Source of the DNA: Nitratiruptor sp. YY08-10
GTDB taxonomy: Bacteria; Campylobacterota; Campylobacteria; Campylobacterales; Nitratiruptoraceae
Direction: 5' to 3'
DNA length: 64,000 bases
Assembly (NCBI RefSeq): GCF_016629565.1
Contig: NZ_AP023057.1
Span: 434,001 to 498,000 of the forward strand
The first letter of the stretch is position 1; the number at the start of each line of letters is the position of its first letter. The notes beneath the pieces are model-generated. The model did no database searches, was not told the DNA's origin, and worked only from the letters and a program-made list of their open reading frames with translations. Shown here piece by piece: positions 1 to 64,000 of the stretch. Made by a program: the position numbers and the translations under genes.

Positions 1-193
1 CCAGTTTTTTGGCAAGCTTTGGATCTTTTTCCTTGACAACCCGTAAGACATTGGTTGCACCTATACTTTTGGAGCCACTTTGTTTGATGTCGACGCCGGC
101 AAAAATTTTGGCAAGAATGTAACCAAAAGGAATGCCTCCGACTAGATACGCTGTGATATAAAATAAAACATTGGGATTTGTGAAAAAATCCAT
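1..193 (-). CDS. plsY: Glycerol-3-phosphate acyltransferase PlsY, N-terminal part (runs off window start)
   Basis: This is the first 64 codons of the membrane enzyme that moves an acyl group from acyl-phosphate to glycerol-3-phosphate, the first step of phospholipid synthesis. The ATG lies at 193-191. The peptide begins MDFFTNPNVLF, continues through a hydrophobic first helix, and then shows the PlsY signature GGIPFGYILAK followed by SGSKSIGATNVLR, the conserved glycine/serine loop and the G-A-T-N-V-L-R block of the family. The remaining helices and the stop codon lie outside the window. The gene diverges from nadA across a 69-bp gap. The identification rests on these motifs only. Confidence 0.9.
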   Translation of the reverse strand, partial: MDFFTNPNVLFYITAYLVGGIPFGYILAKIFAGVDIKQSGSKSIGATNVLRVVKEKDPKLAKKL

Positions 194-216
194 CTATACC
201 CTTTTGATTAATTTTG

Positions 217-222
217 TATAAT
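217..222 (+). promoter_or_regulatory. Predicted -10 element of the nadA operon
   Basis: TATAAT preceded by a T-rich run in the plsY-nadA gap. A transcript would start near 229 and give a leader of about 34 nt before the nadA TTG. No clear -35 is visible, as is usual in Campylobacterota. Confidence 0.6.
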
Positions 223-225
223 TTT

Positions 226-239
226 AGCTAAAATTAGCT
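226..239. promoter_or_regulatory. Perfect 14-bp palindrome at the predicted nadA transcription start
   Basis: AGCTAA-AA-TTAGCT is a perfect inverted repeat with 6-bp arms, lying where transcription from the TATAAT at 217-222 should begin. The position suits a repressor site for NAD biosynthesis control. No regulator gene is adjacent, so the role is inferred from position and symmetry only. Confidence 0.35.
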
Positions 240-262
240 GATAGCAACTATAAGGAGCCTGC

Positions 263-1276
263 TTGAGTGATTTTCATATATTGCAAAAGCGTATACAAGA
301 ACTCAAAGAGAAGTTGGGTGTAACGATCGTTGCACATTATTATCAAAAAGATGAAGTGTATGAAATTGCTGATATTACTGGTGACAGTTTGGAACTTGCA
401 AAAAAGGCAAAAGAGAGTGAAAACGAGTGGATACTCTTTTGTGGTGTGGGATTCATGGGGCAAAGCGTCAAGATTTTGGCCCCGGAAAAAAGGGTTGTTA
501 TGCCAAAAATTGCATGCTGCGCCATGGCAAGAATGATCGATAGCACCTACTTTGATGAATCGGTCCAGGCGATGGTGGATGCAGGTATCGAAAAAGAGGA
601 TATTTTGCCAATCACATATATCAACAGTGGTGCGGAAGTCAAAGCAAAAGTAGGGCAGATGGGTGGAGCAGTCTGTACCAGCAGCAGTGCGGTGAAGATT
701 ATTGAAAAAGCGTTGCAAAGTGGGAAAAAGATCCTTTTCGTCCCTGATCGATGTCTTGGACAAAATGTAGCAAGAATGATGGGGTTAAAAAGTGCTGTTA
801 TTGGAATCGATTCCAATGAAGCGATCAAAGATGCAGATATCATCTGCTACAACGGTTTTTGTTCCGTTCATCAGCTTTTTACCCTCAAAGATGTGGAGTT
901 TTTCCGAAAGAGATATCCGGGAATCAAAATAGCTGTACATCCAGAGTGTGATCCAAGTGTGTGTGAGGCTGCCGATTTTGTCGGTTCAACGAGTCAGATT
1001 ATCAAATATGTTCAATCGTTGCCAATTGATCAAAAAGTAGCCGTAGGAACGGAATACAACTTAGTACATAGACTCAGACCAAAAAATACCTATGTGCTTT
1101 CTTCGACAAAACCGGAGTGTCCTACGATGAATGAAACGACACTGGAAGATGTGGTCAATGTCCTTGAAGGGATTGAGAGCAATGCGGTTTTAAACGAAAT
1201 CTTCGTGGACGAAGAGACGAGGAAATGGGCAAAAGTGGCACTGGAGCGAATGTTTGAGTATGTGGAGGCGAAGTGA
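263..1276 (+). CDS. nadA: Quinolinate synthase NadA
   Basis: NadA condenses iminoaspartate with dihydroxyacetone phosphate to quinolinate in de novo NAD synthesis, using an oxygen-sensitive [4Fe-4S] cluster. The protein has 337 residues, a normal length. Candidate cluster cysteines are in the CCAMAR segment (85/86), in NGFCSVH (Cys200) and in PECPTM (Cys286); the NSGAEVK and GTEYNLVHR segments are also typical. Translation is taken from TTG at 263 because AAGGAG (252-257) sits five bases upstream and the conserved sequence starts soon after. The stop overlaps the nadC start by 4 bp (GTGA), so the two are translationally coupled. The iron-sulfur dependence fits an anaerobe or microaerophile. 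Confidence 0.95.
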   Translation: MSDFHILQKRIQELKEKLGVTIVAHYYQKDEVYEIADITGDSLELAKKAKESENEWILFCGVGFMGQSVKILAPEKRVVMPKIACCAMARMIDSTYFDESVQAMVDAGIEKEDILPITYINSGAEVKAKVGQMGGAVCTSSSAVKIIEKALQSGKKILFVPDRCLGQNVARMMGLKSAVIGIDSNEAIKDADIICYNGFCSVHQLFTLKDVEFFRKRYPGIKIAVHPECDPSVCEAADFVGSTSQIIKYVQSLPIDQKVAVGTEYNLVHRLRPKNTYVLSSTKPECPTMNETTLEDVVNVLEGIESNAVLNEIFVDEETRKWAKVALERMFEYVEAK

Positions 1277-2097
1277 ATCCGTTAGATTTTATGATAGAGG
1301 CTTTTGAAGAGGATATAGGAAGAGGCGACTTGTTTGAAAGAGTTGCAGAGTCTAAAAAGGCCGCAGCGAAAATTGTGGCCAAATCCGAAGGTGTTTTAGC
1401 AGGTCAGGCATACGTAGAACCCTTTGCCCAATATCTTGAACTAGAGACAAGGTGGGAAAAAAATGATGGAGAGGGTTTCGAAAAAGGGGATGTTATCTGT
1501 ATGCTTTTTGGAGACTCAATCCACCTTTTACAAGCTGAAAGAACCATTTTGAATACACTCTCTCACGCTTCTGGCATAGCTGCAAAAGCAAGGGCGTTTT
1601 GCGAGACTGCACAGGGAAAAATCCATATTTTGGATACGAGAAAAACAAGACCCAAACTCCGAGTATTTGAAAAATATGCTGCGCGAATTGGTGGTGTGAC
1701 GAATCACAGGATGGGGCTGGATGACTGTTTGATGATAAAAGATACGCACCTTGCTATTTTGGGCGTTGACAATCTTAAAGAAGCGATACAAAGAGCTCGA
1801 AAATCGATCCCTTTTACAGCGAAGATCGAGGTTGAGGCTGAAACATTACAAACCGCACAAATCGCTATGGAAGCGGGTGCAGACATTGTGATGTGTGACA
1901 ATATGGATTTTGAGAGCATTCGGCAAGTGGTTCGGCTTAGAAATGAAGCCTTTCCTCATGTGCTTTTGGAAGCGAGTGGAAATGTTACATTAGAAAATAT
2001 TGAAAAATATATACAAACCGGTGTGGATGCCATCAGTAGCGGCAGTATCGTGCATCAAGCTGTATGGCCGGATCTATCTATGAAAGTGGAGATATGA
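1273..2097 (+). CDS. nadC: Nicotinate-nucleotide pyrophosphorylase (carboxylating) NadC
   Basis: NadC converts quinolinate and PRPP to nicotinate mononucleotide, the step after NadA. The 274-residue protein carries the type II phosphoribosyltransferase signature: DTRKTRP near residue 118, then NHRMGLDD and MIKDTH, then the barrel motifs EVEAET and CDNMD, and a C-terminal SGSIVHQA. It starts at GTG 1273, overlapping the nadA stop, and its own stop overlaps the next ATG (2094) as ATGA. The two NAD genes therefore form one coupled unit with nrnA behind them. Confidence 0.95.
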   Translation: MNPLDFMIEAFEEDIGRGDLFERVAESKKAAAKIVAKSEGVLAGQAYVEPFAQYLELETRWEKNDGEGFEKGDVICMLFGDSIHLLQAERTILNTLSHASGIAAKARAFCETAQGKIHILDTRKTRPKLRVFEKYAARIGGVTNHRMGLDDCLMIKDTHLAILGVDNLKEAIQRARKSIPFTAKIEVEAETLQTAQIAMEAGADIVMCDNMDFESIRQVVRLRNEAFPHVLLEASGNVTLENIEKYIQTGVDAISSGSIVHQAVWPDLSMKVEI

Positions 2098-3032
2098 CCG
2101 AGGCTCTACGAAAGATTCAAGAAGTGAACAGGATCGTACTGCTGACCCATGTCAATCCCGATGCAGATACATTGGGAAGCGCCCTTGGGATGTATCATAT
2201 TTTGCAAAAAATGGGTAAAAAAGCGGTTGTCGTCAATACAACAGAGTTGCCTTACAACCTTGACTTTTTGCCTGGCATTGAAAAGGTCAAAAAACAGCTT
2301 CCATCCTCTTATGAACTCATGATCAGTTTTGATTGTGGCAGTTTCGACAGACTTGGTATCGAAGAAAAAGAGGCATTTTTGATCAATTTTGATCACCATA
2401 AAAGCAATACCCTTTATGGCGATGTAAACATCATCCAACCAGAGTATGCTTCTACATCGCAAGTAGTGTATGAGTTTGCTAAAAATCACGAATTGCCGGT
2501 TGATAAAAATGCCGCTATCTGTTTTTATACAGCTTTGGTAGATGATTGCGGTTTTTTCAAATATGATACTGTCAATGCAAAAACCTTCGAGTTTGCAAAA
2601 GAGCTTTGTGAAAAAGGCGTTATTCCAGAATATGTCGCCACAATGCTGACGATGCGGGAGCCTTTGAGTAAAATTCGGCTTATTACGTATGTCTTGGAAA
2701 CGTTGGAGTTACGGCTCAACGCAAAAGTGGCTGTGGTGAGGGTGACACAGGAGATGCTTAGAAAAAGCGGCGGTACCAAAGAGATGGCTGATGATGCTTT
2801 GAATATGGCAAGAAGCCTTGTCACTGTGGAAGTGGCTATTTTATTGAGAGAAGAAGAGGATGGCCGTATCAAAGTCTCTTTGCGTTCGAAAAATGAGGTG
2901 GATGTAAGTGTCATTGCGATTATGTTTGGTGGCGGTGGACACAAAAGGGCTGCAGGCTTTACTGCGCAAGAGACATCTTTTGAAAAGGTCTTGGATGCAT
3001 TGTTGGAAGTTTTGAAAAAGGAGATAGATTGA
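2094..3032 (+). CDS. nrnA: DHH/DHHA1 phosphoesterase, NrnA-like (nanoRNase/pAp phosphatase)
   Basis: A 312-residue DHH-family phosphodiesterase. Such enzymes degrade very short RNAs and, in many members, 3'-phosphoadenosine 5'-phosphate, or linear dinucleotides in signalling. Metal motifs are visible: HVNPDAD (19-25), the DCGSF block near 80, the DHH triad at 100-102, LVDDCGFF, and the C-terminal DHHA1 glycine motif GGGGHKRAAGF. I place the start at ATG 2094, which overlaps the nadC stop as ATGA and has GTGGAG upstream; an in-frame ATG at 2064 would add ten residues that look unlike the family. It is coupled to the next gene by a TTGA overlap. Substrate choice cannot be read from the sequence. 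Confidence 0.85.
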   Translation: MTEALRKIQEVNRIVLLTHVNPDADTLGSALGMYHILQKMGKKAVVVNTTELPYNLDFLPGIEKVKKQLPSSYELMISFDCGSFDRLGIEEKEAFLINFDHHKSNTLYGDVNIIQPEYASTSQVVYEFAKNHELPVDKNAAICFYTALVDDCGFFKYDTVNAKTFEFAKELCEKGVIPEYVATMLTMREPLSKIRLITYVLETLELRLNAKVAVVRVTQEMLRKSGGTKEMADDALNMARSLVTVEVAILLREEEDGRIKVSLRSKNEVDVSVIAIMFGGGGHKRAAGFTAQETSFEKVLDALLEVLKKEID

Positions 3033-4384
3033 GAAAAAAAGGCAGACTCTATCTTGTACTGTTTATCATTGCACTTTTGGGTTTGATTTTTTACTGGATT
3101 TTGACTTCAGAACTGTTTGAGCGTCAAAAGCCTTCTATACAGATTGCATCGAAACTGTACTGGAATCTTCGAAAGCCGATTGATATTAAAATTTCGGACA
3201 ATTCCGGCATCAAATCGTATACGGTGACAATGGATGACGGGAAAAACAGAGAAGTTCTTGAGCAAAGAACTTTCGAAAATCCTCCAAAAGAGGTACAACT
3301 TTCCCTTGAAAGGCCGATGAAACTCGAATTTCCAAGAAATAGGGCGATATTGCATATTGAAGTACAGGATAAGAGTCTTTGGCACTATTTTTTAGGGAAT
3401 CGAAGTGTAAAAGATATCAAAATTATCATCGATACGAAGCGTCCTGAACTCTATTTGGTCAATAACTCCTATTCTATTACGAAAGGCGGCAGTGCTCTTG
3501 TCGTTTTTCACTGCAATGACGATAATTTAAAGGAGTTTTATGTACAGACCAATTTTGGTAAAAGGTTTTATGCTCAGCCTTTTTACGAAGAGGGATACTA
3601 TGCAGCACTGATCGCATGGCCGGTGACCCAAAAAAGATTTCGAGCAACGTTGGTAGCCTATGACAAAGCAGGCAATCGAAGCAAAGTACATGTTCCTCTG
3701 TATCTCCTCAATAAAAAATATCGTGTCAGCAAAATAACCCTCAAAAAGAACTTTTTGGAAGGAAAAGTAGCGCTCCTGGCCGAAGATTATCCAGAGACGG
3801 CCAAAATGGATCCTTTGGAAAAATTCAAGTTTGTCAATGAAACGCTCAGAGAGCGAAACGAACAGTTGATTCACAAGCTTACCTCCAAAGTGCCAAAGGA
3901 GATGTTTGACTCTTTTTCAATCAAACCTTTTTATCCTTTGAAAAATGGAGCGAGAGTCGCCAGTTTTGGAGATCATCGGTACTATTACTATCATGGAAAG
4001 CTTGTTAGCGAATCGTATCATTTGGGACTGGATCTTGCAAGCACACGAGCGGCTCCTATAAAAGCGAGCAATCCTGGTGATGTTGTTTTTGCCGATTATA
4101 ACGGTATCTATGGCAATATGCCGCTTATTTCCCACGGGTTAGGTCTGTATACACTTTATGGTCACTGTTCAACCCTGTTTGTGAAAAAAGGTGATCAAGT
4201 TGAGCGTGGTGAGACGATCGCAAAGACAGGAAATACAGGACTGGCTCTTGGTGACCATCTCCATTTTGGCGTATTGGTGCAGGGAGTGGAGGTTCGACCC
4301 AAAGAATGGATGGACAAAAAATGGATCAAAGACAATATTATCGATGTCTTGAAAGAGGCAAAAAAGATCATCAATTCCAAATAA
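3029..4384 (+). CDS. Membrane-anchored M23 peptidase (peptidoglycan endopeptidase)
   Basis: A 451-residue protein with one transmembrane helix at about 7-26, a long extracytoplasmic region, and a C-terminal LytM/M23 domain. The zinc ligands are intact: HLGLD at about 331-335 and HLHFGV at about 410-415, with YGHCS between them. It should cut peptide cross-bridges in the cell wall. The start is TTG 3029 with AAGGAG eleven bases upstream; it overlaps the nrnA stop. I recall the same M23-lpxC order in Campylobacter, where related enzymes help set cell shape. Which bond is cleaved is not visible here. Confidence 0.85.
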   Translation: MRKKGRLYLVLFIIALLGLIFYWILTSELFERQKPSIQIASKLYWNLRKPIDIKISDNSGIKSYTVTMDDGKNREVLEQRTFENPPKEVQLSLERPMKLEFPRNRAILHIEVQDKSLWHYFLGNRSVKDIKIIIDTKRPELYLVNNSYSITKGGSALVVFHCNDDNLKEFYVQTNFGKRFYAQPFYEEGYYAALIAWPVTQKRFRATLVAYDKAGNRSKVHVPLYLLNKKYRVSKITLKKNFLEGKVALLAEDYPETAKMDPLEKFKFVNETLRERNEQLIHKLTSKVPKEMFDSFSIKPFYPLKNGARVASFGDHRYYYYHGKLVSESYHLGLDLASTRAAPIKASNPGDVVFADYNGIYGNMPLISHGLGLYTLYGHCSTLFVKKGDQVERGETIAKTGNTGLALGDHLHFGVLVQGVEVRPKEWMDKKWIKDNIIDVLKEAKKIINSK

Positions 4385-4391
4385 AATGTGG

Positions 4392-4397
4392 TACAAT
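4392..4397 (+). promoter_or_regulatory. Possible -10 element upstream of lpxC
   Basis: TACAAT in the 40-bp gap between the M23 gene and lpxC. A start near 4404 would leave a 21-nt leader with a weak AAGG Shine-Dalgarno. Read-through from the upstream genes is equally possible. Confidence 0.35.
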
Positions 4398-4424
4398 GAA
4401 ATCAATTGAAGTTAAAGGTCTTGT

Positions 4425-5321
4425 ATGAGACAAAGAACGATTGCAAAAAGTGTGGAAGTTGTAGGGATTGGACTACACAAAGGGGTTCCCGTTACTATGC
4501 GCCTGGAGCCGCTGGAAGAAAACAGCGGTATTCTTTTTTACAGAAAAGATAAAAACAGATATATCGAACTCAAGCCCCAAAATGTTGTCGATACAAAGAT
4601 GGCAACGGTTCTTGGCAAAGATGATGTCGTTATTTCTACCATAGAACATCTCATGAGTGCAGTGTATGGGTATGGTATCGACAATCTATTGATCATTTTG
4701 GATCATGATGAGGTCCCCATAATGGACGGCAGTGCCATCAGCTACTGTATGCTTTTGGATGAAGCTGGGATAATGGAACAAAAAAGCACCAAAAAAGTAC
4801 TTCGGGTAAAAAGTGAAGTCGAGGTAAGGGATGGGGACAAATATGTTCGACTCAAGCCTGCCGATACACTCTCTTTTGATTTTACCATTCATTTTGATCA
4901 CCCGGTTATCGGTAAGGAGCATTACCATTTTGAGTTTAGCAAGAAAAAATTTCTTGAAGAGATTGCAAGAGCCAGAACTTTCGGTTTTTTGCATGAAGTG
5001 CAGTATCTACGAAGCATCGGCTTGGCCCAAGGGGGGAGTCTAGACAATGCAATCGTTCTTGATGAAAAGAAGATTTTAAATCCAGATGGCTTGCGGTTTG
5101 AAGATGAGTTTGTGCGCCATAAAATTTTGGATGCAATCGGAGATCTCTCCTTGCTTGGCATGCCGGTCATGGGAATGTACGAATCTTTTGCCGGAAGCCA
5201 CCATCTCAACCATTTGTTAACAGTGAAACTGTTGGAAGAGCACAGCAATTATGAGATTGTAGAGGCTTCTACAACTATGCAGGAAGGGTATGTCATTGGA
5301 GCAGCCTGCGCAAAAGAGTGA
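4425..5321 (+). CDS. lpxC: UDP-3-O-acyl-N-acetylglucosamine deacetylase LpxC
   Basis: LpxC removes the acetyl group from UDP-3-O-acyl-GlcNAc, the committed step of lipid A synthesis. The 298-residue protein has the family pattern: IGLHKG near the N terminus, the zinc-binding EHLMSA (His75), the DGSA turn, the [14 protein letters not shown] helix carrying the second His and the Asp ligand, and GSHHLNH near the C terminus. Its length is normal. The end overlaps the next gene by 32 bp. This shows a lipid A-bearing outer membrane. Confidence 0.97.
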
Positions 5322-5778
5322 GGTGGATATCGTTCTTGTAGCGCTGGCTACACCTATTTTAGTTGGTGTCTATCAAGATGGCAAACGTATTGAGACGATA
5401 GAGTCCTACAAAAAAACCAGCGATATTTTGCCTTCCATCTTTCAGTCACTTATGAATCGATATGAGATAAAAAGCGTCTATTTCGCAAGAGGGCCGGGAA
5501 GCTTTATGTCTATCAAGCTAGTGTATATCTTTTTAAAAACCCTTCACATTGCAAAAGGAATTACCCTATTTGGATGTGACGGATTCGAATTTACAAATAA
5601 TCAGCCTATTAAAGCCTACGGTTCACACTACTTTGTCAAAGAAAATGATACAATTTCCACCAAAAAACTGGAAGGATACGGTGCCGTGACTTTTCAATTG
5701 CCAAAAAGCATCGATGAGATTCGTTGCAGTCAAGAAGATATTGCGCCACTCTATATTCTTCCGGCAGTAAAGGTGTAG
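5290..5778 (+). CDS. Short TsaB-like protein (tRNA t6A modification family)
   Basis: A 162-residue protein of the ASKHA-fold TsaB/YeaZ type; full TsaB has about 220 residues. The recognisable part is [12 protein letters not shown], matching the family's GPGSFTGLRIG-type turn. TsaB is the scaffold partner of TsaD in making threonylcarbamoyladenosine on tRNAs. The C-terminal half is very short, and the N-terminal Asp of the usual D-T-S motif is not obvious. The start at ATG 5290 lies within lpxC and has AGGA upstream; GTG 5323 is an alternative that would remove the overlap. The gene sits between lpxC and thrB, where Campylobacter also has, as I recall, a hypothetical protein. The function is likely but not proved by sequence. 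Confidence 0.6.
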
Positions 5779-5781
5779 CAT

Positions 5782-6663
5782 TTGATCATCAGCGTACCAG
5801 CAACAAGTGCCAATCTTGGTCCAGGGTTTGATACATTGGGATTGGCTCTGGATCTGAGAAATATTGTCAAGATAAAAAAGAGCAGATTTTTCAGTATCTC
5901 CATTAAAGGTGAAGGTGCCAACAATGTTCGGCTTAAAGGGAACAATCTTTTTATCTCCATTTTTAACGAGCACTATCGTAAACTGGTAGGGCACACAGAT
6001 AAATTTCGATTTACCTTTATCAACAAAATACCCCTTTCCAGAGGCCTTGGAAGCAGCTCGGCGGTGATTGTGAGTGCTATTGCTGCTGCATATGCGATGG
6101 CGGGCGTTGCTATTCCCAGGGAAAAACTCCTGAACCTCGCTCTTATTTATGAACCCCATCCGGACAACATCACTCCTGCGGTAATGGGTGGATTCAATGT
6201 GGCAGTTGTTGAGAATAACAAAGTGTATAGCCTAAAAAAAGAGATCCCTAAAAATCTCAAAGCTGTCGTGGTGATCCCCAACAGGCCTATTTCTACGGCC
6301 CATTCACGAACAAAACTACCCAAGCGCTTTCCTATGAGCGATGTAGTCTATAACGTTTCTCGCAGTTCACTTCTTACAGCGGCCTTTTTTAGTGAAAATT
6401 GGGAGATGCTCCGCATCGCTTCGATGGACAAACTGCATCAAGATATCCGGATGCGTGGATTGCCTGAGCTTTTTGAACTGCAAAAGCTGGCCTTGCAAAA
6501 GGGTGCTTTGATGAGCACTCTTTCTGGCAGTGGTTCCACCTTTTTCAATCTGTGTTATGAATCTAGAGCCAAAGAACTTGCTAAGGTTTTAAAGGATCGA
6601 TTTACGAAATATCAGGTCAAGATACTCGATTTTGATAATGAGGGATTGATTATTGAAGAGTAG
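5782..6663 (+). CDS. thrB: Homoserine kinase ThrB
   Basis: ThrB phosphorylates homoserine in threonine synthesis. The 293-residue protein is a GHMP kinase: [15 protein letters not shown] at the N terminus, the ATP-binding [12 protein letters not shown] at about 90-102, and the C-terminal STLSGSGST loop. The start is TTG 5782, three bases after the preceding stop, with AGGTG upstream in the end of that gene. It works on the same aspartate-derived branch as Asd, whose gene lies at 30-31 kb. Confidence 0.93.
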
Positions 6664-6687
6664 TTTTGGTAAAAAGCTATTTTTTGA

Positions 6688-6693
6688 TATAAT
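6688..6693 (+). promoter_or_regulatory. Predicted -10 element just ahead of ylxR-infB
   Basis: TATAAT in the 38-bp thrB-ylxR gap. The ATG of ylxR is only eight bases downstream, so a transcript starting at the usual distance would begin at or next to the start codon and lack a leader. Confidence 0.55.
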
Positions 6694-6701
6694 TAGCCCC
6701 A

Positions 6702-6938
6702 ATGTCAAAGCCAGTAAGAATGTGCATACATTGCAGAAAAAGAGAGCCGCAAGAGAAGCTGATAAGAGTGCAATGTATAGAAAAGAAAATTACTCGTTAC
6801 CAGGGGGTTGGAAGAAGCTTTTATATATGCAATTCCTGCTTGGATGACAAAAAACTGCAAAAAAGCCTCGCTCGAATCTGTAAAATAGATCCAATTTCGG
6901 CTTTGAAAATGTTAAAGGAGATTGTAGATAATGGATAA
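6702..6938 (+). CDS. ylxR: YlxR-family RNA-binding protein (DUF448)
   Basis: A 78-residue protein of the YlxR family, commonly found just before infB. It keeps the conserved opening R-M-C-I-H-C-R-K, followed by RVQC and [12 protein letters not shown], so two CxxC-type pairs are present. Family members bind RNA and have been linked to regulation around RNase P and translation genes. It starts at ATG 6702 without any Shine-Dalgarno and ends by overlapping infB by 8 bp. Its basic character supports nucleic acid binding. The role here is inferred from family and position. Confidence 0.85.
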
Positions 6939-9462
6939 AGTTCGAATCCATGAGATTGCCAGTGAACTTGGCCTCAAAAGCAAAGATGTACTTCAAAAAG
7001 CTCAGGAGATGGGATTAAAAGTTAAGTCTCCGTCTAGTGGAGTCAGTTTTGAAGAAGCGGAAAAATTGACAGACTATATTATCAATGGACCGGCTGAGCC
7101 GGTGGCTGCAAAACCGCAAGAGAAACCGAAGAAGAGTGCTCCAAAAAAAGAGGAAAAACCAAAAGAAGAAGTGAAAAAAGAGGCAGAAGAGAAAGTTGCT
7201 GCATCGAAGAAAGAAGAAGAGAAGCCACAGGAGAAGAAAAGCGTTGAAGAGTCCTTGACGCCTCCTTCATTGAAAAAAAGACGAGGCCTTGTTATCGTGA
7301 AAAAGAAACGGCCAAAAGTTGAGCCGAAAGTTGAAGAAAAAGAAGCGAAAGAGGAGACGCCACAAGTTTCTACTGAAAAAGAGACTCCTTTAACATTGAA
7401 AAGAAAGCCGAAAAAAGCGAAAAAGAGTACTCCTCCGACGAAAAAGAATGAAGGCAAAAAAATTGAAATTCTTGAAGACAGAGACCTGAGCGATGTGAGT
7501 ATGGAGCTTGAAGAGGAAGTTGTCGTCCTTCCTGATTTTAGCGAGGAGCTACAAAAAGTTGAAGAGGAACAAAAACCAAAAGAGCCACAAAAGAAAAATA
7601 AACAGGTCAAAGTGGCAAGAAAAAGTTTTGCGATAGAGCAGCAAGGGATCAGTCGAAGCAAAAAGAAAAAACGAAAGAAAAAAGAGAACAAAAGCGAAAC
7701 CGAAATCAAAGTCGTTGAACTTCCGGAGGAGGTCCGGGTTTATGAGTTTGCCGAAAAGATTGGCAAAAGTGTCGGTGAAGTAATCAAAGTACTTTTCAAT
7801 CTTGGAATGATGGCTACAAAAAACGACTTTTTGGATAAAGAGACGTTAGAGATTTTGGCAGAAGAGTTCGATGTAGAGATAAAAATCAAAAATGTGCTTG
7901 AAGAGCTTGATTATGTGAAAGTATATGATGCCGTTGAAGATGAGTATCTTGAAGAGAGACCTCCGGTCATTACCATTATGGGGCATGTGGATCACGGAAA
8001 AACATCACTACTTGACTATATCAGAAACTCCAAGATAGCCGAGCGTGAGGCGGGTGGAATTACCCAGCATATCGGTGCATATATGATCGAAAAAGATGGA
8101 AAACGTATCACCTTTATCGATACGCCGGGACACGAAGCGTTTACCGAGATGCGAGCTCGAGGTGCGCAAGCAACAGATATCGCCATTATCGTAGTTGCAG
8201 CTGATGATGGGGTCAAACCACAAACCGTTGAAGCCGTGAATCATGCAAAAACGGCTGATGTACCTATGATCGTGGCAATCAACAAGATTGACAAACCGGA
8301 AGCCAATCCGGATCTTGTAAAATCGCAGCTTGCTGAAATCGGTATCACTCCGACTGAGTGGGGTGGTGAATATGAGTTTGTGGAAGTGAGTGCGAAAACG
8401 GGGCAGGGTGTAGATGATCTATTGGATACGATTTTACTCCAAGCAGAGATCATGGAACTCAAAGCCAACCCTAAAAGAGAGGCCAAAGCAGTAGTTATCG
8501 AGAGTTCTTTGGAAAAAGGAAGAGGCCCTGTTGCCACGGTCATCGTCAAAAACGGTACGCTCAAAGTTGGCGACCACGTTGTTTGTGGAGTGGCCTTTGG
8601 CCGGGTACGAGCCATTATCGATGACCTTGGCAAAATGATCAAAGAGCGAAAACCGAGTGAGCCGGGAGTCGTTGTCGGACTTGACAAAGTGCCGCCTGCC
8701 GGTGAAATTTTGGTTGCTGTGAAAGATGCTGAAGAAGCAAGAATGTATGCCGAAAGAAGGGCCGAATATGAGCGGCAAAAAGAGCTTTCCAAAACAACAA
8801 AGGTAAGCCTTGAAGAGCTCAGTCAACTTGTGAAAGAGGGCCAGCTCAAAAAGCTTCCTGTTATCATCAAAGCCGATACCCAGGGAAGCCTCGAAGCGAT
8901 CAAGGGAAGTTTGGAAAAACTCAAAAACGAAGAGGTGAAGGTCGATATTATCCATGCTGGAGTCGGTGCTATCAGTGAAAGCGATGTAACCCTTGCAGAC
9001 GCCAGTGAGAATGCCGTGATTTTAGGCTTCAACGTTCGACCAACCGGTGCAGTGAAAGAGAAAGCGAAACAGCTCGGTGTCAATATCAAAACCTATTCAA
9101 TCATCTATGATTTGATCGATGATGTAAAAGCACTTCTTTCAGGAATGCTCAGTCCGATTATCAAAGAAGAGACTATCGGACAGGCAGAAGTTCGAGAGAC
9201 GTTTAACGTGCCAAAAATCGGTACTGTTGCGGGATGTCTTGTGACAGATGGCGTCATTGAGCGAAATGCAAAAGCACGAGTTATTCGAGACGGTGTTGTC
9301 ATTTATGACAGTAAGATAAGCTCACTCAAACGGTTCAAAGAGGATGTGCGAGAGGTGACGAAAGGGTATGAGTGCGGTTTGATGATAGAAAATTTCAACG
9401 ATATCAAAGTAGGTGATGTGATAGAAGCCTACAAAGAAGTGGAAGAGGCAGCAACGCTGTAA
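6931..9462 (+). CDS. infB: Translation initiation factor IF-2
   Basis: IF-2 is the GTPase that places fMet-tRNA on the 30S subunit and promotes subunit joining. The protein has 843 residues. It has an IF2-N type region (1-50), a long Lys/Glu/Pro-rich linker (about 55-270), a second IF2-N domain, then the G domain with GHVDHGKT (about 351-358), DTPGHEAF and NKID, followed by the beta-barrel and C-terminal fMet-tRNA binding domains. The linker is low-complexity but in frame throughout and normal for the family. It is followed ten bases on by rbfA with GGAGAGG as Shine-Dalgarno. Confidence 0.98.
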
Positions 9463-9471
9463 GGAGAGGAA

Positions 9472-9822
9472 ATGAAAAAAGGTCTCAAGGAAAAAAGAGC
9501 AGCGTCTCTGCTTCGAGAACTCATAGCGGAAGCTCTTGGCACACTCGATGATGCAATGCTTCGAGGCCTGACCGTGACAGAAGTCGATGTAAAGCGCGGG
9601 ATGTACGATGCTGATGTCTATATCGATAAATCGATCTATACCCCAGAAGAGCAAAAAGAGATACTCAAACATCTAAAACGTGCGGCACCCATCATACAGT
9701 CTTACTGTTTGGAGTCAAGCGGATGGTTCAAGTGCCCTAAGCTTCATTTCCAATTTGATGAGATGCTTGAAGAGCAAAAGCGAATCGAAGAGCTTTTTGC
9801 AAAGATAAAGGAAGAGAAGTGA
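9472..9822 (+). CDS. rbfA: 30S ribosome-binding factor A
   Basis: RbfA helps the late maturation of the 30S subunit and 16S rRNA 5' end. The protein has 116 residues with the KH-like fold expected of the family, including the VTEVDVKRGMYDADVYI strand region. Identification leans partly on position between infB and rimP, the standard order in bacteria. The Shine-Dalgarno is AGGAGAGG seven bases upstream, and the stop overlaps the rimP start by 4 bp. Confidence 0.9.
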   Translation: MKKGLKEKRAASLLRELIAEALGTLDDAMLRGLTVTEVDVKRGMYDADVYIDKSIYTPEEQKEILKHLKRAAPIIQSYCLESSGWFKCPKLHFQFDEMLEEQKRIEELFAKIKEEK

Positions 9823-10247
9823 ATCTGGAACAAGAGATTAAACAAATCGTTGAGAGCTGCGGGGCGAAGCTGTATGATATCGAGATGGTAAGCGATCGAG
9901 GCAAAACGGTATATCGTGTAACGATTACGGCACCCGAAGGGGTGGATCTGCAAAAGTGCGTTGAAGTCTCCAACCTCATTTCACCGCTTCTCGATGTTCA
10001 TCCTCCGGTAAGCGGCGATTATAATCTTGAGGTCAGCTCACCGGGAGTAGAGCGAAAACTGAAAAAGCCGTCTCATTTTGAATTATCTGTCGGTGAAAAG
10101 GTGCGTGTAACGAAAAGTGATGGAGAAACGATCGAAGGAACATTAAAAGATTTTCACGACAATATTCTCACGCTTCAAACGAAGAACGGTCCAGTAGAGG
10201 TTCCATTTGATCAAATTACATCTGCAAAGACCATTTTTGAATGGTAA
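9819..10247 (+). CDS. rimP: Ribosome maturation factor RimP
   Basis: RimP is needed for 30S subunit maturation. The 142-residue protein has the N-terminal alpha/beta domain with GAKLYDIEMV and the SSPGVERKL signature that marks the family, followed by a small Sm-like barrel. It starts at GTG 9819 overlapping the rbfA stop, and ends inside the next gene by 7 bp. In many bacteria it lies upstream of nusA-infB; here it follows rbfA. Confidence 0.93.
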   Translation: MNLEQEIKQIVESCGAKLYDIEMVSDRGKTVYRVTITAPEGVDLQKCVEVSNLISPLLDVHPPVSGDYNLEVSSPGVERKLKKPSHFELSVGEKVRVTKSDGETIEGTLKDFHDNILTLQTKNGPVEVPFDQITSAKTIFEW

Positions 10248-11242
10248 ACTACGATATCTTCTTTATGGATATCGCCTTGCAAGAAGCCTGGCGATATCAA
10301 GGTCTTACCTATCCAAATCCTGCAGTCGGTGCAGTTGTCGCAATCGATAATTGTTTTATAAGCAAAGGTGCACATACAAAGGCCGGCGCTCCTCATGCAG
10401 AAGTTGAAGCGATCAAAGAGGCGTATTACGCTTTGACAGGTGATGAACATATTCATCATCTCCAAGATGCTTTGGAACTCCATGAATATCTTGTAGCCAA
10501 CGCAAAAGATCTGTTTCATAATGCGACAATCTATGTGACGTTGGAGCCATGTAACCATTTTGGCAAAACTCCGCCCTGTTCACTTCTGATAAAAAAGTTG
10601 GGTTTCCAAAGAGTTGCTATAGGTGTACAAGATCCCAATGAGGAAGCAGCAGGTGGAGCAAGTTTTTTACGAAACTGTGGAATACAAGTGGATATCGGCA
10701 TACAAGAGGAACGGGCAAAGGTGCTGATAGAGCCGTTTCTTCAGTGGCGCTCAAACACATTTACTCTTTTCAAACTTGCACAAACGCTCAATGGTGTTAT
10801 AGATGGTGGTATCATATCCTGTGAAGAATCGAGGCGATTTGTCCATGCATTGCGGGACAAGATAGATCTCCTTGTTATCGGAGGCAATACCGTTCGAACG
10901 GACAGACCTATTCTTGATGCAAGGATGGTAGGAGGCAAAGCCCCTGATATTCTTATCTATTCAAGAAACAAAAAGTTTGATAACAATATTCCTCTTTTTC
11001 ATGTTCCAAACAGAAAAGTCTTTATTGAAGAGACTCTTGATAGAATAAAAAATTATCGATATGTGATGATCGAAGGTGGAGAAGGGATGTTGGAAGCTAC
11101 AAAGGATTTGGCAAACTGGTATCTTTTTTTCGTCGCTCCTGTACTCCAAGAGGGAAAGAGGTACCAAGTGTCACAAAAACTTCGATTTTTACACCAACAA
11201 ACATGCGGAACAGATACGATGATATGGAGCAAAAATGGATAA
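10241..11242 (+). CDS. ribD: Riboflavin biosynthesis bifunctional deaminase/reductase RibD
   Basis: RibD carries out the deamination and then the reduction that follow GTP cyclohydrolase II in riboflavin synthesis. The N-terminal deaminase has NPAVGAVV, the zinc motif HAEVEAI and LEPCNHFGKTPPC. The C-terminal domain resembles the HTP reductase with KLAQTLNG, IGGNTVRTDRP and IEGGEGM. Between the HAE and PCxxxxxxPPC motifs there is an extra stretch of about 25-30 residues compared with the usual enzyme, seemingly a lineage feature. Total length is 333. It overlaps both neighbours by a few bases. No FMN riboswitch is seen, because the gene is internal to the run. Confidence 0.92.
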   Translation: MVNYDIFFMDIALQEAWRYQGLTYPNPAVGAVVAIDNCFISKGAHTKAGAPHAEVEAIKEAYYALTGDEHIHHLQDALELHEYLVANAKDLFHNATIYVTLEPCNHFGKTPPCSLLIKKLGFQRVAIGVQDPNEEAAGGASFLRNCGIQVDIGIQEERAKVLIEPFLQWRSNTFTLFKLAQTLNGVIDGGIISCEESRRFVHALRDKIDLLVIGGNTVRTDRPILDARMVGGKAPDILIYSRNKKFDNNIPLFHVPNRKVFIEETLDRIKNYRYVMIEGGEGMLEATKDLANWYLFFVAPVLQEGKRYQVSQKLRFLHQQTCGTDTMIWSKNG

Positions 11243-11963
11243 ACAGAAAAAAATTGTTACAATGTTTGATGATATTGCAAAGAGTTATGATCTGGCAAAC
11301 AGGGTTCTCAGTTTCGGGAGTGATATCGCCTGGCGCAAAAGAGCATGTCAAAAAGCGTATGATCTGTATAATAAAGATCATATTGAACAGGTTACAGATG
11401 TGGCGTGCGGGACAGGTGATATGCTGGGGTTTTGGGAGAAGACGGCACAAAAAAGAGGGTTGGAGATCGAGCGCTATGTCGGTGTTGACCCCTCACGAGG
11501 TATGTTGGAAGTGGCAAAGCAGAAATTTCCTCATTTTGAATATACGGAAGCGTTTGCGCAAAGCTTGCCATTGGAAGATGAAAGCAGCGATTTTGTGAGT
11601 ATCACCTATGGCATTCGCAATGTCGTAGAAAGAGAAGAGGCTATCAAAGAATTCAACCGTATATTAAAACCGGGGGGAATGCTTGTTATTTTGGAATTTA
11701 CCAAAAGGGAAAAACGCTCTTTGATGGATGGGATAGTTGAATTTTATATGAAAAGGGTACTTCCAACCATTGGAGGATTGGTTTCAGGCAACAAAGAGGC
11801 GTATGAGTATCTGCCAAACTCTATCGATAACTTTTTGACAACAGAACAGCTTATCAGAGAGCTTGAAAGAAATGGATTTGTCATGCGCTATGTACGAGGG
11901 TTCTCCTTTGGCATATCAACGCTGTTTATAGCACAAAAACAAGATTATGGAAAAATTACTTAA
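11235..11963 (+). CDS. ubiE: Demethylmenaquinone methyltransferase UbiE/MenG
   Basis: This SAM-dependent methyltransferase performs the last step of menaquinone synthesis. The 242-residue protein opens with the family pattern FDDIAKSYDLANRVLS and has the SAM site VACGTGDML and VGVDPSRGML, then the ITYGIRNV motif and the ILKPGG turn. Campylobacterota use menaquinone, and mqnF at 17.6-18.8 kb shows the futalosine route upstream of this step. It overlaps ribD by 8 bp and the next gene by 17 bp. Confidence 0.93.
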   Translation: MDKQKKIVTMFDDIAKSYDLANRVLSFGSDIAWRKRACQKAYDLYNKDHIEQVTDVACGTGDMLGFWEKTAQKRGLEIERYVGVDPSRGMLEVAKQKFPHFEYTEAFAQSLPLEDESSDFVSITYGIRNVVEREEAIKEFNRILKPGGMLVILEFTKREKRSLMDGIVEFYMKRVLPTIGGLVSGNKEAYEYLPNSIDNFLTTEQLIRELERNGFVMRYVRGFSFGISTLFIAQKQDYGKIT

Positions 11964-14900
11964 AAATCTGAAGTTCAAGATCGCTCTCATCTTTCTCGTT
12001 CCTGCTATTGGACTGCTCTATTTTTCAAGCAGTTACGTGTATGAAAAGTATAGTGCCTATACGAAAAGCCTCTATTTAGAACAAACCGTTCGATATACCA
12101 AGCATACGCTCAATCTCATTAAGAGTTTGCAAAAAGAGAGAGGTCTATCAATAGCATGTTTACAAAGCCATACCTTTTGTCAAAAGTTAAAACTTCAGCG
12201 TGCCATCACCAATCAAAAGATACACGAGTACCAAACATATCTATTGCACAATGCCCAGGCATATTCTCCATTTATGCAAGAGCACTTCAATACAATAGTT
12301 GAACGTATCAAGCGTATAGAAACTTTTCGAACTGCCTTCGATAAAAATAGACTCGATATGATAGAGGTTTTAAACCATTATTCAGCGGTGATAAAAGAGT
12401 TGATTCACAGTATCGAACTGCTTGAACATAACTTTTTGAATAATACCTTTTTTAAAACGATAGTGAGTTTTAACACCATATTGAAAATTGCAGAGATTAA
12501 TGGACAAGAGCGGGCACTTATTGCCTATATTATTGGCAATGAAAAGAAAAGCGATGCACTCTTTCAAAAACTATTGCGCTTAGAAATTGAATTGCAAGAG
12601 TTGGAAAAGAGATTAAAACATGTTATGCCGGTAAAAATACGAATCGTATACAATAAAATGATCTCTTTCAAGAAAAAAGAGCAGATTCAAACAATCAAAC
12701 AAAAAATTATCAATAATCAATCAGTTGCTATAGATAAAACGAGATGGTGGCAGATTGCTACAAACTATATCGATACGCTTTTTGCGGTAGAAGAGGCTAT
12801 TTTAAAAGATATTTTGGCATGGAAAGAGAGGCTCAAACTTGAGGCGCAAAAAGCTCTTTTTATAAGTATAGCTATTTGGTTAGGTGCCATTGTATCACTT
12901 CTTTTGTTTGTGAAGATTTTTAGCTCTCTTTTGCATGAATTTACTCAATATTTCAAAGAGAGTGAAATAGAGAAACGAATGGCTACGATTTTTTCCAAGT
13001 TCAGTGAAAATATTCTTTTTATTCATAACGAGATTGCTCTTTTGAATGCCTATGCGATTTTAATCAACAGAACAGAGCTGTTTCAATTTCTCTTTTTATT
13101 TGATTGTAAAAGACATGAAACGCTTTTCAGTGAAAACATTACTCCGGCTGCGATTTCTGAATTGCAAGAAAAATATATAGTAGATTTGATTCAAAAGGCA
13201 AAAAGAGAGCAGCAATACTATTTGGAACATTTTCCACAGCTTCCTAAAGAGTTTGGGGGTATCGAGGGTTTTTTAGTATTTCCTTTACATTATAAAAAAG
13301 AGTGCCGATATCTGTTGGTAGCAGGCATAAAAAATGTAGAAGATATAAAACTCCATATTTTGGATCAGCTTTATCGTATGACAGAACTTTGTGTGTATGG
13401 ATTGGAGCAGATTGAATTGCAACAAAAAGAGAAAGCGCTCACGCAAGAGCTTAAGCTATTGAGTCATACGTTTAATGCTCACGAAGCTATTACGATTACG
13501 GATGCTTCTGGCAAAATTTTGCGTGTCAATAAAGCTTTTGAAGATATTACCGGTTATAAAGCCGAAGAGGTAATAGGCAAAAATCCTTCCATTTTAAAAT
13601 CTGGGATACATGACAAAGAGTTTTATCAGCAAATGTGGGATGCGATAAAACATCAAGGATACTGGAAAGGCGAAATTTACAATAAGAAAAAAGATGGGAC
13701 GATCTATCCGGAAGTTCTATCTATTACCGCTATCAAAGATGAAAATGGAGAAATTACCAATTATGTAGCCCATTTTTTTGATGTATCGGAGCTCAAAGAG
13801 GCGGAAGATGAGATAAAAAAACGAATAGAACTTGATCTTTTGACAGAAATTTTTAACCGTAAAAAGATAGTTGAAGAGTTGGAAGTTGTGCGCAAGAACG
13901 CCATTAAAGAGGGGTATTGTAATGCTTTTTTCTTTATCGATTTGGACAACTTTAAATATATCAACGATTCGTATGGACACTTTGTGGGAGACGAAGTATT
14001 AAAAGAGGTTGCGAAAAATCTTAAAGCAGTTGTGAAAGATGGTGATATAGTAGCTCGAATTGCCGGGGATGAGTTTGCGCTTATTCTGGTCGATCTCGCC
14101 AAAAATAAAGAACAAGCTGTTCATAATGCGACTTTGGTTGCAGAGAAACTCATTAGTGAATATAGCGGACAAAAACAGATAGGAGGGTATGACCTCGATA
14201 TCAATTTCTCTATAGGGATCTATATTTTTCCGGCCGGCGAGCAGAGTGTGGATGAGATCATAACCAATGCTGATATTGCTATGTACAACTCGAAAAAGAG
14301 CGGAAAAAACAGATTTACCTTTTACAATGAGGCGTTGGATCTTGAGTCAAAACGCTTTTTGGTTATGAAAAAAGCGATTGAAAGAGGGCTGAAAGAGAAA
14401 GAGTTTGAGCTTTACTATCAGCCGAAAGTCGATGCAAGCAATGAAAAAATTATTGGTATGGAGGGGCTGCTTCGCTGGAATTCAAAAGAGTATGGATTGC
14501 TGTTCCCTGATAAATTTTTCCCATATACGCGAGGCAATCGTCTTTTATATGAAATTACCGATTATGTTTTGGATGAAGCGTTGCAAATGATTCAGATACT
14601 CAGAGAATCAGGCTATTTAGAAGTGAAAGTTTCAATCAATATTTCAGCCGAGCAGTTTATAAACAGAAAATATGTTGAGACGCTATTGAAAAAGATACAA
14701 AATAGCCATTATGCAGATGGACTCATTTTTGAAATCGTGGAAGATGCGTTAATCCAAAACGTGGAATATGCAAAAGCTTTGATCAAAACATTTCGAAAAT
14801 ATGGCGTGGAAATTGCAATCGACGATTTTGGAACGGGATACTCTTCTTTGAGTTATTTGCGAGATTTGGATGTAGACGAGATCAAGATCGATAAAAGTTT

Positions 14901-15108
14901 TGTGTTAGATCTTTTTGAACATCAAAATGACAAGTTGGTTGAAAAAATTATTGAAATAGGAAAGATTTTTGGGTACAAGATCACAGCCGAAGGGGTGGAA
15001 AATGCGCAGTCCGTGCAATTTTTGAAAGAGAGGGGCTGTGACTATCTGCAAGGATTCTATTTTAGTCGGGCGGTTCGCAAAGAGGCGATTTTGAGGATGC
15101 TTGGATGA
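11947..15108 (+). CDS. Membrane sensor with NIT, PAS, GGDEF and EAL domains (c-di-GMP turnover)
   Basis: A 1053-residue signalling protein. Two transmembrane helices (about 11-29 and 303-323) enclose a periplasmic helical domain of about 270 residues. Its SLQKERGLS motif marks the NIT (nitrate/nitrite sensing) type. A poorly conserved region follows, then a PAS domain (about 513-620), a GGDEF domain with A-G-D-E-F at about 703-707, and an EAL domain. The EAL signature reads EGL (about 838), but the catalytic IDDFGTGYSS (about 957) and AEGVE are intact. Synthesis, hydrolysis, or both are possible. It follows ubiE by overlap, so a link to nitrate as terminal electron acceptor is an attractive inference. 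Confidence 0.9.
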   Translation: MEKLLKNLKFKIALIFLVPAIGLLYFSSSYVYEKYSAYTKSLYLEQTVRYTKHTLNLIKSLQKERGLSIACLQSHTFCQKLKLQRAITNQKIHEYQTYLLHNAQAYSPFMQEHFNTIVERIKRIETFRTAFDKNRLDMIEVLNHYSAVIKELIHSIELLEHNFLNNTFFKTIVSFNTILKIAEINGQERALIAYIIGNEKKSDALFQKLLRLEIELQELEKRLKHVMPVKIRIVYNKMISFKKKEQIQTIKQKIINNQSVAIDKTRWWQIATNYIDTLFAVEEAILKDILAWKERLKLEAQKALFISIAIWLGAIVSLLLFVKIFSSLLHEFTQYFKESEIEKRMATIFSKFSENILFIHNEIALLNAYAILINRTELFQFLFLFDCKRHETLFSENITPAAISELQEKYIVDLIQKAKREQQYYLEHFPQLPKEFGGIEGFLVFPLHYKKECRYLLVAGIKNVEDIKLHILDQLYRMTELCVYGLEQIELQQKEKALTQELKLLSHTFNAHEAITITDASGKILRVNKAFEDITGYKAEEVIGKNPSILKSGIHDKEFYQQMWDAIKHQGYWKGEIYNKKKDGTIYPEVLSITAIKDENGEITNYVAHFFDVSELKEAEDEIKKRIELDLLTEIFNRKKIVEELEVVRKNAIKEGYCNAFFFIDLDNFKYINDSYGHFVGDEVLKEVAKNLKAVVKDGDIVARIAGDEFALILVDLAKNKEQAVHNATLVAEKLISEYSGQKQIGGYDLDINFSIGIYIFPAGEQSVDEIITNADIAMYNSKKSGKNRFTFYNEALDLESKRFLVMKKAIERGLKEKEFELYYQPKVDASNEKIIGMEGLLRWNSKEYGLLFPDKFFPYTRGNRLLYEITDYVLDEALQMIQILRESGYLEVKVSINISAEQFINRKYVETLLKKIQNSHYADGLIFEIVEDALIQNVEYAKALIKTFRKYGVEIAIDDFGTGYSSLSYLRDLDVDEIKIDKSFVLDLFEHQNDKLVEKIIEIGKIFGYKITAEGVENAQSVQFLKERGCDYLQGFYFSRAVRKEAILRMLG

Positions 15109-16355
15109 ATGTCTATACTGTTTCACAACTCAATGAGCAGATCAAAAATCTGTTAGAGTCCCACTTTGTGGAGGTGTATGTCGAGGGGGAGGTGAGCCGA
15201 CCTACTTATCACACCAGCGGGCATCTCTATTTTAGCCTAAAAGATGAAAAGAGTGTTATCCGATGTGTGATGTTTCGAAGCGCTTTGGCGAAAGTGCCGT
15301 TTCGCGTAGAGGATGGGCAAAAACTGATTGTAGCTGGAAAGATAGGCGTTTACAAACCAAGAGGCGAGTATCAACTCTATGCTACCGAACTTCATCCTTC
15401 CGGTGTTGGTTCTTTGCAACTGGCATTTGAACAGCTCAAAGCGAAACTGGAGAAAAAGGGATATTTTGCCTCAGAACTCAAAAAGCCGCTTCCAGATTTT
15501 ATCCAAACTATTGCCTTGGTAACTTCCCAGACAGGTGCTGCCCTGCAAGATATGCTCCGTATCATTCAAAACAGATGGCCTTTGGTGAAAGTCTATGTTG
15601 TCGATACGTTGGTGCAAGGGAGCGATGCAGCACCTATGATTGCAAGATCAATAGCCTATGCCGACGGTTTGGGTGTTGATGTGATCGTGGTGGGAAGAGG
15701 TGGTGGAAGTTTGGAGGATCTGTGGCCATTTAACGAAGAGATTGTGGCTGATGCCATATTTGAAGCCAAAACGCCTATAGTCTCGGCAGTAGGCCATGAG
15801 ATCGATTTTTTGATCAGCGATTTTGTCGCTGATCTTCGGGCTCCCACGCCAAGCGCGGCGATGGAGATGATTTTACCGGATCGGCAAGAGATGCTGATGC
15901 ATCTTGATCTGCTGATGCAGCGCCTTACAAAACGGATGCAAACGATACTTCAACTTAAAACCCAAGAGCTTGATCATTTGCAAAACTCCCTTTTCCAGCT
16001 CTCTCCCCAAAAGCGCCTTGAGTTTTATGAAAAAGAGATTACCATTATGAAAGAGCGGATGAAAGAAACTATTACTGTGATATTGAAAAACAGTTCGCAT
16101 GAGATACCGCATCTCAAAACGCTTTTTGATCAAAAAATTGAGTGGATATGGAAGCAAAAACAGCAAGACCTTACATCATTGCAGCAAAAGCTCACAATGG
16201 CAATGGAAGCAAAAAAGATACCAAAAAACAGTGCACAGATGGTTAAAAACGGAAAACCGGTGTCACTTGAAGATATTGATGTTGGAGATGAAGTAGAATT
16301 ACAAGATCTACACTATAAAGCGTTGGCGAAAATCCTGTCCAAAGATGCATTATAA
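15105..16355 (+). CDS. xseA: Exodeoxyribonuclease VII large subunit
   Basis: XseA is the large subunit of the single-strand-specific exonuclease VII. The 416-residue protein has the N-terminal OB fold (VEGEVSRPTYHTSGHLYFSLKD) and the catalytic core with TSQTGAALQDML, VVGRGGGSLEDLW, FNEE, AVGHEIDF and DLRAPTPSAA, followed by a long helical region and a small C-terminal strand domain. The start overlaps the upstream stop by 4 bp. The small subunit XseB is not in this window. Confidence 0.95.
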   Translation: MNVYTVSQLNEQIKNLLESHFVEVYVEGEVSRPTYHTSGHLYFSLKDEKSVIRCVMFRSALAKVPFRVEDGQKLIVAGKIGVYKPRGEYQLYATELHPSGVGSLQLAFEQLKAKLEKKGYFASELKKPLPDFIQTIALVTSQTGAALQDMLRIIQNRWPLVKVYVVDTLVQGSDAAPMIARSIAYADGLGVDVIVVGRGGGSLEDLWPFNEEIVADAIFEAKTPIVSAVGHEIDFLISDFVADLRAPTPSAAMEMILPDRQEMLMHLDLLMQRLTKRMQTILQLKTQELDHLQNSLFQLSPQKRLEFYEKEITIMKERMKETITVILKNSSHEIPHLKTLFDQKIEWIWKQKQQDLTSLQQKLTMAMEAKKIPKNSAQMVKNGKPVSLEDIDVGDEVELQDLHYKALAKILSKDAL

Positions 16356-16707
16356 ACTGTTTGTATACGGGACGCTCAAACAGGGGTATTGCAATCATCA
16401 CTATCTGCAAAACGCCATCTTTTTAGGAAATGCGACAACATTACATCCATACCCGATGATAGCGCCCAAAAAAATCTATCCCTATCTCATTGACATGCCT
16501 GGCAAAGGCAAAAGAGTGCAAGGGGAACTGTACGAAGTGGATTTGAGGACATTGAAACAAGTTGACAGACTCGAAGAGGTGCCCCGCTATTACTTTAGAG
16601 CGAAAATTGAAGTGAAGGATGAACAAGGAACTGTGCATGAAGCCTATACCTACTTTGTGACCAATCCTCCACCATTTTTGCAAAAGCACTGTTTAGAAAA
16701 GTTTTAA
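16345..16707 (+). CDS. Gamma-glutamylcyclotransferase-fold protein (GGCT/AIG2 family)
   Basis: A 120-residue protein with the family opening FVYGTLKQG, the GELYEV strand and the glutamate in VDRLEE that serves as catalytic acid/base in active members. Such enzymes release 5-oxoproline from gamma-glutamyl compounds, but many bacterial members have no known substrate. It overlaps xseA by 11 bp and converges on sppA with a 15-bp overlap. The function is assigned at fold level only. Confidence 0.75.
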   Translation: MHYKLFVYGTLKQGYCNHHYLQNAIFLGNATTLHPYPMIAPKKIYPYLIDMPGKGKRVQGELYEVDLRTLKQVDRLEEVPRYYFRAKIEVKDEQGTVHEAYTYFVTNPPPFLQKHCLEKF

Positions 16708-17583
16708 TCCAAAAAGCATATCCACAATCATAGTACTGCTTTTTTGTGCTACTTGGTCCATAAATTTTTCCCACGGATCCTCTTTGGCCCAGATGGCTTT
16801 TCGAACACCGCTTATCTTTTCAAGCTCTTTTTTTGCTGAAAAATAGTCACCTATCTCATCGATGAGTCCCACTTTTTGAGCCTGTCGAGCTGTAAAAATA
16901 TGTGCTTCGGCAAATTGATCTTTGTTTTTTGGATCCAGCCCCCTTGCTTTTGCTACATCGTGCACAAACATATCATAGGTATCGTTGATGACTTTTTGCA
17001 GCTCCTCCTTTTCATATGTTTTCCATGGCCGAAATGGCGTTCCGGCCTCTTTATATTTTCCGGCTTTGACCACTTGTGGAGCAACGCCAAGTTTATCGAG
17101 CAAGCCTTTAAGATTTGGAGCTTCTAAAATCACACCGATGGAACCGACTGCACTTCCTGGATTGGCGATAATCTTTTTGCTCCAGATAGAGGCGTAGTAG
17201 CTTCCACTTGCCAGTGTTCCGGCGGCATAGGTGATGACCGGTTTTTTAGCATTGAGTCGTTTGATGGCTCGCGATATTTCAATACTTGGGGCTACCGCAC
17301 CTCCCGGTGAACTGACTACGAAAAGAACCCCTTTGATGTTTGGCTGTTCGGCCAACTCTATTTTTTTGAGGATATTCTTTGCATCGATGATAGGGCCATT
17401 GAGTCGTATCTCCATAAGGTTTGGCTTTTGCAGCGTCGTTTTTTGCAAAGCTCCTATAAGAAGCAATAGAGCGATGAGAAGCAAAATACCTTTGAAATAT
17501 TTTTGCAAAAAATCAAGAAGTGCCGTAAGAGGCGAAAAAAGTGTTGAAAAAAAAGAGGTTATGGAGTTTTTGTTTTCAGACAT
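16693..17583 (-). CDS. sppA: Signal peptide peptidase SppA, short form
   Basis: SppA is a membrane-bound Ser/Lys protease that degrades cleaved signal peptides. The 296-residue protein has one N-terminal membrane helix (about 31-45) and a single protease domain. The catalytic Ser126 lies in LASGSYY and the likely general-base Lys178 in AGKYKEAG. The SSPGG oxyanion motif is at about 91-95. This is the short, single-domain type rather than the tandem E. coli form. It overlaps mqnF by 8 bp and follows it; I recall the same pair in Campylobacter jejuni. Confidence 0.92.
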   Translation of the reverse strand: MSENKNSITSFFSTLFSPLTALLDFLQKYFKGILLLIALLLLIGALQKTTLQKPNLMEIRLNGPIIDAKNILKKIELAEQPNIKGVLFVVSSPGGAVAPSIEISRAIKRLNAKKPVITYAAGTLASGSYYASIWSKKIIANPGSAVGSIGVILEAPNLKGLLDKLGVAPQVVKAGKYKEAGTPFRPWKTYEKEELQKVINDTYDMFVHDVAKARGLDPKNKDQFAEAHIFTARQAQKVGLIDEIGDYFSAKKELEKISGVRKAIWAKEDPWEKFMDQVAQKSSTMIVDMLFGLKLF

Positions 17584-18787
17584 ATTCTACTCCTTGGATA
17601 TAGACTTTTTTGGGTTTTTTTGTATGTAAAATTGTATGGAGGTAGAGATCTTCGACATTTGTTAAGCCTTCAGGCAGATCGATGAGTTGCATGTCCGCAT
17701 CTTTTCCCACAGCTATCTCACCTCCCTCAAATCCAAGAGCATCATATCCTGCTTTAGTTGCACGGATAATCAGCTCTTTCGCAAATGTGGTAGCCTCTTT
17801 GTAAGGATGGACAAAAAGGGCGGCTTTTAGTTCTTCATACATATTAAGCGAATAGTTGGAACTGAGCCCGTCTGTAGCAATGGCATACGGAATGGATTTT
17901 ATTTTTTCAAGGTTCAAAACACCGTTGCCAAGCAGCCTGTTTGAGATGGGACAGTGGATGATGTGGGCGTTATATGAAGCGATGGTTTGAATCTCTTCTT
18001 CATTGGCCCAGACCATATGGACAAAAAGGGTATGAAGCTCTTTGAAGAGTTCAAGAAAGCTTTTTGTGTCATTCACAGGTCTTGTCTGATTCAAAAACTC
18101 TTTGAAAAACTTGGCAAACTCCCCGCTTCCTTTGTCGAGCCACTTTCGCTCAGCCCTGCTCTCCATAAAATGCACAGACACCAAAGAGCCATATTTTTTA
18201 GCGATATCGAGTGCTCTTTTGGCCAAGATGTAATGTACAGAGTAGGGCGAATGGATAGCGACAGCTGCCTTAAATCGCTCGTTTTCATGCTTTTTACTTT
18301 GATGAAATCGCTCCAAAAAAGAGGCATACATCACATCGGCGGTTGCAGCGTTTGAACCGATCACTTCGTTGAAATAGACGACTTTCAAAGCCGAATCGAC
18401 GCAGGCTTGCAGGTCCTCTCCATAACTACTAATTGCGCCTATAGCGGTGGTTCCGGTTTGGATGATGGACCATAGGGTTTGCTCTAAACATGCCCCGTCA
18501 CATAGCGGCAAGAGATCTTCTCGGTGTCGTATGACACTGTACAGCCACGGGATAAAGTCGCCATATTGCAACGTTGCTTTGTTTGCACTAAATTCCAAAT
18601 GGAGGTGAGGATTTGCAAATCCTGGAAGCAAAAGAGCATTTTCATCATGTTCGACTGCTGCATTGGGATATTTTTTGATCAAATTTTCTACCGTATCGAT
18701 AGCTTCGATTTTTTTATCAAATGCAACAGCTTTATCTTGTATGATTGTTTGCGGAGTGAGAATTGCAAAAGGTTTGATAATTCGCAC
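17576..18787 (-). CDS. mqnF: Aminofutalosine deaminase (MqnF-type amidohydrolase)
   Basis: This amidohydrolase-superfamily enzyme deaminates 6-amino-6-deoxyfutalosine to futalosine in the alternative menaquinone pathway. The 403-residue protein has metal ligands in NPHLHLEF, the conserved HSPYSVH and VHFMESRAE segments, and ATDGLSSN with the last metal-site Asp. The assignment to MqnF rather than another ATZ/TRZ-type deaminase rests on its placement between sppA and aroQ, the order I recall for the characterised C. jejuni enzyme. It starts at GTG 18787 with AAGGAG upstream. The product feeds the pathway that ends with ubiE. Confidence 0.85.
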   Translation of the reverse strand: MRIIKPFAILTPQTIIQDKAVAFDKKIEAIDTVENLIKKYPNAAVEHDENALLLPGFANPHLHLEFSANKATLQYGDFIPWLYSVIRHREDLLPLCDGACLEQTLWSIIQTGTTAIGAISSYGEDLQACVDSALKVVYFNEVIGSNAATADVMYASFLERFHQSKKHENERFKAAVAIHSPYSVHYILAKRALDIAKKYGSLVSVHFMESRAERKWLDKGSGEFAKFFKEFLNQTRPVNDTKSFLELFKELHTLFVHMVWANEEEIQTIASYNAHIIHCPISNRLLGNGVLNLEKIKSIPYAIATDGLSSNYSLNMYEELKAALFVHPYKEATTFAKELIIRATKAGYDALGFEGGEIAVGKDADMQLIDLPEGLTNVEDLYLHTILHTKKPKKVYIQGVEYV

Positions 18788-18809
18788 CGAGTCTCCTTGA
18801 AATATTTGA

Positions 18810-18815
18810 TATAAT
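18810..18815 (+). promoter_or_regulatory. Predicted -10 element of the aroQ operon
   Basis: TATAAT in the 65-bp divergent gap between mqnF and aroQ. The aroQ ATG at 18853 has AAGGA seven bases upstream. The run aroQ-pepQ-folK-flhG-mnmA likely starts here. Confidence 0.6.
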
Positions 18816-18852
18816 CATACCTTAAAATAATACCGATAAAAAAGGAAACAGA

Positions 18853-19332
18853 ATGAAAGTGATGGTCATTCAAGGTCCCAATCTCAATATGCTTGGAATT
18901 CGTGAGCAACATATCTATGGTCCTATGAAACTGGAAGATATTCACAAGCAGATGAAGAACTTCGCCGATGCGAATGGCTTGGATATCGAATTTTTCCAAA
19001 GCAATCTTGAAGGCGAAATAGTCGACAAGATTCAGGAGTCTTTGGGAGATGCTGATGGTATCATCATCAATGCAGGAGCCTATACACATACATCCATTGC
19101 TATTCGTGATGCGATTGCAGCGGTACAGCTTCCTACAATCGAAGTGCATTTGAGCAATGTATATAGACGTGAAGAGTTTCGGCAAAAAAGTATGATTGCT
19201 CCAGTGTGTGCGGGAGTGATCACAGGTTTTGGGCCATTTAGCTATCATCTTGCCATGGTTGCCATGCATCAGATTTTCCAAGAGATTGAAGCTCTTAAAG
19301 CGCAGCAACAGCAACAACCTCAACAGGCGTAA
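18853..19332 (+). CDS. aroQ: 3-dehydroquinate dehydratase, type II
   Basis: AroQ makes 3-dehydroshikimate in the shikimate pathway. The 159-residue protein has the type II signature: [34 protein letters not shown] and [14 protein letters not shown]. The catalytic tyrosine is in the loop HIYG, and the histidine lies in the EVHLSN segment. The C terminus has a short glutamine-rich tail (QQQQQPQQA) beyond the usual end, which looks like harmless low complexity. Confidence 0.95.
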
Positions 19333-19347
19333 GCCTTTGGAGGTTGC

Positions 19348-20361
19348 ATGAACTATATACTCAAAGATGAAAACGCAGTCTATTATGAATGTGGTTTTAG
19401 CTGCGATAATGAACTTTTGATCGCTTTAGGCGATGAAAAATATTTTCTGACCGATGCCCGCTATACTACAGAGGCCAAAGAACAGATAAGAGATGCTGAG
19501 GTTATTGAGACACGAAATCTTTATAAAACGGCAAGAGAGATTATTCGAAAAAGTGGCGTAAAACGGGTCTATTTCGATCCAAAAGAGTTCAGTTGTGCCG
19601 ATTTTTCCGAACTTTCAAAGTTTCGTATCGATTGGAGAAAAAGAGCAAATCTTTCTTGGAAAAAACGACTCATCAAAACGGAAGAGGAGATCGCACTTAT
19701 TAAAAGATCGGTAGAGCTGAATGCCGAAGCCTTCGATATATTTGCAAAAAAGTTGCAAGAGTGTGAAGGGTGGAGTGAAAAGAGACTTCATTTTGAAGCG
19801 ATTGCACATCTGAGCAGATTTGGAGAATTTGATCTCAGTTTCGATCCCATCTTTGCCATCAATGAAAACGCTGCAAAACCCCATGCACTGCCGGGTGAAA
19901 AAAGATTACAAAAAGGTGATCTCATACTCTTTGATGCCGGTATCAAGTACAAACGCTACTGCAGTGACCGCACAAGAACCGCTTGTTTTGGTGAAAACAT
20001 CCATTTTGGCAAAGAGCAAACCTTTTCAAATCCAAAAATCCAACGGGCCTACGATCTTGTTAAAAAAGCACAAGAGCGTGCGATCGAGGCTGCAAGAAGC
20101 GGGATGAAAGCAAAAGATCTGGATAAAGTGGCTCGAGAAATCATCGACAAGAGCGAATTCAAAGGGACATTTGTCCACTCCTTGGGACATGGAGTTGGAC
20201 TCGATATCCATGAGATGCCTTTTATCAACGCAAAAAATGAACAGATTCTTGAAGATGGCATGGTATTTACCATTGAACCTGGCATTTATATCCCTGGAGA
20301 GTTTGGTATCCGAATAGAAGATATGGTTGTGCTGCGAAACGGACGGGCAGAGGTATTGTAG
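19348..20361 (+). CDS. pepQ: Xaa-Pro peptidase, M24 family
   Basis: A 337-residue metallopeptidase of the pita-bread fold that releases residues next to proline. The five metal ligands are visible: Asp in DAGIKY, Asp in SDRTRT, His in GHGVGLDIHEMP, Glu in TIEPGIYIP and Glu in RIEDM. The N-terminal domain is short. Aminopeptidase P and prolidase cannot be told apart here. GGAGG precedes the ATG, and folK begins directly after the stop. I recall the same aroQ-pepQ-folK order in Campylobacter. Confidence 0.88.
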   Translation: MNYILKDENAVYYECGFSCDNELLIALGDEKYFLTDARYTTEAKEQIRDAEVIETRNLYKTAREIIRKSGVKRVYFDPKEFSCADFSELSKFRIDWRKRANLSWKKRLIKTEEEIALIKRSVELNAEAFDIFAKKLQECEGWSEKRLHFEAIAHLSRFGEFDLSFDPIFAINENAAKPHALPGEKRLQKGDLILFDAGIKYKRYCSDRTRTACFGENIHFGKEQTFSNPKIQRAYDLVKKAQERAIEAARSGMKAKDLDKVAREIIDKSEFKGTFVHSLGHGVGLDIHEMPFINAKNEQILEDGMVFTIEPGIYIPGEFGIRIEDMVVLRNGRAEVL

Positions 20362-20856
20362 GTGCGAAAGAAGCTCAGCGAGGATCTTGTCTTTTATTTC
20401 GATCCGCTCTATCCAAAAAATTTCTCTAAATATACAAATGGAGAGATTGCCATCCTCGGAATAGGAGGCAATCTTGGCAATGTGCGAAGACGTTTTCGTA
20501 AACTGGCAATTTATCTTGCCTCTCATCCGCATGTACGACTACTACGAACGGCTCCAGTGCTTAAAAACCCGCCTTTTGGTTATTTTGATCAACCAGATTT
20601 TTACAATTCGGTGATTATTGTTCAAACTTCGTTTTCTCCGAGAGAACTTTTGCATTTTTGTCTTCAAACAGAAAAACGTTTCAGAAGGAAAAGAAGTTTC
20701 AAAAACGCTCCGAGAACACTCGATATCGATATTTTGTTTTATGGAAAAAAGCGAGTGGATCAAAAAGATCTCACTATTCCCCATCCGCACTGGAGCGAGA
20801 GAGATTCGGTACAATTGCCCCTACAATATCTGCTGGAGGGGCTATGCGGTTTGTAA
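20362..20856 (+). CDS. folK: 6-hydroxymethyl-7,8-dihydropterin pyrophosphokinase
   Basis: FolK transfers pyrophosphate from ATP to hydroxymethyldihydropterin in folate synthesis. The 164-residue protein has the HPPK pattern: GIGGNLGN, the FYNSV motif, and PRTLDIDILFYG with the two metal-binding aspartates, then IPHPHWSERDSV. It carries about 27 extra residues before the conserved core. GTG 20362 directly follows the pepQ stop. Its last 13 bases overlap the flhG-like gene. Confidence 0.93.
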   Translation: MRKKLSEDLVFYFDPLYPKNFSKYTNGEIAILGIGGNLGNVRRRFRKLAIYLASHPHVRLLRTAPVLKNPPFGYFDQPDFYNSVIIVQTSFSPRELLHFCLQTEKRFRRKRSFKNAPRTLDIDILFYGKKRVDQKDLTIPHPHWSERDSVQLPLQYLLEGLCGL

Positions 20857-21650
20857 CGATTACCAGTGGCAAGGGTGGAGTTGGTAAAAGTACCATAGCT
20901 GCAAATATTGCTTATCTTTTATCCAAATATGGCTATAAAGTCGCCATTTTTGATGCAGATATAGGGTTGGCCAATCAAGACATCATTCTCAATGTAAAAC
21001 CGCAACATACTATTTTGGATGTGTTGAAAGGCAAGGTTCGTTTTTCTGATGCGATCGTACCTATCAATGACAATCTTTTTTTGATTCCTGGAGAGAGCGG
21101 GGAAGAGATTTTATCCTTTGATAACGAAGCGCTTTTAGAAGAGTTTTATAAAGGATTGGAACAGTTTAAAGATTTGGATTTTCTTATCATCGATACCGGT
21201 GCCGGAATTGGTGAGAGTGTCCAGAGCTTTGTGAGAGCCTCAACGGATACCGTTATCATCACTATTCCGGATCCTTCAGCTATAATGGATGCTTATTCTA
21301 TGATAAAATATTGCTCAAGAGTCAAAAAGAGTGTCAGTATTGTTTTAAATCAGGTCAAAAGCAAAAAAGAAGCACTTATTCTTTTTAACAAACTGGACAG
21401 TGTTGCAACAAAACATTTGGAAAAGAGCATCGATCTCAAACTTCTTGGATTTATACAAAAAAGCAGTATAGTTGAGGAAGCCACAAAAACAAGAAAGCTT
21501 GTGGCAAAAGAGTTTATAACGTCACTACCTGCTATTCAGATGGGGGAAATTGCCAAAAGATTGACAGATTCGGTTGCAAAGGATGGAACGAAAATCAAAG
21601 AAAATACGAATATTGCAGTTTTTTTCAAAAGATTGTTACAAAAATTTTAG
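20844..21650 (+). CDS. flhG: MinD/ParA-family ATPase, FlhG-like
   Basis: A 268-residue deviant-Walker P-loop ATPase. TSGKGGVGKST is at about 7-17, the switch regions are FDADIGLANQD and IIDTGAGIG, and the C terminus carries basic and hydrophobic residues. FlhG sets flagellar number with the GTPase FlhF. The start at ATG 20844 is chosen because GGAGGGG lies just upstream and the conserved strand begins at once; the in-frame extension upstream reads as a shadow of folK. Two features are odd. The N-terminal helix that in FlhG proteins contacts FlhF is absent, and flhF, which I recall lying between folK and flhG in Campylobacter, is missing. An orphan MinD-like role is possible. Confidence 0.75.
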   Translation: MRFVTITSGKGGVGKSTIAANIAYLLSKYGYKVAIFDADIGLANQDIILNVKPQHTILDVLKGKVRFSDAIVPINDNLFLIPGESGEEILSFDNEALLEEFYKGLEQFKDLDFLIIDTGAGIGESVQSFVRASTDTVIITIPDPSAIMDAYSMIKYCSRVKKSVSIVLNQVKSKKEALILFNKLDSVATKHLEKSIDLKLLGFIQKSSIVEEATKTRKLVAKEFITSLPAIQMGEIAKRLTDSVAKDGTKIKENTNIAVFFKRLLQKF

Positions 21651-21659
21651 AGGTGCAGC

Positions 21660-22679
21660 ATGAGTAAAAAAATAGTCGTGGCAATGAGTGGAGGAGTGGA
21701 TAGCAGTTTTACCGCTCATTTATTGCAAACTAAAGGGTACGAGGTGATCGGCGTTTATATGAAATTTCACCCAAGAGAAGAGTATCATCAAAAAAACATT
21801 GCAAATATTGAAAAAGTCGCGAAACATTTGGGCATTGAATACCATCTGCTCGATCGCACCAAAGAGTTTCAAGAGCGTGTGTACCAACCTTTCGTTGATG
21901 GGTATGTGGCCGGACTCACACCAAACCCTTGCGCAATGTGTAATCGAGTGATGAAATTTACCGAATTGATAGAATTTGCAGATAGACTTGGCGTAGAAAA
22001 GGTTGCCACGGGCCATTACGCAAAAACGGACGGGAAATTTATCTATGAAGCCACAGACAAAAGCAAAGATCAAAGCTATTTTTTGTTTAATTTAAAAAAA
22101 GAGTTTTTGCCAAGAATCATTTTTCCTTTGGGTGATTGGCACAAAGAAGATGTAAAAAAGGAAGCGATGAAAATCCCTTTGCTCAAAAGCATCGCGGAGC
22201 AAAAAGAGAGTAGTGAGATCTGTTTTGTAGAGACCAACTATATCGATGTGCTTAAAGAGCATACCGAAGTGGAAATGCCGGGAGAAGTGGTCGACACACA
22301 TGGCAAAGTGATAGGAGAGCATAAGGGATACATGCATTATACCATTGGCAAGAGAAAAGGTTTCCGTCTTTTTAAAGCGCACCAGCCACACTATGTTCTT
22401 GATATCATTCCCCATAAAAACAGAATTGTTGTTGGTACGAAAGAGCAGTTGGAAAAGAGGCAGATTATTCTTCGTGGACTCAATATGTTTTTGGATCAAA
22501 AGGAGTTTGACTGCTATATCAAGATACGCTATCGAACCCATAAAGTACCGTGTCATGTGAAAATTGACGGTTCCGTTGCAAGTGTGACCCTTAAAGAGCC
22601 CGTTTATGGTGTGGCAAAAGGACAAGCGGGTGTCTTTTATGATGAAGAGAAAGTATTGGGCGGTGGCTGGATAGTTTAG
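21660..22679 (+). CDS. mnmA: tRNA 2-thiouridylase MnmA
   Basis: MnmA adds sulfur to U34 of tRNAs for Lys, Glu and Gln. The 339-residue protein has the PP-loop [12 protein letters not shown], the first catalytic cysteine in [22 protein letters not shown], and the second cysteine in SSEICFVE. The C-terminal barrel region includes [10 protein letters not shown] and VGTKEQL. AGAGGTG precedes the ATG. It sits directly after the flhG-like gene. Confidence 0.96.
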
Positions 22680-22680
22680 A

Positions 22681-22686
22681 TATAAT
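22681..22686 (+). promoter_or_regulatory. Predicted -10 element of prs
   Basis: TATAAT just after the mnmA stop. The predicted start near 22693 leaves a short leader containing AGGAGAG ahead of the prs ATG. Confidence 0.6.
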
Positions 22687-22710
22687 TGCAAAAACTTTTT
22701 AGGAGAGCAG

Positions 22711-23640
22711 ATGAGAGGCTATAAAGTTTTCAGTGGTACCGCACATCCCGATTTTGCAGCTGAGATGGTTCAGTATCTTGGTGTTCCAATGTCACAGGCG
22801 ACTGTGAGTCGGTTTAGCGATGGAGAGATCAATGTTCAAATTCAAGAATCAGTCCGTGGGCGAGATGTTTTTATCGTCCAGCCAACAGGAGCTCCTGCAA
22901 ACGACAACTTGATGGAGCTTCTTATCATGACTGATGCGCTTCGTCGATCATCGGCTGCTTCCATTACTGCTGTGATGCCCTATTTTGGATATGCAAGACA
23001 AGATAGAAAGGCGGCTCCAAGAGTTCCAATCACTGCGAAACTGGTGGCAAATATGCTTGAAAAAGCCGGTATCACAAGAGTGATTACGATGGATCTGCAT
23101 GCAGGGCAGATTCAGGGGTTTTTCGATATTCCCGTGGACAACCTCTACGGTTCTATCATTTTCAAAGAGTATGTCAAAAGTAAAAATTTGCCAAATCCCG
23201 TTGTGGCAAGCCCTGATATCGGTGGCGTTGCAAGGGCCAGATATTTTGCCCAAAAACTGGGATACGATATGGTTATCGTGGATAAGCGAAGAGAAAAAGC
23301 GAATGAATCGGAAGTGATGAACATCATCGGTAACGTAGAAGGAAAAGATATCATCATCGTCGATGATATGATCGATACTGCTGGAACCATCGTCAAAGCG
23401 GCTGCTGCTCTCAAAGCAAAAGGGGCAAATTCCGTTATGGCTTGCTGTACCCACCCGGTGCTGAGCGGACCGGCGTATGAGCGAATAGAAAACGGTGAAT
23501 TGGATGAGCTTGTAGTCACCAATACCCTCCCTCTCAAAAAAGAGAGTGAAAAAATCAAAGTGCTTTCTGTGGCAAATCTCTTTGGGGAAGTGATCCGAAG
23601 AGTGTACTACAATGAAAGTGTCAACAGCCTCTTTCGGTAA
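22711..23640 (+). CDS. prs: Ribose-phosphate pyrophosphokinase
   Basis: Prs makes PRPP from ribose-5-phosphate and ATP, and supplies nadC, the purine route and pyrimidine synthesis. The 309-residue protein has the class I pattern: [36 protein letters not shown], and the PRPP-binding loop [12 protein letters not shown]. It has its own promoter and a good AGGAG site. lepA starts 10 bases after its stop. Confidence 0.97.
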
Positions 23641-23650
23641 AAAGGTACCT

Positions 23651-25441
23651 ATGGAAAATATACGAAACTTCTCCATCATCGCACACATCGATCACGGCAA
23701 AAGTACCCTTGCCGATCGCCTGATCCAAGAGTGTGGGGCTATTGAAGACAGAAAGATGAGCGATCAGGTGATGGATACGATGGATATAGAAAAAGAGCGC
23801 GGCATCACCATCAAAGCGCAAAGCGTGCGACTCACCTACAAAAAAGATGGCAAAGAGTATATCCTCAATCTCATCGATACACCGGGACACGTGGATTTTA
23901 GCTACGAAGTGAGCAGATCTTTAGCTTCCAGTGAGGGGGCTCTGCTGGTGGTAGATGCAAGCCAAGGTGTCGAAGCACAGACGATTGCCAATGTCTATAT
24001 TGCACTGGAAAATGATCTTGAACTCATTCCTGTCATCAATAAAATCGATTTGCCTGCAGCTGATCCAGAAAGAGTGAAAGCCGATATTGAAAATACCATC
24101 GGACTTGACTGTACCGATGCAATTGAAGTAAGTGCCAAAACAGGGCAGGGGATCAAAGAGCTCCTTGATGCCATCATTGAGCGAATTCCGGCCCCTTCAG
24201 GCGATCCATCGGCTCCTACAAAAGCGCTTATCTATGATAGCTGGTTCGATAGCTATCTGGGGGCCCTTGCATTGGTTCGAGTATTTGAAGGAGAGATCAA
24301 AAAAGGACAAGAAGTCCTTGTCATGGGAACAGGAAAAACCCATGAAGTAATCGATCTCATGTATCCGCATCCCATCAACCCTCAAAAAACTGATGCGATA
24401 AAAACGGGTGAAATCGGCATCGTTGTAATGGGGTTGAAAAACATTGGTGATGTACAGGTGGGGGATACGATTACGGATGCAAAAAATCCAACACCAGAGC
24501 CGATAGAGGGTTTTGAAGAGGCAAAACCTTTTGTATTTGCGGGGTTGTATCCCATCGATACGGACAAATTTGAAGATTTGCGAGAAGCCCTCAATAAACT
24601 CAAACTCAATGATGCCGCTATTGCTTTTGAACCAGAGACTTCGGCTGCTCTTGGATTTGGATTTCGTGTCGGGTTTTTGGGTCTTTTGCATATGGAGGTT
24701 GTCAAAGAGCGGTTGGAGAGAGAGTTTGGGCTTGATCTCATAGCTACGGCCCCTACAGTGACGTATCAAGTCAAAAAAACCGATGGTGAGACTATCGAGA
24801 TTCAAAATCCAAGCGAACTGCCGCCTCCCCAAGAGATCGATACGATTTATGAACCCTATGTGAAAGCGACGATCATCACGCCGACTGAGTTTTTGGGAAA
24901 TGTACTCAATCTTTTAAGCGAAAAAAGAGGCGTTCAGCTGAAGATGGACTATATCACGCAAGATCGAGTGATGCTTGAGTATGAGATCCCGATGAATGAG
25001 ATCGTGATGGATTTCTATGACAAACTCAAAACTGTCACGAAAGGGTATGCAAGTTTTGATTATGAACCAAGTGGATATAAAGAGGGAGATCTTGTTAAAC
25101 TTGATATCCGAGTAGCGGGAGAAGTGGTGGATGCGCTTTCCATCATCGTTCCAAAAGAGAAGGCCCAATATAAGGGAAGAGAACTTGTCAAAAAGATGAA
25201 AGAGCTGGTCCCTAGACAGCTTTTTGAAGTAGCGATTCAAGCAAGTATAGGTAACAAGATCATTGCTCGCGAGACTGTGAGTGCGATGCGAAAAAATGTT
25301 ACTGCCAAATGTTACGGCGGGGATATTACAAGAAAACGAAAGCTGCTTGAGAAACAAAAAGAGGGGAAAAAGCGTATGAAGGCTATCGGAAAGGTACAAC
25401 TGCCGCAAGAAGCCTTCTTGAGCGTTTTAAAAATTGACTGA
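23651..25441 (+). CDS. lepA: Elongation factor 4 (LepA)
   Basis: LepA is a ribosome-bound GTPase with roles in back-translocation or ribosome biogenesis. The 596-residue protein has [10 protein letters not shown] at the N terminus, [17 protein letters not shown] and NKIDLP, and the LepA-specific C-terminal domain. The start is set at ATG 23651 (MENIRNFS), after AAGG and the prs stop; an upstream ATG inside prs would add 13 unrelated residues. Its stop overlaps the next start codon. Confidence 0.97.
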
Positions 25442-26019
25442 TGCGCTGTCTTGTATGCCAGGATTTTTCCTGGCAGATCATTTGTAGAACTTGTCAAACC
25501 ACTCTTCTAAAGCCCACAATAAAACGAAGAAAAATCTTTGATCAATTTGAAGTGATCAGTTTTTATGAGTATAGTGAAATAGCCCCTTTGTTGCATACAA
25601 AACACCACTATATCGGCGCTTCAGTTTTTACAATCATGGCTAGAAATTCATTTGTACATTTTGCACAACATTTTGATCAAAAAGCTACTGCTATAGCGAT
25701 TGATGATCGAATCGAAAGGAGTGGATATTCCCATACTGCCATTTTGGCGCATGCTCTCAAGAGTGCAATGATTCAAGTTTGCTATGGAGCGTTGCAAGCG
25801 AAACATGATGTGAGTTATTCTGGAAAATCGTTACAGTATCGATTGCAACATCCACGAGGTTTTCAATATAAAGGTCCAAAAGATGATATCATCTTGGTTG
25901 ATGATATTGTTACAACGGGAACGACATTACAAGAAGCGTACAGTGCAGCAAAAAGAGAAGGGGCAAATCCCCTTTTTGCTTTGACGTTGGCGGATGCTCA
26001 AGAGACAGAAACGATATAG
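25441..26019 (+). CDS. ComF-like phosphoribosyltransferase with N-terminal zinc motif
   Basis: A 192-residue protein of the ComF/amidophosphoribosyltransferase-like group. The N terminus has paired cysteines (CLVCQ ... CRTC) as in the ComF zinc finger. The C-terminal half carries the PRPP-binding loop ILVDDIVTTGTTL. ComF proteins are needed for DNA uptake in competent bacteria, though the reaction is not settled. The 1-bp overlap with lepA suggests co-transcription. It converges on a minus-strand gene with a 22-bp overlap. Confidence 0.75.
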   Translation: MRCLVCQDFSWQIICRTCQTTLLKPTIKRRKIFDQFEVISFYEYSEIAPLLHTKHHYIGASVFTIMARNSFVHFAQHFDQKATAIAIDDRIERSGYSHTAILAHALKSAMIQVCYGALQAKHDVSYSGKSLQYRLQHPRGFQYKGPKDDIILVDDIVTTGTTLQEAYSAAKREGANPLFALTLADAQETETI

Positions 26020-26321
26020 TAGGTCTCTTTACCTTGCACTTTTTGCAACGTGACGTTATATTTTTGCGCCCATTTGTTGAGCTCTTCAAGAGCAATTTCC
26101 AGCTTAGATGGATCGGTTATTTTAATTTTTAGATGAGGAACGGAGTTGGAAAGTGCTACAAATCCTCCATAATTTTTGAGATGGTCATGAAGCGCAACAA
26201 TATGTTTTTTAATCTTTTCAAAACCTGGAGTTTTTTCCTTGATTGCTTGAAGCTGTGCCAATGTAGCACTATCAGGGTGGTAACCAAGCTGTGTAAGTAA
26301 CCCCTCATTTTCAATCTGCAT
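25998..26321 (-). CDS. Conserved-looking 107-residue protein of unknown function
   Basis: I do not recognise a family. The product has 107 residues, no signal peptide, no membrane helix and no cysteine. The N-terminal half is helical, with a histidine-containing helix (KKHIVALHDHL), and the C-terminal half has strand-like segments (HLKIKITD, YYIVSVS). It has an excellent AGGAGG site four bases before its ATG and its own upstream region with a direct repeat, so it appears to be a real, separately expressed gene. A small cytoplasmic binding or regulatory protein would fit, but nothing more can be said. Confidence 0.65.
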   Translation of the reverse strand: MQIENEGLLTQLGYHPDSATLAQLQAIKEKTPGFEKIKKHIVALHDHLKNYGGFVALSNSVPHLKIKITDPSKLEIALEELNKWAQKYNVTLQKVQGKETYYIVSVS

Positions 26322-26352
26322 CGAACCTCCTCATACTTTTTTCTTATGTTAC

Positions 26353-26373
26353 AAAAGTTTGAGTAAAAGTTTG
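26353..26373. repeat. Direct repeat in the promoter region of the 107-residue protein
   Basis: AAAAGTTTG occurs twice with three bases between copies (26353-26361 and 26365-26373), a 12-bp period, at about the -35 position for the minus-strand gene at 26321. Tandem sites of this spacing are typical for response regulators. No partner is known. Confidence 0.4.
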
Positions 26374-26423
26374 CTTTATGGCTTATACCGAGTCGTGCAC
26401 GTTACAGAGTGTATTGATTTATT

Positions 26424-27323
26424 CTACTCCTCTTCCCATTCGTAAATCTGATACGCCTTGAATACATTTTTTCTATGTAATTCTTTATAAAGTTTCATAT
26501 TTTTATATTGTGGTAATGTGATTTTTGTAGTAACTTCGTCAAGCTCAATGCCATCTTCTATCGCTTTCTTGAACTCTTTTCTTAGTTGTTGTAGATACTC
26601 TTTTGTAAAGATATATGCTTTAGTGTCATATTTCATACCATGTCCCCCAATAATGTATTTTGGTTTGAGAGAAAGAATGAAATCGATTGCTTTAAGCCAG
26701 CCTTCTATATCACCATCGCGAATGGAAGGGAGCCTATCATTGAATATAATATCCCCTGCAAACACAACCCGTTCTTTTGGATAGAAAGCTATGAGATCCG
26801 ATTTTGTATGAGCTGGATGGGGAATTGGTATGACTTGGAGTTCATTGTCAAGAGTGATGGACTTAGTCACATAGTGTGTTGGTAACACGAGTTGTGTATC
26901 TTTGTATGACTCTTTGGTGATATGCTGTTGCATTCTCGTATTCGTAGTATTTTGATACTTGTGTTCTATCTCTTTCGTACCGTATATTCGTACGCCAAGC
27001 GTAGCATAATAAGAGTTTCCTAAGATATGATCATCGTGATAGTGTGAGTTAATAACATATTTTATTTTCTTAGGTGTTATTTTTCGAATCTGTGTAACTT
27101 CCTCTTTGGCATACATATAGGTTGGACCTGTATCAAATACCGCAACGCCATTTTTTAATATCACAAAACAGCTATTACTGATGTTGCCGTTATTGTGCTT
27201 ATTGGGTATTTCATTTTTTCCAAAGAAGCAGTAGACATGAGGTGTTATCTTGAGTGGAGTTAAACTATAGGATGCTGCAAAAGTAGATAGAGCGACGAAA
27301 GGTATTAATAACGAGCTCACCAT
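26424..27323 (-). CDS. Periplasmic metallo-beta-lactamase-fold hydrolase (SoxH-like)
   Basis: A 299-residue protein with a short signal peptide (ending near the ALSTFAA segment) and a metallo-beta-lactamase fold. The metal motif HYHDDH lies in VINSHYHDDHILG, the later ligands in PHPAHTKSD, FAGDIIF and IGGHG. The segment around GNISNSCFV and FDTGPT resembles the SoxH / quinoprotein-associated zinc hydrolases rather than true beta-lactamases. No sox or quinoprotein genes are next to it. It has its own TATAAT and AAGGAT before ATG 27323. The substrate is unknown. Nearby codon use looks AT-richer than the flanking housekeeping genes. Confidence 0.75.
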   Translation of the reverse strand: MVSSLLIPFVALSTFAASYSLTPLKITPHVYCFFGKNEIPNKHNNGNISNSCFVILKNGVAVFDTGPTYMYAKEEVTQIRKITPKKIKYVINSHYHDDHILGNSYYATLGVRIYGTKEIEHKYQNTTNTRMQQHITKESYKDTQLVLPTHYVTKSITLDNELQVIPIPHPAHTKSDLIAFYPKERVVFAGDIIFNDRLPSIRDGDIEGWLKAIDFILSLKPKYIIGGHGMKYDTKAYIFTKEYLQQLRKEFKKAIEDGIELDEVTTKITLPQYKNMKLYKELHRKNVFKAYQIYEWEEE

Positions 27324-27344
27324 GTATCCTTCATTTTTTTTTAC

Positions 27345-27350
27345 ATTATA
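27345..27350 (-). promoter_or_regulatory. Predicted -10 element of the metallo-beta-lactamase-fold gene
   Basis: TATAAT on the minus strand, 21 bases before the ATG at 27323, in an A/T-rich gap. Confidence 0.5.
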
Positions 27351-27431
27351 AATAAAAATTGTAAAAGATTTATAAATAATTTTGGTTTCTCATGCATGAA
27401 GGATTTCTATGGCTATGGAAGTTTTTTGTAA

Positions 27432-27506
27432 TGGCTCCGGATGCAGGATTCGAACCTGCGACCAACCGGTTAACAGCCGGTTGCTCTACCGCTGAGCTAA
27501 TCCGGA
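27432..27506 (-). tRNA. tRNA-Asn (anticodon GTT)
   Basis: The minus strand folds as a cloverleaf. The acceptor stem TCCGGAT (27506-27500) pairs with ATCCGGA (27442-27436), the discriminator base is G, and CCA is encoded at 27434-27432. The D arm has AGCTCAGCGGTAGAGC, the anticodon loop reads CTGTTAACC with GTT at its centre, and the T arm has GGTTCGAATCC. It is single, with a near-ideal promoter upstream. Confidence 0.97.
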
Positions 27507-27548
27507 ATATCGGAGTTTTGGAGCTTTCGGCTCGTTTTGTTGAGTAGA

Positions 27549-27577
27549 ATTATAAATGAAAAAATAACAAATGTCAA
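27549..27577 (-). promoter_or_regulatory. Sigma-70 promoter of tRNA-Asn
   Basis: TTGACA (27577-27572) and TATAAT (27554-27549) on the minus strand are separated by exactly 17 bases. This is the only full-consensus promoter found in the window, as expected for a stable RNA gene. Confidence 0.8.
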
Positions 27578-27605
27578 GAGTTTGGAAGCGTGTTTTTTCA
27601 AATTC

Positions 27606-28514
27606 CTATTGCAATTTTATAAATGAAATATTTCCTACTTTTCGTAGAGACAGTTTACCGGTATCCAGTAATTTTTGAAAATACTTTCTTGTCGTTTTGT
27701 CAAATAAAGTTTCAACATCATCCAGTGTCAATGGTCTATGAGAAATAAGATTCACAATCTCTTTTTCATCAAGGTGTAGTGCAAAGGATTGATCTTTTTT
27801 TCGAGAAACGATAGTAACTGGGAGATTATGAATCTTTCTTGAGAGATCAAAGAGCTTTTCATAGCTTACTGGTTCCACTTTATAGGCGGGGGGACGGTCC
27901 ACTGTACCTATGTCGATGCGATCTGGTTTTATGTGTTGCAGGATTGCATTGAGTGCTTCAAATTCTTCAGGTTTATCGTTGATGCCTTGTACCACTAAAA
28001 TCTCTATAACAAAAAAACCTTTATAGATCTTTCGAAACTCGATCATACCTTTAATAATATCTTGGATTTCGATACCCTTTAAAGGACGATCAAGCCGTCT
28101 GAAAGTTCTTTGATTGGCGCTATCCAAAGAGAGTTTGACGATATCAAATTTTGTGAGTATTTCTTGTATGGATGGCTCATTGATACGACTGGCATTGGAG
28201 AGGATGAGCAGTTTTTTATTCTTTTTGATTTCGTTGAGTCTCTCAACCAGTTTGTTAAGATAAGAGTACAATGTTGGCTCTCCATTAGCAGTAACGGTAA
28301 TGACATCGATATCGCTAAATTCTGTTAAAGCTTTTTGGGTCTCTTGTATGACTTCTTGAACAGTTGGAGGGTTGGAAATTGTATCAGCTTGCTTTGCGGG
28401 TTCAAGTTCACAATAGAGGCAGTCAAAATTGCACGATTTTTGTACAGGAGAAAGATCAATCCCAAGAGAGAGACCAAACCTCCTGGAATTTACTGGACCG
28501 AAAATGATACTCAT
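27606..28514 (-). CDS. Radical SAM protein of unknown substrate
   Basis: A 302-residue radical SAM enzyme. The [4Fe-4S] ligands are in CNFDCLYC (CxxxCxxC) near residue 28, preceded by [12 protein letters not shown], and the SAM-binding glycine motif is in [10 protein letters not shown]. The C-terminal part has helical, winged-helix-like sequence without extra cysteine clusters. It overlaps the hemE stop by 4 bp and is coupled to it; I recall the same pair in Campylobacter. A role tied to haem or tetrapyrrole metabolism is only suggested by position. Confidence 0.85.
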
Positions 28515-29533
28515 CGTCGTGTCAAATCGTGGACAAGCTCTACAAGGTATTTGGCGTTTTCGACTGGAAGATCTGGAAGCATTCCATGACCAAGGTTGAA
28601 AATATGCCCCTCTTTGGCTCCCATCACTGCTATAATTTTTTCTACCCCCTCTTTAATAGCCTCTTTGGAGTAGAGTCTCGTTGGCTCCATGTTTCCTTGT
28701 AATACATATCGATTGCCGAGTTTTTCTTTCGCTAAGTCTATCGGTGTTCCCCAGTCAACGCCAAACACGTCAAATTTTCCATAGATATCATCCAAGTATC
28801 CTGCAATTCCTTTTGGGAAAAGAATGACAGGAATTTCAGGATAATGCTCTTTCAAAAATTCTGCGATATCAACCATATAATCCCAGCTAAACTCAAAAAA
28901 CTTCTCTTTTTCCAGTGCGCTTGCCCAGCTGTCAAAAATCTGCACTGCATTGACACCAGATTCAATCTGTTTTACAAGGTACGCTTTCACTGCTTCTGTA
29001 ATCTTGATCATGAGTGCATGCATGAATTCCGGGTCGGTGTAGATCAGTTTTTTGATCGCTGCGTAGGTTTTTGATCCGCTTCCCTCAACCATATAGGTAG
29101 CCAGTGTCCATGGGGCTCCACTAAAACCTATAAGGGCTTTGTTTTTTGGCAGTTTTTTTCGTACTATCTTTATTGTTTCATAGACATATCCAAGACGCTC
29201 TTCCGGAAATTCATAGAGACTTTCCAAATCCTCCCATGTTCTTACAGGTTTGCTAAATACAGGACCTTCGCCTTTTTCAAAGCGAAGATCCATTCCCATT
29301 TCAAGTGGAATGACCAAAATATCGCTAAACAAAATAGCTGCATCGACATCAAGTATTTCTACGGGTTGTAGTGTGACTTCAGCAGCCATTTCAGGATTTT
29401 TACAAAGCGTTAAAAAATCTCCCGCCTTGTTTCGTACTTCCATATATTCAGGCAAATAGCGTCCAGCCTGACGCATCATCCAAATAGGTGTATAGGGTGT
29501 TTTTTTTCGAAAACATGCATCGATAAATACCAT
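28511..29533 (-). CDS. hemE: Uroporphyrinogen decarboxylase
   Basis: HemE removes four acetate carboxyl groups of uroporphyrinogen III to give coproporphyrinogen III. The 340-residue protein has the two signature stretches [15 protein letters not shown] and [13 protein letters not shown], and the catalytic Asp in FSDILVIP. The product feeds haem for cytochromes. The siroheme needed by the nitrite reductase at 35-37 kb branches off just before this step. It is followed by the coupled radical SAM gene. Confidence 0.96.
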
Positions 29534-29542
29534 GAAATATCC

Positions 29543-30061
29543 TTAGTGTTGTTCTGAGCCTTTATGCAAAAAATATAGAGCGATAGCCAGTGCGAAGATG
29601 GAACCTGCAAAATAGAGCATTTCCAAAGCACCATGAAATTCCGTATGCAGCACACGTTTAAAAAAGCTGACGATGAGGACCATTACGATCACTTTTGCTA
29701 GCTTGTCTTTGAGTTGATCAAGGCTGTGAATCTGCAGTATTTTGGAGCTCTCACTATTTTCTGCTGCATCAATTTTGGAGATAAAAAGTTCATAGAGTCC
29801 AAAACTAAAAAGCAGCATAACAACGGCAATGAGATACAAATCTACCGCCCCTATAATATCGCCTACGATTCTTTCATGAAAATTGTGCGGATGAGCATGA
29901 GCAAGGAGGACATTGATGGAATAGGCCGCTACATTGTAGATGTCGATACTTGCAACAATAAATAAAACGATTGCTCCAATCATCCCAAAAATGACGGCTA
30001 ATATGATAAAAAGTCTACTCTGCCATAGGCCATTTTCAAAGATTTGTTCAAGCCATTTCAT
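29543..30061 (-). CDS. YqhA-family inner membrane protein (UPF0114)
   Basis: A 172-residue membrane protein of the YqhA/UPF0114 family, with about four hydrophobic helices (FIILAVIFGMIGAIVLF; LYLIAVVMLLFSFGLYELF; a third around VIVMVLIV; a last one near the C terminus) and the conserved ISKIDAAE segment. The start is put at ATG 30061, which overlaps the asd stop as ATGA; the longer reading would add 28 residues that shadow asd. The function of the family is unknown. Confidence 0.82.
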   Translation of the reverse strand: MKWLEQIFENGLWQSRLFIILAVIFGMIGAIVLFIVASIDIYNVAAYSINVLLAHAHPHNFHERIVGDIIGAVDLYLIAVVMLLFSFGLYELFISKIDAAENSESSKILQIHSLDQLKDKLAKVIVMVLIVSFFKRVLHTEFHGALEMLYFAGSIFALAIALYFLHKGSEQH

Positions 30062-31086
30062 GCTTCTTCCATCTCCAGCCATTTGAGTGCAATTCGTACA
30101 GCATTCGTTGCCGCACCAACTCTTAGGTTGTCTGCTACAACCCACATATGCAAGACATTGTCTCTGTACACATCTTTTCTGATTCTACCTACATAGGTTT
30201 CATCTTTATCCACTACCATGATAGGCATAGGATATTCATTGTTTTGTGGATTGTCTACGACTACGATATTTTTGCCATTGTAGAGTGCTTCTCTTGCTGC
30301 ATCTGCATCGATGTCTTTTTCAAACCACACAGTAACTGCTTCACTGTGTCCCCTAAGAACTGGTACGCGTACACATGTAGCACTTACTTCGATATTTTTG
30401 TGCATGATTTTTTTGGTCTCATTGACCATCTTCATCTCTTCTTTTGTATAGCCATTATCCATAAACTTATCGATTTGCGGAATAACATTGAGTGCTATTT
30501 GGTGAGGAAACTTTTTGTGTTCACTCTCATCCAGTTTAAAAGCAAAAAAATCTTTCATCTGCATAACAAGCTCTTCCATTGCGCTTTTGCCGGCTCCGCT
30601 TGTTGCCTGATATGTGGCTACATCAACCCGTTTGATTCCAAATACATCATCAAGCGGCTTCAAAGCCTGTACCATCTGGATCGTTGAACAGTTTGGATTG
30701 GCAATGATCCCTTTATTCTTCCAAGCAGCGATATCTTCAGGGTTAACTTCTGGAACGACCAGTGGAACTTCCGGATCCATTCGAAAGTGGCTTGTATTGT
30801 CGATCACCACTGCTCCCGCTTCTGCTGCAAAGGGTGCATAATGAGCCGATACGCTTCCTCCTGCACTAAAAAGGGCTATCTCAATCTCTTCTTCTTCAAA
30901 TACTGTTTCGGTCAACTCTTTGACAACGACGGATTCGCCTTTATATTCTACTTCACTTCCGGCACTTCTTGCGCTTGCCAGTGGAACAAGTTTTGCTACA
31001 GGAAAATCGACCTCCTCCATAACGCGAAGCATCTCTTCGCCGACGGCTCCTGTAGCACCGACTACTGCCACATTAACTTTCCTCAT
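30058..31086 (-). CDS. asd: Aspartate-semialdehyde dehydrogenase
   Basis: Asd makes aspartate semialdehyde for lysine/diaminopimelate, methionine and threonine synthesis. The 342-residue protein begins with the Rossmann motif [11 protein letters not shown], has the active-site cysteine in NPNCSTIQM and the substrate-binding [11 protein letters not shown]. The start is ATG 31086 with a strong AGGAGG that lies in the 3' end of gyrA; the two genes overlap by 14 bp. A longer reading upstream shadows gyrA. Confidence 0.96.
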
Positions 31087-33538
31087 TGATTTCCTCCTCT
31101 TCTTCTTTTGGACACTTGGCAATGCTGACTACTTTATCGCCGCTTTCTAATCGAACAATCATGACACCACTCGTATTTCGTCCAGCTTTTCGGATACTTT
31201 CCATATCCACTCGTATCATTTTTCCACTGGATGTGAGCACCATAAGGTCTTTGTTGTTTTCAACCGTAACAACTCCGACAATATCCCCTGTTCTGTGAGT
31301 GAGCTTCATAGCGATAACACCTTTGCCCCCTCGGGACTGTTCACGATACTCTTTTGCTTCTGTTCGTTTTCCTATCCCTTTTTCACTGACAGTGAGAAGC
31401 TCTTGCTCTTCACTTGCAATCGTTTCAGCTCCTACAACGAAATCACCTTCATGTTTGAAGCGGATGCCTGTAACTCCTCGAGCACTTCTGCCCATTTCAC
31501 GTACATCGTTCACAGGAAAGCGGATACACATCCCTTTTTTGGTGATAATAAAGAGCCATTTTGTCTCAGGTTTAACGATTTTGGCTTGAACCAGTTCATC
31601 ATCCTCATCCAGTGTAATGGCTCGAATACCGATATTTCTGATATTGCTAAATTCAGCCAGATTTGTTCTTTTGACAATTCCGTTTTTGGTAAAGAATGCC
31701 AAGGATTTATCTTCACTGAAATCGGTTGTGGGAATAACAGCTTTGATCTTCTCATCTGGTTGAAGTTGCAAGAGATTAACAACAGCTTTTCCTTTGGCAG
31801 TTCGACCGGCTTCCGGGATTTTATAGACTTTGAGCCAATAGAGTTGCCCTCTGTCTGTCACAAACATCAAAGTATCGTGGGTATTGGAGATGAAGAAGTC
31901 CTCAATAAAATCGTCTTCATACGTGGTGATAGCTGTTTTTCCTTTGCCGCCTCTTTTTTGTTTTTCATACTGTTTTAGTGGAACCCGTTTAATATAACCT
32001 CTATGCGTGATGGTTACTACCATCGGTTCATTCGGGATAAGATCTTCTATATCGATCTCTTCGTAGCTTTCTACGATTTCCGTGAGGCGTGGAGTGGTAA
32101 ATTTCTCTTTAATTTCAAGAAGCTCCTCTTTGATGATCTCATTGAGCTTTGCTTCACTTTTTAAAATGGCACTGAGTCTTTCTATCTCTTCCATAAGCGC
32201 TTTATACTCGTTTTCTAGTTTTTCTCTCTCAAGTCCTGTGAGGCGCTGCAGTTTCATATCTAAGATGGCATTGGCCTGGATTTCGGTAAGTTCAAATTTT
32301 TCCATTAAATTGATGCGAGCAGTAGGTGTATCTTCACTTGCTTTGATAGTGGCTATCACTTCATCGATATTATCAAGGGCTTTTAAAAGTCCCTCTAAGA
32401 TATGTGCTCTTGCTTTTGCTTTTTCAAGCTCATAAATAGTTCGTCGAATGACTATAGTTCGTCTGTGGTTGAGGAAAAGATGGAGCAGTTCCAAAAGCGT
32501 AAAAACTTTTGGCTCTTTATTGACGATGGCAAGCAAAATGATGCCAAATGTCACTTCCATTTGCGTCGATTTGTAAAGATTGTTGAGGATAATATCGCTC
32601 ATCACATCTTTTTTGAGTTCAATCACAACCCGAATGCCTTCTCTATCACTTTCATCTCGGATTTCACTGATTCCTTCAAGCTGCTTTTCTCTTACCATCT
32701 GGGCGATCTGTTCAATGAGCCTGGCTTTGTTGACTTGGTACGGGATTTCATCGATAACGATAATTTCTTTGTTTTTGACTTTTTCGATATGGGTTTTAGC
32801 CCGGACTTTTATCCTTCCTCGTCCTGTTTTATAAGCATTTAAGATTCCCTGCTTTCCAAAGATGATACCGCCTGTTGGAAAATCTGGTCCTTGAACGAAT
32901 TGCATCACTTCATTCAATTCTGCTTGTGGATTGTCGATGAGCAAAACGAGAGCATCGATAAGTTCATCGAGTCTATGGGGAGGGATATTGGTTGCCATCC
33001 CAACAGCAATCCCACTTGAGCCGTTCAGCAAGAGGTTTGGGACGCGGCTTGGTAAAACATCTGGCTCACTCAGGGTATCATCATAGTTTGGAATGAAATC
33101 GACGGTGTCTTTGTCGATATCTCTGAGGAGTTCTTCAGCCAGTGGAGTCATACGAGCTTCTGTGTATCGCATCGCTGCAGCATTGTCACCGTCGATGGAA
33201 CCAAAGTTCCCTTGTCCATCTACAAGAGGGATACGCATGCTGAAATCTTGTGCCATTCTTACAAGTGCTTCGTAGACGGCGCTATCTCCATGCGGGTGAT
33301 ACTTACCGATAACATCTCCTACAATCCTCGCACTCTTTTTATATGCGGCTCGACTTGTGAGTCCCAGTTCATTCATCGCATAGAGGATTCGTCTATGTAC
33401 AGGTTTGAGTCCATCTCTAGCATCAGGTAAAGCCCGACCGATAATAACACTCATCGAGTAGTCAAGGTAACTACTTTTAACGGACTCTTCTATATCGATC
33501 TCTTGGATGTCTTGGTTCTTTTCAAATAGATCTGCCAT
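31073..33538 (-). CDS. gyrA: DNA gyrase subunit A
   Basis: GyrA is the breakage-reunion subunit of DNA gyrase. The 821-residue protein has the catalytic tyrosine in [10 protein letters not shown] and the quinolone-region helix [15 protein letters not shown], with Ser and Glu at the positions of E. coli 83 and 87, a wild-type pattern. The GyrA-box QKRGGKG marks it as gyrase rather than topoisomerase IV, and a beta-pinwheel C-terminal domain follows. The end is acidic ([10 protein letters not shown]). It has its own TATAAT and GAGGAAA before the ATG. Confidence 0.98.
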
Positions 33539-33565
33539 CGTTTCCTCTAAAAAAATTTTTTGGAT

Positions 33566-33571
33566 ATTATA
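33566..33571 (-). promoter_or_regulatory. Predicted -10 element of gyrA
   Basis: TATAAT on the minus strand, 27 bases before the gyrA ATG, followed by an AAAAAA/TTTTTT tract. The gap is shared with the divergent 74-residue gene. Confidence 0.55.
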
Positions 33572-33632
33572 TCTTTTTTAGACTGACACTATAGTTAAAA
33601 TATATGTCAATAAAATTTCGAAGGCCTACATA

Positions 33633-33857
33633 ATGGATATAAATAAAAAAGTACTGTTGTTGGCTATTTACAAGAAAGAGCCGCAGGAAGCGCTTTTGGA
33701 TGTAATCACTATGTTAGAAGGTTCTCATCTTTTCACTCGAAAAGAGGGAAAAAAACTTTTAAAAGAACTTAAAGAGGAAGATCTGATCAATGCTGCTGGT
33801 TTGACGGTAAAAGGTATGGTTCTGGCAAAAAATATCGAAGAGGAGTTTAAACTATAA
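33633..33857 (+). CDS. Small 74-residue protein between gyrA and an NtrC-like gene
   Basis: A 74-residue soluble protein with predicted helices, a run KKLLKELKEEDLI and a short TVKGM turn, resembling a small winged-helix or coiled module. I do not recognise a characterised family. I recall that Helicobacter has a small hypothetical gene at the same place between gyrA and flgR, which supports it as real. It starts at ATG 33633 with GAAGG upstream, and the next gene follows after nine bases with AAAGGAA. A link to the downstream regulator is inferred from position. Confidence 0.6.
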   Translation: MDINKKVLLLAIYKKEPQEALLDVITMLEGSHLFTRKEGKKLLKELKEEDLINAAGLTVKGMVLAKNIEEEFKL

Positions 33858-33866
33858 AGGAAATAT

Positions 33867-34589
33867 ATGCAACGTTTCATAGCAAGATCACCGGTCAGTA
33901 AAAAGCTGCTCAATACTCTTCGTATCTCTTCACGGTTGCCTATAAATATTTTGGTGGTAGGAGAAGAAGGGAGCGGTAAGATGACCTTGGTAAGAGAGGT
34001 TTTCCCCGATCTTGCTTTTCATAACATAGATGAAATCAAAGATTACAAAGAGTTGCCCGAAAAATTTGGTATCGCAGATTTGCACAATGCTACGGACATT
34101 CGTCAAATTATGGAACGGTTGAAAGAGCATACCATTATAGCTTTGAGCGAAGTTTCCAAAAGTGAGTATGAAGAGTTTTTTCCCGTTATTTTGCAGCTTC
34201 CTCCGCTGAGTGAACGACCCGAAGATTTCGAAGAACTTGCTTCTTTTTATACCAAGCAGGTCCAAAAAGAACTCGGACTTGAAAATTTTGAACCAAAAAA
34301 TATACCAAGACAGTATAATGCAATTGAACTCAAACGAGAGATATTCAAAGAAGCTATACTACAAACGTTGAGTGAAGAGGAGATGCTTCTTTTTATGGAA
34401 CGATTCATAGAGAAGAAATTGCCTATGGATTATAAAGAACTACTTTATATGTTTGAAATTCCTTTACTGAAAGCTGCAAAAAGAAAATTTAAAAGCGCTT
34501 TGGCTATTTCAAAAGCTCTTGGACTCAACAGAGCGACACTGACAAAAAAACTGAAAAGATACGAAAACCAGTTACAGGATAAGGGGTAG
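33867..34589 (+). CDS. Degenerate NtrC/FlgR-type AAA+ regulator with Fis-like HTH
   Basis: A 240-residue protein that looks like a shrunken sigma-54 activator. A P-loop-like GEEGSGKMT is at about 31-39. The segment LPPLSERPEDFEELA (about 110-124) matches the LPPLRERxEDI block of NtrC proteins, and the C-terminal helix-turn-helix ISKALGLNRATLTKKLKRY matches the Fis-type DNA-binding domain. The receiver domain, the GAFTGA loop that touches sigma-54, and a normal Walker B with arginine fingers are absent. It therefore probably binds DNA but cannot open sigma-54 promoters alone. Its place near gyrA matches flgR in Helicobacter and Campylobacter as I recall. It converges on the next gene with an 18-bp overlap. 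Confidence 0.75.
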   Translation: MQRFIARSPVSKKLLNTLRISSRLPINILVVGEEGSGKMTLVREVFPDLAFHNIDEIKDYKELPEKFGIADLHNATDIRQIMERLKEHTIIALSEVSKSEYEEFFPVILQLPPLSERPEDFEELASFYTKQVQKELGLENFEPKNIPRQYNAIELKREIFKEAILQTLSEEEMLLFMERFIEKKLPMDYKELLYMFEIPLLKAAKRKFKSALAISKALGLNRATLTKKLKRYENQLQDKG

Positions 34590-35255
34590 CTCTATATGGA
34601 TGCCGTTTTTTATTCGATCGATCAAAAACTCTTCTGACTGTACATCCACTTTTGTCAAATCCGTATCTTTTGCGACAATATCAATAGCAACGACAGAGAA
34701 TTTTTTATTTTCAATTTTTATATGTCTGCCGGTAGCGTACATCACTTTGATGAGGATTTTTTGACTCTCCTTGCAACTTTTTAAAATTTTATTGAGCATT
34801 TTCAAAAAGTGATCGATATCGAGTTTGAATTCCGGTATGGATATATCATATTCGCGAACCAGCTTGGTCTCATCTATCATATTTGCATTGAGTGCTACAT
34901 CGATAAGAGTGAAAATATTTGCTGATTGCAGTTTATCGTTGATGGTAAAATATTTTTTGCAGACATGCTTTTGAAATTGTATGCAGATATTTTCATCATC
35001 GATATATCCGACACTAATGGCGCAAAAACTCATCTGAGGAAGAGAGAGGTCTATATATGTATTTTTAAATCCTGGAAAGTGGGTCGCATTTTCGATAGCA
35101 ACCTGAAAAATCTCTTCTTTGTCTAAAAAGGATAAGAGATATTCACCTTCATTATTAAAATCAATCAGATCGCCTTCACTGTTAAATATAAAAAAGGGGT
35201 TGAGACTATGTTCAATTACGTGTTTGTAAATATCAGCCATGAGTATATTATACAT
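34572..35255 (-). CDS. PAS-domain protein at the end of the nitrate assimilation operon
   Basis: A 227-residue protein. The N-terminal 100 residues read as a PAS fold (NPFFIFNSEGDLIDFNNEGEYLLSFL). The rest resembles the dimerisation part of a sensor, but no phospho-acceptor histidine box or ATPase domain is recognisable. The ATG at 35255 overlaps the nitrite reductase stop (TAATG); a second ATG at 35240 sits eight bases after a minus-strand TATAAT (35252-35247). It may sense a ligand and act on a partner. The function is unknown. Confidence 0.6.
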   Translation of the reverse strand: MYNILMADIYKHVIEHSLNPFFIFNSEGDLIDFNNEGEYLLSFLDKEEIFQVAIENATHFPGFKNTYIDLSLPQMSFCAISVGYIDDENICIQFQKHVCKKYFTINDKLQSANIFTLIDVALNANMIDETKLVREYDISIPEFKLDIDHFLKMLNKILKSCKESQKILIKVMYATGRHIKIENKKFSVVAIDIVAKDTDLTKVDVQSEEFLIDRIKNGIHIELPLIL

Positions 35256-37153
35256 TAAAGAGTAATGTCGGTAAAAATTTCACTAAATACCTGATACCGC
35301 TCATTTGGATTTGGGTGAACCATGGTATAAACGATGTCTGCTATAGTTTCCGGAAGTTCTGGTTTTATTTTTTTTGGATGGATTGGCTTGGCTGATCCAA
35401 CCGGCTGAAAATTGTATATTTCAAGATAGGCTTTTTCAGTGGTGATATTTCGATAGATTTCGTTTCCAAAATCAAAAATTTCCAATGGCTCAAATTTACC
35501 GATTGGCTTATGGTTGGCCAGGCTAAATCGATAGGATAAGCCCTCTTTTTCAAGCAAAGCGTTAAACAGCATCAAAAAGCCGATAGCTCCTTTTGAAAAT
35601 GGTTGTAGTGCTCTTTCAAAGTACTTTTCAAAATGTTCACCGGGCTTTTTGTGGTTTTTGTATTCTATCATAAGCTGTTTGATCAAATTTTTTGCATAGC
35701 CAAGGGGAATTGCTTTTAGGATAGTTTGTGCACCTTCGCCTTTAGCGAGACTGCCTCCAAGTAAAATATCCACTCCATGAACAATTGCACCGTTCTCTTT
35801 TGCTTTTGCTCCGACAAAGCCGATATCACCCCACTCGTGTAGTCCGCAACCCTTTACGCATCCACTCCAATACATGCGTATTTTAGAGTTTTGCAAGGGA
35901 ACCTCTTTTGTTAAAAAATCTGCCATCGCAATAGCATCCGGTTTATTTGGAATAACGCCAAAGCTACACTCATTTTTTCCTGCACAGGCTACAAGATTGT
36001 TGAAATAGGGTGAGTGGATATTTTTATATTTTTGAAAAAATGGCTTTGAAAGCATGAATGATCGGTCGGTGATATTGGTAATGTAGAGATTTTGTTCAAC
36101 ACTGAGTCGAATCTCTCCACCATTTTCTTGTGCTATGGTAGCGGCTTCCATCATATCAGTTCCACTGAATATACCACCAGGAACAATTGCATGCAGAGCA
36201 AAAGAGCCATTTTTGAGCTGTACGCTTCCCTGGTTGTTATCAAAATGCTCCATCTTACACAGTGTCTCTCCAGCTGTTGTAAGCTCCTTTTGACTAAACT
36301 CCTCTAAAGCTGCTCGAAAAGCATCCATTCCAATAGCCTCTATCAAAAAGTAGAGCCTGTTTTTGTTTCTGTTGTCCCGAAAGCCATAGGTTTGATAAAG
36401 CTTAATGAGGTTTTCATAAAAGGGAACTACCTCATCGGCTTGTAAAAAAATATTGGCATTTTTGGCGATTTTGCCGACTTTTCCACCTAAATAAACATTA
36501 TATCCATAGATGCCATCTTTTATGGCCAGTACAAAACAGGCATCGTGTCCGTATGCGTTACATCGATTCGTGATGGAAGAGGTGATGGAGGTGTTGAACT
36601 TTCTTGGAAGCGAGCCGATCCAGCTCTCTTTTTTCAAAAAGAGCTCTTGCATCTGCTCTAATATAGGAAAACTTTCAAAAAAGTTATCAAAGGCTAAGCC
36701 ATCCAAAGGATCGGTTACAATATTTCTAAGATTATCGATACCTGTTTGATAGGTTGTGATACCAACGCTTTCGAGCTTTGCAAAAATTGCCGGTACATCT
36801 TCAATGTCAATATGGCGAAGCTCTACTTGCATCCTGGTTGTAAGATCGATATAGTCTTTGCCAAACTCTTTTGCCACTTCACCTAAAACTTTTGCTTGGT
36901 TTGGAGTAAGTCTTCCGCCAGGAATGCGCACTCTTAGCATAAACTGCTTTGGAGTGAATTCGTTTTTGTCAAAGAGTCCGAAATATTTTAAAAAGACTGA
37001 CTTCTCCTCTTTTGTAAGCGAATCATATCCCTTTCGACTTGCTTCCAAAAGTCTCTCATAAGCCTCTTTTGGTGACATCGAGGCTTTGACTTTTTCTACT
37101 TTGTTTATTTTTTTGCTTCGTTGCTCATATATTTTTTGTAGCTTTTCTATCAT
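35255..37153 (-). CDS. nirA: Siroheme nitrite/sulfite reductase, assimilatory nitrite reductase NirA type
   Basis: This enzyme reduces nitrite to ammonium with six electrons. The 632-residue protein has two ferredoxin-like and two siroheme-binding repeats. The siroheme-[4Fe-4S] ligands are visible as Cys390 and Cys396 (ACAGKNECSFG) and Cys432 and Cys436 (SGCVKGCG). The substrate-side residues RVRIPGGRLT and LTTRMQVELRHI also match. It overlaps nasA by 4 bp, which supports nitrite over sulfite as substrate. The C-terminal end is about 60-80 residues longer than common NirA and has no obvious domain. The electron donor is probably ferredoxin. The start is ATG 37153. Confidence 0.9.
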   Translation of the reverse strand: MIEKLQKIYEQRSKKINKVEKVKASMSPKEAYERLLEASRKGYDSLTKEEKSVFLKYFGLFDKNEFTPKQFMLRVRIPGGRLTPNQAKVLGEVAKEFGKDYIDLTTRMQVELRHIDIEDVPAIFAKLESVGITTYQTGIDNLRNIVTDPLDGLAFDNFFESFPILEQMQELFLKKESWIGSLPRKFNTSITSSITNRCNAYGHDACFVLAIKDGIYGYNVYLGGKVGKIAKNANIFLQADEVVPFYENLIKLYQTYGFRDNRNKNRLYFLIEAIGMDAFRAALEEFSQKELTTAGETLCKMEHFDNNQGSVQLKNGSFALHAIVPGGIFSGTDMMEAATIAQENGGEIRLSVEQNLYITNITDRSFMLSKPFFQKYKNIHSPYFNNLVACAGKNECSFGVIPNKPDAIAMADFLTKEVPLQNSKIRMYWSGCVKGCGLHEWGDIGFVGAKAKENGAIVHGVDILLGGSLAKGEGAQTILKAIPLGYAKNLIKQLMIEYKNHKKPGEHFEKYFERALQPFSKGAIGFLMLFNALLEKEGLSYRFSLANHKPIGKFEPLEIFDFGNEIYRNITTEKAYLEIYNFQPVGSAKPIHPKKIKPELPETIADIVYTMVHPNPNERYQVFSEIFTDITL

Positions 37154-39426
37154 CGCTGCTCCTCTTTTACAGTTACTTTTTGCTTGGTTTCTTTTCTATC
37201 AAGCGCAAGTTCTCCTGCTATTTTTACAGTTGGCGTAATACCTCCTGGACACTTCTTTGAGTGAATCTGTACGGCGGTTTGTTTGTAGTTTGGCTCACCG
37301 CTGATCGGATCAAAAAGGGATTGAGTCAGCGTATTGATAAGCTGCGTGTTATAGTGAAATGGCACAAATACCGTTCCAGGGGCGACAAGCTGGGTTACTC
37401 GAACAATGAGATTTTCTACTTTGCCTCTAGGACTTGTGAGCCAGACTCTATCGTAGTTTTTGACTCCAAGCTTTTTTGCATCTTTTGGATTGATATCGAT
37501 CCAGGCCTGGGGTGCCAAATCGTTTAATATTTTGATTTGGCCTGTTTTGGTTCTGGTATGAAAATGCTCCACAGTTCGACCGGTATTGAGAATAAATGGA
37601 AACTCTTTGTTTGGCGCCTCTTCCAGTGGCTTAAACTCGGCACAGATAAATCGCGCCTTGCCATCTTTGTGCATAAACTTCATATCTTCACCATAAAGCC
37701 TTTTACAGCCATTGGGATACTGTTCATTGCAAGGCCACTGGATTCCTCCAAGGGATTCGATCTTTTCATAGTTCATGCCACTATAATCACAAAGTCTGCC
37801 TCTACTAATCTTTCTTATCTCTTCAAAGGCATCTTTTGGCTCTTTCCATCCTCCAAAGAGTCTTTCATGCCTTTGAAAATATTTGCTAAACTCCAAAACG
37901 ATATCAAAGTCACTCTTACTCATAGCGGGAGGCTCAACTGCTTTGTTGGCTTTGTTACAGCGTCGCTCACTGTTGGTATAGCATCCTTCCTTTTCGCCCC
38001 ATGTAGCTGCTGCAAATACAATATCTGCGATTTGTGCGGTATCACTCATAAATGCATCTTGCACAAGCAAGAAATTTAGTTTTTGTAAAGCTTTTCTAAG
38101 CCGCTTTTGATTTGGAAAACTTACAAGCGGATTGGTGCATATAACCCAAAGTCCTTTGATCTCCTCTTTTTCTATCGCTTCAATAATTTCGGCATATTTG
38201 TAGCCTCTGGAGTCCGGTATCCACTCAACTGGTACATCGATGAGTTTTGCAAACTCTTTTCTATCTTGATGACTTTCAAACTTTCTATATCCAGGAATCG
38301 ATGAGGTAAATCCAAACTCTCTTGTTCCCATGGCGTTGCACTGACCGGTTATGCTAAAAGCTCCCGTTCCCTCTTTGCCGATATTGCCTGTCATAAGAGC
38401 TAAATTATTGATCGCACTGACTGTATCGGTGCCTTGTGCTGATTGGTTGATACCCATCGTCCAGCAAATGAGGCTTTTATTGTTTGCAAAAAGCTGTGCC
38501 AATCGATACAGCGTCTTTGTATCAATACCTGTAAGGTGAGCAACTTCAGCCGGCTTGTATGATTGGATATGTTTGACAAATTCGCTCCAGCCATTAGTTC
38601 TTGATGTGATAAACTTCTCATCAAACCATCCCTGCTCCCAGATGATGTAGGCTAAGCCATTAAAAAGTGCCAGATCTGTTCTTGGTTTGATTGGCAGATA
38701 AATATCAGCAAGCTGGCTTGTTTTGCTGCGTCTTGGATCAATGACCACAACTGTTTTATTGTTTCTGTTTTTCATCAAATGATGGACGATGATTGGGTGA
38801 TTGTCCGCCAAATTTGCTCCAACGACAAAAACAACTTCTGCTTTTGCAATATCTGCGTAACTTGCAACCGGTCCATCGCTTCCAAAGCTTTGCTTGTATC
38901 CGCTTACCGCACTTGCCATGCAAAGTGTCGTATTGCCATCATAGTTTCTGGTATCTAATCCCAATTGCACAAATTTTCCAAGAGCGTAAAACTCTTCAGT
39001 TAAAAGCTGTCCGGTTGAAATGACTGCAAAACTGTTTTTACCATAGGTTGACTGTATTGTTTTGATACGCTTTGCCGCTTCACTGAAAGCTTCATTCCAG
39101 CCAACATTTTCGAGGCGTCCACCTTTTTTTATCTTTGGATAAAGGACTCTATTTTGTGCATAGAGCATCTGATTCTCGCTCAGCCCCTTTGGACAAAGAG
39201 TGCCGATATTGACTGGATGGGTAGGATCTCCTTTGGTAAAGACGGCTTTTTTATCTTTCACACCAATATAAAGTCCGCATCCAACCCCACAATATCCGCA
39301 GGTCGATCTCACCCAAAAATCGGGCTTTTTCGCTTTTGGTACTTTTCCAAATATGGGATCATCTGCCATTGCATTTTCAGCTTGTTTTACATCAAATCCT
39401 AAAAAGTCTTTTATTTTTTGTATCAT
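37150..39426 (-). CDS. nasA: Assimilatory nitrate reductase catalytic subunit NasA
   Basis: A molybdopterin-guanine-dinucleotide oxidoreductase of 758 residues that reduces nitrate to nitrite in the cytoplasm. A [4Fe-4S] cluster is bound by Cys43, Cys46, Cys50 and Cys78 (CGYCGVGC ... TLCPKG). The Mo ligand is Cys169 in LCMASAVSG, a Nas/Nap-type motif. The C-terminal molybdopterin-binding domain contains the LNTGRTVEHFHTRTKTG stretch. There is no Tat signal, which fits an assimilatory rather than periplasmic enzyme. It lies between a ferredoxin/DmsC-like gene and nirA. Confidence 0.93.
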   Translation of the reverse strand: MIQKIKDFLGFDVKQAENAMADDPIFGKVPKAKKPDFWVRSTCGYCGVGCGLYIGVKDKKAVFTKGDPTHPVNIGTLCPKGLSENQMLYAQNRVLYPKIKKGGRLENVGWNEAFSEAAKRIKTIQSTYGKNSFAVISTGQLLTEEFYALGKFVQLGLDTRNYDGNTTLCMASAVSGYKQSFGSDGPVASYADIAKAEVVFVVGANLADNHPIIVHHLMKNRNNKTVVVIDPRRSKTSQLADIYLPIKPRTDLALFNGLAYIIWEQGWFDEKFITSRTNGWSEFVKHIQSYKPAEVAHLTGIDTKTLYRLAQLFANNKSLICWTMGINQSAQGTDTVSAINNLALMTGNIGKEGTGAFSITGQCNAMGTREFGFTSSIPGYRKFESHQDRKEFAKLIDVPVEWIPDSRGYKYAEIIEAIEKEEIKGLWVICTNPLVSFPNQKRLRKALQKLNFLLVQDAFMSDTAQIADIVFAAATWGEKEGCYTNSERRCNKANKAVEPPAMSKSDFDIVLEFSKYFQRHERLFGGWKEPKDAFEEIRKISRGRLCDYSGMNYEKIESLGGIQWPCNEQYPNGCKRLYGEDMKFMHKDGKARFICAEFKPLEEAPNKEFPFILNTGRTVEHFHTRTKTGQIKILNDLAPQAWIDINPKDAKKLGVKNYDRVWLTSPRGKVENLIVRVTQLVAPGTVFVPFHYNTQLINTLTQSLFDPISGEPNYKQTAVQIHSKKCPGGITPTVKIAGELALDRKETKQKVTVKEEQR

Positions 39427-39435
39427 TTCCTCTCC

Positions 39436-40995
39436 TTATGGTCTCTGAGCACCAGCAAAAAAGTTGCCCGGCATTCCTGTTTTGATGGCCGTTGTATAAA
39501 AAAGGAGTCTCCCCACTATTTCGCTTGCAAATCCCAAAAGCACTGCCGATAATACAAACAAAAAGGCAAAACCGATTGAACCTGCATTGAGTGCAATTAT
39601 GGATAGAAGTGGCAAAAGGAGCGCAGCTATTGGCAAAGAGGATTTTCTAAATCTGTACAGATTTGCAAAACTGCTTTGTAGAAGCTTTTTTGCTTTTTGG
39701 ATCTGGTAGTTGTTTTTTTCATACAATTTTTGTGATTCCAAGAAGAGATATAGGTGCATGGCTCCAAGCAAAATTGTAAAGACAAGCAAAATATTGGCTA
39801 CTTCACTCCATCCTTGAATAATTGCCACAAGAGCTAAAAGAGTTGTTGCAATGTAGCCTGTTGTAAAAAAGGTATAGGTTGTCAAAACAGTATTCCAGGT
39901 TGGTTTGGCCGGAATCCTATAGATCATCGATTGGGCATATATCCCATAGATTCCTATACCAAGGATGAGTGCTTCAAGAAAAAGGCGAAAAAATCCATCG
40001 ATATGAAAGTAATAAAGCAGCGCAACAATACCCATACCTCCTGTAAAAACGCCAAGGGCTGCGGCTTCTTTGCTAAGCCATGAGGTTTTGATATTTTTCA
40101 TTGCACTTAATGCCTTGAAAGGGCGCCCAAGATGCAGAGCCGATAGAGGTAGACCTATGGCACTAAGCATAAAAATAACAAAAGCCATTGTAAAACTTGG
40201 GCTTGGCAAAGTGGTGAATTTACTTGCAAGATCACCTAAAAAAATGGCTCCGAATCCAATGAGACTGATTTGGGTAAAGACCGTCATAAAGACAAGCGGC
40301 CACTCTTTGTGGGCTGGTTTGATGAGATCTTTGTCCATAGGCTCAAGCTTTTCAGGCAAATTTTCAGGAAGAGTAAATCTTGTGGTAGATCCGGTTACTC
40401 TTGCATCAATAAGCCCCGGTGCATTTGCTTCTTGATCGATTTTTCCGTCCAACCATTCATCGATATTGACAACCTCTATCTCGATGGCTCCTTCAGGGCA
40501 GGCTTGCACGCAGGCCGGTGTCTGGTTGACTTCAATACGCTCATAGCACATATGGCACTTTGTGACGATATGGCGCTTCGTATCAAAAACGGGGACATCA
40601 TAGGGACAGTTCCAGGTGCAGTATTGGCATCCGATGCAGGCTTCATCATCGTGTATAACGATACCGTTGTCTATTTTTATGTAGCTGTTTGTAGGACAGC
40701 CTTTGAGACATGCCGGATCGATGCAGTGGTTGCAGCTCATCGATAAAAACATCTGCAAAACATTTGGAAATTCTCCACCTTCAACCTCTCCGACTCTTCT
40801 CCATTTAACTTCGGCTGGATTGTTGTTTTGCTCATTGCACGCCACTTCACAGCAGTGGCATCCGATACATTTGGTTGCATCAAAATGGAAACGATACTGC
40901 TCATTCTCTTTGAGTGGCGGCAGATCGATGGAGTAGCTCCCACACTGCATACCGGTAGTGGCTTTATAGTTGATAAAACTCTCAACTGCACTCAT
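39436..40995 (-). CDS. Fused four-cluster ferredoxin and DmsC-type membrane anchor
   Basis: A 519-residue fusion. Residues 1-200 form a DmsB/NrfC-like ferredoxin with four cysteine groups (CIGCHCCEVAC; CNHCIDPACLKGC; CIGCQYCTWNC; CHMCYER with CVQAC). From about 225 onward are eight hydrophobic helices in the DmsC/NrfD style, with the conserved SALHLGRPFKA loop. Such anchors pass electrons between quinol and an iron-sulfur subunit. No signal peptide is present, so the ferredoxin half probably faces the cytoplasm. Placed next to nasA, it may supply NasA with electrons from menaquinol, replacing the usual flavoprotein or soluble ferredoxin. That role is inferred. Confidence 0.82.
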   Translation of the reverse strand: MSAVESFINYKATTGMQCGSYSIDLPPLKENEQYRFHFDATKCIGCHCCEVACNEQNNNPAEVKWRRVGEVEGGEFPNVLQMFLSMSCNHCIDPACLKGCPTNSYIKIDNGIVIHDDEACIGCQYCTWNCPYDVPVFDTKRHIVTKCHMCYERIEVNQTPACVQACPEGAIEIEVVNIDEWLDGKIDQEANAPGLIDARVTGSTTRFTLPENLPEKLEPMDKDLIKPAHKEWPLVFMTVFTQISLIGFGAIFLGDLASKFTTLPSPSFTMAFVIFMLSAIGLPLSALHLGRPFKALSAMKNIKTSWLSKEAAALGVFTGGMGIVALLYYFHIDGFFRLFLEALILGIGIYGIYAQSMIYRIPAKPTWNTVLTTYTFFTTGYIATTLLALVAIIQGWSEVANILLVFTILLGAMHLYLFLESQKLYEKNNYQIQKAKKLLQSSFANLYRFRKSSLPIAALLLPLLSIIALNAGSIGFAFLFVLSAVLLGFASEIVGRLLFYTTAIKTGMPGNFFAGAQRP

Positions 40996-41054
40996 CCGTG
41001 CTCCTTCATTTGCTTTAAGCTATTTTATGAAAAAATATTCAAAAAAGTTGTATA

Positions 41055-42659
41055 TTATTTGAGCAATGCAAATAGAAGAATGCAGTTGATGAAAAAAGAG
41101 ATAATGAATGCAGCTTTGTAAACTTTTACTGGTTCTCTCTCTATCAGTGACGCAGATGGATCAAAATAGGGTTTGACCTTTTGGGGATTTTCAAGCTCAT
41201 ACATCATTTCGCTGTAGTGCTTGTAGCGTCTCTTTTTATCCCGCTCAATTGCTCTTAAAATAATGGACTCCAACCAAAGAGGTACTTTTTTATTAAAATG
41301 GGTTACTGGTTTTGGCTTTTTGAAAGTTGGTTTTTGAAATGGTTCTATCTCACCGTATGGATAGTGCTTAGTTAGAGCTAGATAAAGCGTTACTCCTATT
41401 GCAAAAATTTCACTTGATTCACTGATCGCTTCACCCCTGAAACGTTCGGGAGCCAAAAAGCTTGGAGTGCCGGCTTTGTTAGCTATGGAAAAGATCTCAA
41501 CAATTGAGCCAAAATCGATCAGTTTAAAGATCGGTTTTTCGTTTTTGAGCGCAATAATGATATTTTCAGGCTTGATATCTCCATGAACGAGGTTGTATTT
41601 GAGAAGATACTGGGCGCTTTTGAGCAAAAATTTGCCAAGATCGATCGCTTCATCTACATGTAAAGGGCGTTTTTTGATCCGTTTGGTCAGTGTCTCACCC
41701 TCTATATATTCCATAATATAGTATCGATAGCTTCTTTTTTTTGGAATAACGGCTTTTGGGAAAAAACCGGCCTCGAGTCTCGTGGCATTCCATGCTTCTT
41801 GTATGAATAGATCGAGCTGTTCTTGATCATCAGTTGCTGCAGCAAATTTCATTACATATTTTTTTCCTTTGTTTTCAACAAGCCATGTTATCCCATTCAA
41901 AGGCTTTAAAAGTCTATATCCATCAATGATTTGATCTTTTTGAAGGCTTTTTGGAATAGGGAGATTCAATTGCTTTAGAGTGCTTTTTTTATCCAGCTCA
42001 TTGATCTCAATGACAACTACACTTGTATCATCAGGGAGATTATCGTCTACCTTTTTGCTAGCATACTTAATAATAGACGCAGCATCAAATCTACTTCTTG
42101 TTTGCAATTCATTTTCATCTAAAACTGCCGTAACTCCATCACTGCAAAGCAATATCCTATCTTTTGGATGAATAAAATTTTCAAAAAAGTATGGTTCTAC
42201 CTCTTTTTCCATTCCAAGAGCCTGCAAAAGAATATTGGAGTTCTCTTCAACGTGATCAAAAGAGAGTTTTTGCAACATGCCATCTCGAAGCAAAAAAATA
42301 GGGCTATCTCCTACATTGGCTCCATAGAGACGATTGCCCTGAATAATGACAATACTAAGCGTGGTTAAAAGCTCTGGACGCTCAAACTGGGCCAAAGACT
42401 CTTGGTATAAGATAGTATTGATATTTTTGATAAAAATCTCCAGCGATTTTTCAATGCTCCAGCTTCTTGGTCGCTGCTTGAAATTGTTGAGCATGTAGCT
42501 GACCACTCTTTGTGCGGCATCCCTGCCTCCAAGGGCGCTACCCACTCCATCGCAAAGCACCCCTATGACAATATCATCACATCTTTTTACGCCGTAAGCA
42601 TCATCGCTTTGAAGCTCTTTGCCTTTGGCAAGACCAAAGGCGCTGAGTCTATAACTCAT
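41055..42659 (-). CDS. PP2C phosphatase / Ser-Thr kinase fusion with C-terminal membrane helix
   Basis: A 534-residue bifunctional protein. Residues 1-230 are a PP2C phosphatase with LCDGVGSALGG, LLCSDGV and PDDTSVVV. Residues 245-495 are a Hanks-type kinase with VMKFA, VHGDIKPENII, LIDFGSI and FLAPERF; the usual HRD is HGD. A transmembrane helix is at about 511-530. It sits between the nitrate transporter and nitrate reductase genes. A similar kinase/phosphatase occurs in Pseudomonas nitrate assimilation clusters, as I recall. It could act on the transporter or on PII signalling; the substrate is unknown. Confidence 0.85.
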   Translation of the reverse strand: MSYRLSAFGLAKGKELQSDDAYGVKRCDDIVIGVLCDGVGSALGGRDAAQRVVSYMLNNFKQRPRSWSIEKSLEIFIKNINTILYQESLAQFERPELLTTLSIVIIQGNRLYGANVGDSPIFLLRDGMLQKLSFDHVEENSNILLQALGMEKEVEPYFFENFIHPKDRILLCSDGVTAVLDENELQTRSRFDAASIIKYASKKVDDNLPDDTSVVVIEINELDKKSTLKQLNLPIPKSLQKDQIIDGYRLLKPLNGITWLVENKGKKYVMKFAAATDDQEQLDLFIQEAWNATRLEAGFFPKAVIPKKRSYRYYIMEYIEGETLTKRIKKRPLHVDEAIDLGKFLLKSAQYLLKYNLVHGDIKPENIIIALKNEKPIFKLIDFGSIVEIFSIANKAGTPSFLAPERFRGEAISESSEIFAIGVTLYLALTKHYPYGEIEPFQKPTFKKPKPVTHFNKKVPLWLESIILRAIERDKKRRYKHYSEMMYELENPQKVKPYFDPSASLIEREPVKVYKAAFIISFFINCILLFALLK

Positions 42660-43937
42660 CTATATTCTTCCTCCTGCATGGACTCCCCAGGTCGTTCTCC
42701 ATCTCGTTTTTACCATACTAAGCCCAATTATAGCCATAGCGGCGATTCCAGCAAAGATAAAAAAGCCTGTGCTGTAACTGTTAAAAGCCGCTTTACTCCA
42801 TCCAAGCGTTTTCACAAGCGCCGTTCCGCCAAGTCCTCCGGCACACCCAACAATTCCGGTCATTATACCCATATCTTTACCGAACCTTTGTGGCACAAGC
42901 TGAAAAACGGCACCGTTTGCCATGCCAAGACTTGCCATAATGAGAAAAAGAACAACAATAGCCATATAAAAATTGTGCACAACGGTTGCATTCAAAAGTG
43001 CCAAAAGAGCGACTGCTCCATAAAAAATATAGAGTGATTTCACGCCACCCATCTTATCTGCAATTGCCCCACCAACAGGTCTCAGCATTGCTCCGGAAAA
43101 GATACAAAGAGCCCCGAAATAGCCTGCAATCACCTGCACATTTGGCTCATTCAAAAGCTGCAATCCAATTTGTGCCATCTCATTTTTATAGACATCCATC
43201 AAATAGACTTTCATATAGTTGGCAAACCCTACAAATCCACCAAAGCTTACTGCATAAAAGAGGCTAAACCACCAAGTGTCCTTGTCTTGCAAAAGTTTGA
43301 TGTAGTCACTAAGCTTTTTCTTTCTTGGTGTATACACCTCGGGCGGTGCATCCTTTGCCATAATGATATAGGTAACAAGGATAATTGTGGATAAAATGCC
43401 GCCAACCAAAAAGACCGCAGGCCATCCCCAAATCTCAGCGATCTTTGGTGCAAAGATATAGTCAATCACCACGCCTATATTTCCAGCCCCCGCTAGTCCC
43501 AAAACAACGCCTTGCAGACGTGGTGGATACCACTGTCCGGCCTGAGGAAGTGCCACCGCAAAGCTGGCTCCTGCAAATCCAAGTCCTACAGCCACCATCA
43601 AAAGCTCAGTATAGGTGATCGATTCGCCCCGGAAAAATGCATAAAAAAGTGAAGCGATGACGATGAGCTGAGCGATAATCGCTGTCTTTTTGGCTCCAAT
43701 GTTATCAACCAAAAATCCAAGTACAATTCTCAGTATCGCTCCGCCAAGTATCGGGATAGCAAGCATCGTTGCCTTTTGGTTGGCATCAACTATATAACCA
43801 TGTTTGGCTAAAGAAGAAGCGATCTCCGTTGCAAGTGGACCTAGCATCGTCCACACCATGAAGCTAAAATCGAAATATAAAAAAGCTGCAATCAGTGTCG
43901 GAAAATGACCAGCAGTTTTGAGTTCATCCAGTCTCAT
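42660..43937 (-). CDS. narK: NarK/NasA-type nitrate transporter (MFS)
   Basis: A 425-residue major facilitator with about twelve helices. The NNP-family signatures are the glycine-rich helix region VGLGFAGASFAVALPQ and the second GMANGAVFQLVPQRFG. These surround the nitrate path with conserved arginines. It should bring nitrate in for assimilation, and possibly nitrite in or out. It has TACAAT and a very strong AAAGGAGG upstream and leads the minus-strand nitrogen operon. Its stop lies next to the kinase/phosphatase ATG without spacing. Confidence 0.9.
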   Translation of the reverse strand: MRLDELKTAGHFPTLIAAFLYFDFSFMVWTMLGPLATEIASSLAKHGYIVDANQKATMLAIPILGGAILRIVLGFLVDNIGAKKTAIIAQLIVIASLFYAFFRGESITYTELLMVAVGLGFAGASFAVALPQAGQWYPPRLQGVVLGLAGAGNIGVVIDYIFAPKIAEIWGWPAVFLVGGILSTIILVTYIIMAKDAPPEVYTPRKKKLSDYIKLLQDKDTWWFSLFYAVSFGGFVGFANYMKVYLMDVYKNEMAQIGLQLLNEPNVQVIAGYFGALCIFSGAMLRPVGGAIADKMGGVKSLYIFYGAVALLALLNATVVHNFYMAIVVLFLIMASLGMANGAVFQLVPQRFGKDMGIMTGIVGCAGGLGGTALVKTLGWSKAAFNSYSTGFFIFAGIAAMAIIGLSMVKTRWRTTWGVHAGGRI

Positions 43938-43963
43938 AAAGCCTCCTTTTAACTAACAAGAAA

Positions 43964-43969
43964 ATTGTA
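43964..43969 (-). promoter_or_regulatory. Predicted -10 element of the nitrate assimilation operon
   Basis: TACAAT on the minus strand, 26 bases before the narK ATG, in a 234-bp A/T-rich gap shared with amtB. The rest of the gap holds several imperfect repeats but no clear sigma-54 GG-N10-GC element. Confidence 0.45.
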
Positions 43970-44135
43970 TCAATAAATAACCATTAATTTTGTATAAAAA
44001 ATAAACAATCATGTAAATCTATTTTTAATGTAATTATCTACATAAAAGAAGTGGATTTGAAGAAATATTAGGAAGAGAGCTTGACTTTTTAAATGATTGT
44101 ATAAAAAATGATCAATTTTTTGGCTAAGAAGAAGT

Positions 44136-44141
44136 TATAAT
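44136..44141 (+). promoter_or_regulatory. Predicted -10 element of amtB-glnB
   Basis: TATAAT 30 bases before the amtB ATG, following a T-rich stretch, with AAGGAG at 44161-44166 in the leader. A TTGACT lies at 44081-44086, too far upstream to pair with it. Confidence 0.55.
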
Positions 44142-44171
44142 TTTTTCGACCAAAAATTGAAAGGAGAAAAT

Positions 44172-45449
44172 ATGAATAGGTTCAAGTGGTTCATTTTTCT
44201 TTTGCCCTCATTTTTACTGGCAGAAGATAAACTAAACAGCGGGGATACCGCATGGATGATTGTTGCAACTGCATTTGTAATGCTTATGACTCCAGCAGGG
44301 CTAGCACTCTTTTATGGTGGTATGACACGGGCCAAAAATGTACTCAATACCTATATGATGGTTTTCATTGCCTATGTAATCGGATCAATCGTTTGGGTAC
44401 TTTGGGGATACTCTTTAGCCTTTAGTGGTGATGGAGCGGTTATTGGAGATTTGAGTAAAATCTTTTTAAAAGGTGTTACAAGTGATAGTCTTAGTGGAAC
44501 CTATCCTGAGTTTGTCTTTATTGCCTTTCAAGGGACCTTTGCGGCTATTACAGTTGCGATTGCCAGTGGCTCGGTAATTGAGCGGATGAAGTTTTCAACA
44601 TGGACGATATTTTCAGTTCTTTGGGTAACGTTTGTATATGTTCCGATTACTCATATGGTATGGGGTGGCGGATTTTTATATAACGAAGGTGCGCTTGATT
44701 TCGCAGGTGGGACAGTAGTTCACATGAATGGCGGTTTGGCTGGACTTGTTTTAGCCTTGATGTTAGGAAAGAGAAAAGGATTTCCGAAAGAGCCTATGAA
44801 ACCATCTTCAATTATTCTAACCGCCCTAGGTGCGGTACTTCTATGGTTTGGATGGTTTGGATTTAATGCTGGAAGTGAGTTTGCGGCTGATGGCGTAGCA
44901 GGAAGTGCATTACTTATGACAAATTTTGCGGCGGCAGTGGGGGCGCTAACTTGGGTGATAATCGAATGGATAGTTTATAAGAAGCCAACACTCCTTGGTG
45001 CGGCAACCGGTGCGGTGGCTGGACTTGTAGCTATTACTCCAGCAGCAGGATTTGCGGAAGTGCTTGGAGCGCTGATTATCGGTGCTGGCGGAAGTATAGC
45101 AGGCTATTTTGGAATTATGCTCATCAAAAGAAAATTCAAAATCGATGATAGTTTGGATGCCTTTGGCGTGCATTTCACAGCTGGACTTTGGGGTGCTTTG
45201 GCAACAGGGTTGTTTGCATTACAAAATCTTGCGTGGGATGGAAGTCCTTTGAAAGATCATGGTGATAGAATGGCTCAGATGTGGGTTCAGGTTGAATCGG
45301 TTGTCGTAACAATGGTATTTACCGCAGTGATGACAGCTATTGTTTATTTTATTTCATCATTGATTACAGGTGGAGGAAAAGTTGATGAAGATACCCAGAC
45401 GATGGGTCTTGATGAAGCTGTCCATGGTGAACGCGGATTTAATCTATAA
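44172..45449 (+). CDS. amtB: Ammonium transporter AmtB
   Basis: A 425-residue ammonium channel. It begins with a cleavable signal peptide (MNRFKWFIFLLPSFLLA) as in other AmtB proteins. It then has SGDTAWMI, LALFYGGMTRAKN, the twin pore histidines in ITHMVWGGGF and GVHFTAGLWG, and about eleven helices. The start at ATG 44172 fits AAGGAG six bases upstream; a TTG at 44157 would include the Shine-Dalgarno as coding sequence. The gene leads an amtB-glnB unit, so PII can close the channel when nitrogen is plentiful. Confidence 0.96.
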   Translation: MNRFKWFIFLLPSFLLAEDKLNSGDTAWMIVATAFVMLMTPAGLALFYGGMTRAKNVLNTYMMVFIAYVIGSIVWVLWGYSLAFSGDGAVIGDLSKIFLKGVTSDSLSGTYPEFVFIAFQGTFAAITVAIASGSVIERMKFSTWTIFSVLWVTFVYVPITHMVWGGGFLYNEGALDFAGGTVVHMNGGLAGLVLALMLGKRKGFPKEPMKPSSIILTALGAVLLWFGWFGFNAGSEFAADGVAGSALLMTNFAAAVGALTWVIIEWIVYKKPTLLGAATGAVAGLVAITPAAGFAEVLGALIIGAGGSIAGYFGIMLIKRKFKIDDSLDAFGVHFTAGLWGALATGLFALQNLAWDGSPLKDHGDRMAQMWVQVESVVVTMVFTAVMTAIVYFISSLITGGGKVDEDTQTMGLDEAVHGERGFNL

Positions 45450-45456
45450 GGGGTAG

Positions 45457-45803
<347 letters not shown>

Positions 45804-45805
<2 letters not shown>

Positions 45806-46634
45806 AAAACGATTTACTATATGAGAGTAAAAAGATATTCGAATAGGCCCCTTTATCGCTTCCTTCATCAAATTTACTTCTGTTATAACCAATTTTCAAA
45901 TAGTCCTTATGAGAAAAAGCGTAAGTTAAATCGATCCCCATACCGTATTTGTATTCAGCTCCAAGGTTATAAACGACATAGCCGTCTTTGGCTACTTTAT
46001 AACTATTTTTACCTATATTGAAACCGATATGTGTCGTCCATGGTCCTTTTGTATCGTAGAAATCAAAATCGGCATTTGTGTAATTGTCTTTCGTAGTATA
46101 ACCGGAATTGGAAATTTTAATGAAATTCACTTTTCCTTCCAATGTGATGACACCATACTCCTGTGATAAAGAGTTCAGCGTATAGGTAGCTTTTGGTGTA
46201 AATTGGTGAACTTCAAAATTGTCATAATCACTAAAATAGTAATCAATTCCCATGCTATATTGGTTGAGTACATAGTACGTTACACCAGCAAAAAGCACTT
46301 TGTCATAATCGTTGTTATTATTGGTTTGATCAATGAAAATATTGTGAATACCTGCACGAAGTGCAACATTTGATCCATAATAGTAGTTACCTACTATTGT
46401 CCAGTCCCATTGTCTATACGTAGGGGTATTGTCGTTATAGTCCAAAGTGAAATATTCAACATCTGTTTCAATCTTGTATTGGGTATTACCGTGACTTGCA
46501 TACAATCCCATAATACTGGCATTGTCCCTTGTCGCTTTATCGTAGTCGATATATGAAAAGTACGGTACAAGAGAACTTCCTTGTGCGAGCGCAAAACTGC
46601 ATACAGCCGATAGAGCTAAAATACTCTTTTTCAT
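45804..46634 (-). CDS. Predicted outer-membrane beta-barrel protein
   Basis: A 276-residue protein with a signal peptide (MKKSILALSAVCSFALA) and alternating aromatic/hydrophobic strands rich in Tyr, Asn and Gly, ending in SYSKSF. The final phenylalanine is typical for BamA-folded barrels. About ten to twelve strands would fit. No family was recognised. It is the last gene of the seven-gene minus-strand operon; its ATG overlaps the regulator stop (ATGA) with GGAG upstream, so it is translated with that operon. It could be the outer-membrane exit or entry route for the pathway's product. Confidence 0.7.
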
Positions 46635-47224
46635 GTTGTCTCCTTTAGTTGATAACCCTGATTTTTATGGTTTTGTATCTCAAAACCAAGAGAGCGAAGG
46701 CGTGATACAAACACTTTAATGCTCTCCAGACTAGAAATTGTCTCAGATTCTTCCACAATTTCTACTTTGGAGAGTACTCTATCTCTATTTTTAATAAGGA
46801 GTTTAAGAAGTTCCTTTTCACCGGGAGATAATTTAATCGGTTTTTTATCTTTATAAAGTTGCTCAGTTTCTGCATTAAATAGAAGATCATTATATTGAAA
46901 GATGTTGCTTTTTAATTTCGTAATTTGTGTATTGAGTTTCTGTACTCGTAAAGGTATTTTCCATAGTTCATAAAAATCATACACAAAATCTGCATATTGC
47001 AAAACTTTTTTATATATATAGTAGTCTAAATGTTCATATACTGCAATGCGGTAAAAATCATACACTTTTTGTAAATCTACTATTGTTTGCAAATAGCTTA
47101 GATGAAAAATGACGATATCAAATCTTTTTTTTGTCCAGTCTTCTAAAAAAAGATCCTCATCATGATAATAATAAAACTCTTTTTGAAGAGGCTGTTGCAA
47201 ACCTAGTACTGCAACATTTATCAT
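46631..47224 (-). CDS. OmpR-family winged-helix regulator with degenerate receiver
   Basis: A 197-residue protein. The C-terminal 75 residues match the OmpR/PhoB winged helix (KLSPGEKELLKLLIKNRDR, then a recognition-helix segment near SLESIKVFVSRLRSLG). The N-terminal 110 residues have receiver-like strands (MINVAVLGL; FDIVIFHLSYL), but the phospho-acceptor Asp is replaced by His or another residue, and the acidic pocket and the conserved Lys are missing. It probably binds DNA without phosphorylation, perhaps through a ligand or protein partner. Both neighbours overlap it by 4 bp. A tandem repeat in the operon promoter is a candidate target. Confidence 0.75.
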   Translation of the reverse strand: MINVAVLGLQQPLQKEFYYYHDEDLFLEDWTKKRFDIVIFHLSYLQTIVDLQKVYDFYRIAVYEHLDYYIYKKVLQYADFVYDFYELWKIPLRVQKLNTQITKLKSNIFQYNDLLFNAETEQLYKDKKPIKLSPGEKELLKLLIKNRDRVLSKVEIVEESETISSLESIKVFVSRLRSLGFEIQNHKNQGYQLKETT

Positions 47225-47829
47225 TCTAAAAACTCTTTTGCCGTGATATTGTTTGGATCTAAAATCAATATATCTTCAAAAATCTTTTTTGCATCACTCT
47301 TTTTTCCTAAAGCGACATCTATAAATGCTAATTCTGTTAAAAACCTTGTATCTGTTGGATATAGACGTAACATTTTGTGGGTAATTGATAGTGCCGTTTT
47401 GAAATCTTTCAGATATCGTAATGCTACTGCTTCATAATAGTTTGCATAATAGTTGTAATAATCTATTCGTACAATTCCTTCACCCATTTCCAGACACTTT
47501 TTATAATTTCCTATAGAAAGATAGGTACGCATCAATCCGAGTTTTGGTTCTAGTGCAGAAGGGAGTATCAAAGAAGCTTGTTCATAATGTTTTATAGCAT
47601 TGGAGTACTCTTTATTGAGGGAAAAGAGCCATCCAAGCCTAAGATTGATAGTATATCCTTTGGGAAATTTTTTATATAAAGGGATAAGGACACGAATTGC
47701 ATCTTTATAATTGCCCGTTTTTTCATAATTGTATGATTGATAATAGAGGTTTTTAATTTTAATTTGATCAAAACTTTGGGCAAAAAGTAATAACGGCAAA
47801 AGTAAGAGTATACATTTTCTACACTTCAA
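47221..47829 (-). CDS. Periplasmic TPR protein
   Basis: A 202-residue protein with a signal peptide (about residues 1-18, LLLLPLLLFAQS) and then four to five tetratricopeptide repeats, for example YSNAIKHYEQASLILPSALEPKL split over two helices. TPR proteins serve as scaffolds. The start is TTG 47829, with AAGGA five bases upstream in the end of the preceding gene; the overlap is 11 bp. In this operon it probably links the inner-membrane fusion protein with another envelope partner. Confidence 0.75.
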   Translation of the reverse strand: MKCRKCILLLLPLLLFAQSFDQIKIKNLYYQSYNYEKTGNYKDAIRVLIPLYKKFPKGYTINLRLGWLFSLNKEYSNAIKHYEQASLILPSALEPKLGLMRTYLSIGNYKKCLEMGEGIVRIDYYNYYANYYEAVALRYLKDFKTALSITHKMLRLYPTDTRFLTELAFIDVALGKKSDAKKIFEDILILDPNNITAKEFLE

Positions 47830-49834
47830 TTGATTCCTTTTTGATAGTTATAGATCTGCTTTGCAGAAGTGCAAATCCCTTTTCATAGTACGAAAACTGT
47901 ACCATACCAAATGTGGAATGAATGTGGAGTTGCTTGTGGCAGTATTCAACTTTATTAAAAAAAAGTTTATAAGAGAAAGGGATTAAAAACTCTATAAACA
48001 TTTTTTTCATAGGAGAATATCGTAAATAGAGTGGCAAAGTATCGTTATAGCATATGTCATCTCTTATGAGAGGAATTTTGGGAGCAAGCAGAAAAAAAAG
48101 CTGGAGATAACTTTTTTTTCCTTCATAATTATAAAAATAAAAGAGTCTTTGGGTCTGATAGAAGTAGAGTCGGTTCAACTGTTCATCTTCAAAATAAAAC
48201 TCCCCTTTATCATTCATTTTGACAGTAATTGTAAATGAATCAATTTTTTCTCCATTTTTTTCCACTGTATAGCGATATTGTTCATCTAGAATAAATGTTA
48301 AACGTTGTTTCATACTTATATCAGTTGGCAATGCAAGAATCTCTTCACCTTTACGCGGGAGACTATAAAAGACGAGTTTGCTATTGACGATATACTCATG
48401 AAATACAAAAGGAACAGTTCCACTTCCTATAGTTTGGTATTCTTGAACTTGTATATGGATATGAGGTTCAGGAGAATAGCCGCTATTACCGCATTTTGCT
48501 ATCACTTCACCTGCTTCTACATATGCACCTATTTGTACCTGAATGGAGTGTTGCATAAGATGGGATATTTCTACATAAAAACCTTCAAGACTTCGAATAA
48601 TAATATAGTTTCCCCAATTGTTTAGTCTGTCTACAGTGCCGATAGGATTATCTGGCAAATCATTTTGTATATCGACCACATATCCATTTACTGGTGAAAG
48701 AACGGATGCTCCATAAGCGTAGTAATCTTCTAGAAAATGTCCATCATTTCGATAAGTCTTTCCATTTTTTTTGATGACAAAATCGTATGCATATTTCCAT
48801 TTTCCTTTATGGGTCCACTCATCATCGAAAGCTTGGTATACGCTCCATGTTCCAGAAAAAGGAAGATAGATTTTTCTTGACTTGCCTCCAAATCGGTACA
48901 GTGTAGAAAGAAAATGCTCCAGTGATCGTTCAGGTGTTCCCTTAATATCATGATTGAAATAGATATATCCACCACCAAAGGTGAGAAGAATGATCAGTAG
49001 AGTGATAATATTAAAAGGGAGTGTATATACAGGTAAAGAGTAGAGATTGAAAAAGACTTCCATAGCATCAATCATAACCACTGATGCAGCGACAGCTGTA
49101 AAAGCTATAAGATAACTTCTGATATGGGGAACCAAAAAGATGCCTCCAACGGCCATTGCTATAAGGATATAGTTAAAATTGTATAAAGAGTGTATAGCGC
49201 TTGAGATGGGAACAAAAAGAGAGTGGACTGCTATACCGAAAAGGTATCCACTAACAGCTAAAAAGAATAGAATTCGTGAATAGTAAAGTATGATGAAGGC
49301 GATGATAGCACCAGCGATGGTATATGGCAAAAAGAAAATCGTGCCTAGTGATTGAAAAAAAGGAGCAAATGGGAGTTGGATATCGAAAAGTGGTGAGCGA
49401 TGCAACACATTGGATAGCAAAGTTGTATATTTGAGTGAAGCCAAATAGAAAAGAAGACTTACAAGGGCAAACGGTAAGGATAGGATCGGTAAAGCGTAAT
49501 GGATGAATATACGATTGAGGCCAAAGGATAGCAAGAATGTCAAAATTGCTAGCAAAGAAGTAAGAAATATTGATAGTATAGATATTTCATAATAAAATCC
49601 TATCCCCATACCGACGAGTAAAGAGTTATAGAGATAAAAACCATATTTGAGATAGTGTTCTCTCAATCCAGTTAGTTCCGCAAACAAGATAGTAGCAATG
49701 ATAGCGACCAAGCCCAAAAAACCGACACTTGGAAGTAAAAAAGAGAGGAGCATTAAAATAGCTCCTGCTTTTACTTCCCGTAAGAACAGAATCGATATAT
49801 AGGATTTTGGGAAAAGACGAATAATCTGTTTCAT
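47819..49834 (-). CDS. Urea-transporter-like membrane domain fused to an M23 peptidase domain
   Basis: A 671-residue fusion. Residues about 20-300 have roughly ten hydrophobic helices and the urea-transporter pattern (YNSLLVGMGIGF in the first half, LPFAPFFQSLGTIFF in the second). Residues about 340-480 form a LytM/M23-like domain with AYDF, ISHLMQ, GNSGYSPEP and HIHIQV. The HxH pair and the middle His are present, but the first zinc His expected four residues before the Asp of AYDF appears to be Lys, so activity is uncertain. The start is set at ATG 49834, four bases after the decarboxylase stop; ATG 49870 is possible. It may form a pore coupled to cell-wall binding or cutting. Confidence 0.78.
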   Translation of the reverse strand: MKQIIRLFPKSYISILFLREVKAGAILMLLSFLLPSVGFLGLVAIIATILFAELTGLREHYLKYGFYLYNSLLVGMGIGFYYEISILSIFLTSLLAILTFLLSFGLNRIFIHYALPILSLPFALVSLLFYLASLKYTTLLSNVLHRSPLFDIQLPFAPFFQSLGTIFFLPYTIAGAIIAFIILYYSRILFFLAVSGYLFGIAVHSLFVPISSAIHSLYNFNYILIAMAVGGIFLVPHIRSYLIAFTAVAASVVMIDAMEVFFNLYSLPVYTLPFNIITLLIILLTFGGGYIYFNHDIKGTPERSLEHFLSTLYRFGGKSRKIYLPFSGTWSVYQAFDDEWTHKGKWKYAYDFVIKKNGKTYRNDGHFLEDYYAYGASVLSPVNGYVVDIQNDLPDNPIGTVDRLNNWGNYIIIRSLEGFYVEISHLMQHSIQVQIGAYVEAGEVIAKCGNSGYSPEPHIHIQVQEYQTIGSGTVPFVFHEYIVNSKLVFYSLPRKGEEILALPTDISMKQRLTFILDEQYRYTVEKNGEKIDSFTITVKMNDKGEFYFEDEQLNRLYFYQTQRLFYFYNYEGKKSYLQLFFLLAPKIPLIRDDICYNDTLPLYLRYSPMKKMFIEFLIPFSYKLFFNKVEYCHKQLHIHSTFGMVQFSYYEKGFALLQSRSITIKKESIEV

Positions 49835-49838
49835 ACTT

Positions 49839-51170
49839 TTACTTGAGAGGAATCTCTTTTTCTCGAACATATTCTAAATCATCTGCTTCCCTGATGAGAT
49901 GTGTTGAGCCCTCTTTATCGATCAAGACAACTCGTGGACGGTATTGTATAAATTGCATTGATTGGGTGATATTGTATGCACCTACGGGCCAAATAGAGAG
50001 AATAGAGCCACGAGGCAATGGAGGAAGCATGATATTTTCAGCAATTGTGTCGATATTCATACATAAAGGTCCATTGATTTGTGATGGTTCATTTAAACCT
50101 TCATAGCGTTTATCCAAAACGATGTCGAAATTGTACCAAAATGCAGTGTACAAGAGATTGACACCGGCATCGACAATATACGATTTTTTCCCATCAGGTA
50201 ACCTTTTGGCAGCAAAAACGGATGTTAAAAGATAGCCAGCTTCATCTATCAAGGCTCTCCCTGTTTCTAAAAAGAGTTTCGGAAGATTACCTTCGTTATA
50301 TTCAAAAATCGCTCCAGTTACAGCTTCTGCATATTCATCAGGTGTTGGAACGACAACTTCAGGTGGTTGATAGATGCCTTTGAGCCTATTTTTGCTTGCG
50401 AATCCTCCGCCAATGTCTATATATTCTACTTCATATCCAAAATCTGTAGAAATTCTATTTTTTAACTCTATTAGTTTTTTCGTCTCTTCCGCATATGCAT
50501 GTGCAGAAAGCATAAATGTACCGATATGAGCATGTAGCCCTGTAATGTAGAGTTTTTTCCCTTCATATATACGCTCTATTGCATCATATGCTTCCCCATT
50601 GTCTATATTGAAACCAAACCGGCTCCATTGTGGATAGATACCTGTATTCATATTACAGCGAATTGCAACGGGAATCTCAATGCCTAGTTCATCAGCAATT
50701 GCTTCTAGATCGTTTATCTCATACCAGTGATCGATATGAATTTTGGCTCCTTCCTGTACCGCCTTTTTCAGCGCCTCTTTTGGCTTATATGGACCATTGA
50801 ATATGATATCTTTACCCGGTATACCCAATCTTCTTGCTTTATCGTATTCAAAAGCACTGACAACTTCTGCTTTTGATCCAAGATTATGATAAATCTGGCA
50901 AATAGCATCGAGATAATTGGTTTTATAGCTCCACCAAAACTCCACTTCCGGGTATCTGGATGTAAAGGCTTGTTTGAACTCTTGATATTTCTCTTCTATA
51001 CTGTTTTGAGAAAAAACAAAAAGAGGAGAGCCATATCGTTCAATTAACTCTTCTATCAAAACACCATCGATTTCGCTACGCACTTTTTGTGTTTTTAGTG
51101 GATTTCCAAAAGCGCCCGATTTTTGTGTATTTGTATAGTCGATTTTGATTATGGTCGGTTTTTGATACAT
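49839..51170 (-). CDS. Fold-type III PLP-dependent decarboxylase (LysA/ornithine decarboxylase-like)
   Basis: A 443-residue protein of the alanine racemase-like barrel group that includes diaminopimelate, ornithine and carboxynorspermidine decarboxylases. The PLP lysine is probably Lys83 in WWSYKTNYLD. HAHIG (213-217) and GGGF (254-257) hold the phosphate, and Cys370 in NGPLC is the cross-subunit cysteine. Two motifs differ from LysA: LETGR in place of the usual EPGR, and WSYKTN in place of YAVKAN. It is therefore a separate subfamily, and the substrate is unknown. It is ten bases downstream of the ATP-grasp gene in the same operon. Confidence 0.82.
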   Translation of the reverse strand: MYQKPTIIKIDYTNTQKSGAFGNPLKTQKVRSEIDGVLIEELIERYGSPLFVFSQNSIEEKYQEFKQAFTSRYPEVEFWWSYKTNYLDAICQIYHNLGSKAEVVSAFEYDKARRLGIPGKDIIFNGPYKPKEALKKAVQEGAKIHIDHWYEINDLEAIADELGIEIPVAIRCNMNTGIYPQWSRFGFNIDNGEAYDAIERIYEGKKLYITGLHAHIGTFMLSAHAYAEETKKLIELKNRISTDFGYEVEYIDIGGGFASKNRLKGIYQPPEVVVPTPDEYAEAVTGAIFEYNEGNLPKLFLETGRALIDEAGYLLTSVFAAKRLPDGKKSYIVDAGVNLLYTAFWYNFDIVLDKRYEGLNEPSQINGPLCMNIDTIAENIMLPPLPRGSILSIWPVGAYNITQSMQFIQYRPRVVLIDKEGSTHLIREADDLEYVREKEIPLK

Positions 51171-51180
51171 TGTTTACTCC

Positions 51181-52188
51181 TTACAGTTCGCTGTTTTGAA
51201 TGAGTTTGCTAAAAAGAGAGAAGTCGCACACTTTCTCTTCTACATACCGCATATACATTTTTTGTTCGGGATAGGTGAGTTTTGGCTCTATTGGATGGTT
51301 GGAAATAATATCGATAACCATCTGAGGCAAATTGATGCCAAGCTGGGTTGCGAAATAGGTCCATGCTGGGAAACGGGGATTGATCTCTATCAGATAGATC
51401 TCGTTTGTACTATAAATAGCCTCGAACTCAAACGGACCGTGCCAGTTTGTCTCTTGAACAAATTTTTGTACACTCTCAAGAAGTGTTTTATTGTTGATGC
51501 TTACTGCACTCCATACTTTTCCAAGATCCGTCGTAGTCAATTTTTTAATGCCTACGCCCCCTAGGAGTTGACCATATTTGGCAACGCCTACGTAATTGAT
51601 CTCTTCACCATTGACGATGCTTTGTACAAGCAGAGGAAAACCCCATTCATTTGATATTTTATAAAAGTATTCGATCGCCTCATCCAAGCTGTTAGCTCTG
51701 TAGGCTTTGTAGTAGTTTCCTTTAATAAAGATAGGAAAGCCGATAGTTTTTGTTGCATTGATCAGATCATCCAAAGAGGCGATTTCGATCGTGAAAGGAT
51801 GTTTGATATCGATTTGTTGACACAATTTTTGAAGGTTTTTCTTTTCTCTCAATTCAAACTGTTCAGTGGTTGGAACGCATGTAGAAATACCCAAGTTTTG
51901 TAAAACATTTTGATATTTGATAATTTGTGGAAGTTCCGCATCGAGAGTGGGAAGGAGTATATCGATCTCACTTTTTTCTTTGATATATTCAAGTCTCTCT
52001 TTCAGTGCTTCAAAACCTAGCGAAGGATAGGGCATCAAGTAGACATGTTCAAAGATATCTTGGTAGATACCCGGTTCTGTAGGATCATAGCTTAGTCCTA
52101 TGAGAGGATATTGTAAAAGACTCTTGGCAACTCCAATTCCTGGTGCTGGATTGTCGGAATTATTCAAACCACTGATGGCTATCTTCAT
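51181..52188 (-). CDS. ATP-grasp ligase
   Basis: A 335-residue ATP-grasp protein. An N-terminal Rossmann-like domain (MKIAISGLNN) is followed by the ATP-binding domain with Lys156 in PIFIKGNYY, VQSIVNGEE and the metal-binding IEINPRFPAW (Glu268, Asn270). Such enzymes activate a carboxylate as acyl-phosphate and join it to an amine, thiol or amino acid. ATG 52188 overlaps the PqqD stop as ATGA, so the two are coupled; the longer open frame is a shadow of the pqqD-like gene. With the decarboxylase next to it, an amino-acid-derived amide or short peptide is a reasonable product. The substrate is unknown. Confidence 0.82.
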   Translation of the reverse strand: MKIAISGLNNSDNPAPGIGVAKSLLQYPLIGLSYDPTEPGIYQDIFEHVYLMPYPSLGFEALKERLEYIKEKSEIDILLPTLDAELPQIIKYQNVLQNLGISTCVPTTEQFELREKKNLQKLCQQIDIKHPFTIEIASLDDLINATKTIGFPIFIKGNYYKAYRANSLDEAIEYFYKISNEWGFPLLVQSIVNGEEINYVGVAKYGQLLGGVGIKKLTTTDLGKVWSAVSINNKTLLESVQKFVQETNWHGPFEFEAIYSTNEIYLIEINPRFPAWTYFATQLGINLPQMVIDIISNHPIEPKLTYPEQKMYMRYVEEKVCDFSLFSKLIQNSEL

Positions 52189-52421
52189 TGGATTAATCCA
52201 TAAATTTTTGTTTTTTGCAAAAAGTCTTCCACATCGATATAAATTTCCTGCCAAGGTACATCATATTCTTGAGAAAGTTCTTGCGCTATAGCTTTTTTAC
52301 TTTTTCCCTCTTTGAATTTTTCAATAATTTTTTTTCCGGTTTCATTAATTTGAAACGATACACCGATACTTGGAATAAACCCCATTTCTTTGTCGTTAAA
52401 AACGATCTCATCGATCAACAT
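52185..52421 (-). CDS. PqqD-like small protein
   Basis: A 78-residue protein with the PqqD pattern: QINETGKKIIEKF, then a hydrophobic helix with AIAQELSQEYDV, and the final IDVEDFLQKTKIYGLI. PqqD domains usually bind a peptide precursor and present it to a modifying enzyme. Here the partner is an ATP-grasp ligase, not a radical SAM protein, and no precursor peptide gene is seen nearby. It has AAAGGAG upstream of its ATG and is the first gene of the minus-strand operon. Confidence 0.75.
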   Translation of the reverse strand: MLIDEIVFNDKEMGFIPSIGVSFQINETGKKIIEKFKEGKSKKAIAQELSQEYDVPWQEIYIDVEDFLQKTKIYGLIQ

Positions 52422-52449
52422 ATTTGCTCCTTTGTCACGATTTTCGAAA

Positions 52450-52455
52450 ATTATA
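52450..52455 (-). promoter_or_regulatory. Predicted -10 element of the seven-gene PqqD/ATP-grasp operon
   Basis: TATAAT on the minus strand, 28 bases before the pqqD-like ATG, with AAGGAG in the short leader. All downstream genes to 45804 are coupled or almost so, and no other good promoter was found among them. Confidence 0.55.
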
Positions 52456-52463
52456 AGGATATG

Positions 52464-52481
52464 AGGTTAATGGAGTGTTAA
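52464..52481. promoter_or_regulatory. Tandem 7-bp repeat over the -35 region of the PqqD/ATP-grasp operon
   Basis: AGGTTAA and GTGTTAA lie in the same orientation, four bases apart (11-bp period), over the -35 region of the promoter at 52450. This spacing is that of OmpR/PhoB-type sites, and the operon encodes such a regulator, so autoregulation is plausible. The match is only five of seven bases. Confidence 0.4.
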
Positions 52482-52516
52482 TAAAAATTCAAAAAAATAT
52501 AAGAAATAATAAGTAC

Positions 52517-52535
52517 AATTATGATAATCAATTTC
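52517..52535. promoter_or_regulatory. Fur-box-like operator upstream of the porin operon
   Basis: The 19-bp segment matches the classical Fur consensus at 15 of 19 positions, with the core ATGATAATCA intact. It overlaps a possible -10 (TACAAT, 52514-52519), so bound Fur would block transcription of the porin operon in iron-rich cells. Campylobacterota Fur sites are variable, so the evidence is good but not final. Confidence 0.6.
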
Positions 52536-52551
52536 AAATAAGGAGAATGAG

Positions 52552-53829
52552 ATGTCATATTTACAAAAAATTGTTCCTTTATCATTGGTAGCTGCCATGA
52601 GTCTACCTGCATTTTCTTCAGAACTGGAGGAGCTCAAAGCTCAAATGAAAAAGATGCAAGAGCGAATTTTGGAACTTGAGATGAAACAGCAAAAGCAGGA
52701 AGAACGTTCCCAAACGATGCTCGAAGAGCTTGGAACGATTCAAAGTGAAGGGTGGTTTCAGACGGTAGATATATCAAAAAGTCACAGTGGACTTGGTTCT
52801 GCTGCATCAAAAGTCTACTATACGCAAAATCCTCTGTCAATTGGTGGGTATGGAGAGTTGTACTGGGCCGACAGTAGTGGGAAAAAGGCAATTACAGATG
52901 TGTATCGTTTTGTTCCCTATATCGGTTATAAATTTAATGATTGGATCGTTTTGAACAGTGAGCTTGAGTTTGAGCATGGTGGCGAGGAAGTTGCAATAGA
53001 GTTTTTGTATCTTGATTTTTTATTGAGTGAAAATCTTAATGTGCGAGTAGGAAACCAGCTTGTTCCTGTCGGACTTGTAAACCAAAAGCATGAACCAACG
53101 CTCTTTCCTACTGTTTTGCGCCCAGAAACAGAAACATATATCATTCCAAGTACTTGGAGTGAAACCGGTGTCATAGCGTATGGAAAAATTGGCAAGAGCG
53201 ATTTTGACTACCATATCGGTATCATCAATGCTTTAAATGCGAACAATGCAGATGCCGCTGCTTCAGGAAAAAAATGGATACGGAATGGTCGATGGGGCTC
53301 AGCAAATAAAGCGACGATGCAAAAACTTGCTCTTACCGGACGACTGGACTATAGTGGCGTAGAAGGATTGACGGTAGGAGGGTCCTTTTACTATGGCAGC
53401 GGTTCAAACGCAAAAACAAATGTACCTGATACTTCTTTGTTTATTTATGATCTACACGCGATGTATCAAAAAGATGCTTTTATGTTTCGAGGACTTTTTA
53501 CGCAAGCCTTTTTGGATAATGCCAAAAATATAGCACCTTCTGCACCTAAAAAAGCGCAAGGGTACTATCTTAATGCGGAATATGATGTTTTGAGCTTGGT
53601 GGGTTCTTCTTTTCGTCTTCCTGTTTTCATACAATATGAAAACTACAATCCCGTCAAAGAGACAGCCAATGGGCAAAACGAGATGAATGATATTGAAAAC
53701 TGGACGTTTGGTTTCAATTTTTATCCACATGAGCAAGTGGTTTTGAAAGCAGATTATCAGATAAAGGACAATAATGATGGCAGTGACAAAGTCGATACGG
53801 TTTCCCTCGGGCTTGGTTTCATTTTCTAA
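52552..53829 (+). CDS. Outer-membrane porin with N-terminal coiled coil
   Basis: A 425-residue protein with a signal peptide (ending near MSLPAFSS), a short coiled coil (about 24-60, ELEELKAQMKKMQERILEL), and a beta-barrel of about 16 strands ending LGLGFIF. The N-terminal coiled coil is typical of trimeric porins of the phosphate-selective/DcaP type. The segment SIGGYGELYW opens the barrel. It has AAGGAG before the ATG, and a Fur-box-like site upstream. In this operon it probably passes an iron-related solute. The substrate cannot be told from sequence. Confidence 0.8.
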   Translation: MSYLQKIVPLSLVAAMSLPAFSSELEELKAQMKKMQERILELEMKQQKQEERSQTMLEELGTIQSEGWFQTVDISKSHSGLGSAASKVYYTQNPLSIGGYGELYWADSSGKKAITDVYRFVPYIGYKFNDWIVLNSELEFEHGGEEVAIEFLYLDFLLSENLNVRVGNQLVPVGLVNQKHEPTLFPTVLRPETETYIIPSTWSETGVIAYGKIGKSDFDYHIGIINALNANNADAAASGKKWIRNGRWGSANKATMQKLALTGRLDYSGVEGLTVGGSFYYGSGSNAKTNVPDTSLFIYDLHAMYQKDAFMFRGLFTQAFLDNAKNIAPSAPKKAQGYYLNAEYDVLSLVGSSFRLPVFIQYENYNPVKETANGQNEMNDIENWTFGFNFYPHEQVVLKADYQIKDNNDGSDKVDTVSLGLGFIF

Positions 53830-53830
53830 A

Positions 53831-54343
53831 ATGCTACTATTTTTCGTTTTATCTGTTCATACTATGTATGCAAAAGGAATCGATATAGCTTCGATCCTTT
53901 TGCTCTCTTGTCCAGATGCGAAAAAAGTAGAGAAAAAGACACTTTTACTGGATAAACAGCAGTTTCTTGCCGTACAAAAGTTGGCAAAAAAAAGAATCAA
54001 ATCCAAAGTTGTTCGATACTATCAAGCTATGAATGGAAAGAAACGTGTCTGTACAGCTATAGTGCTTTCTCAGAAGGTTCGAACCAAAAAAGCGGCTATT
54101 TTATATATTATAGATGAACATGGAACTTTAAAACAGATTGAGATTCTTGCCTTTGCCGAACCCCCTGAATATGAACCAAAAAAGAGCTGGATTCAACTGG
54201 TAGAAGGAAAGAGTTTGCAAGATCCTTTGAGGGTTGGAAGGGATATTCCAAAAATCACAGGAGCGACGATGTCTGCTAGAAGCGTTGTAGATGGGGCAAG
54301 AATCGCATTGGCAATATATGAAATTGCCATAAAAGGGAAGTAA
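53831..54343 (+). CDS. Periplasmic FMN-binding domain protein
   Basis: A protein of about 170 residues with a signal peptide (MLLFFVLSVHTMYA) and a C-terminal FMN-binding domain. The site KITGATMSA is the S/T-G-A-T motif to which ApbE attaches FMN on threonine, and the apbE gene lies nearby at 55.1-56.1 kb. I choose ATG 53831, one base after the porin stop; ATG 53774 has AAGGA upstream and would add 19 residues over the end of the porin. It resembles the RnfG/NqrC family module and may pass electrons from the membrane to a periplasmic acceptor, possibly ferric iron. Confidence 0.82.
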   Translation: MLLFFVLSVHTMYAKGIDIASILLLSCPDAKKVEKKTLLLDKQQFLAVQKLAKKRIKSKVVRYYQAMNGKKRVCTAIVLSQKVRTKKAAILYIIDEHGTLKQIEILAFAEPPEYEPKKSWIQLVEGKSLQDPLRVGRDIPKITGATMSARSVVDGARIALAIYEIAIKGK

Positions 54344-54807
54344 TGCGTTTTTTTGTGATAAAAGATATCCGAAAACACGCGTCTATGCGATATTTGCTCA
54401 CATTTTTACTGAGTTTGATGATGCTTTCACTCGTTTCACATCTGTTACTGTATGGGTGGAAGTATGGGTGGAATCCTGAAAGTGTATTAGCAACGATTAT
54501 GGGAAATGAGGAACTTTTTATTGAGCCTTTGCCTTTTGAAGAGATTCTTTTACAGGTGCATACCAATCTCTTTTTTATTGTTATTGTACTTAGTATTATT
54601 GCTGCAAGTTTTATACGCCTCTATGAAAAGAGAAATAAATATATACATCTTCTTTTTATAACGGCACTCTTTTCTCAAATGTTCTTTTTAGCGATTCCTT
54701 TATGGGGACTTGGTGGAGTATTTGCGTGGGCAATATGCGAAGTATTTTGGCATTTAGTGGCTTTTTATATGGCTGCTAAAACGGTATGGGGGCTCAATTT
54801 TTCATGA
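54343..54807 (+). CDS. Small membrane protein with four helices and conserved-looking histidines
   Basis: A 154-residue membrane protein of unknown family. Helices are around 15-38, 73-90, 98-118 and 125-148. Histidines lie within or near the first helix (LVSHLLLYGW), in the second (LLQVHTNLFF) and in the last (FWHLVAFYM), so haem b ligation is possible. The ATG overlaps the preceding stop (TAATG), and the stop overlaps the next start as ATGA, so the porin, FMN protein and two membrane proteins form one unit. A part in electron transfer to the FMN domain is inferred. Confidence 0.65.
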   Translation: MRFFVIKDIRKHASMRYLLTFLLSLMMLSLVSHLLLYGWKYGWNPESVLATIMGNEELFIEPLPFEEILLQVHTNLFFIVIVLSIIAASFIRLYEKRNKYIHLLFITALFSQMFFLAIPLWGLGGVFAWAICEVFWHLVAFYMAAKTVWGLNFS

Positions 54808-55187
54808 AATATATCGAATCTGGTTACAAGGCAATTATCTTTTGGATTGGAGTATTTACAATTGCCATAGTACTGTCTGGAGTAACTCTTTTTTTTATGA
54901 ACGGAATTTGGCAATCACACACTTTTGGACACTCCTTACAGATTGTTACGCCCCATCTTTTTTCTATGTCTGTGATGGTGTTTGTGATACTCCATTTTTT
55001 TCTTTTCATGAAAAATAGCGAGACATTTTTGCGATGGAGTATGCTTCTTTTTGGGTTTGCTTTTATTGATCAGATGGCTTTACTACTCAATCAAACAAGT
55101 ATACATCTTCTATTTTCTTTTCTATTCACTCTGCAGTTTGCTGCAGTAAGCGTATATATGCTGATACGGTTGAAGGAAAAAGGATAA
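54804..55187 (+). CDS. Small membrane protein with four helices and histidines
   Basis: A 127-residue membrane protein, unknown family, with four hydrophobic stretches. Histidines are at SHTFGHSL, VTPHLFS and VILHFFLF. ATG 54804 overlaps the previous stop as ATGA; an earlier ATG at 54786 would add six residues. It probably acts as a pair with the preceding membrane protein. The last 62 bp overlap the 3' end of apbE on the other strand. Confidence 0.65.
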   Translation: MKYIESGYKAIIFWIGVFTIAIVLSGVTLFFMNGIWQSHTFGHSLQIVTPHLFSMSVMVFVILHFFLFMKNSETFLRWSMLLFGFAFIDQMALLLNQTSIHLLFSFLFTLQFAAVSVYMLIRLKEKG

Positions 55188-56118
55188 AACCGGTTGGTTT
55201 GGTAATAGAAATTCTGTTGCCATGTTTTATCATCGTACCGTTTTCCAAGATAATAAGATAATCGATGTTTTTAAGAGAATGTGCAAACATCCATGCTTTC
55301 TTTAAAGGCATAACACCGATTGCTGTGGCCATTGCATCTAAAAATGCGTTTTGTCGACTCCCTGCCAATGTAACCGAGGCGATCAATTTTTGTGATCTTC
55401 TACTTTTAGGATCTATGAGGTGATTGTAACGGGTATCCTTGATATAGCGCCTATATGTTCCGCTGGTCGATACTGCAAAATCTTTTGAGTCTGATTGAAT
55501 GATGGCTACAGTTTCAGATACAAAAGGGTTTTGTACTTTAACTTGACACTCTCCGAGACAGCGAATATCGCCACTAAGACCAAAAACTGCTTGTTGAACA
55601 CCCATTTTCTTAAGTCTCGCTGCTGCAAGATCGATAGCGTATCCCTTTCCCATACCACCGAGATCTATCATGATGGCTTTATCCAGGCAAATGCTATTTT
55701 GATCCATATGAATGCCATCAACGCCAAGAGTTGCCTGTTTGAGATCTTTAATTGTTGGGATTTTCTCTTGAGAAGTGCCAAAGCCAAAAAGTTGTTTTGT
55801 TAGCGATCCGATTGTAATATCAAAGTAACCATCGCTTCGTTTGTAGTAGTACAAACTTTTTTCTATGGCATCTTGCACTATTGGATCTGTTTGGATACAG
55901 CGGTGATGGTTGAGTCTGTATACAAGTCCATTTGGGAAAGAGGAGAGGGAAGCTTCTACTTGTTTGAGTGTTTGGAAAAAGATAGATGTTGCAAAAGAGT
56001 ATTTTTGATCAAGAGTGATAAATGCAAAAGTGCCCATGGCTACCTGCTCTCTGTGTATGGGTGCCGAGAAAAGTGACAAAGAGAAAAAAAAGAGCAGCAA
56101 TATGGTTTTTACACGCAT
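55126..56118 (-). CDS. apbE: FAD:protein FMN transferase ApbE
   Basis: ApbE takes FMN from FAD and attaches it to a threonine or serine of periplasmic FMN-binding domains. The 330-residue protein has a signal peptide (MRVKTILLLFFFSLSLFSA, no lipobox Cys), MGTFAFI, IDLGGMGKGYAID, LSGDIR, the TSGTYRRYI loop and DAMATAIGVM. The start is ATG 56118; the longer open frame upstream would read over the promoter and the next gene's start. Its likely target is the FMN-binding protein at 53.8-54.3 kb, which carries the acceptor motif. Confidence 0.92.
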   Translation of the reverse strand: MRVKTILLLFFFSLSLFSAPIHREQVAMGTFAFITLDQKYSFATSIFFQTLKQVEASLSSFPNGLVYRLNHHRCIQTDPIVQDAIEKSLYYYKRSDGYFDITIGSLTKQLFGFGTSQEKIPTIKDLKQATLGVDGIHMDQNSICLDKAIMIDLGGMGKGYAIDLAAARLKKMGVQQAVFGLSGDIRCLGECQVKVQNPFVSETVAIIQSDSKDFAVSTSGTYRRYIKDTRYNHLIDPKSRRSQKLIASVTLAGSRQNAFLDAMATAIGVMPLKKAWMFAHSLKNIDYLIILENGTMIKHGNRISITKPTGFILFPSTVSAYIRLLQQTAE

Positions 56119-56134
56119 TTTCCATACTTTCTTT

Positions 56135-56142
56135 ATTATAAT
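56135..56142. promoter_or_regulatory. Palindromic -10 shared by divergent apbE and the copper oxidase genes
   Basis: ATTATAAT contains TATAAT on both strands (56140-56135 minus, 56137-56142 plus). Only 52 bases separate the two ATGs, so the promoters overlap and polymerase could serve one gene at a time. Confidence 0.5.
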
Positions 56143-56170
56143 GTTTGAAGATACCATAAAAGGATGAACA

Positions 56171-57823
56171 ATGCAACGCAGAGATTTTTTGCGAAGTAGC
56201 GCACTCTTTAGTCTTATCGCTGTTACTCCTGCTCTTGCCAAAAAGGATATCGCAGATCATCAGCCGACACAAGTTCTTGAAGGAGACGAATTTGATTTAC
56301 ATATTAAAAAGACATGGGTACATTTTGGCGACAAGCCTGTTATAGCAACCACTGTGAACGACATGTTGCCGGCTCCTACGCTAAAATGGAAAAAGGGTGA
56401 TATCGTTACGATTCACGTGACTAACCATCTTGATGAGCCCACCTCTTTGCATTGGCACGGTATCATCTTGCCCTATACGATGGATGGAGTACCGGGTGTG
56501 AGTTACCCTGGTATTATGCCAGGAGAGCGCTTTACGTATCGGTTCAAGGTAGAGCAAAACGGTACCTACTGGTATCACTCTCACAGCGGTTTTCAAGAAC
56601 AGACTGGTTTACACGGGGCAATCGTGATTGATGACGATATAGATGCCGATAGAGACTATGTGGTCGGTTTTCACGACTGGAGTGACGAAGATCCAGATTC
56701 CATATATAGAAAGTTAAAACTTCAAAGCGGATACTACAATTTTCAAAAAAGAACCGTTTTCGATTTTGCAAAAGAGGTACAGCAGTTTGGATTTGCAAAA
56801 GCTTTGCAAAGACGAGCAATGTGGAATAAGATGCGTATGGATGATAGAGATCTTGCTGATGTGACTGCCTATACGTATACCTACTGCATCAACGAACATA
56901 CAAACAAAAATCCAGCCTATTTTTTCTTTAAACCTGGTGAAAAGGTTCGTTTGAGACTGATCAACCAATCGGCAATGACCTATTTTGATGTGAGAATTCC
57001 CGGATTGAAAATGAAGGTCGTTGCTGCAGATGGCGTGCCTGTTGAACCGGTTGAGGTGGATGATCTTCGCATCGCGGTGGCTGAAAGTTATGATGTACTG
57101 GTTTGTCCAACGCAAGAAGCCTATACCATATTTGCTCAAAGTATTGATCGGTATGGGTATGTGTATGGAATATTGAGCACTTCACCTCAAAAAAGAGCTC
57201 CTATACCGAAGTTCTATCCCTATGAACCTCTCTCTATGGTGGATATGGGTATGGCTATGGATGGGATGAAAATGAATCGTATGAAGAAAAAAATGGCTCA
57301 TGAAACAAAGATTCCAAAGACCCCTTTGCCTATGAAAAAGGGAATTGCTTGGACGATGGAAGCAAAGGGCGCTATGTATAGACTTGATGATCCGGGAGTT
57401 GGACTGAGAAGCGTTCAAAGAAAAGTTTTAACGTATGCTGATCTTCATACGCCAAATCTCGAAAACAGATTTCCTGATCGTGAGATCGAATTGCACTTAA
57501 CGGGCAATATGGAGCGCTATATTTGGGCAATAAACGGGATTCCTTACTACGAATCAAAACCTTTGCAGTTTCGTTACGGCGAAAGACTGCGAATAACGTT
57601 TATCAATGATACTATGATGAATCATCCGATGCATCTTCATGGTATGTGGAGTGATATCGAAATAGCAGATGGAAAAATTTTGCGAAAACATACCGTCAAT
57701 GTGCAGCCGGGCAGTAAACTGAGTATGCGAGTCAATGTGGATGCCACAGGACGATGGGTTTTTCACTGCCATCTTCTGTATCACATGGGTGGGATGTTTC
57801 GAGAAGTAAAGGTGCTGTCATGA
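56171..57823 (+). CDS. copA: Multicopper oxidase, CopA type, Tat-exported
   Basis: A 550-residue periplasmic multicopper oxidase. The N terminus has a Tat motif (RRDFLR). Copper ligands are LHWHGI, YHSHSG, HPMHLHG and the final FHCHLLYHMGGM, with the type-1 cysteine. A methionine-rich stretch at about 355-380 (MGMAMDGMKMNRMKKKM) is a likely soft-metal binding loop. Such enzymes oxidise Cu(I), and some also Fe(II). It is followed by copB with an ATGA overlap, which favours a copper role; the Fur-linked neighbours keep iron oxidation open. AAAGGA precedes the ATG. Confidence 0.9.
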   Translation: MQRRDFLRSSALFSLIAVTPALAKKDIADHQPTQVLEGDEFDLHIKKTWVHFGDKPVIATTVNDMLPAPTLKWKKGDIVTIHVTNHLDEPTSLHWHGIILPYTMDGVPGVSYPGIMPGERFTYRFKVEQNGTYWYHSHSGFQEQTGLHGAIVIDDDIDADRDYVVGFHDWSDEDPDSIYRKLKLQSGYYNFQKRTVFDFAKEVQQFGFAKALQRRAMWNKMRMDDRDLADVTAYTYTYCINEHTNKNPAYFFFKPGEKVRLRLINQSAMTYFDVRIPGLKMKVVAADGVPVEPVEVDDLRIAVAESYDVLVCPTQEAYTIFAQSIDRYGYVYGILSTSPQKRAPIPKFYPYEPLSMVDMGMAMDGMKMNRMKKKMAHETKIPKTPLPMKKGIAWTMEAKGAMYRLDDPGVGLRSVQRKVLTYADLHTPNLENRFPDREIELHLTGNMERYIWAINGIPYYESKPLQFRYGERLRITFINDTMMNHPMHLHGMWSDIEIADGKILRKHTVNVQPGSKLSMRVNVDATGRWVFHCHLLYHMGGMFREVKVLS

Positions 57824-58461
57824 AAAAGTTTGTTGTATTATTGTTGGTGGTTACATTCATGTTTGCTGGAGGCGGAGATATCTTTCGGTATCAGATGTTA
57901 GTCGATCAGTTTGAAGCCTCATCACAAGGCAAACCTTCTTGGGATGCCAGTTTTTTTATGGGGTATGATGCGAATAAAATCTATCTGTATAGCGAGGGAG
58001 ATAGCCAAGAGCAGGAAAACGAGATCGTCTTTTCCCATACTATTACTCCATTTTTCGATCTACAAATTGGAATGGAACACGATACGAAAGACAAAGGAGC
58101 CACTTTTGGTGAAATTACCCTTATGGGGCTGGCTCCTTACTTTATTGAGACGAGAACAAAACTGCTTTTTGGCGAAGGAGGTGTGGGAATTGATTTTGAT
58201 TTTGAATATGAAACGCTCTTTACACAAAGGCTCATTTTAAATTCAAGAGTTGAGAGTAGAATCTTTAGCAAAGACATTGAAAAAGCTGGCATTTTTCAAG
58301 GACTCAATGACATAACCGTTGGTTTTCGATTGCGTTATGAAATACAAAGAGAGTTTGCTCCCTATATTGGATATTCTATTACCAGAAATTTTGGTGGTTT
58401 GAAAAGAGAAGAGGGCCAAGTGAAAGATCGATTTGTTGTAGGCATTCGGTTTTGGTTTTAG
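57820..58461 (+). CDS. copB: Copper resistance outer-membrane protein CopB family
   Basis: A 213-residue protein with a signal peptide (MKKFVVLLLVVTFMFA) and the CopB/PcoB barrel: YDANKIYLYSEGD, GMEHD, LAPYFIETR and the late IGYSITRNFGG, with a C-terminal aromatic residue. The Met/His-rich N-terminal extension of the Pseudomonas form is absent. ATG 57820 overlaps the copA stop as ATGA. With CopA it should handle copper in the outer envelope. Confidence 0.85.
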   Translation: MKKFVVLLLVVTFMFAGGGDIFRYQMLVDQFEASSQGKPSWDASFFMGYDANKIYLYSEGDSQEQENEIVFSHTITPFFDLQIGMEHDTKDKGATFGEITLMGLAPYFIETRTKLLFGEGGVGIDFDFEYETLFTQRLILNSRVESRIFSKDIEKAGIFQGLNDITVGFRLRYEIQREFAPYIGYSITRNFGGLKREEGQVKDRFVVGIRFWF

Positions 58462-58467
58462 GAGGTT

Positions 58468-58978
58468 ATGGTGAAAAAGGTTTTTATGCTTTCTACAATT
58501 GTATGTTTTTTGATGGCATTGGAGATAGGAACGATTCCTAAACGTGTTATACTGGAAAAAGATAAAGGCGGTAAAATTGATGGAAGTGTTTTTGATACGG
58601 CTTCGATAAAAGGGAAAGTCTACTTGATTATATATTCGGATCCTGATAAGAGGAATCTGAATGAACCCTTTTTTGAAAAGGTAAAAGCAAAAAACTTCGA
58701 TAGGAACAGGTATGTCTCCATTGCTATCATAAATATGGCTGCGACCTGGATTCCTAATTTTTTATTGAATGCCATATTGAAAACAAAACAGAAAAAGTAT
58801 CCATATACCATATATGTCAAGGACAACAAAAAAGTTTTGGTTCATGCATGGCACCTGCCGGATAACGATCAAGTGGTGATAATTTTTGATCAAAATGGAA
58901 GGGTTCGATATATCGAGCATGGGAAATTGTCACAACAAGAGCAAGAGAGGGCCTTACATATTTTAGAGGAGCTTATCA

Positions 58979-58992
<14 letters not shown>
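58468..58992 (+). CDS. YtfJ-like thioredoxin-fold periplasmic protein
   Basis: A 174-residue protein with a signal peptide (LSTIVCFLMA) and a YtfJ/HI0045-like thioredoxin fold. Segments such as GKVYLIIYSDPD and IFDQNGRVRYIEHG fit, but no CxxC active site is present, so it is not a classical disulfide enzyme. GGAGGTT precedes ATG 58468. It follows copB by six bases and may serve the copper system, perhaps as a binding or stability factor. The function of the family is unknown. Confidence 0.7.
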
Positions 58993-61353
<2,361 letters not shown>

Positions 61354-61364
61354 TCACCCCCTTC

Positions 61365-61634
61365 TTATTTCAAAATTCCTAAAATATCATCTGTTTGTAA
61401 AATCAGATACTCTTTGCCTTCAAGCGTGATTTCTGTTCCGCTGTATTTCGCAAAAACAACTCTATCACTAACTTTGATGTGTCCCTCTTCTTCAACTTCA
61501 GGACCTATTGCCAAAACATTTCCCTCAAGTGGCTTTTCTTTTGCATTATCAGGAATAATGATTCCAGATGGTGTCTTTTCAGGCTCATCTACTCTCTCTA
61601 CTAAAACTCTGTTTCCAAGTGGTTGGAAATTCAT
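61365..61634 (-). CDS. groES: Co-chaperonin GroES (Hsp10)
   Basis: An 89-residue GroES subunit. It opens [22 protein letters not shown]-style (conserved N-terminal strand), has the mobile loop and the [14 protein letters not shown] segment, and ends LGILK. AAAGGAGG is six bases before the ATG at 61634. The 202-bp gap upstream, shared with the AsmA-like gene, has two inverted repeats and no perfect CIRCE element. Confidence 0.97.
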
Positions 61635-61708
61635 TGCGGCCTCCTTTATTAAGTTTTTATCACTTACTATTTTTTAGTGCCAAAATTTTACATATAAAAT
61701 ACTTAAAT

Positions 61709-61727
61709 ATAGCTTAAACTAAGCTAT
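61709..61727. promoter_or_regulatory. 8-3-8 inverted repeat in the groES/AsmA-like gap
   Basis: ATAGCTTA-AAC-TAAGCTAT is a perfect inverted repeat of 8-bp arms around three bases, 75-93 bp upstream of groES. It could be an operator for a heat-shock regulator or a small hairpin. It is not CIRCE. Confidence 0.4.
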
Positions 61728-61751
61728 TGATATCATTAAATCTATATCAAT
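61726..61751. promoter_or_regulatory. 8-10-8 inverted repeat next to the first
   Basis: ATTGATAT and ATATCAAT are perfect inverted arms with ten bases between them (61726-61733 and 61744-61751). The spacing is CIRCE-like, but the sequence is different. It shares two bases with the neighbouring repeat. Confidence 0.4.
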
Positions 61752-61804
61752 ATGACTAAAATTTTTTATAATTGTAATATAAAAAAACAGGTTTTGATTT
61801 ACGA

Positions 61805-61810
61805 TATAAT
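61805..61810 (+). promoter_or_regulatory. Predicted -10 element of the AsmA-like gene
   Basis: TATAAT 26 bases before the ATG at 61837, with AAGGAG at 61825-61830. A second TATAAT is at 61767-61772 and could give a longer leader. Confidence 0.6.
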
Positions 61811-61836
61811 GTATAGCTATTACGAAGGAGACGGAG

Positions 61837-63318
61837 ATGAAAAAGGTAGTACTGGTTTTATTAGTTCTTTTAGTTGTAGTTGGAGGGGGCATCTATTGGT
61901 TGCTTTTTACGAAAAGCGGAAACCGGTTTTTGCAACCGAAAGTAGAAAATTACCTCAATCAAAAGCTTCCGGTACAAGTTGTTTTGCAGAAATTTCAAAT
62001 TGCTCCGATGGATATAGTAGTACAAATAGGAAAATCTTCAATCATAGCAAAAGGAAATGTCAATCCTTTCCAAAGAAGCTTCGATATCAAATATAAGATA
62101 AAAATCGTTGATTTGGCAGCTTTGCAGCCATTGCATCATCAAAAGATACGGGGAGCATTGAATACTTCTGGAACAGTTCAGGGAAATATAGACAATTTTA
62201 TGATCAAAGGAAAAAGCGATATAGCGAAAAGTGCAACGAATTATCAAATAACCATAAAAGAGTTAGAACCTAAAGCTCTTCAAGCCGTTATACAACATGC
62301 CGATTTGGCAAAGTTGCAATACATGGTATATCAGCCTGTACGTACTTATGGGAAACTGACAAGCGATATAAAGCTTGAGAGCCTCGAATCAGATAATCTT
62401 AAGGGTGTCATAGTTTCACATATATCGCAAGGAAGAGTCAATGAACAAGCGATCGAAAAAGAGTTTGGTATCAAAAATGCAAAAATTGTTTATAGTATTG
62501 ATCAAAAAAGTGTATTGCAAGGGCAGACAATTGTCTCGGACATCCTATTTGATTCCAATATAGCAACAGCAAAAATGGATTCAATTATATATAACGTAAA
62601 AGAAGATTCACTTACTATCCCATATATTGTCAATATCCCAAATCTCTCTAAACTCTATTTTGTAACAAATCAAAAAATGCGCGGGAAAATTAAAGTAACC
62701 GGTAAAGTACAAAAAGCAAAAGATTTCATTGTGACAGCTCATTCAAAAACACTTGGAGGCAGGGTGGATGCCGTTTTGAAGAATACGAAATTGGATGTAA
62801 AACTCAAAAATATCCAAGTAACGGCTTTAACATATATGCTTTATTATCCGAAAGTGTTCGATTCTGTAATGGAAGCAGATGTGCACTATGACATTGCTGC
62901 ACAAAAAGGAAAACTTTTAGCCCAAGCGTATGATGGGAGAATTTTGCCAAACCAAATGACATTTTTGCTCCAGCAAATAGCAAAATTTGATATTACAAGG
63001 GAAGTGTATAAAGTGACAACGATAAAGAGTGACATCAACAAAAAAAGAATTATTTCAAATCTTGATATGCAGAGTCGATTGACACATATCAGTTCAAAAA
63101 ACGCTCTTGTGGATTTGGAAAAAGAGTTTGTTGATGCTAAATTGAGAGTAGAAATCAAGAAAAAACCTGTTTTTGTTACAATCAAAGGCAAGCTCAAATC
63201 ACCTAAAGTTTCCATTGATGCAAAAGCGCTATTGAAAGAACAAGTAAAACAGAAATTGGAAAAGAGATTGAAAAATAAAATTCCTATAGGTGCGAAAAGT
63301 TTGCTAAATTTATTTTAA
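61837..63318 (+). CDS. AsmA-like envelope protein
   Basis: A 493-residue protein with one N-terminal membrane helix (about 4-24) and a long beta-rich periplasmic part. Strands such as GTVQGNIDNFMIKGKSD, GKLTSDIKLES and MRGKIKVTGKV form the repeating pattern of AsmA/TamB-type proteins, which help move phospholipid or keep the outer membrane intact. The C terminus is basic and helical (KEQVKQKLEKRLKNK). Family recognition is by overall pattern and not by a single motif. Confidence 0.65.
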   Translation: MKKVVLVLLVLLVVVGGGIYWLLFTKSGNRFLQPKVENYLNQKLPVQVVLQKFQIAPMDIVVQIGKSSIIAKGNVNPFQRSFDIKYKIKIVDLAALQPLHHQKIRGALNTSGTVQGNIDNFMIKGKSDIAKSATNYQITIKELEPKALQAVIQHADLAKLQYMVYQPVRTYGKLTSDIKLESLESDNLKGVIVSHISQGRVNEQAIEKEFGIKNAKIVYSIDQKSVLQGQTIVSDILFDSNIATAKMDSIIYNVKEDSLTIPYIVNIPNLSKLYFVTNQKMRGKIKVTGKVQKAKDFIVTAHSKTLGGRVDAVLKNTKLDVKLKNIQVTALTYMLYYPKVFDSVMEADVHYDIAAQKGKLLAQAYDGRILPNQMTFLLQQIAKFDITREVYKVTTIKSDINKKRIISNLDMQSRLTHISSKNALVDLEKEFVDAKLRVEIKKKPVFVTIKGKLKSPKVSIDAKALLKEQVKQKLEKRLKNKIPIGAKSLLNLF

Positions 63319-63329
63319 TTTAATTTTTT

Positions 63330-63335
63330 TATAAT
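63330..63335 (+). promoter_or_regulatory. Predicted -10 element of the response regulator gene
   Basis: TATAAT after a T-run 12 bases past the AsmA-like stop; the response regulator ATG is at 63388. No strong Shine-Dalgarno precedes it. Confidence 0.5.
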
Positions 63336-63387
63336 CTATCTATATGTACTATTGAATACAAAAAAATTATACATGTAAAAGCAGCTT

Positions 63388-64000
63388 ATGAAAAAACGAA
63401 TTTTGATAGTGGAAGATGAAAGCCTCGTTGCTTTTGAAATCCAAAGTGCGCTAGAACAGGTCGGTTTTGATTGTACAGCGATAACAGACGATGCGAATGA
63501 TGCTATTGAGGCTGTGCGAAAAAGCAGGCCGGATGTGATTATTATGGATATCTATCTTGCAAATGGTACGAATGGTATCGATGCATGCAGGATGTTAAAG
63601 AAAGAGTTTGATATACCTATAATTTTTCTAACAGCCTATTCGGATCAAACAACGCTTCGCGAAGCACTTGATTGTCAACCTGACGGATATTTGATCAAAC
63701 CTTTTCGAAGACCCGAACTCTATGCAGCTATCAATCTTGCTTTAGGTAAAAATCGTTTTGATAATACTATATTGGAGTTGTGTAAAGGCGTACAGTATGA
63801 TAAAAACAGATCGGTGCTGAAAAAAGAGGATCAAGAAATAGCGTTGACAAAAAAAGAGAGAGAGTTGCTTCATCTGCTTCTTCAAAACAGAGGAAAACTT
63901 GTTTCCTTTGAAAGAATCGAATATGAACTGTGGCCCCAGAAACCCGTAAGTGAAACGACACGTAGAACGCTCATACATAGACTTCGCTCAAAACTCTCAA
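63388..64000 (+). CDS. OmpR-family response regulator (runs off window end)
   Basis: An open frame of 204 codons with no stop before the window ends. The N-terminal receiver is normal: acidic pocket in VEDES, phospho-acceptor Asp in IIMDIYL (about residue 54), FLTAYSD with the Thr, and the LIKPF lysine. After a linker the C-terminal part is a winged helix with ALTKKERELLHLLL and RTLIHRLRSKL. It has its own promoter region after the AsmA-like gene. The partner kinase may lie just outside the window. The target genes are unknown. Confidence 0.88.
   Translation, partial: MKKRILIVEDESLVAFEIQSALEQVGFDCTAITDDANDAIEAVRKSRPDVIIMDIYLANGTNGIDACRMLKKEFDIPIIFLTAYSDQTTLREALDCQPDGYLIKPFRRPELYAAINLALGKNRFDNTILELCKGVQYDKNRSVLKKEDQEIALTKKERELLHLLLQNRGKLVSFERIEYELWPQKPVSETTRRTLIHRLRSKLS

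Follow-up and report, generated by a model that had tools for sequence, protein, structure and literature searches.

Gene content of the locus

The window studied here is a stretch of 64,000 nt (positions 434001 to 498000 of contig C1) from the 1.82 Mb genome of the hydrothermal-vent bacterium Nitratiruptor, and it contains four closely packed genes on the (+) strand behind a Fur box (52517..52535). The first gene encodes an outer-membrane porin with an N-terminal coiled-coil segment (52552..53829), the second an exported FMN_bind protein predicted to be a substrate of ApbE (53831..54343), and the last two encode membrane proteins of four helices each, TM1 (54343..54807; alignment and AlphaFold2) and its paralogue TM2 (54804..55187; alignment, hhalign and AlphaFold2). 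The apbE gene, for an FAD:protein FMN transferase with a signal-peptide-like N-terminus (PF02424, 187 bits), lies on the (−) strand at 55126..56118, convergent to the operon, with its end overlapping that of TM2. A single base separates the porin and FMN genes, the FMN gene meets TM1 at TAATG, and TM1 and TM2 overlap at ATGA; these junctions suggest a single, translationally coupled transcript. The ORFs, Pfam scores and junctions thus bear out the earlier note, which had described an operon for a porin, an FMN-binding protein and two membrane proteins with apbE adjoining. The porin scored 18.4 bits against Porin_O_P (PF07396), below the curated cut-off of 20.9, and a search by sequence for solved relatives returned none. 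To the left of the operon (51181-52421) lie genes for a product that we take, by eye, to be ATP-grasp-like and for a small PqqD-like protein (PF05402), a pair with a possible role in peptide modification; the pair is syntenic in a congener without the cassette. Immediately past apbE (56171-58461) are copA, encoding a multicopper oxidase, and copB.

The FMN_bind assignment rests on a PF04205 score of 24.5 bits (cut-off, 22) and on the acceptor motif ITGATMSA, which together uphold the earlier description of an FMN-binding protein with an ApbE acceptor motif; the N-terminus has a signal-like segment. The general motif [ST]GA[ST]x[ST], here TGATMS, was present in 78 of 84 orthologues, and five of the six deviating sequences read TGATMGA. 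A genome-wide search for ApbE, FMN_bind proteins and NqrB/RnfD found a single member of each of the first two groups and none of the third. The FMN_bind protein is therefore the likely substrate of ApbE, and the proposal that ApbE modifies it stands by elimination; a covalently bound FMN is likely, judging from sequence. When the FMN protein was searched by sequence against solved structures, the only match was doubtful (E = 0.005) and did not cover the FMN site. A gene for RibBA, which we identified by reading its sequence and take to be a flavin biosynthesis enzyme, lies near the cassette in 44 loci.

The Fur box and other iron genes of the genome

The box, AATTATGATAATCAATTTC, ends 16 bases before the start codon of the porin and agrees with the enterobacterial Fur consensus used for scoring, GATAATGATAATCATTATC, at 15/19 bases, so that rescoring reproduced the site reported earlier. 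A score of 15 was reached in 0.5% of Markov shuffles of the upstream region, and the operon box is among about ten sites of the genome (1.82 Mb) that match TGATAATNATTWTCA with no more than one mismatch. Among the orthologous promoters with usable sequence (n = 62, Campylobacterota), 59 contained a match of at least 14/19, in comparison with 19 of 662 control promoters taken from the same loci with divergent partners excluded (Fisher p about 7e-66, a value that ignores the relatedness of loci). These matched controls rule out chance AT-richness as the source of the box. An unbiased 7-mer search, with no motif assumed, ranked TGATAAT first (57/62 versus 51/662), and a pair of boxes, near −100 and near −40, occurs in several loci. 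Control by PerR instead of Fur was ruled out, as the half-sites fitted the Fur type better in 56 of the 62 promoters and the PerR type better in only 2; the genome encodes three FUR-family proteins. The box at the promoter is thus kept in relatives, as in a member of the Fur regulon. One detail of the earlier note was not confirmed, namely that the site overlaps a possible promoter: a consensus scan of 52400-52552 returned no sigma-70-like promoter, and TACAAT at 52514-52519 might serve as an isolated −10 element.

Further Fur-boxed iron operons were found in the same genome. An OprD-type porin gene is followed by feoA and feoB (identified by sequence and gene order), with twin Fur boxes ahead at C1:1160826-1160892; here (L082:1329-4854, i.e., C1:1157328-1160853), a porin is paired with iron uptake for a second time. 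A 27 kb plasmid carries another Fur-boxed iron island (contig C2:9000-19000; L081 and L176), where a FUR homologue is divergent from genes for DUF2325, an OprD porin, ferritin, imelysin, a DUF4405-like membrane protein, a multihaem cytochrome c and FTR1, with Fur boxes between the FUR homologue and the island. This island looks like a cytochrome-based equivalent of the flavin cassette; across the 6.7 kb compared, the plasmid does not differ from pNitYY0814_PLS of Nitratiruptor sp. YY08-14. For the three TonB-dependent receptors of the genome, no site in the retrieved stretches scored higher than 13/19. The earlier link of the locus to Fur and iron is strengthened by the conservation of the box, by these operons and by the iron-related genes that adjoin the module and its porin homologues (see below), and we consider it very probable that the module is under iron control.

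The membrane pair, the porin group and the cassette in relatives

The earlier note had also mentioned two His-containing membrane proteins, and alignment of their orthologues substantiated this with four near-invariant intramembrane His: H73 (88/88) and H137 (86/88) in TM1, and H51 and H64 (86/86 each) in helix 2 of TM2. TM1 also conserves R92 and an acidic periplasmic loop, GNEE(x)F(x)(D/E)P. The two proteins are homologous by hhalign (probability 94.5%, E = 8e-8), and AlphaFold2 predicted four long helices for each (pLDDT 91 for TM1 and 78 for TM2). Pfam offered no family for TM1 and no consistent family for TM2, and 21 members of each yielded no match at E ≤ 0.1 to the PepSY, MsrQ/ferric-reductase, DUF4405 or cytochrome b561 models. 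Homology to the DUF4405-like proteins of proteobacterial clusters was not detected, as an hhalign comparison with that set of only four sequences gave no significant score. Searches with the single-chain models (Foldseek and VIA-align) matched only generic helical bundles, which does not speak against a shared fold, and no natural TM1-TM2 fusion occurs among 89 loci. Charge patterns suggest an N-in topology, in which H73 and H51 would lie towards the periplasmic side of the membrane and H64 towards the cytoplasmic side. The interval of 13 residues between H51 and H64, which share a helix, is similar to the spacing in a pair of stacked b haems, and TM1 and TM2 may together form a split b-type cytochrome. 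SdhC and SdhD, two small anchors that share a haem, provide a functional comparison. Another is the FezC homodimer, which was modelled to form haem sites (PMC11334425).

We analyzed 20 whole genomes of the phylum and 69 further loci (from Sulfurimonas, Sulfuricurvum, Hydrogenimonas and relatives), leaving out duplicate genomes. Where the flank sufficed, TM1 was accompanied by the FMN gene and TM2 in 58/58 loci, by the porin in 53/58 and by apbE in 52/58, and the cassette kept its gene order while flanking genes varied. Its distribution is patchy: TM1 occurs in 22 of 298 Campylobacterota genomes, and the FMN protein in only two species of the genus Nitratiruptor. A congener without the cassette retains its left flanking genes, suggesting that the cassette was gained or lost in one piece. 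In three Campylobacterota loci (L125, L127 and L138), the cassette and an imelysin-DHOR-imelysin cluster are transcribed divergently; the equivalent imelysin cluster of Pseudomonas aeruginosa, PA4370-PA4373, is Fur regulated (PMC3143127). A gene whose product we read from its sequence as an MntP-like, presumably manganese-exporting protein lies near the cassette in nine loci (L043, L051, L104, L106, L107, L110, L112, L131 and L135).

Outside the phylum, the porin group comprised 22 plasmid records, of which 14 loci were examined. The porin adjoins imelysin, mostly with DHOR, in 6/14 (Parabacteroides, two Prevotella, Pseudoalteromonas, Phocaeicola and Bacteroides), Rieske and DHOR in 3/14, and FMN_bind and ApbE in 3/14 (Ideonella L053, Methylocystis L171 and Bradyrhizobium L173); 2/14 have no such neighbour. 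The last three clusters share with the Nitratiruptor operon the porin (29% identity, E = 3e-39, for that of Ideonella), the FMN protein (40% over 65 aa), ApbE and a small membrane protein that conserves several His. They differ in having a single small His-rich membrane protein in place of TM1 and TM2, weakly DUF4405-like in Ideonella (17.4 bits; cut-off, 26.7). One small His-rich membrane part is thus swapped for another beside a homologous porin-FMN-ApbE core, and this swap is the strongest indirect sign that TM1 and TM2 may feed electrons to the flavin. In Ideonella, a di-haem CcP/MauG gene lies just upstream of the porin, and copper oxidases flank the Methylocystis analogue.

A candidate route for ferric iron and its alternatives

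Taking together what can be read from sequence, namely the operon, its conserved Fur box, the sole ApbE/FMN_bind pairing, the His-conserving paralogous pair and the iron-linked relatives, we propose that the module is repressed by Fur and acquires iron by reducing it in the periplasm; as a complete statement, we hold this somewhat more probable than its negation. At low iron, Fur would leave 52517-52535 and the porin-FMN-TM1-TM2 operon would be transcribed. The porin would let ferric complexes in, and ApbE would attach FMN covalently to the exported FMN_bind protein, a step strongly indicated by elimination. TM1 and TM2, together forming a haem-carrying b-type cytochrome, would pass electrons from the quinol pool or the cytoplasm to the flavin, which would turn Fe(III) into Fe(II) in the periplasm. 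The Fe(II) would then be imported by FeoAB, whose Fur-boxed operon lies elsewhere in the genome and whose coupling to the module is presumed. The earlier note had already put forward a passage of electrons across the membrane to reduce ferric iron brought in by the porin, a step that stays conjectural. Against this reading, the operon contains no iron transporter, and the alpha- and betaproteobacterial analogues tested have no Fur box by the enterobacterial consensus.

A further objection is that Fur control does not by itself mean uptake, as iron-sparing electron carriers are Fur controlled too. The same box would suit a flavin carrier that replaces haem or Fe-S carriers at low iron, in a flavodoxin-like switch, and delivers electrons to a terminal reductase or peroxidase rather than to ferric iron; the analogy with flavodoxin and ferredoxin has been argued (PMC8238504). 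Some loci do hold cytochrome genes inside the cassette. The porin and FMN genes are separated by a di-haem cytochrome c peroxidase/MauG gene at L144:5283-6413 and in L147, L150, L151 and L152, and in part of Sulfurimonas a multihaem cytochrome c gene lies between TM2 and apbE (L037:10323-11423, L041, L115, L117 and others). However, loci with accessory cytochromes are a minority (9 and 7 loci, with the multihaem one nearby in 9), TM1 and TM2, if cytochromes, need haem themselves, and the porin co-transcribed in 53/58 loci belongs to a group found beside imelysin iron proteins. We therefore regard iron-sparing respiration as unlikely.

Nine loci have a multihaem cytochrome c nearby; in several of them it follows TM2 and has a weak MtrC-like domain match. 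The porin shares a transcript with a redox protein, and both features would fit export of electrons from the cell. Porin and flavoprotein, with the multihaem cytochrome where present, would then make up a conduit through the outer membrane for the reduction of external minerals (ferric oxides, for instance), as a flavin counterpart of porin-cytochrome conduits. Yet a lone FMN domain of such small size would hardly reach across the outer membrane, the multihaem partner is absent from most loci, and Fur repression suits iron scarcity rather than iron respiration; we give this possibility little credence. The neighbouring genes raise the question of metal specificity as well, as a module handling the redox state of copper or another metal together with the CopA multicopper oxidase and CopB would explain why copA-copB follows apbE in the window and lies near the cassette in L033 and L034, and would agree with the copper oxidases of the Methylocystis analogue. 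These three adjoining pairs count against the iron-acquisition reading, but they amount to only 3 of about 85 loci, and the promoter motif is of the Fur type in nearly all loci. Copper was accordingly dropped as the main explanation, and a role in copper or other metal homeostasis is the least probable of the readings considered here.

The proposed iron-acquisition module has several known relatives. Flavinylated systems have been linked to iron reduction, and Fur-controlled PepSY clusters and DUF4405 cytochromes have already been published (PMC8238504, PMC11334425). The PepSY-like, MsrQ-like and DUF4405 iron reductase clusters (Meheust 2021, PMC8238504; Huang 2024, PMC11334425) likewise combine ApbE, an extracytosolic flavinylated protein and a His-conserving membrane protein; Fur control is reported for PepSY-like clusters, and iron reduction is proposed for flavinylation-associated clusters, as here. 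In contrast to these clusters, the Nitratiruptor operon co-transcribes a porin, a word absent from the main text of both papers, and its membrane part is the paralogous TM1/TM2 pair, which by sequence matches none of the PepSY, MsrQ/ferric-reductase, DUF4405 or cytochrome b561 models. The imelysin/EfeB-like clusters have in common with it the porin group (as in the porin-imelysin-DHOR arrangement of Bacteroidota), Fur regulation (P. aeruginosa PA4370-PA4373) and an extracytosolic redox partner beside the porin; that partner, however, is a di-haem oxidoreductase with imelysin rather than a predicted flavinylated protein with a membrane donor. The P19-FTR1 system, with an FMN_bind or thioredoxin-like partner, also handles iron in the periplasm with a possibly flavinylated partner, but neither P19 nor FTR1 is encoded in or beside the operon, and the FTR1 of the strain belongs to the other cluster, on the plasmid. 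The idea of a flavinylated iron reductase is thus already known; for the porin-linked version, the TM1/TM2 family or the Nitratiruptor operon, we found no description in open-licence full text.

A bolder proposal, which we advance tentatively and rate at rather less than even, is that TM1 and TM2 form heterodimeric, split b-type cytochromes of a new family that has no sequence relationship to the cytochromes already associated with flavinylation, and that the porin of the operon serves as a dedicated gate for iron in a redox-coupled uptake route and is shared with the imelysin/di-haem systems of other phyla. If the iron-acquisition reading is right, Campylobacterota would have a siderophore-independent, flavin-based route for ferric iron, and the flavinylation field would gain a membrane electron donor of no known family. 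One porin group occurs with an FMN protein, with imelysin/di-haem oxidoreductase and with Rieske/di-haem oxidoreductase, three different extracytosolic redox partners, through which the role of the little-understood imelysin clusters becomes testable.
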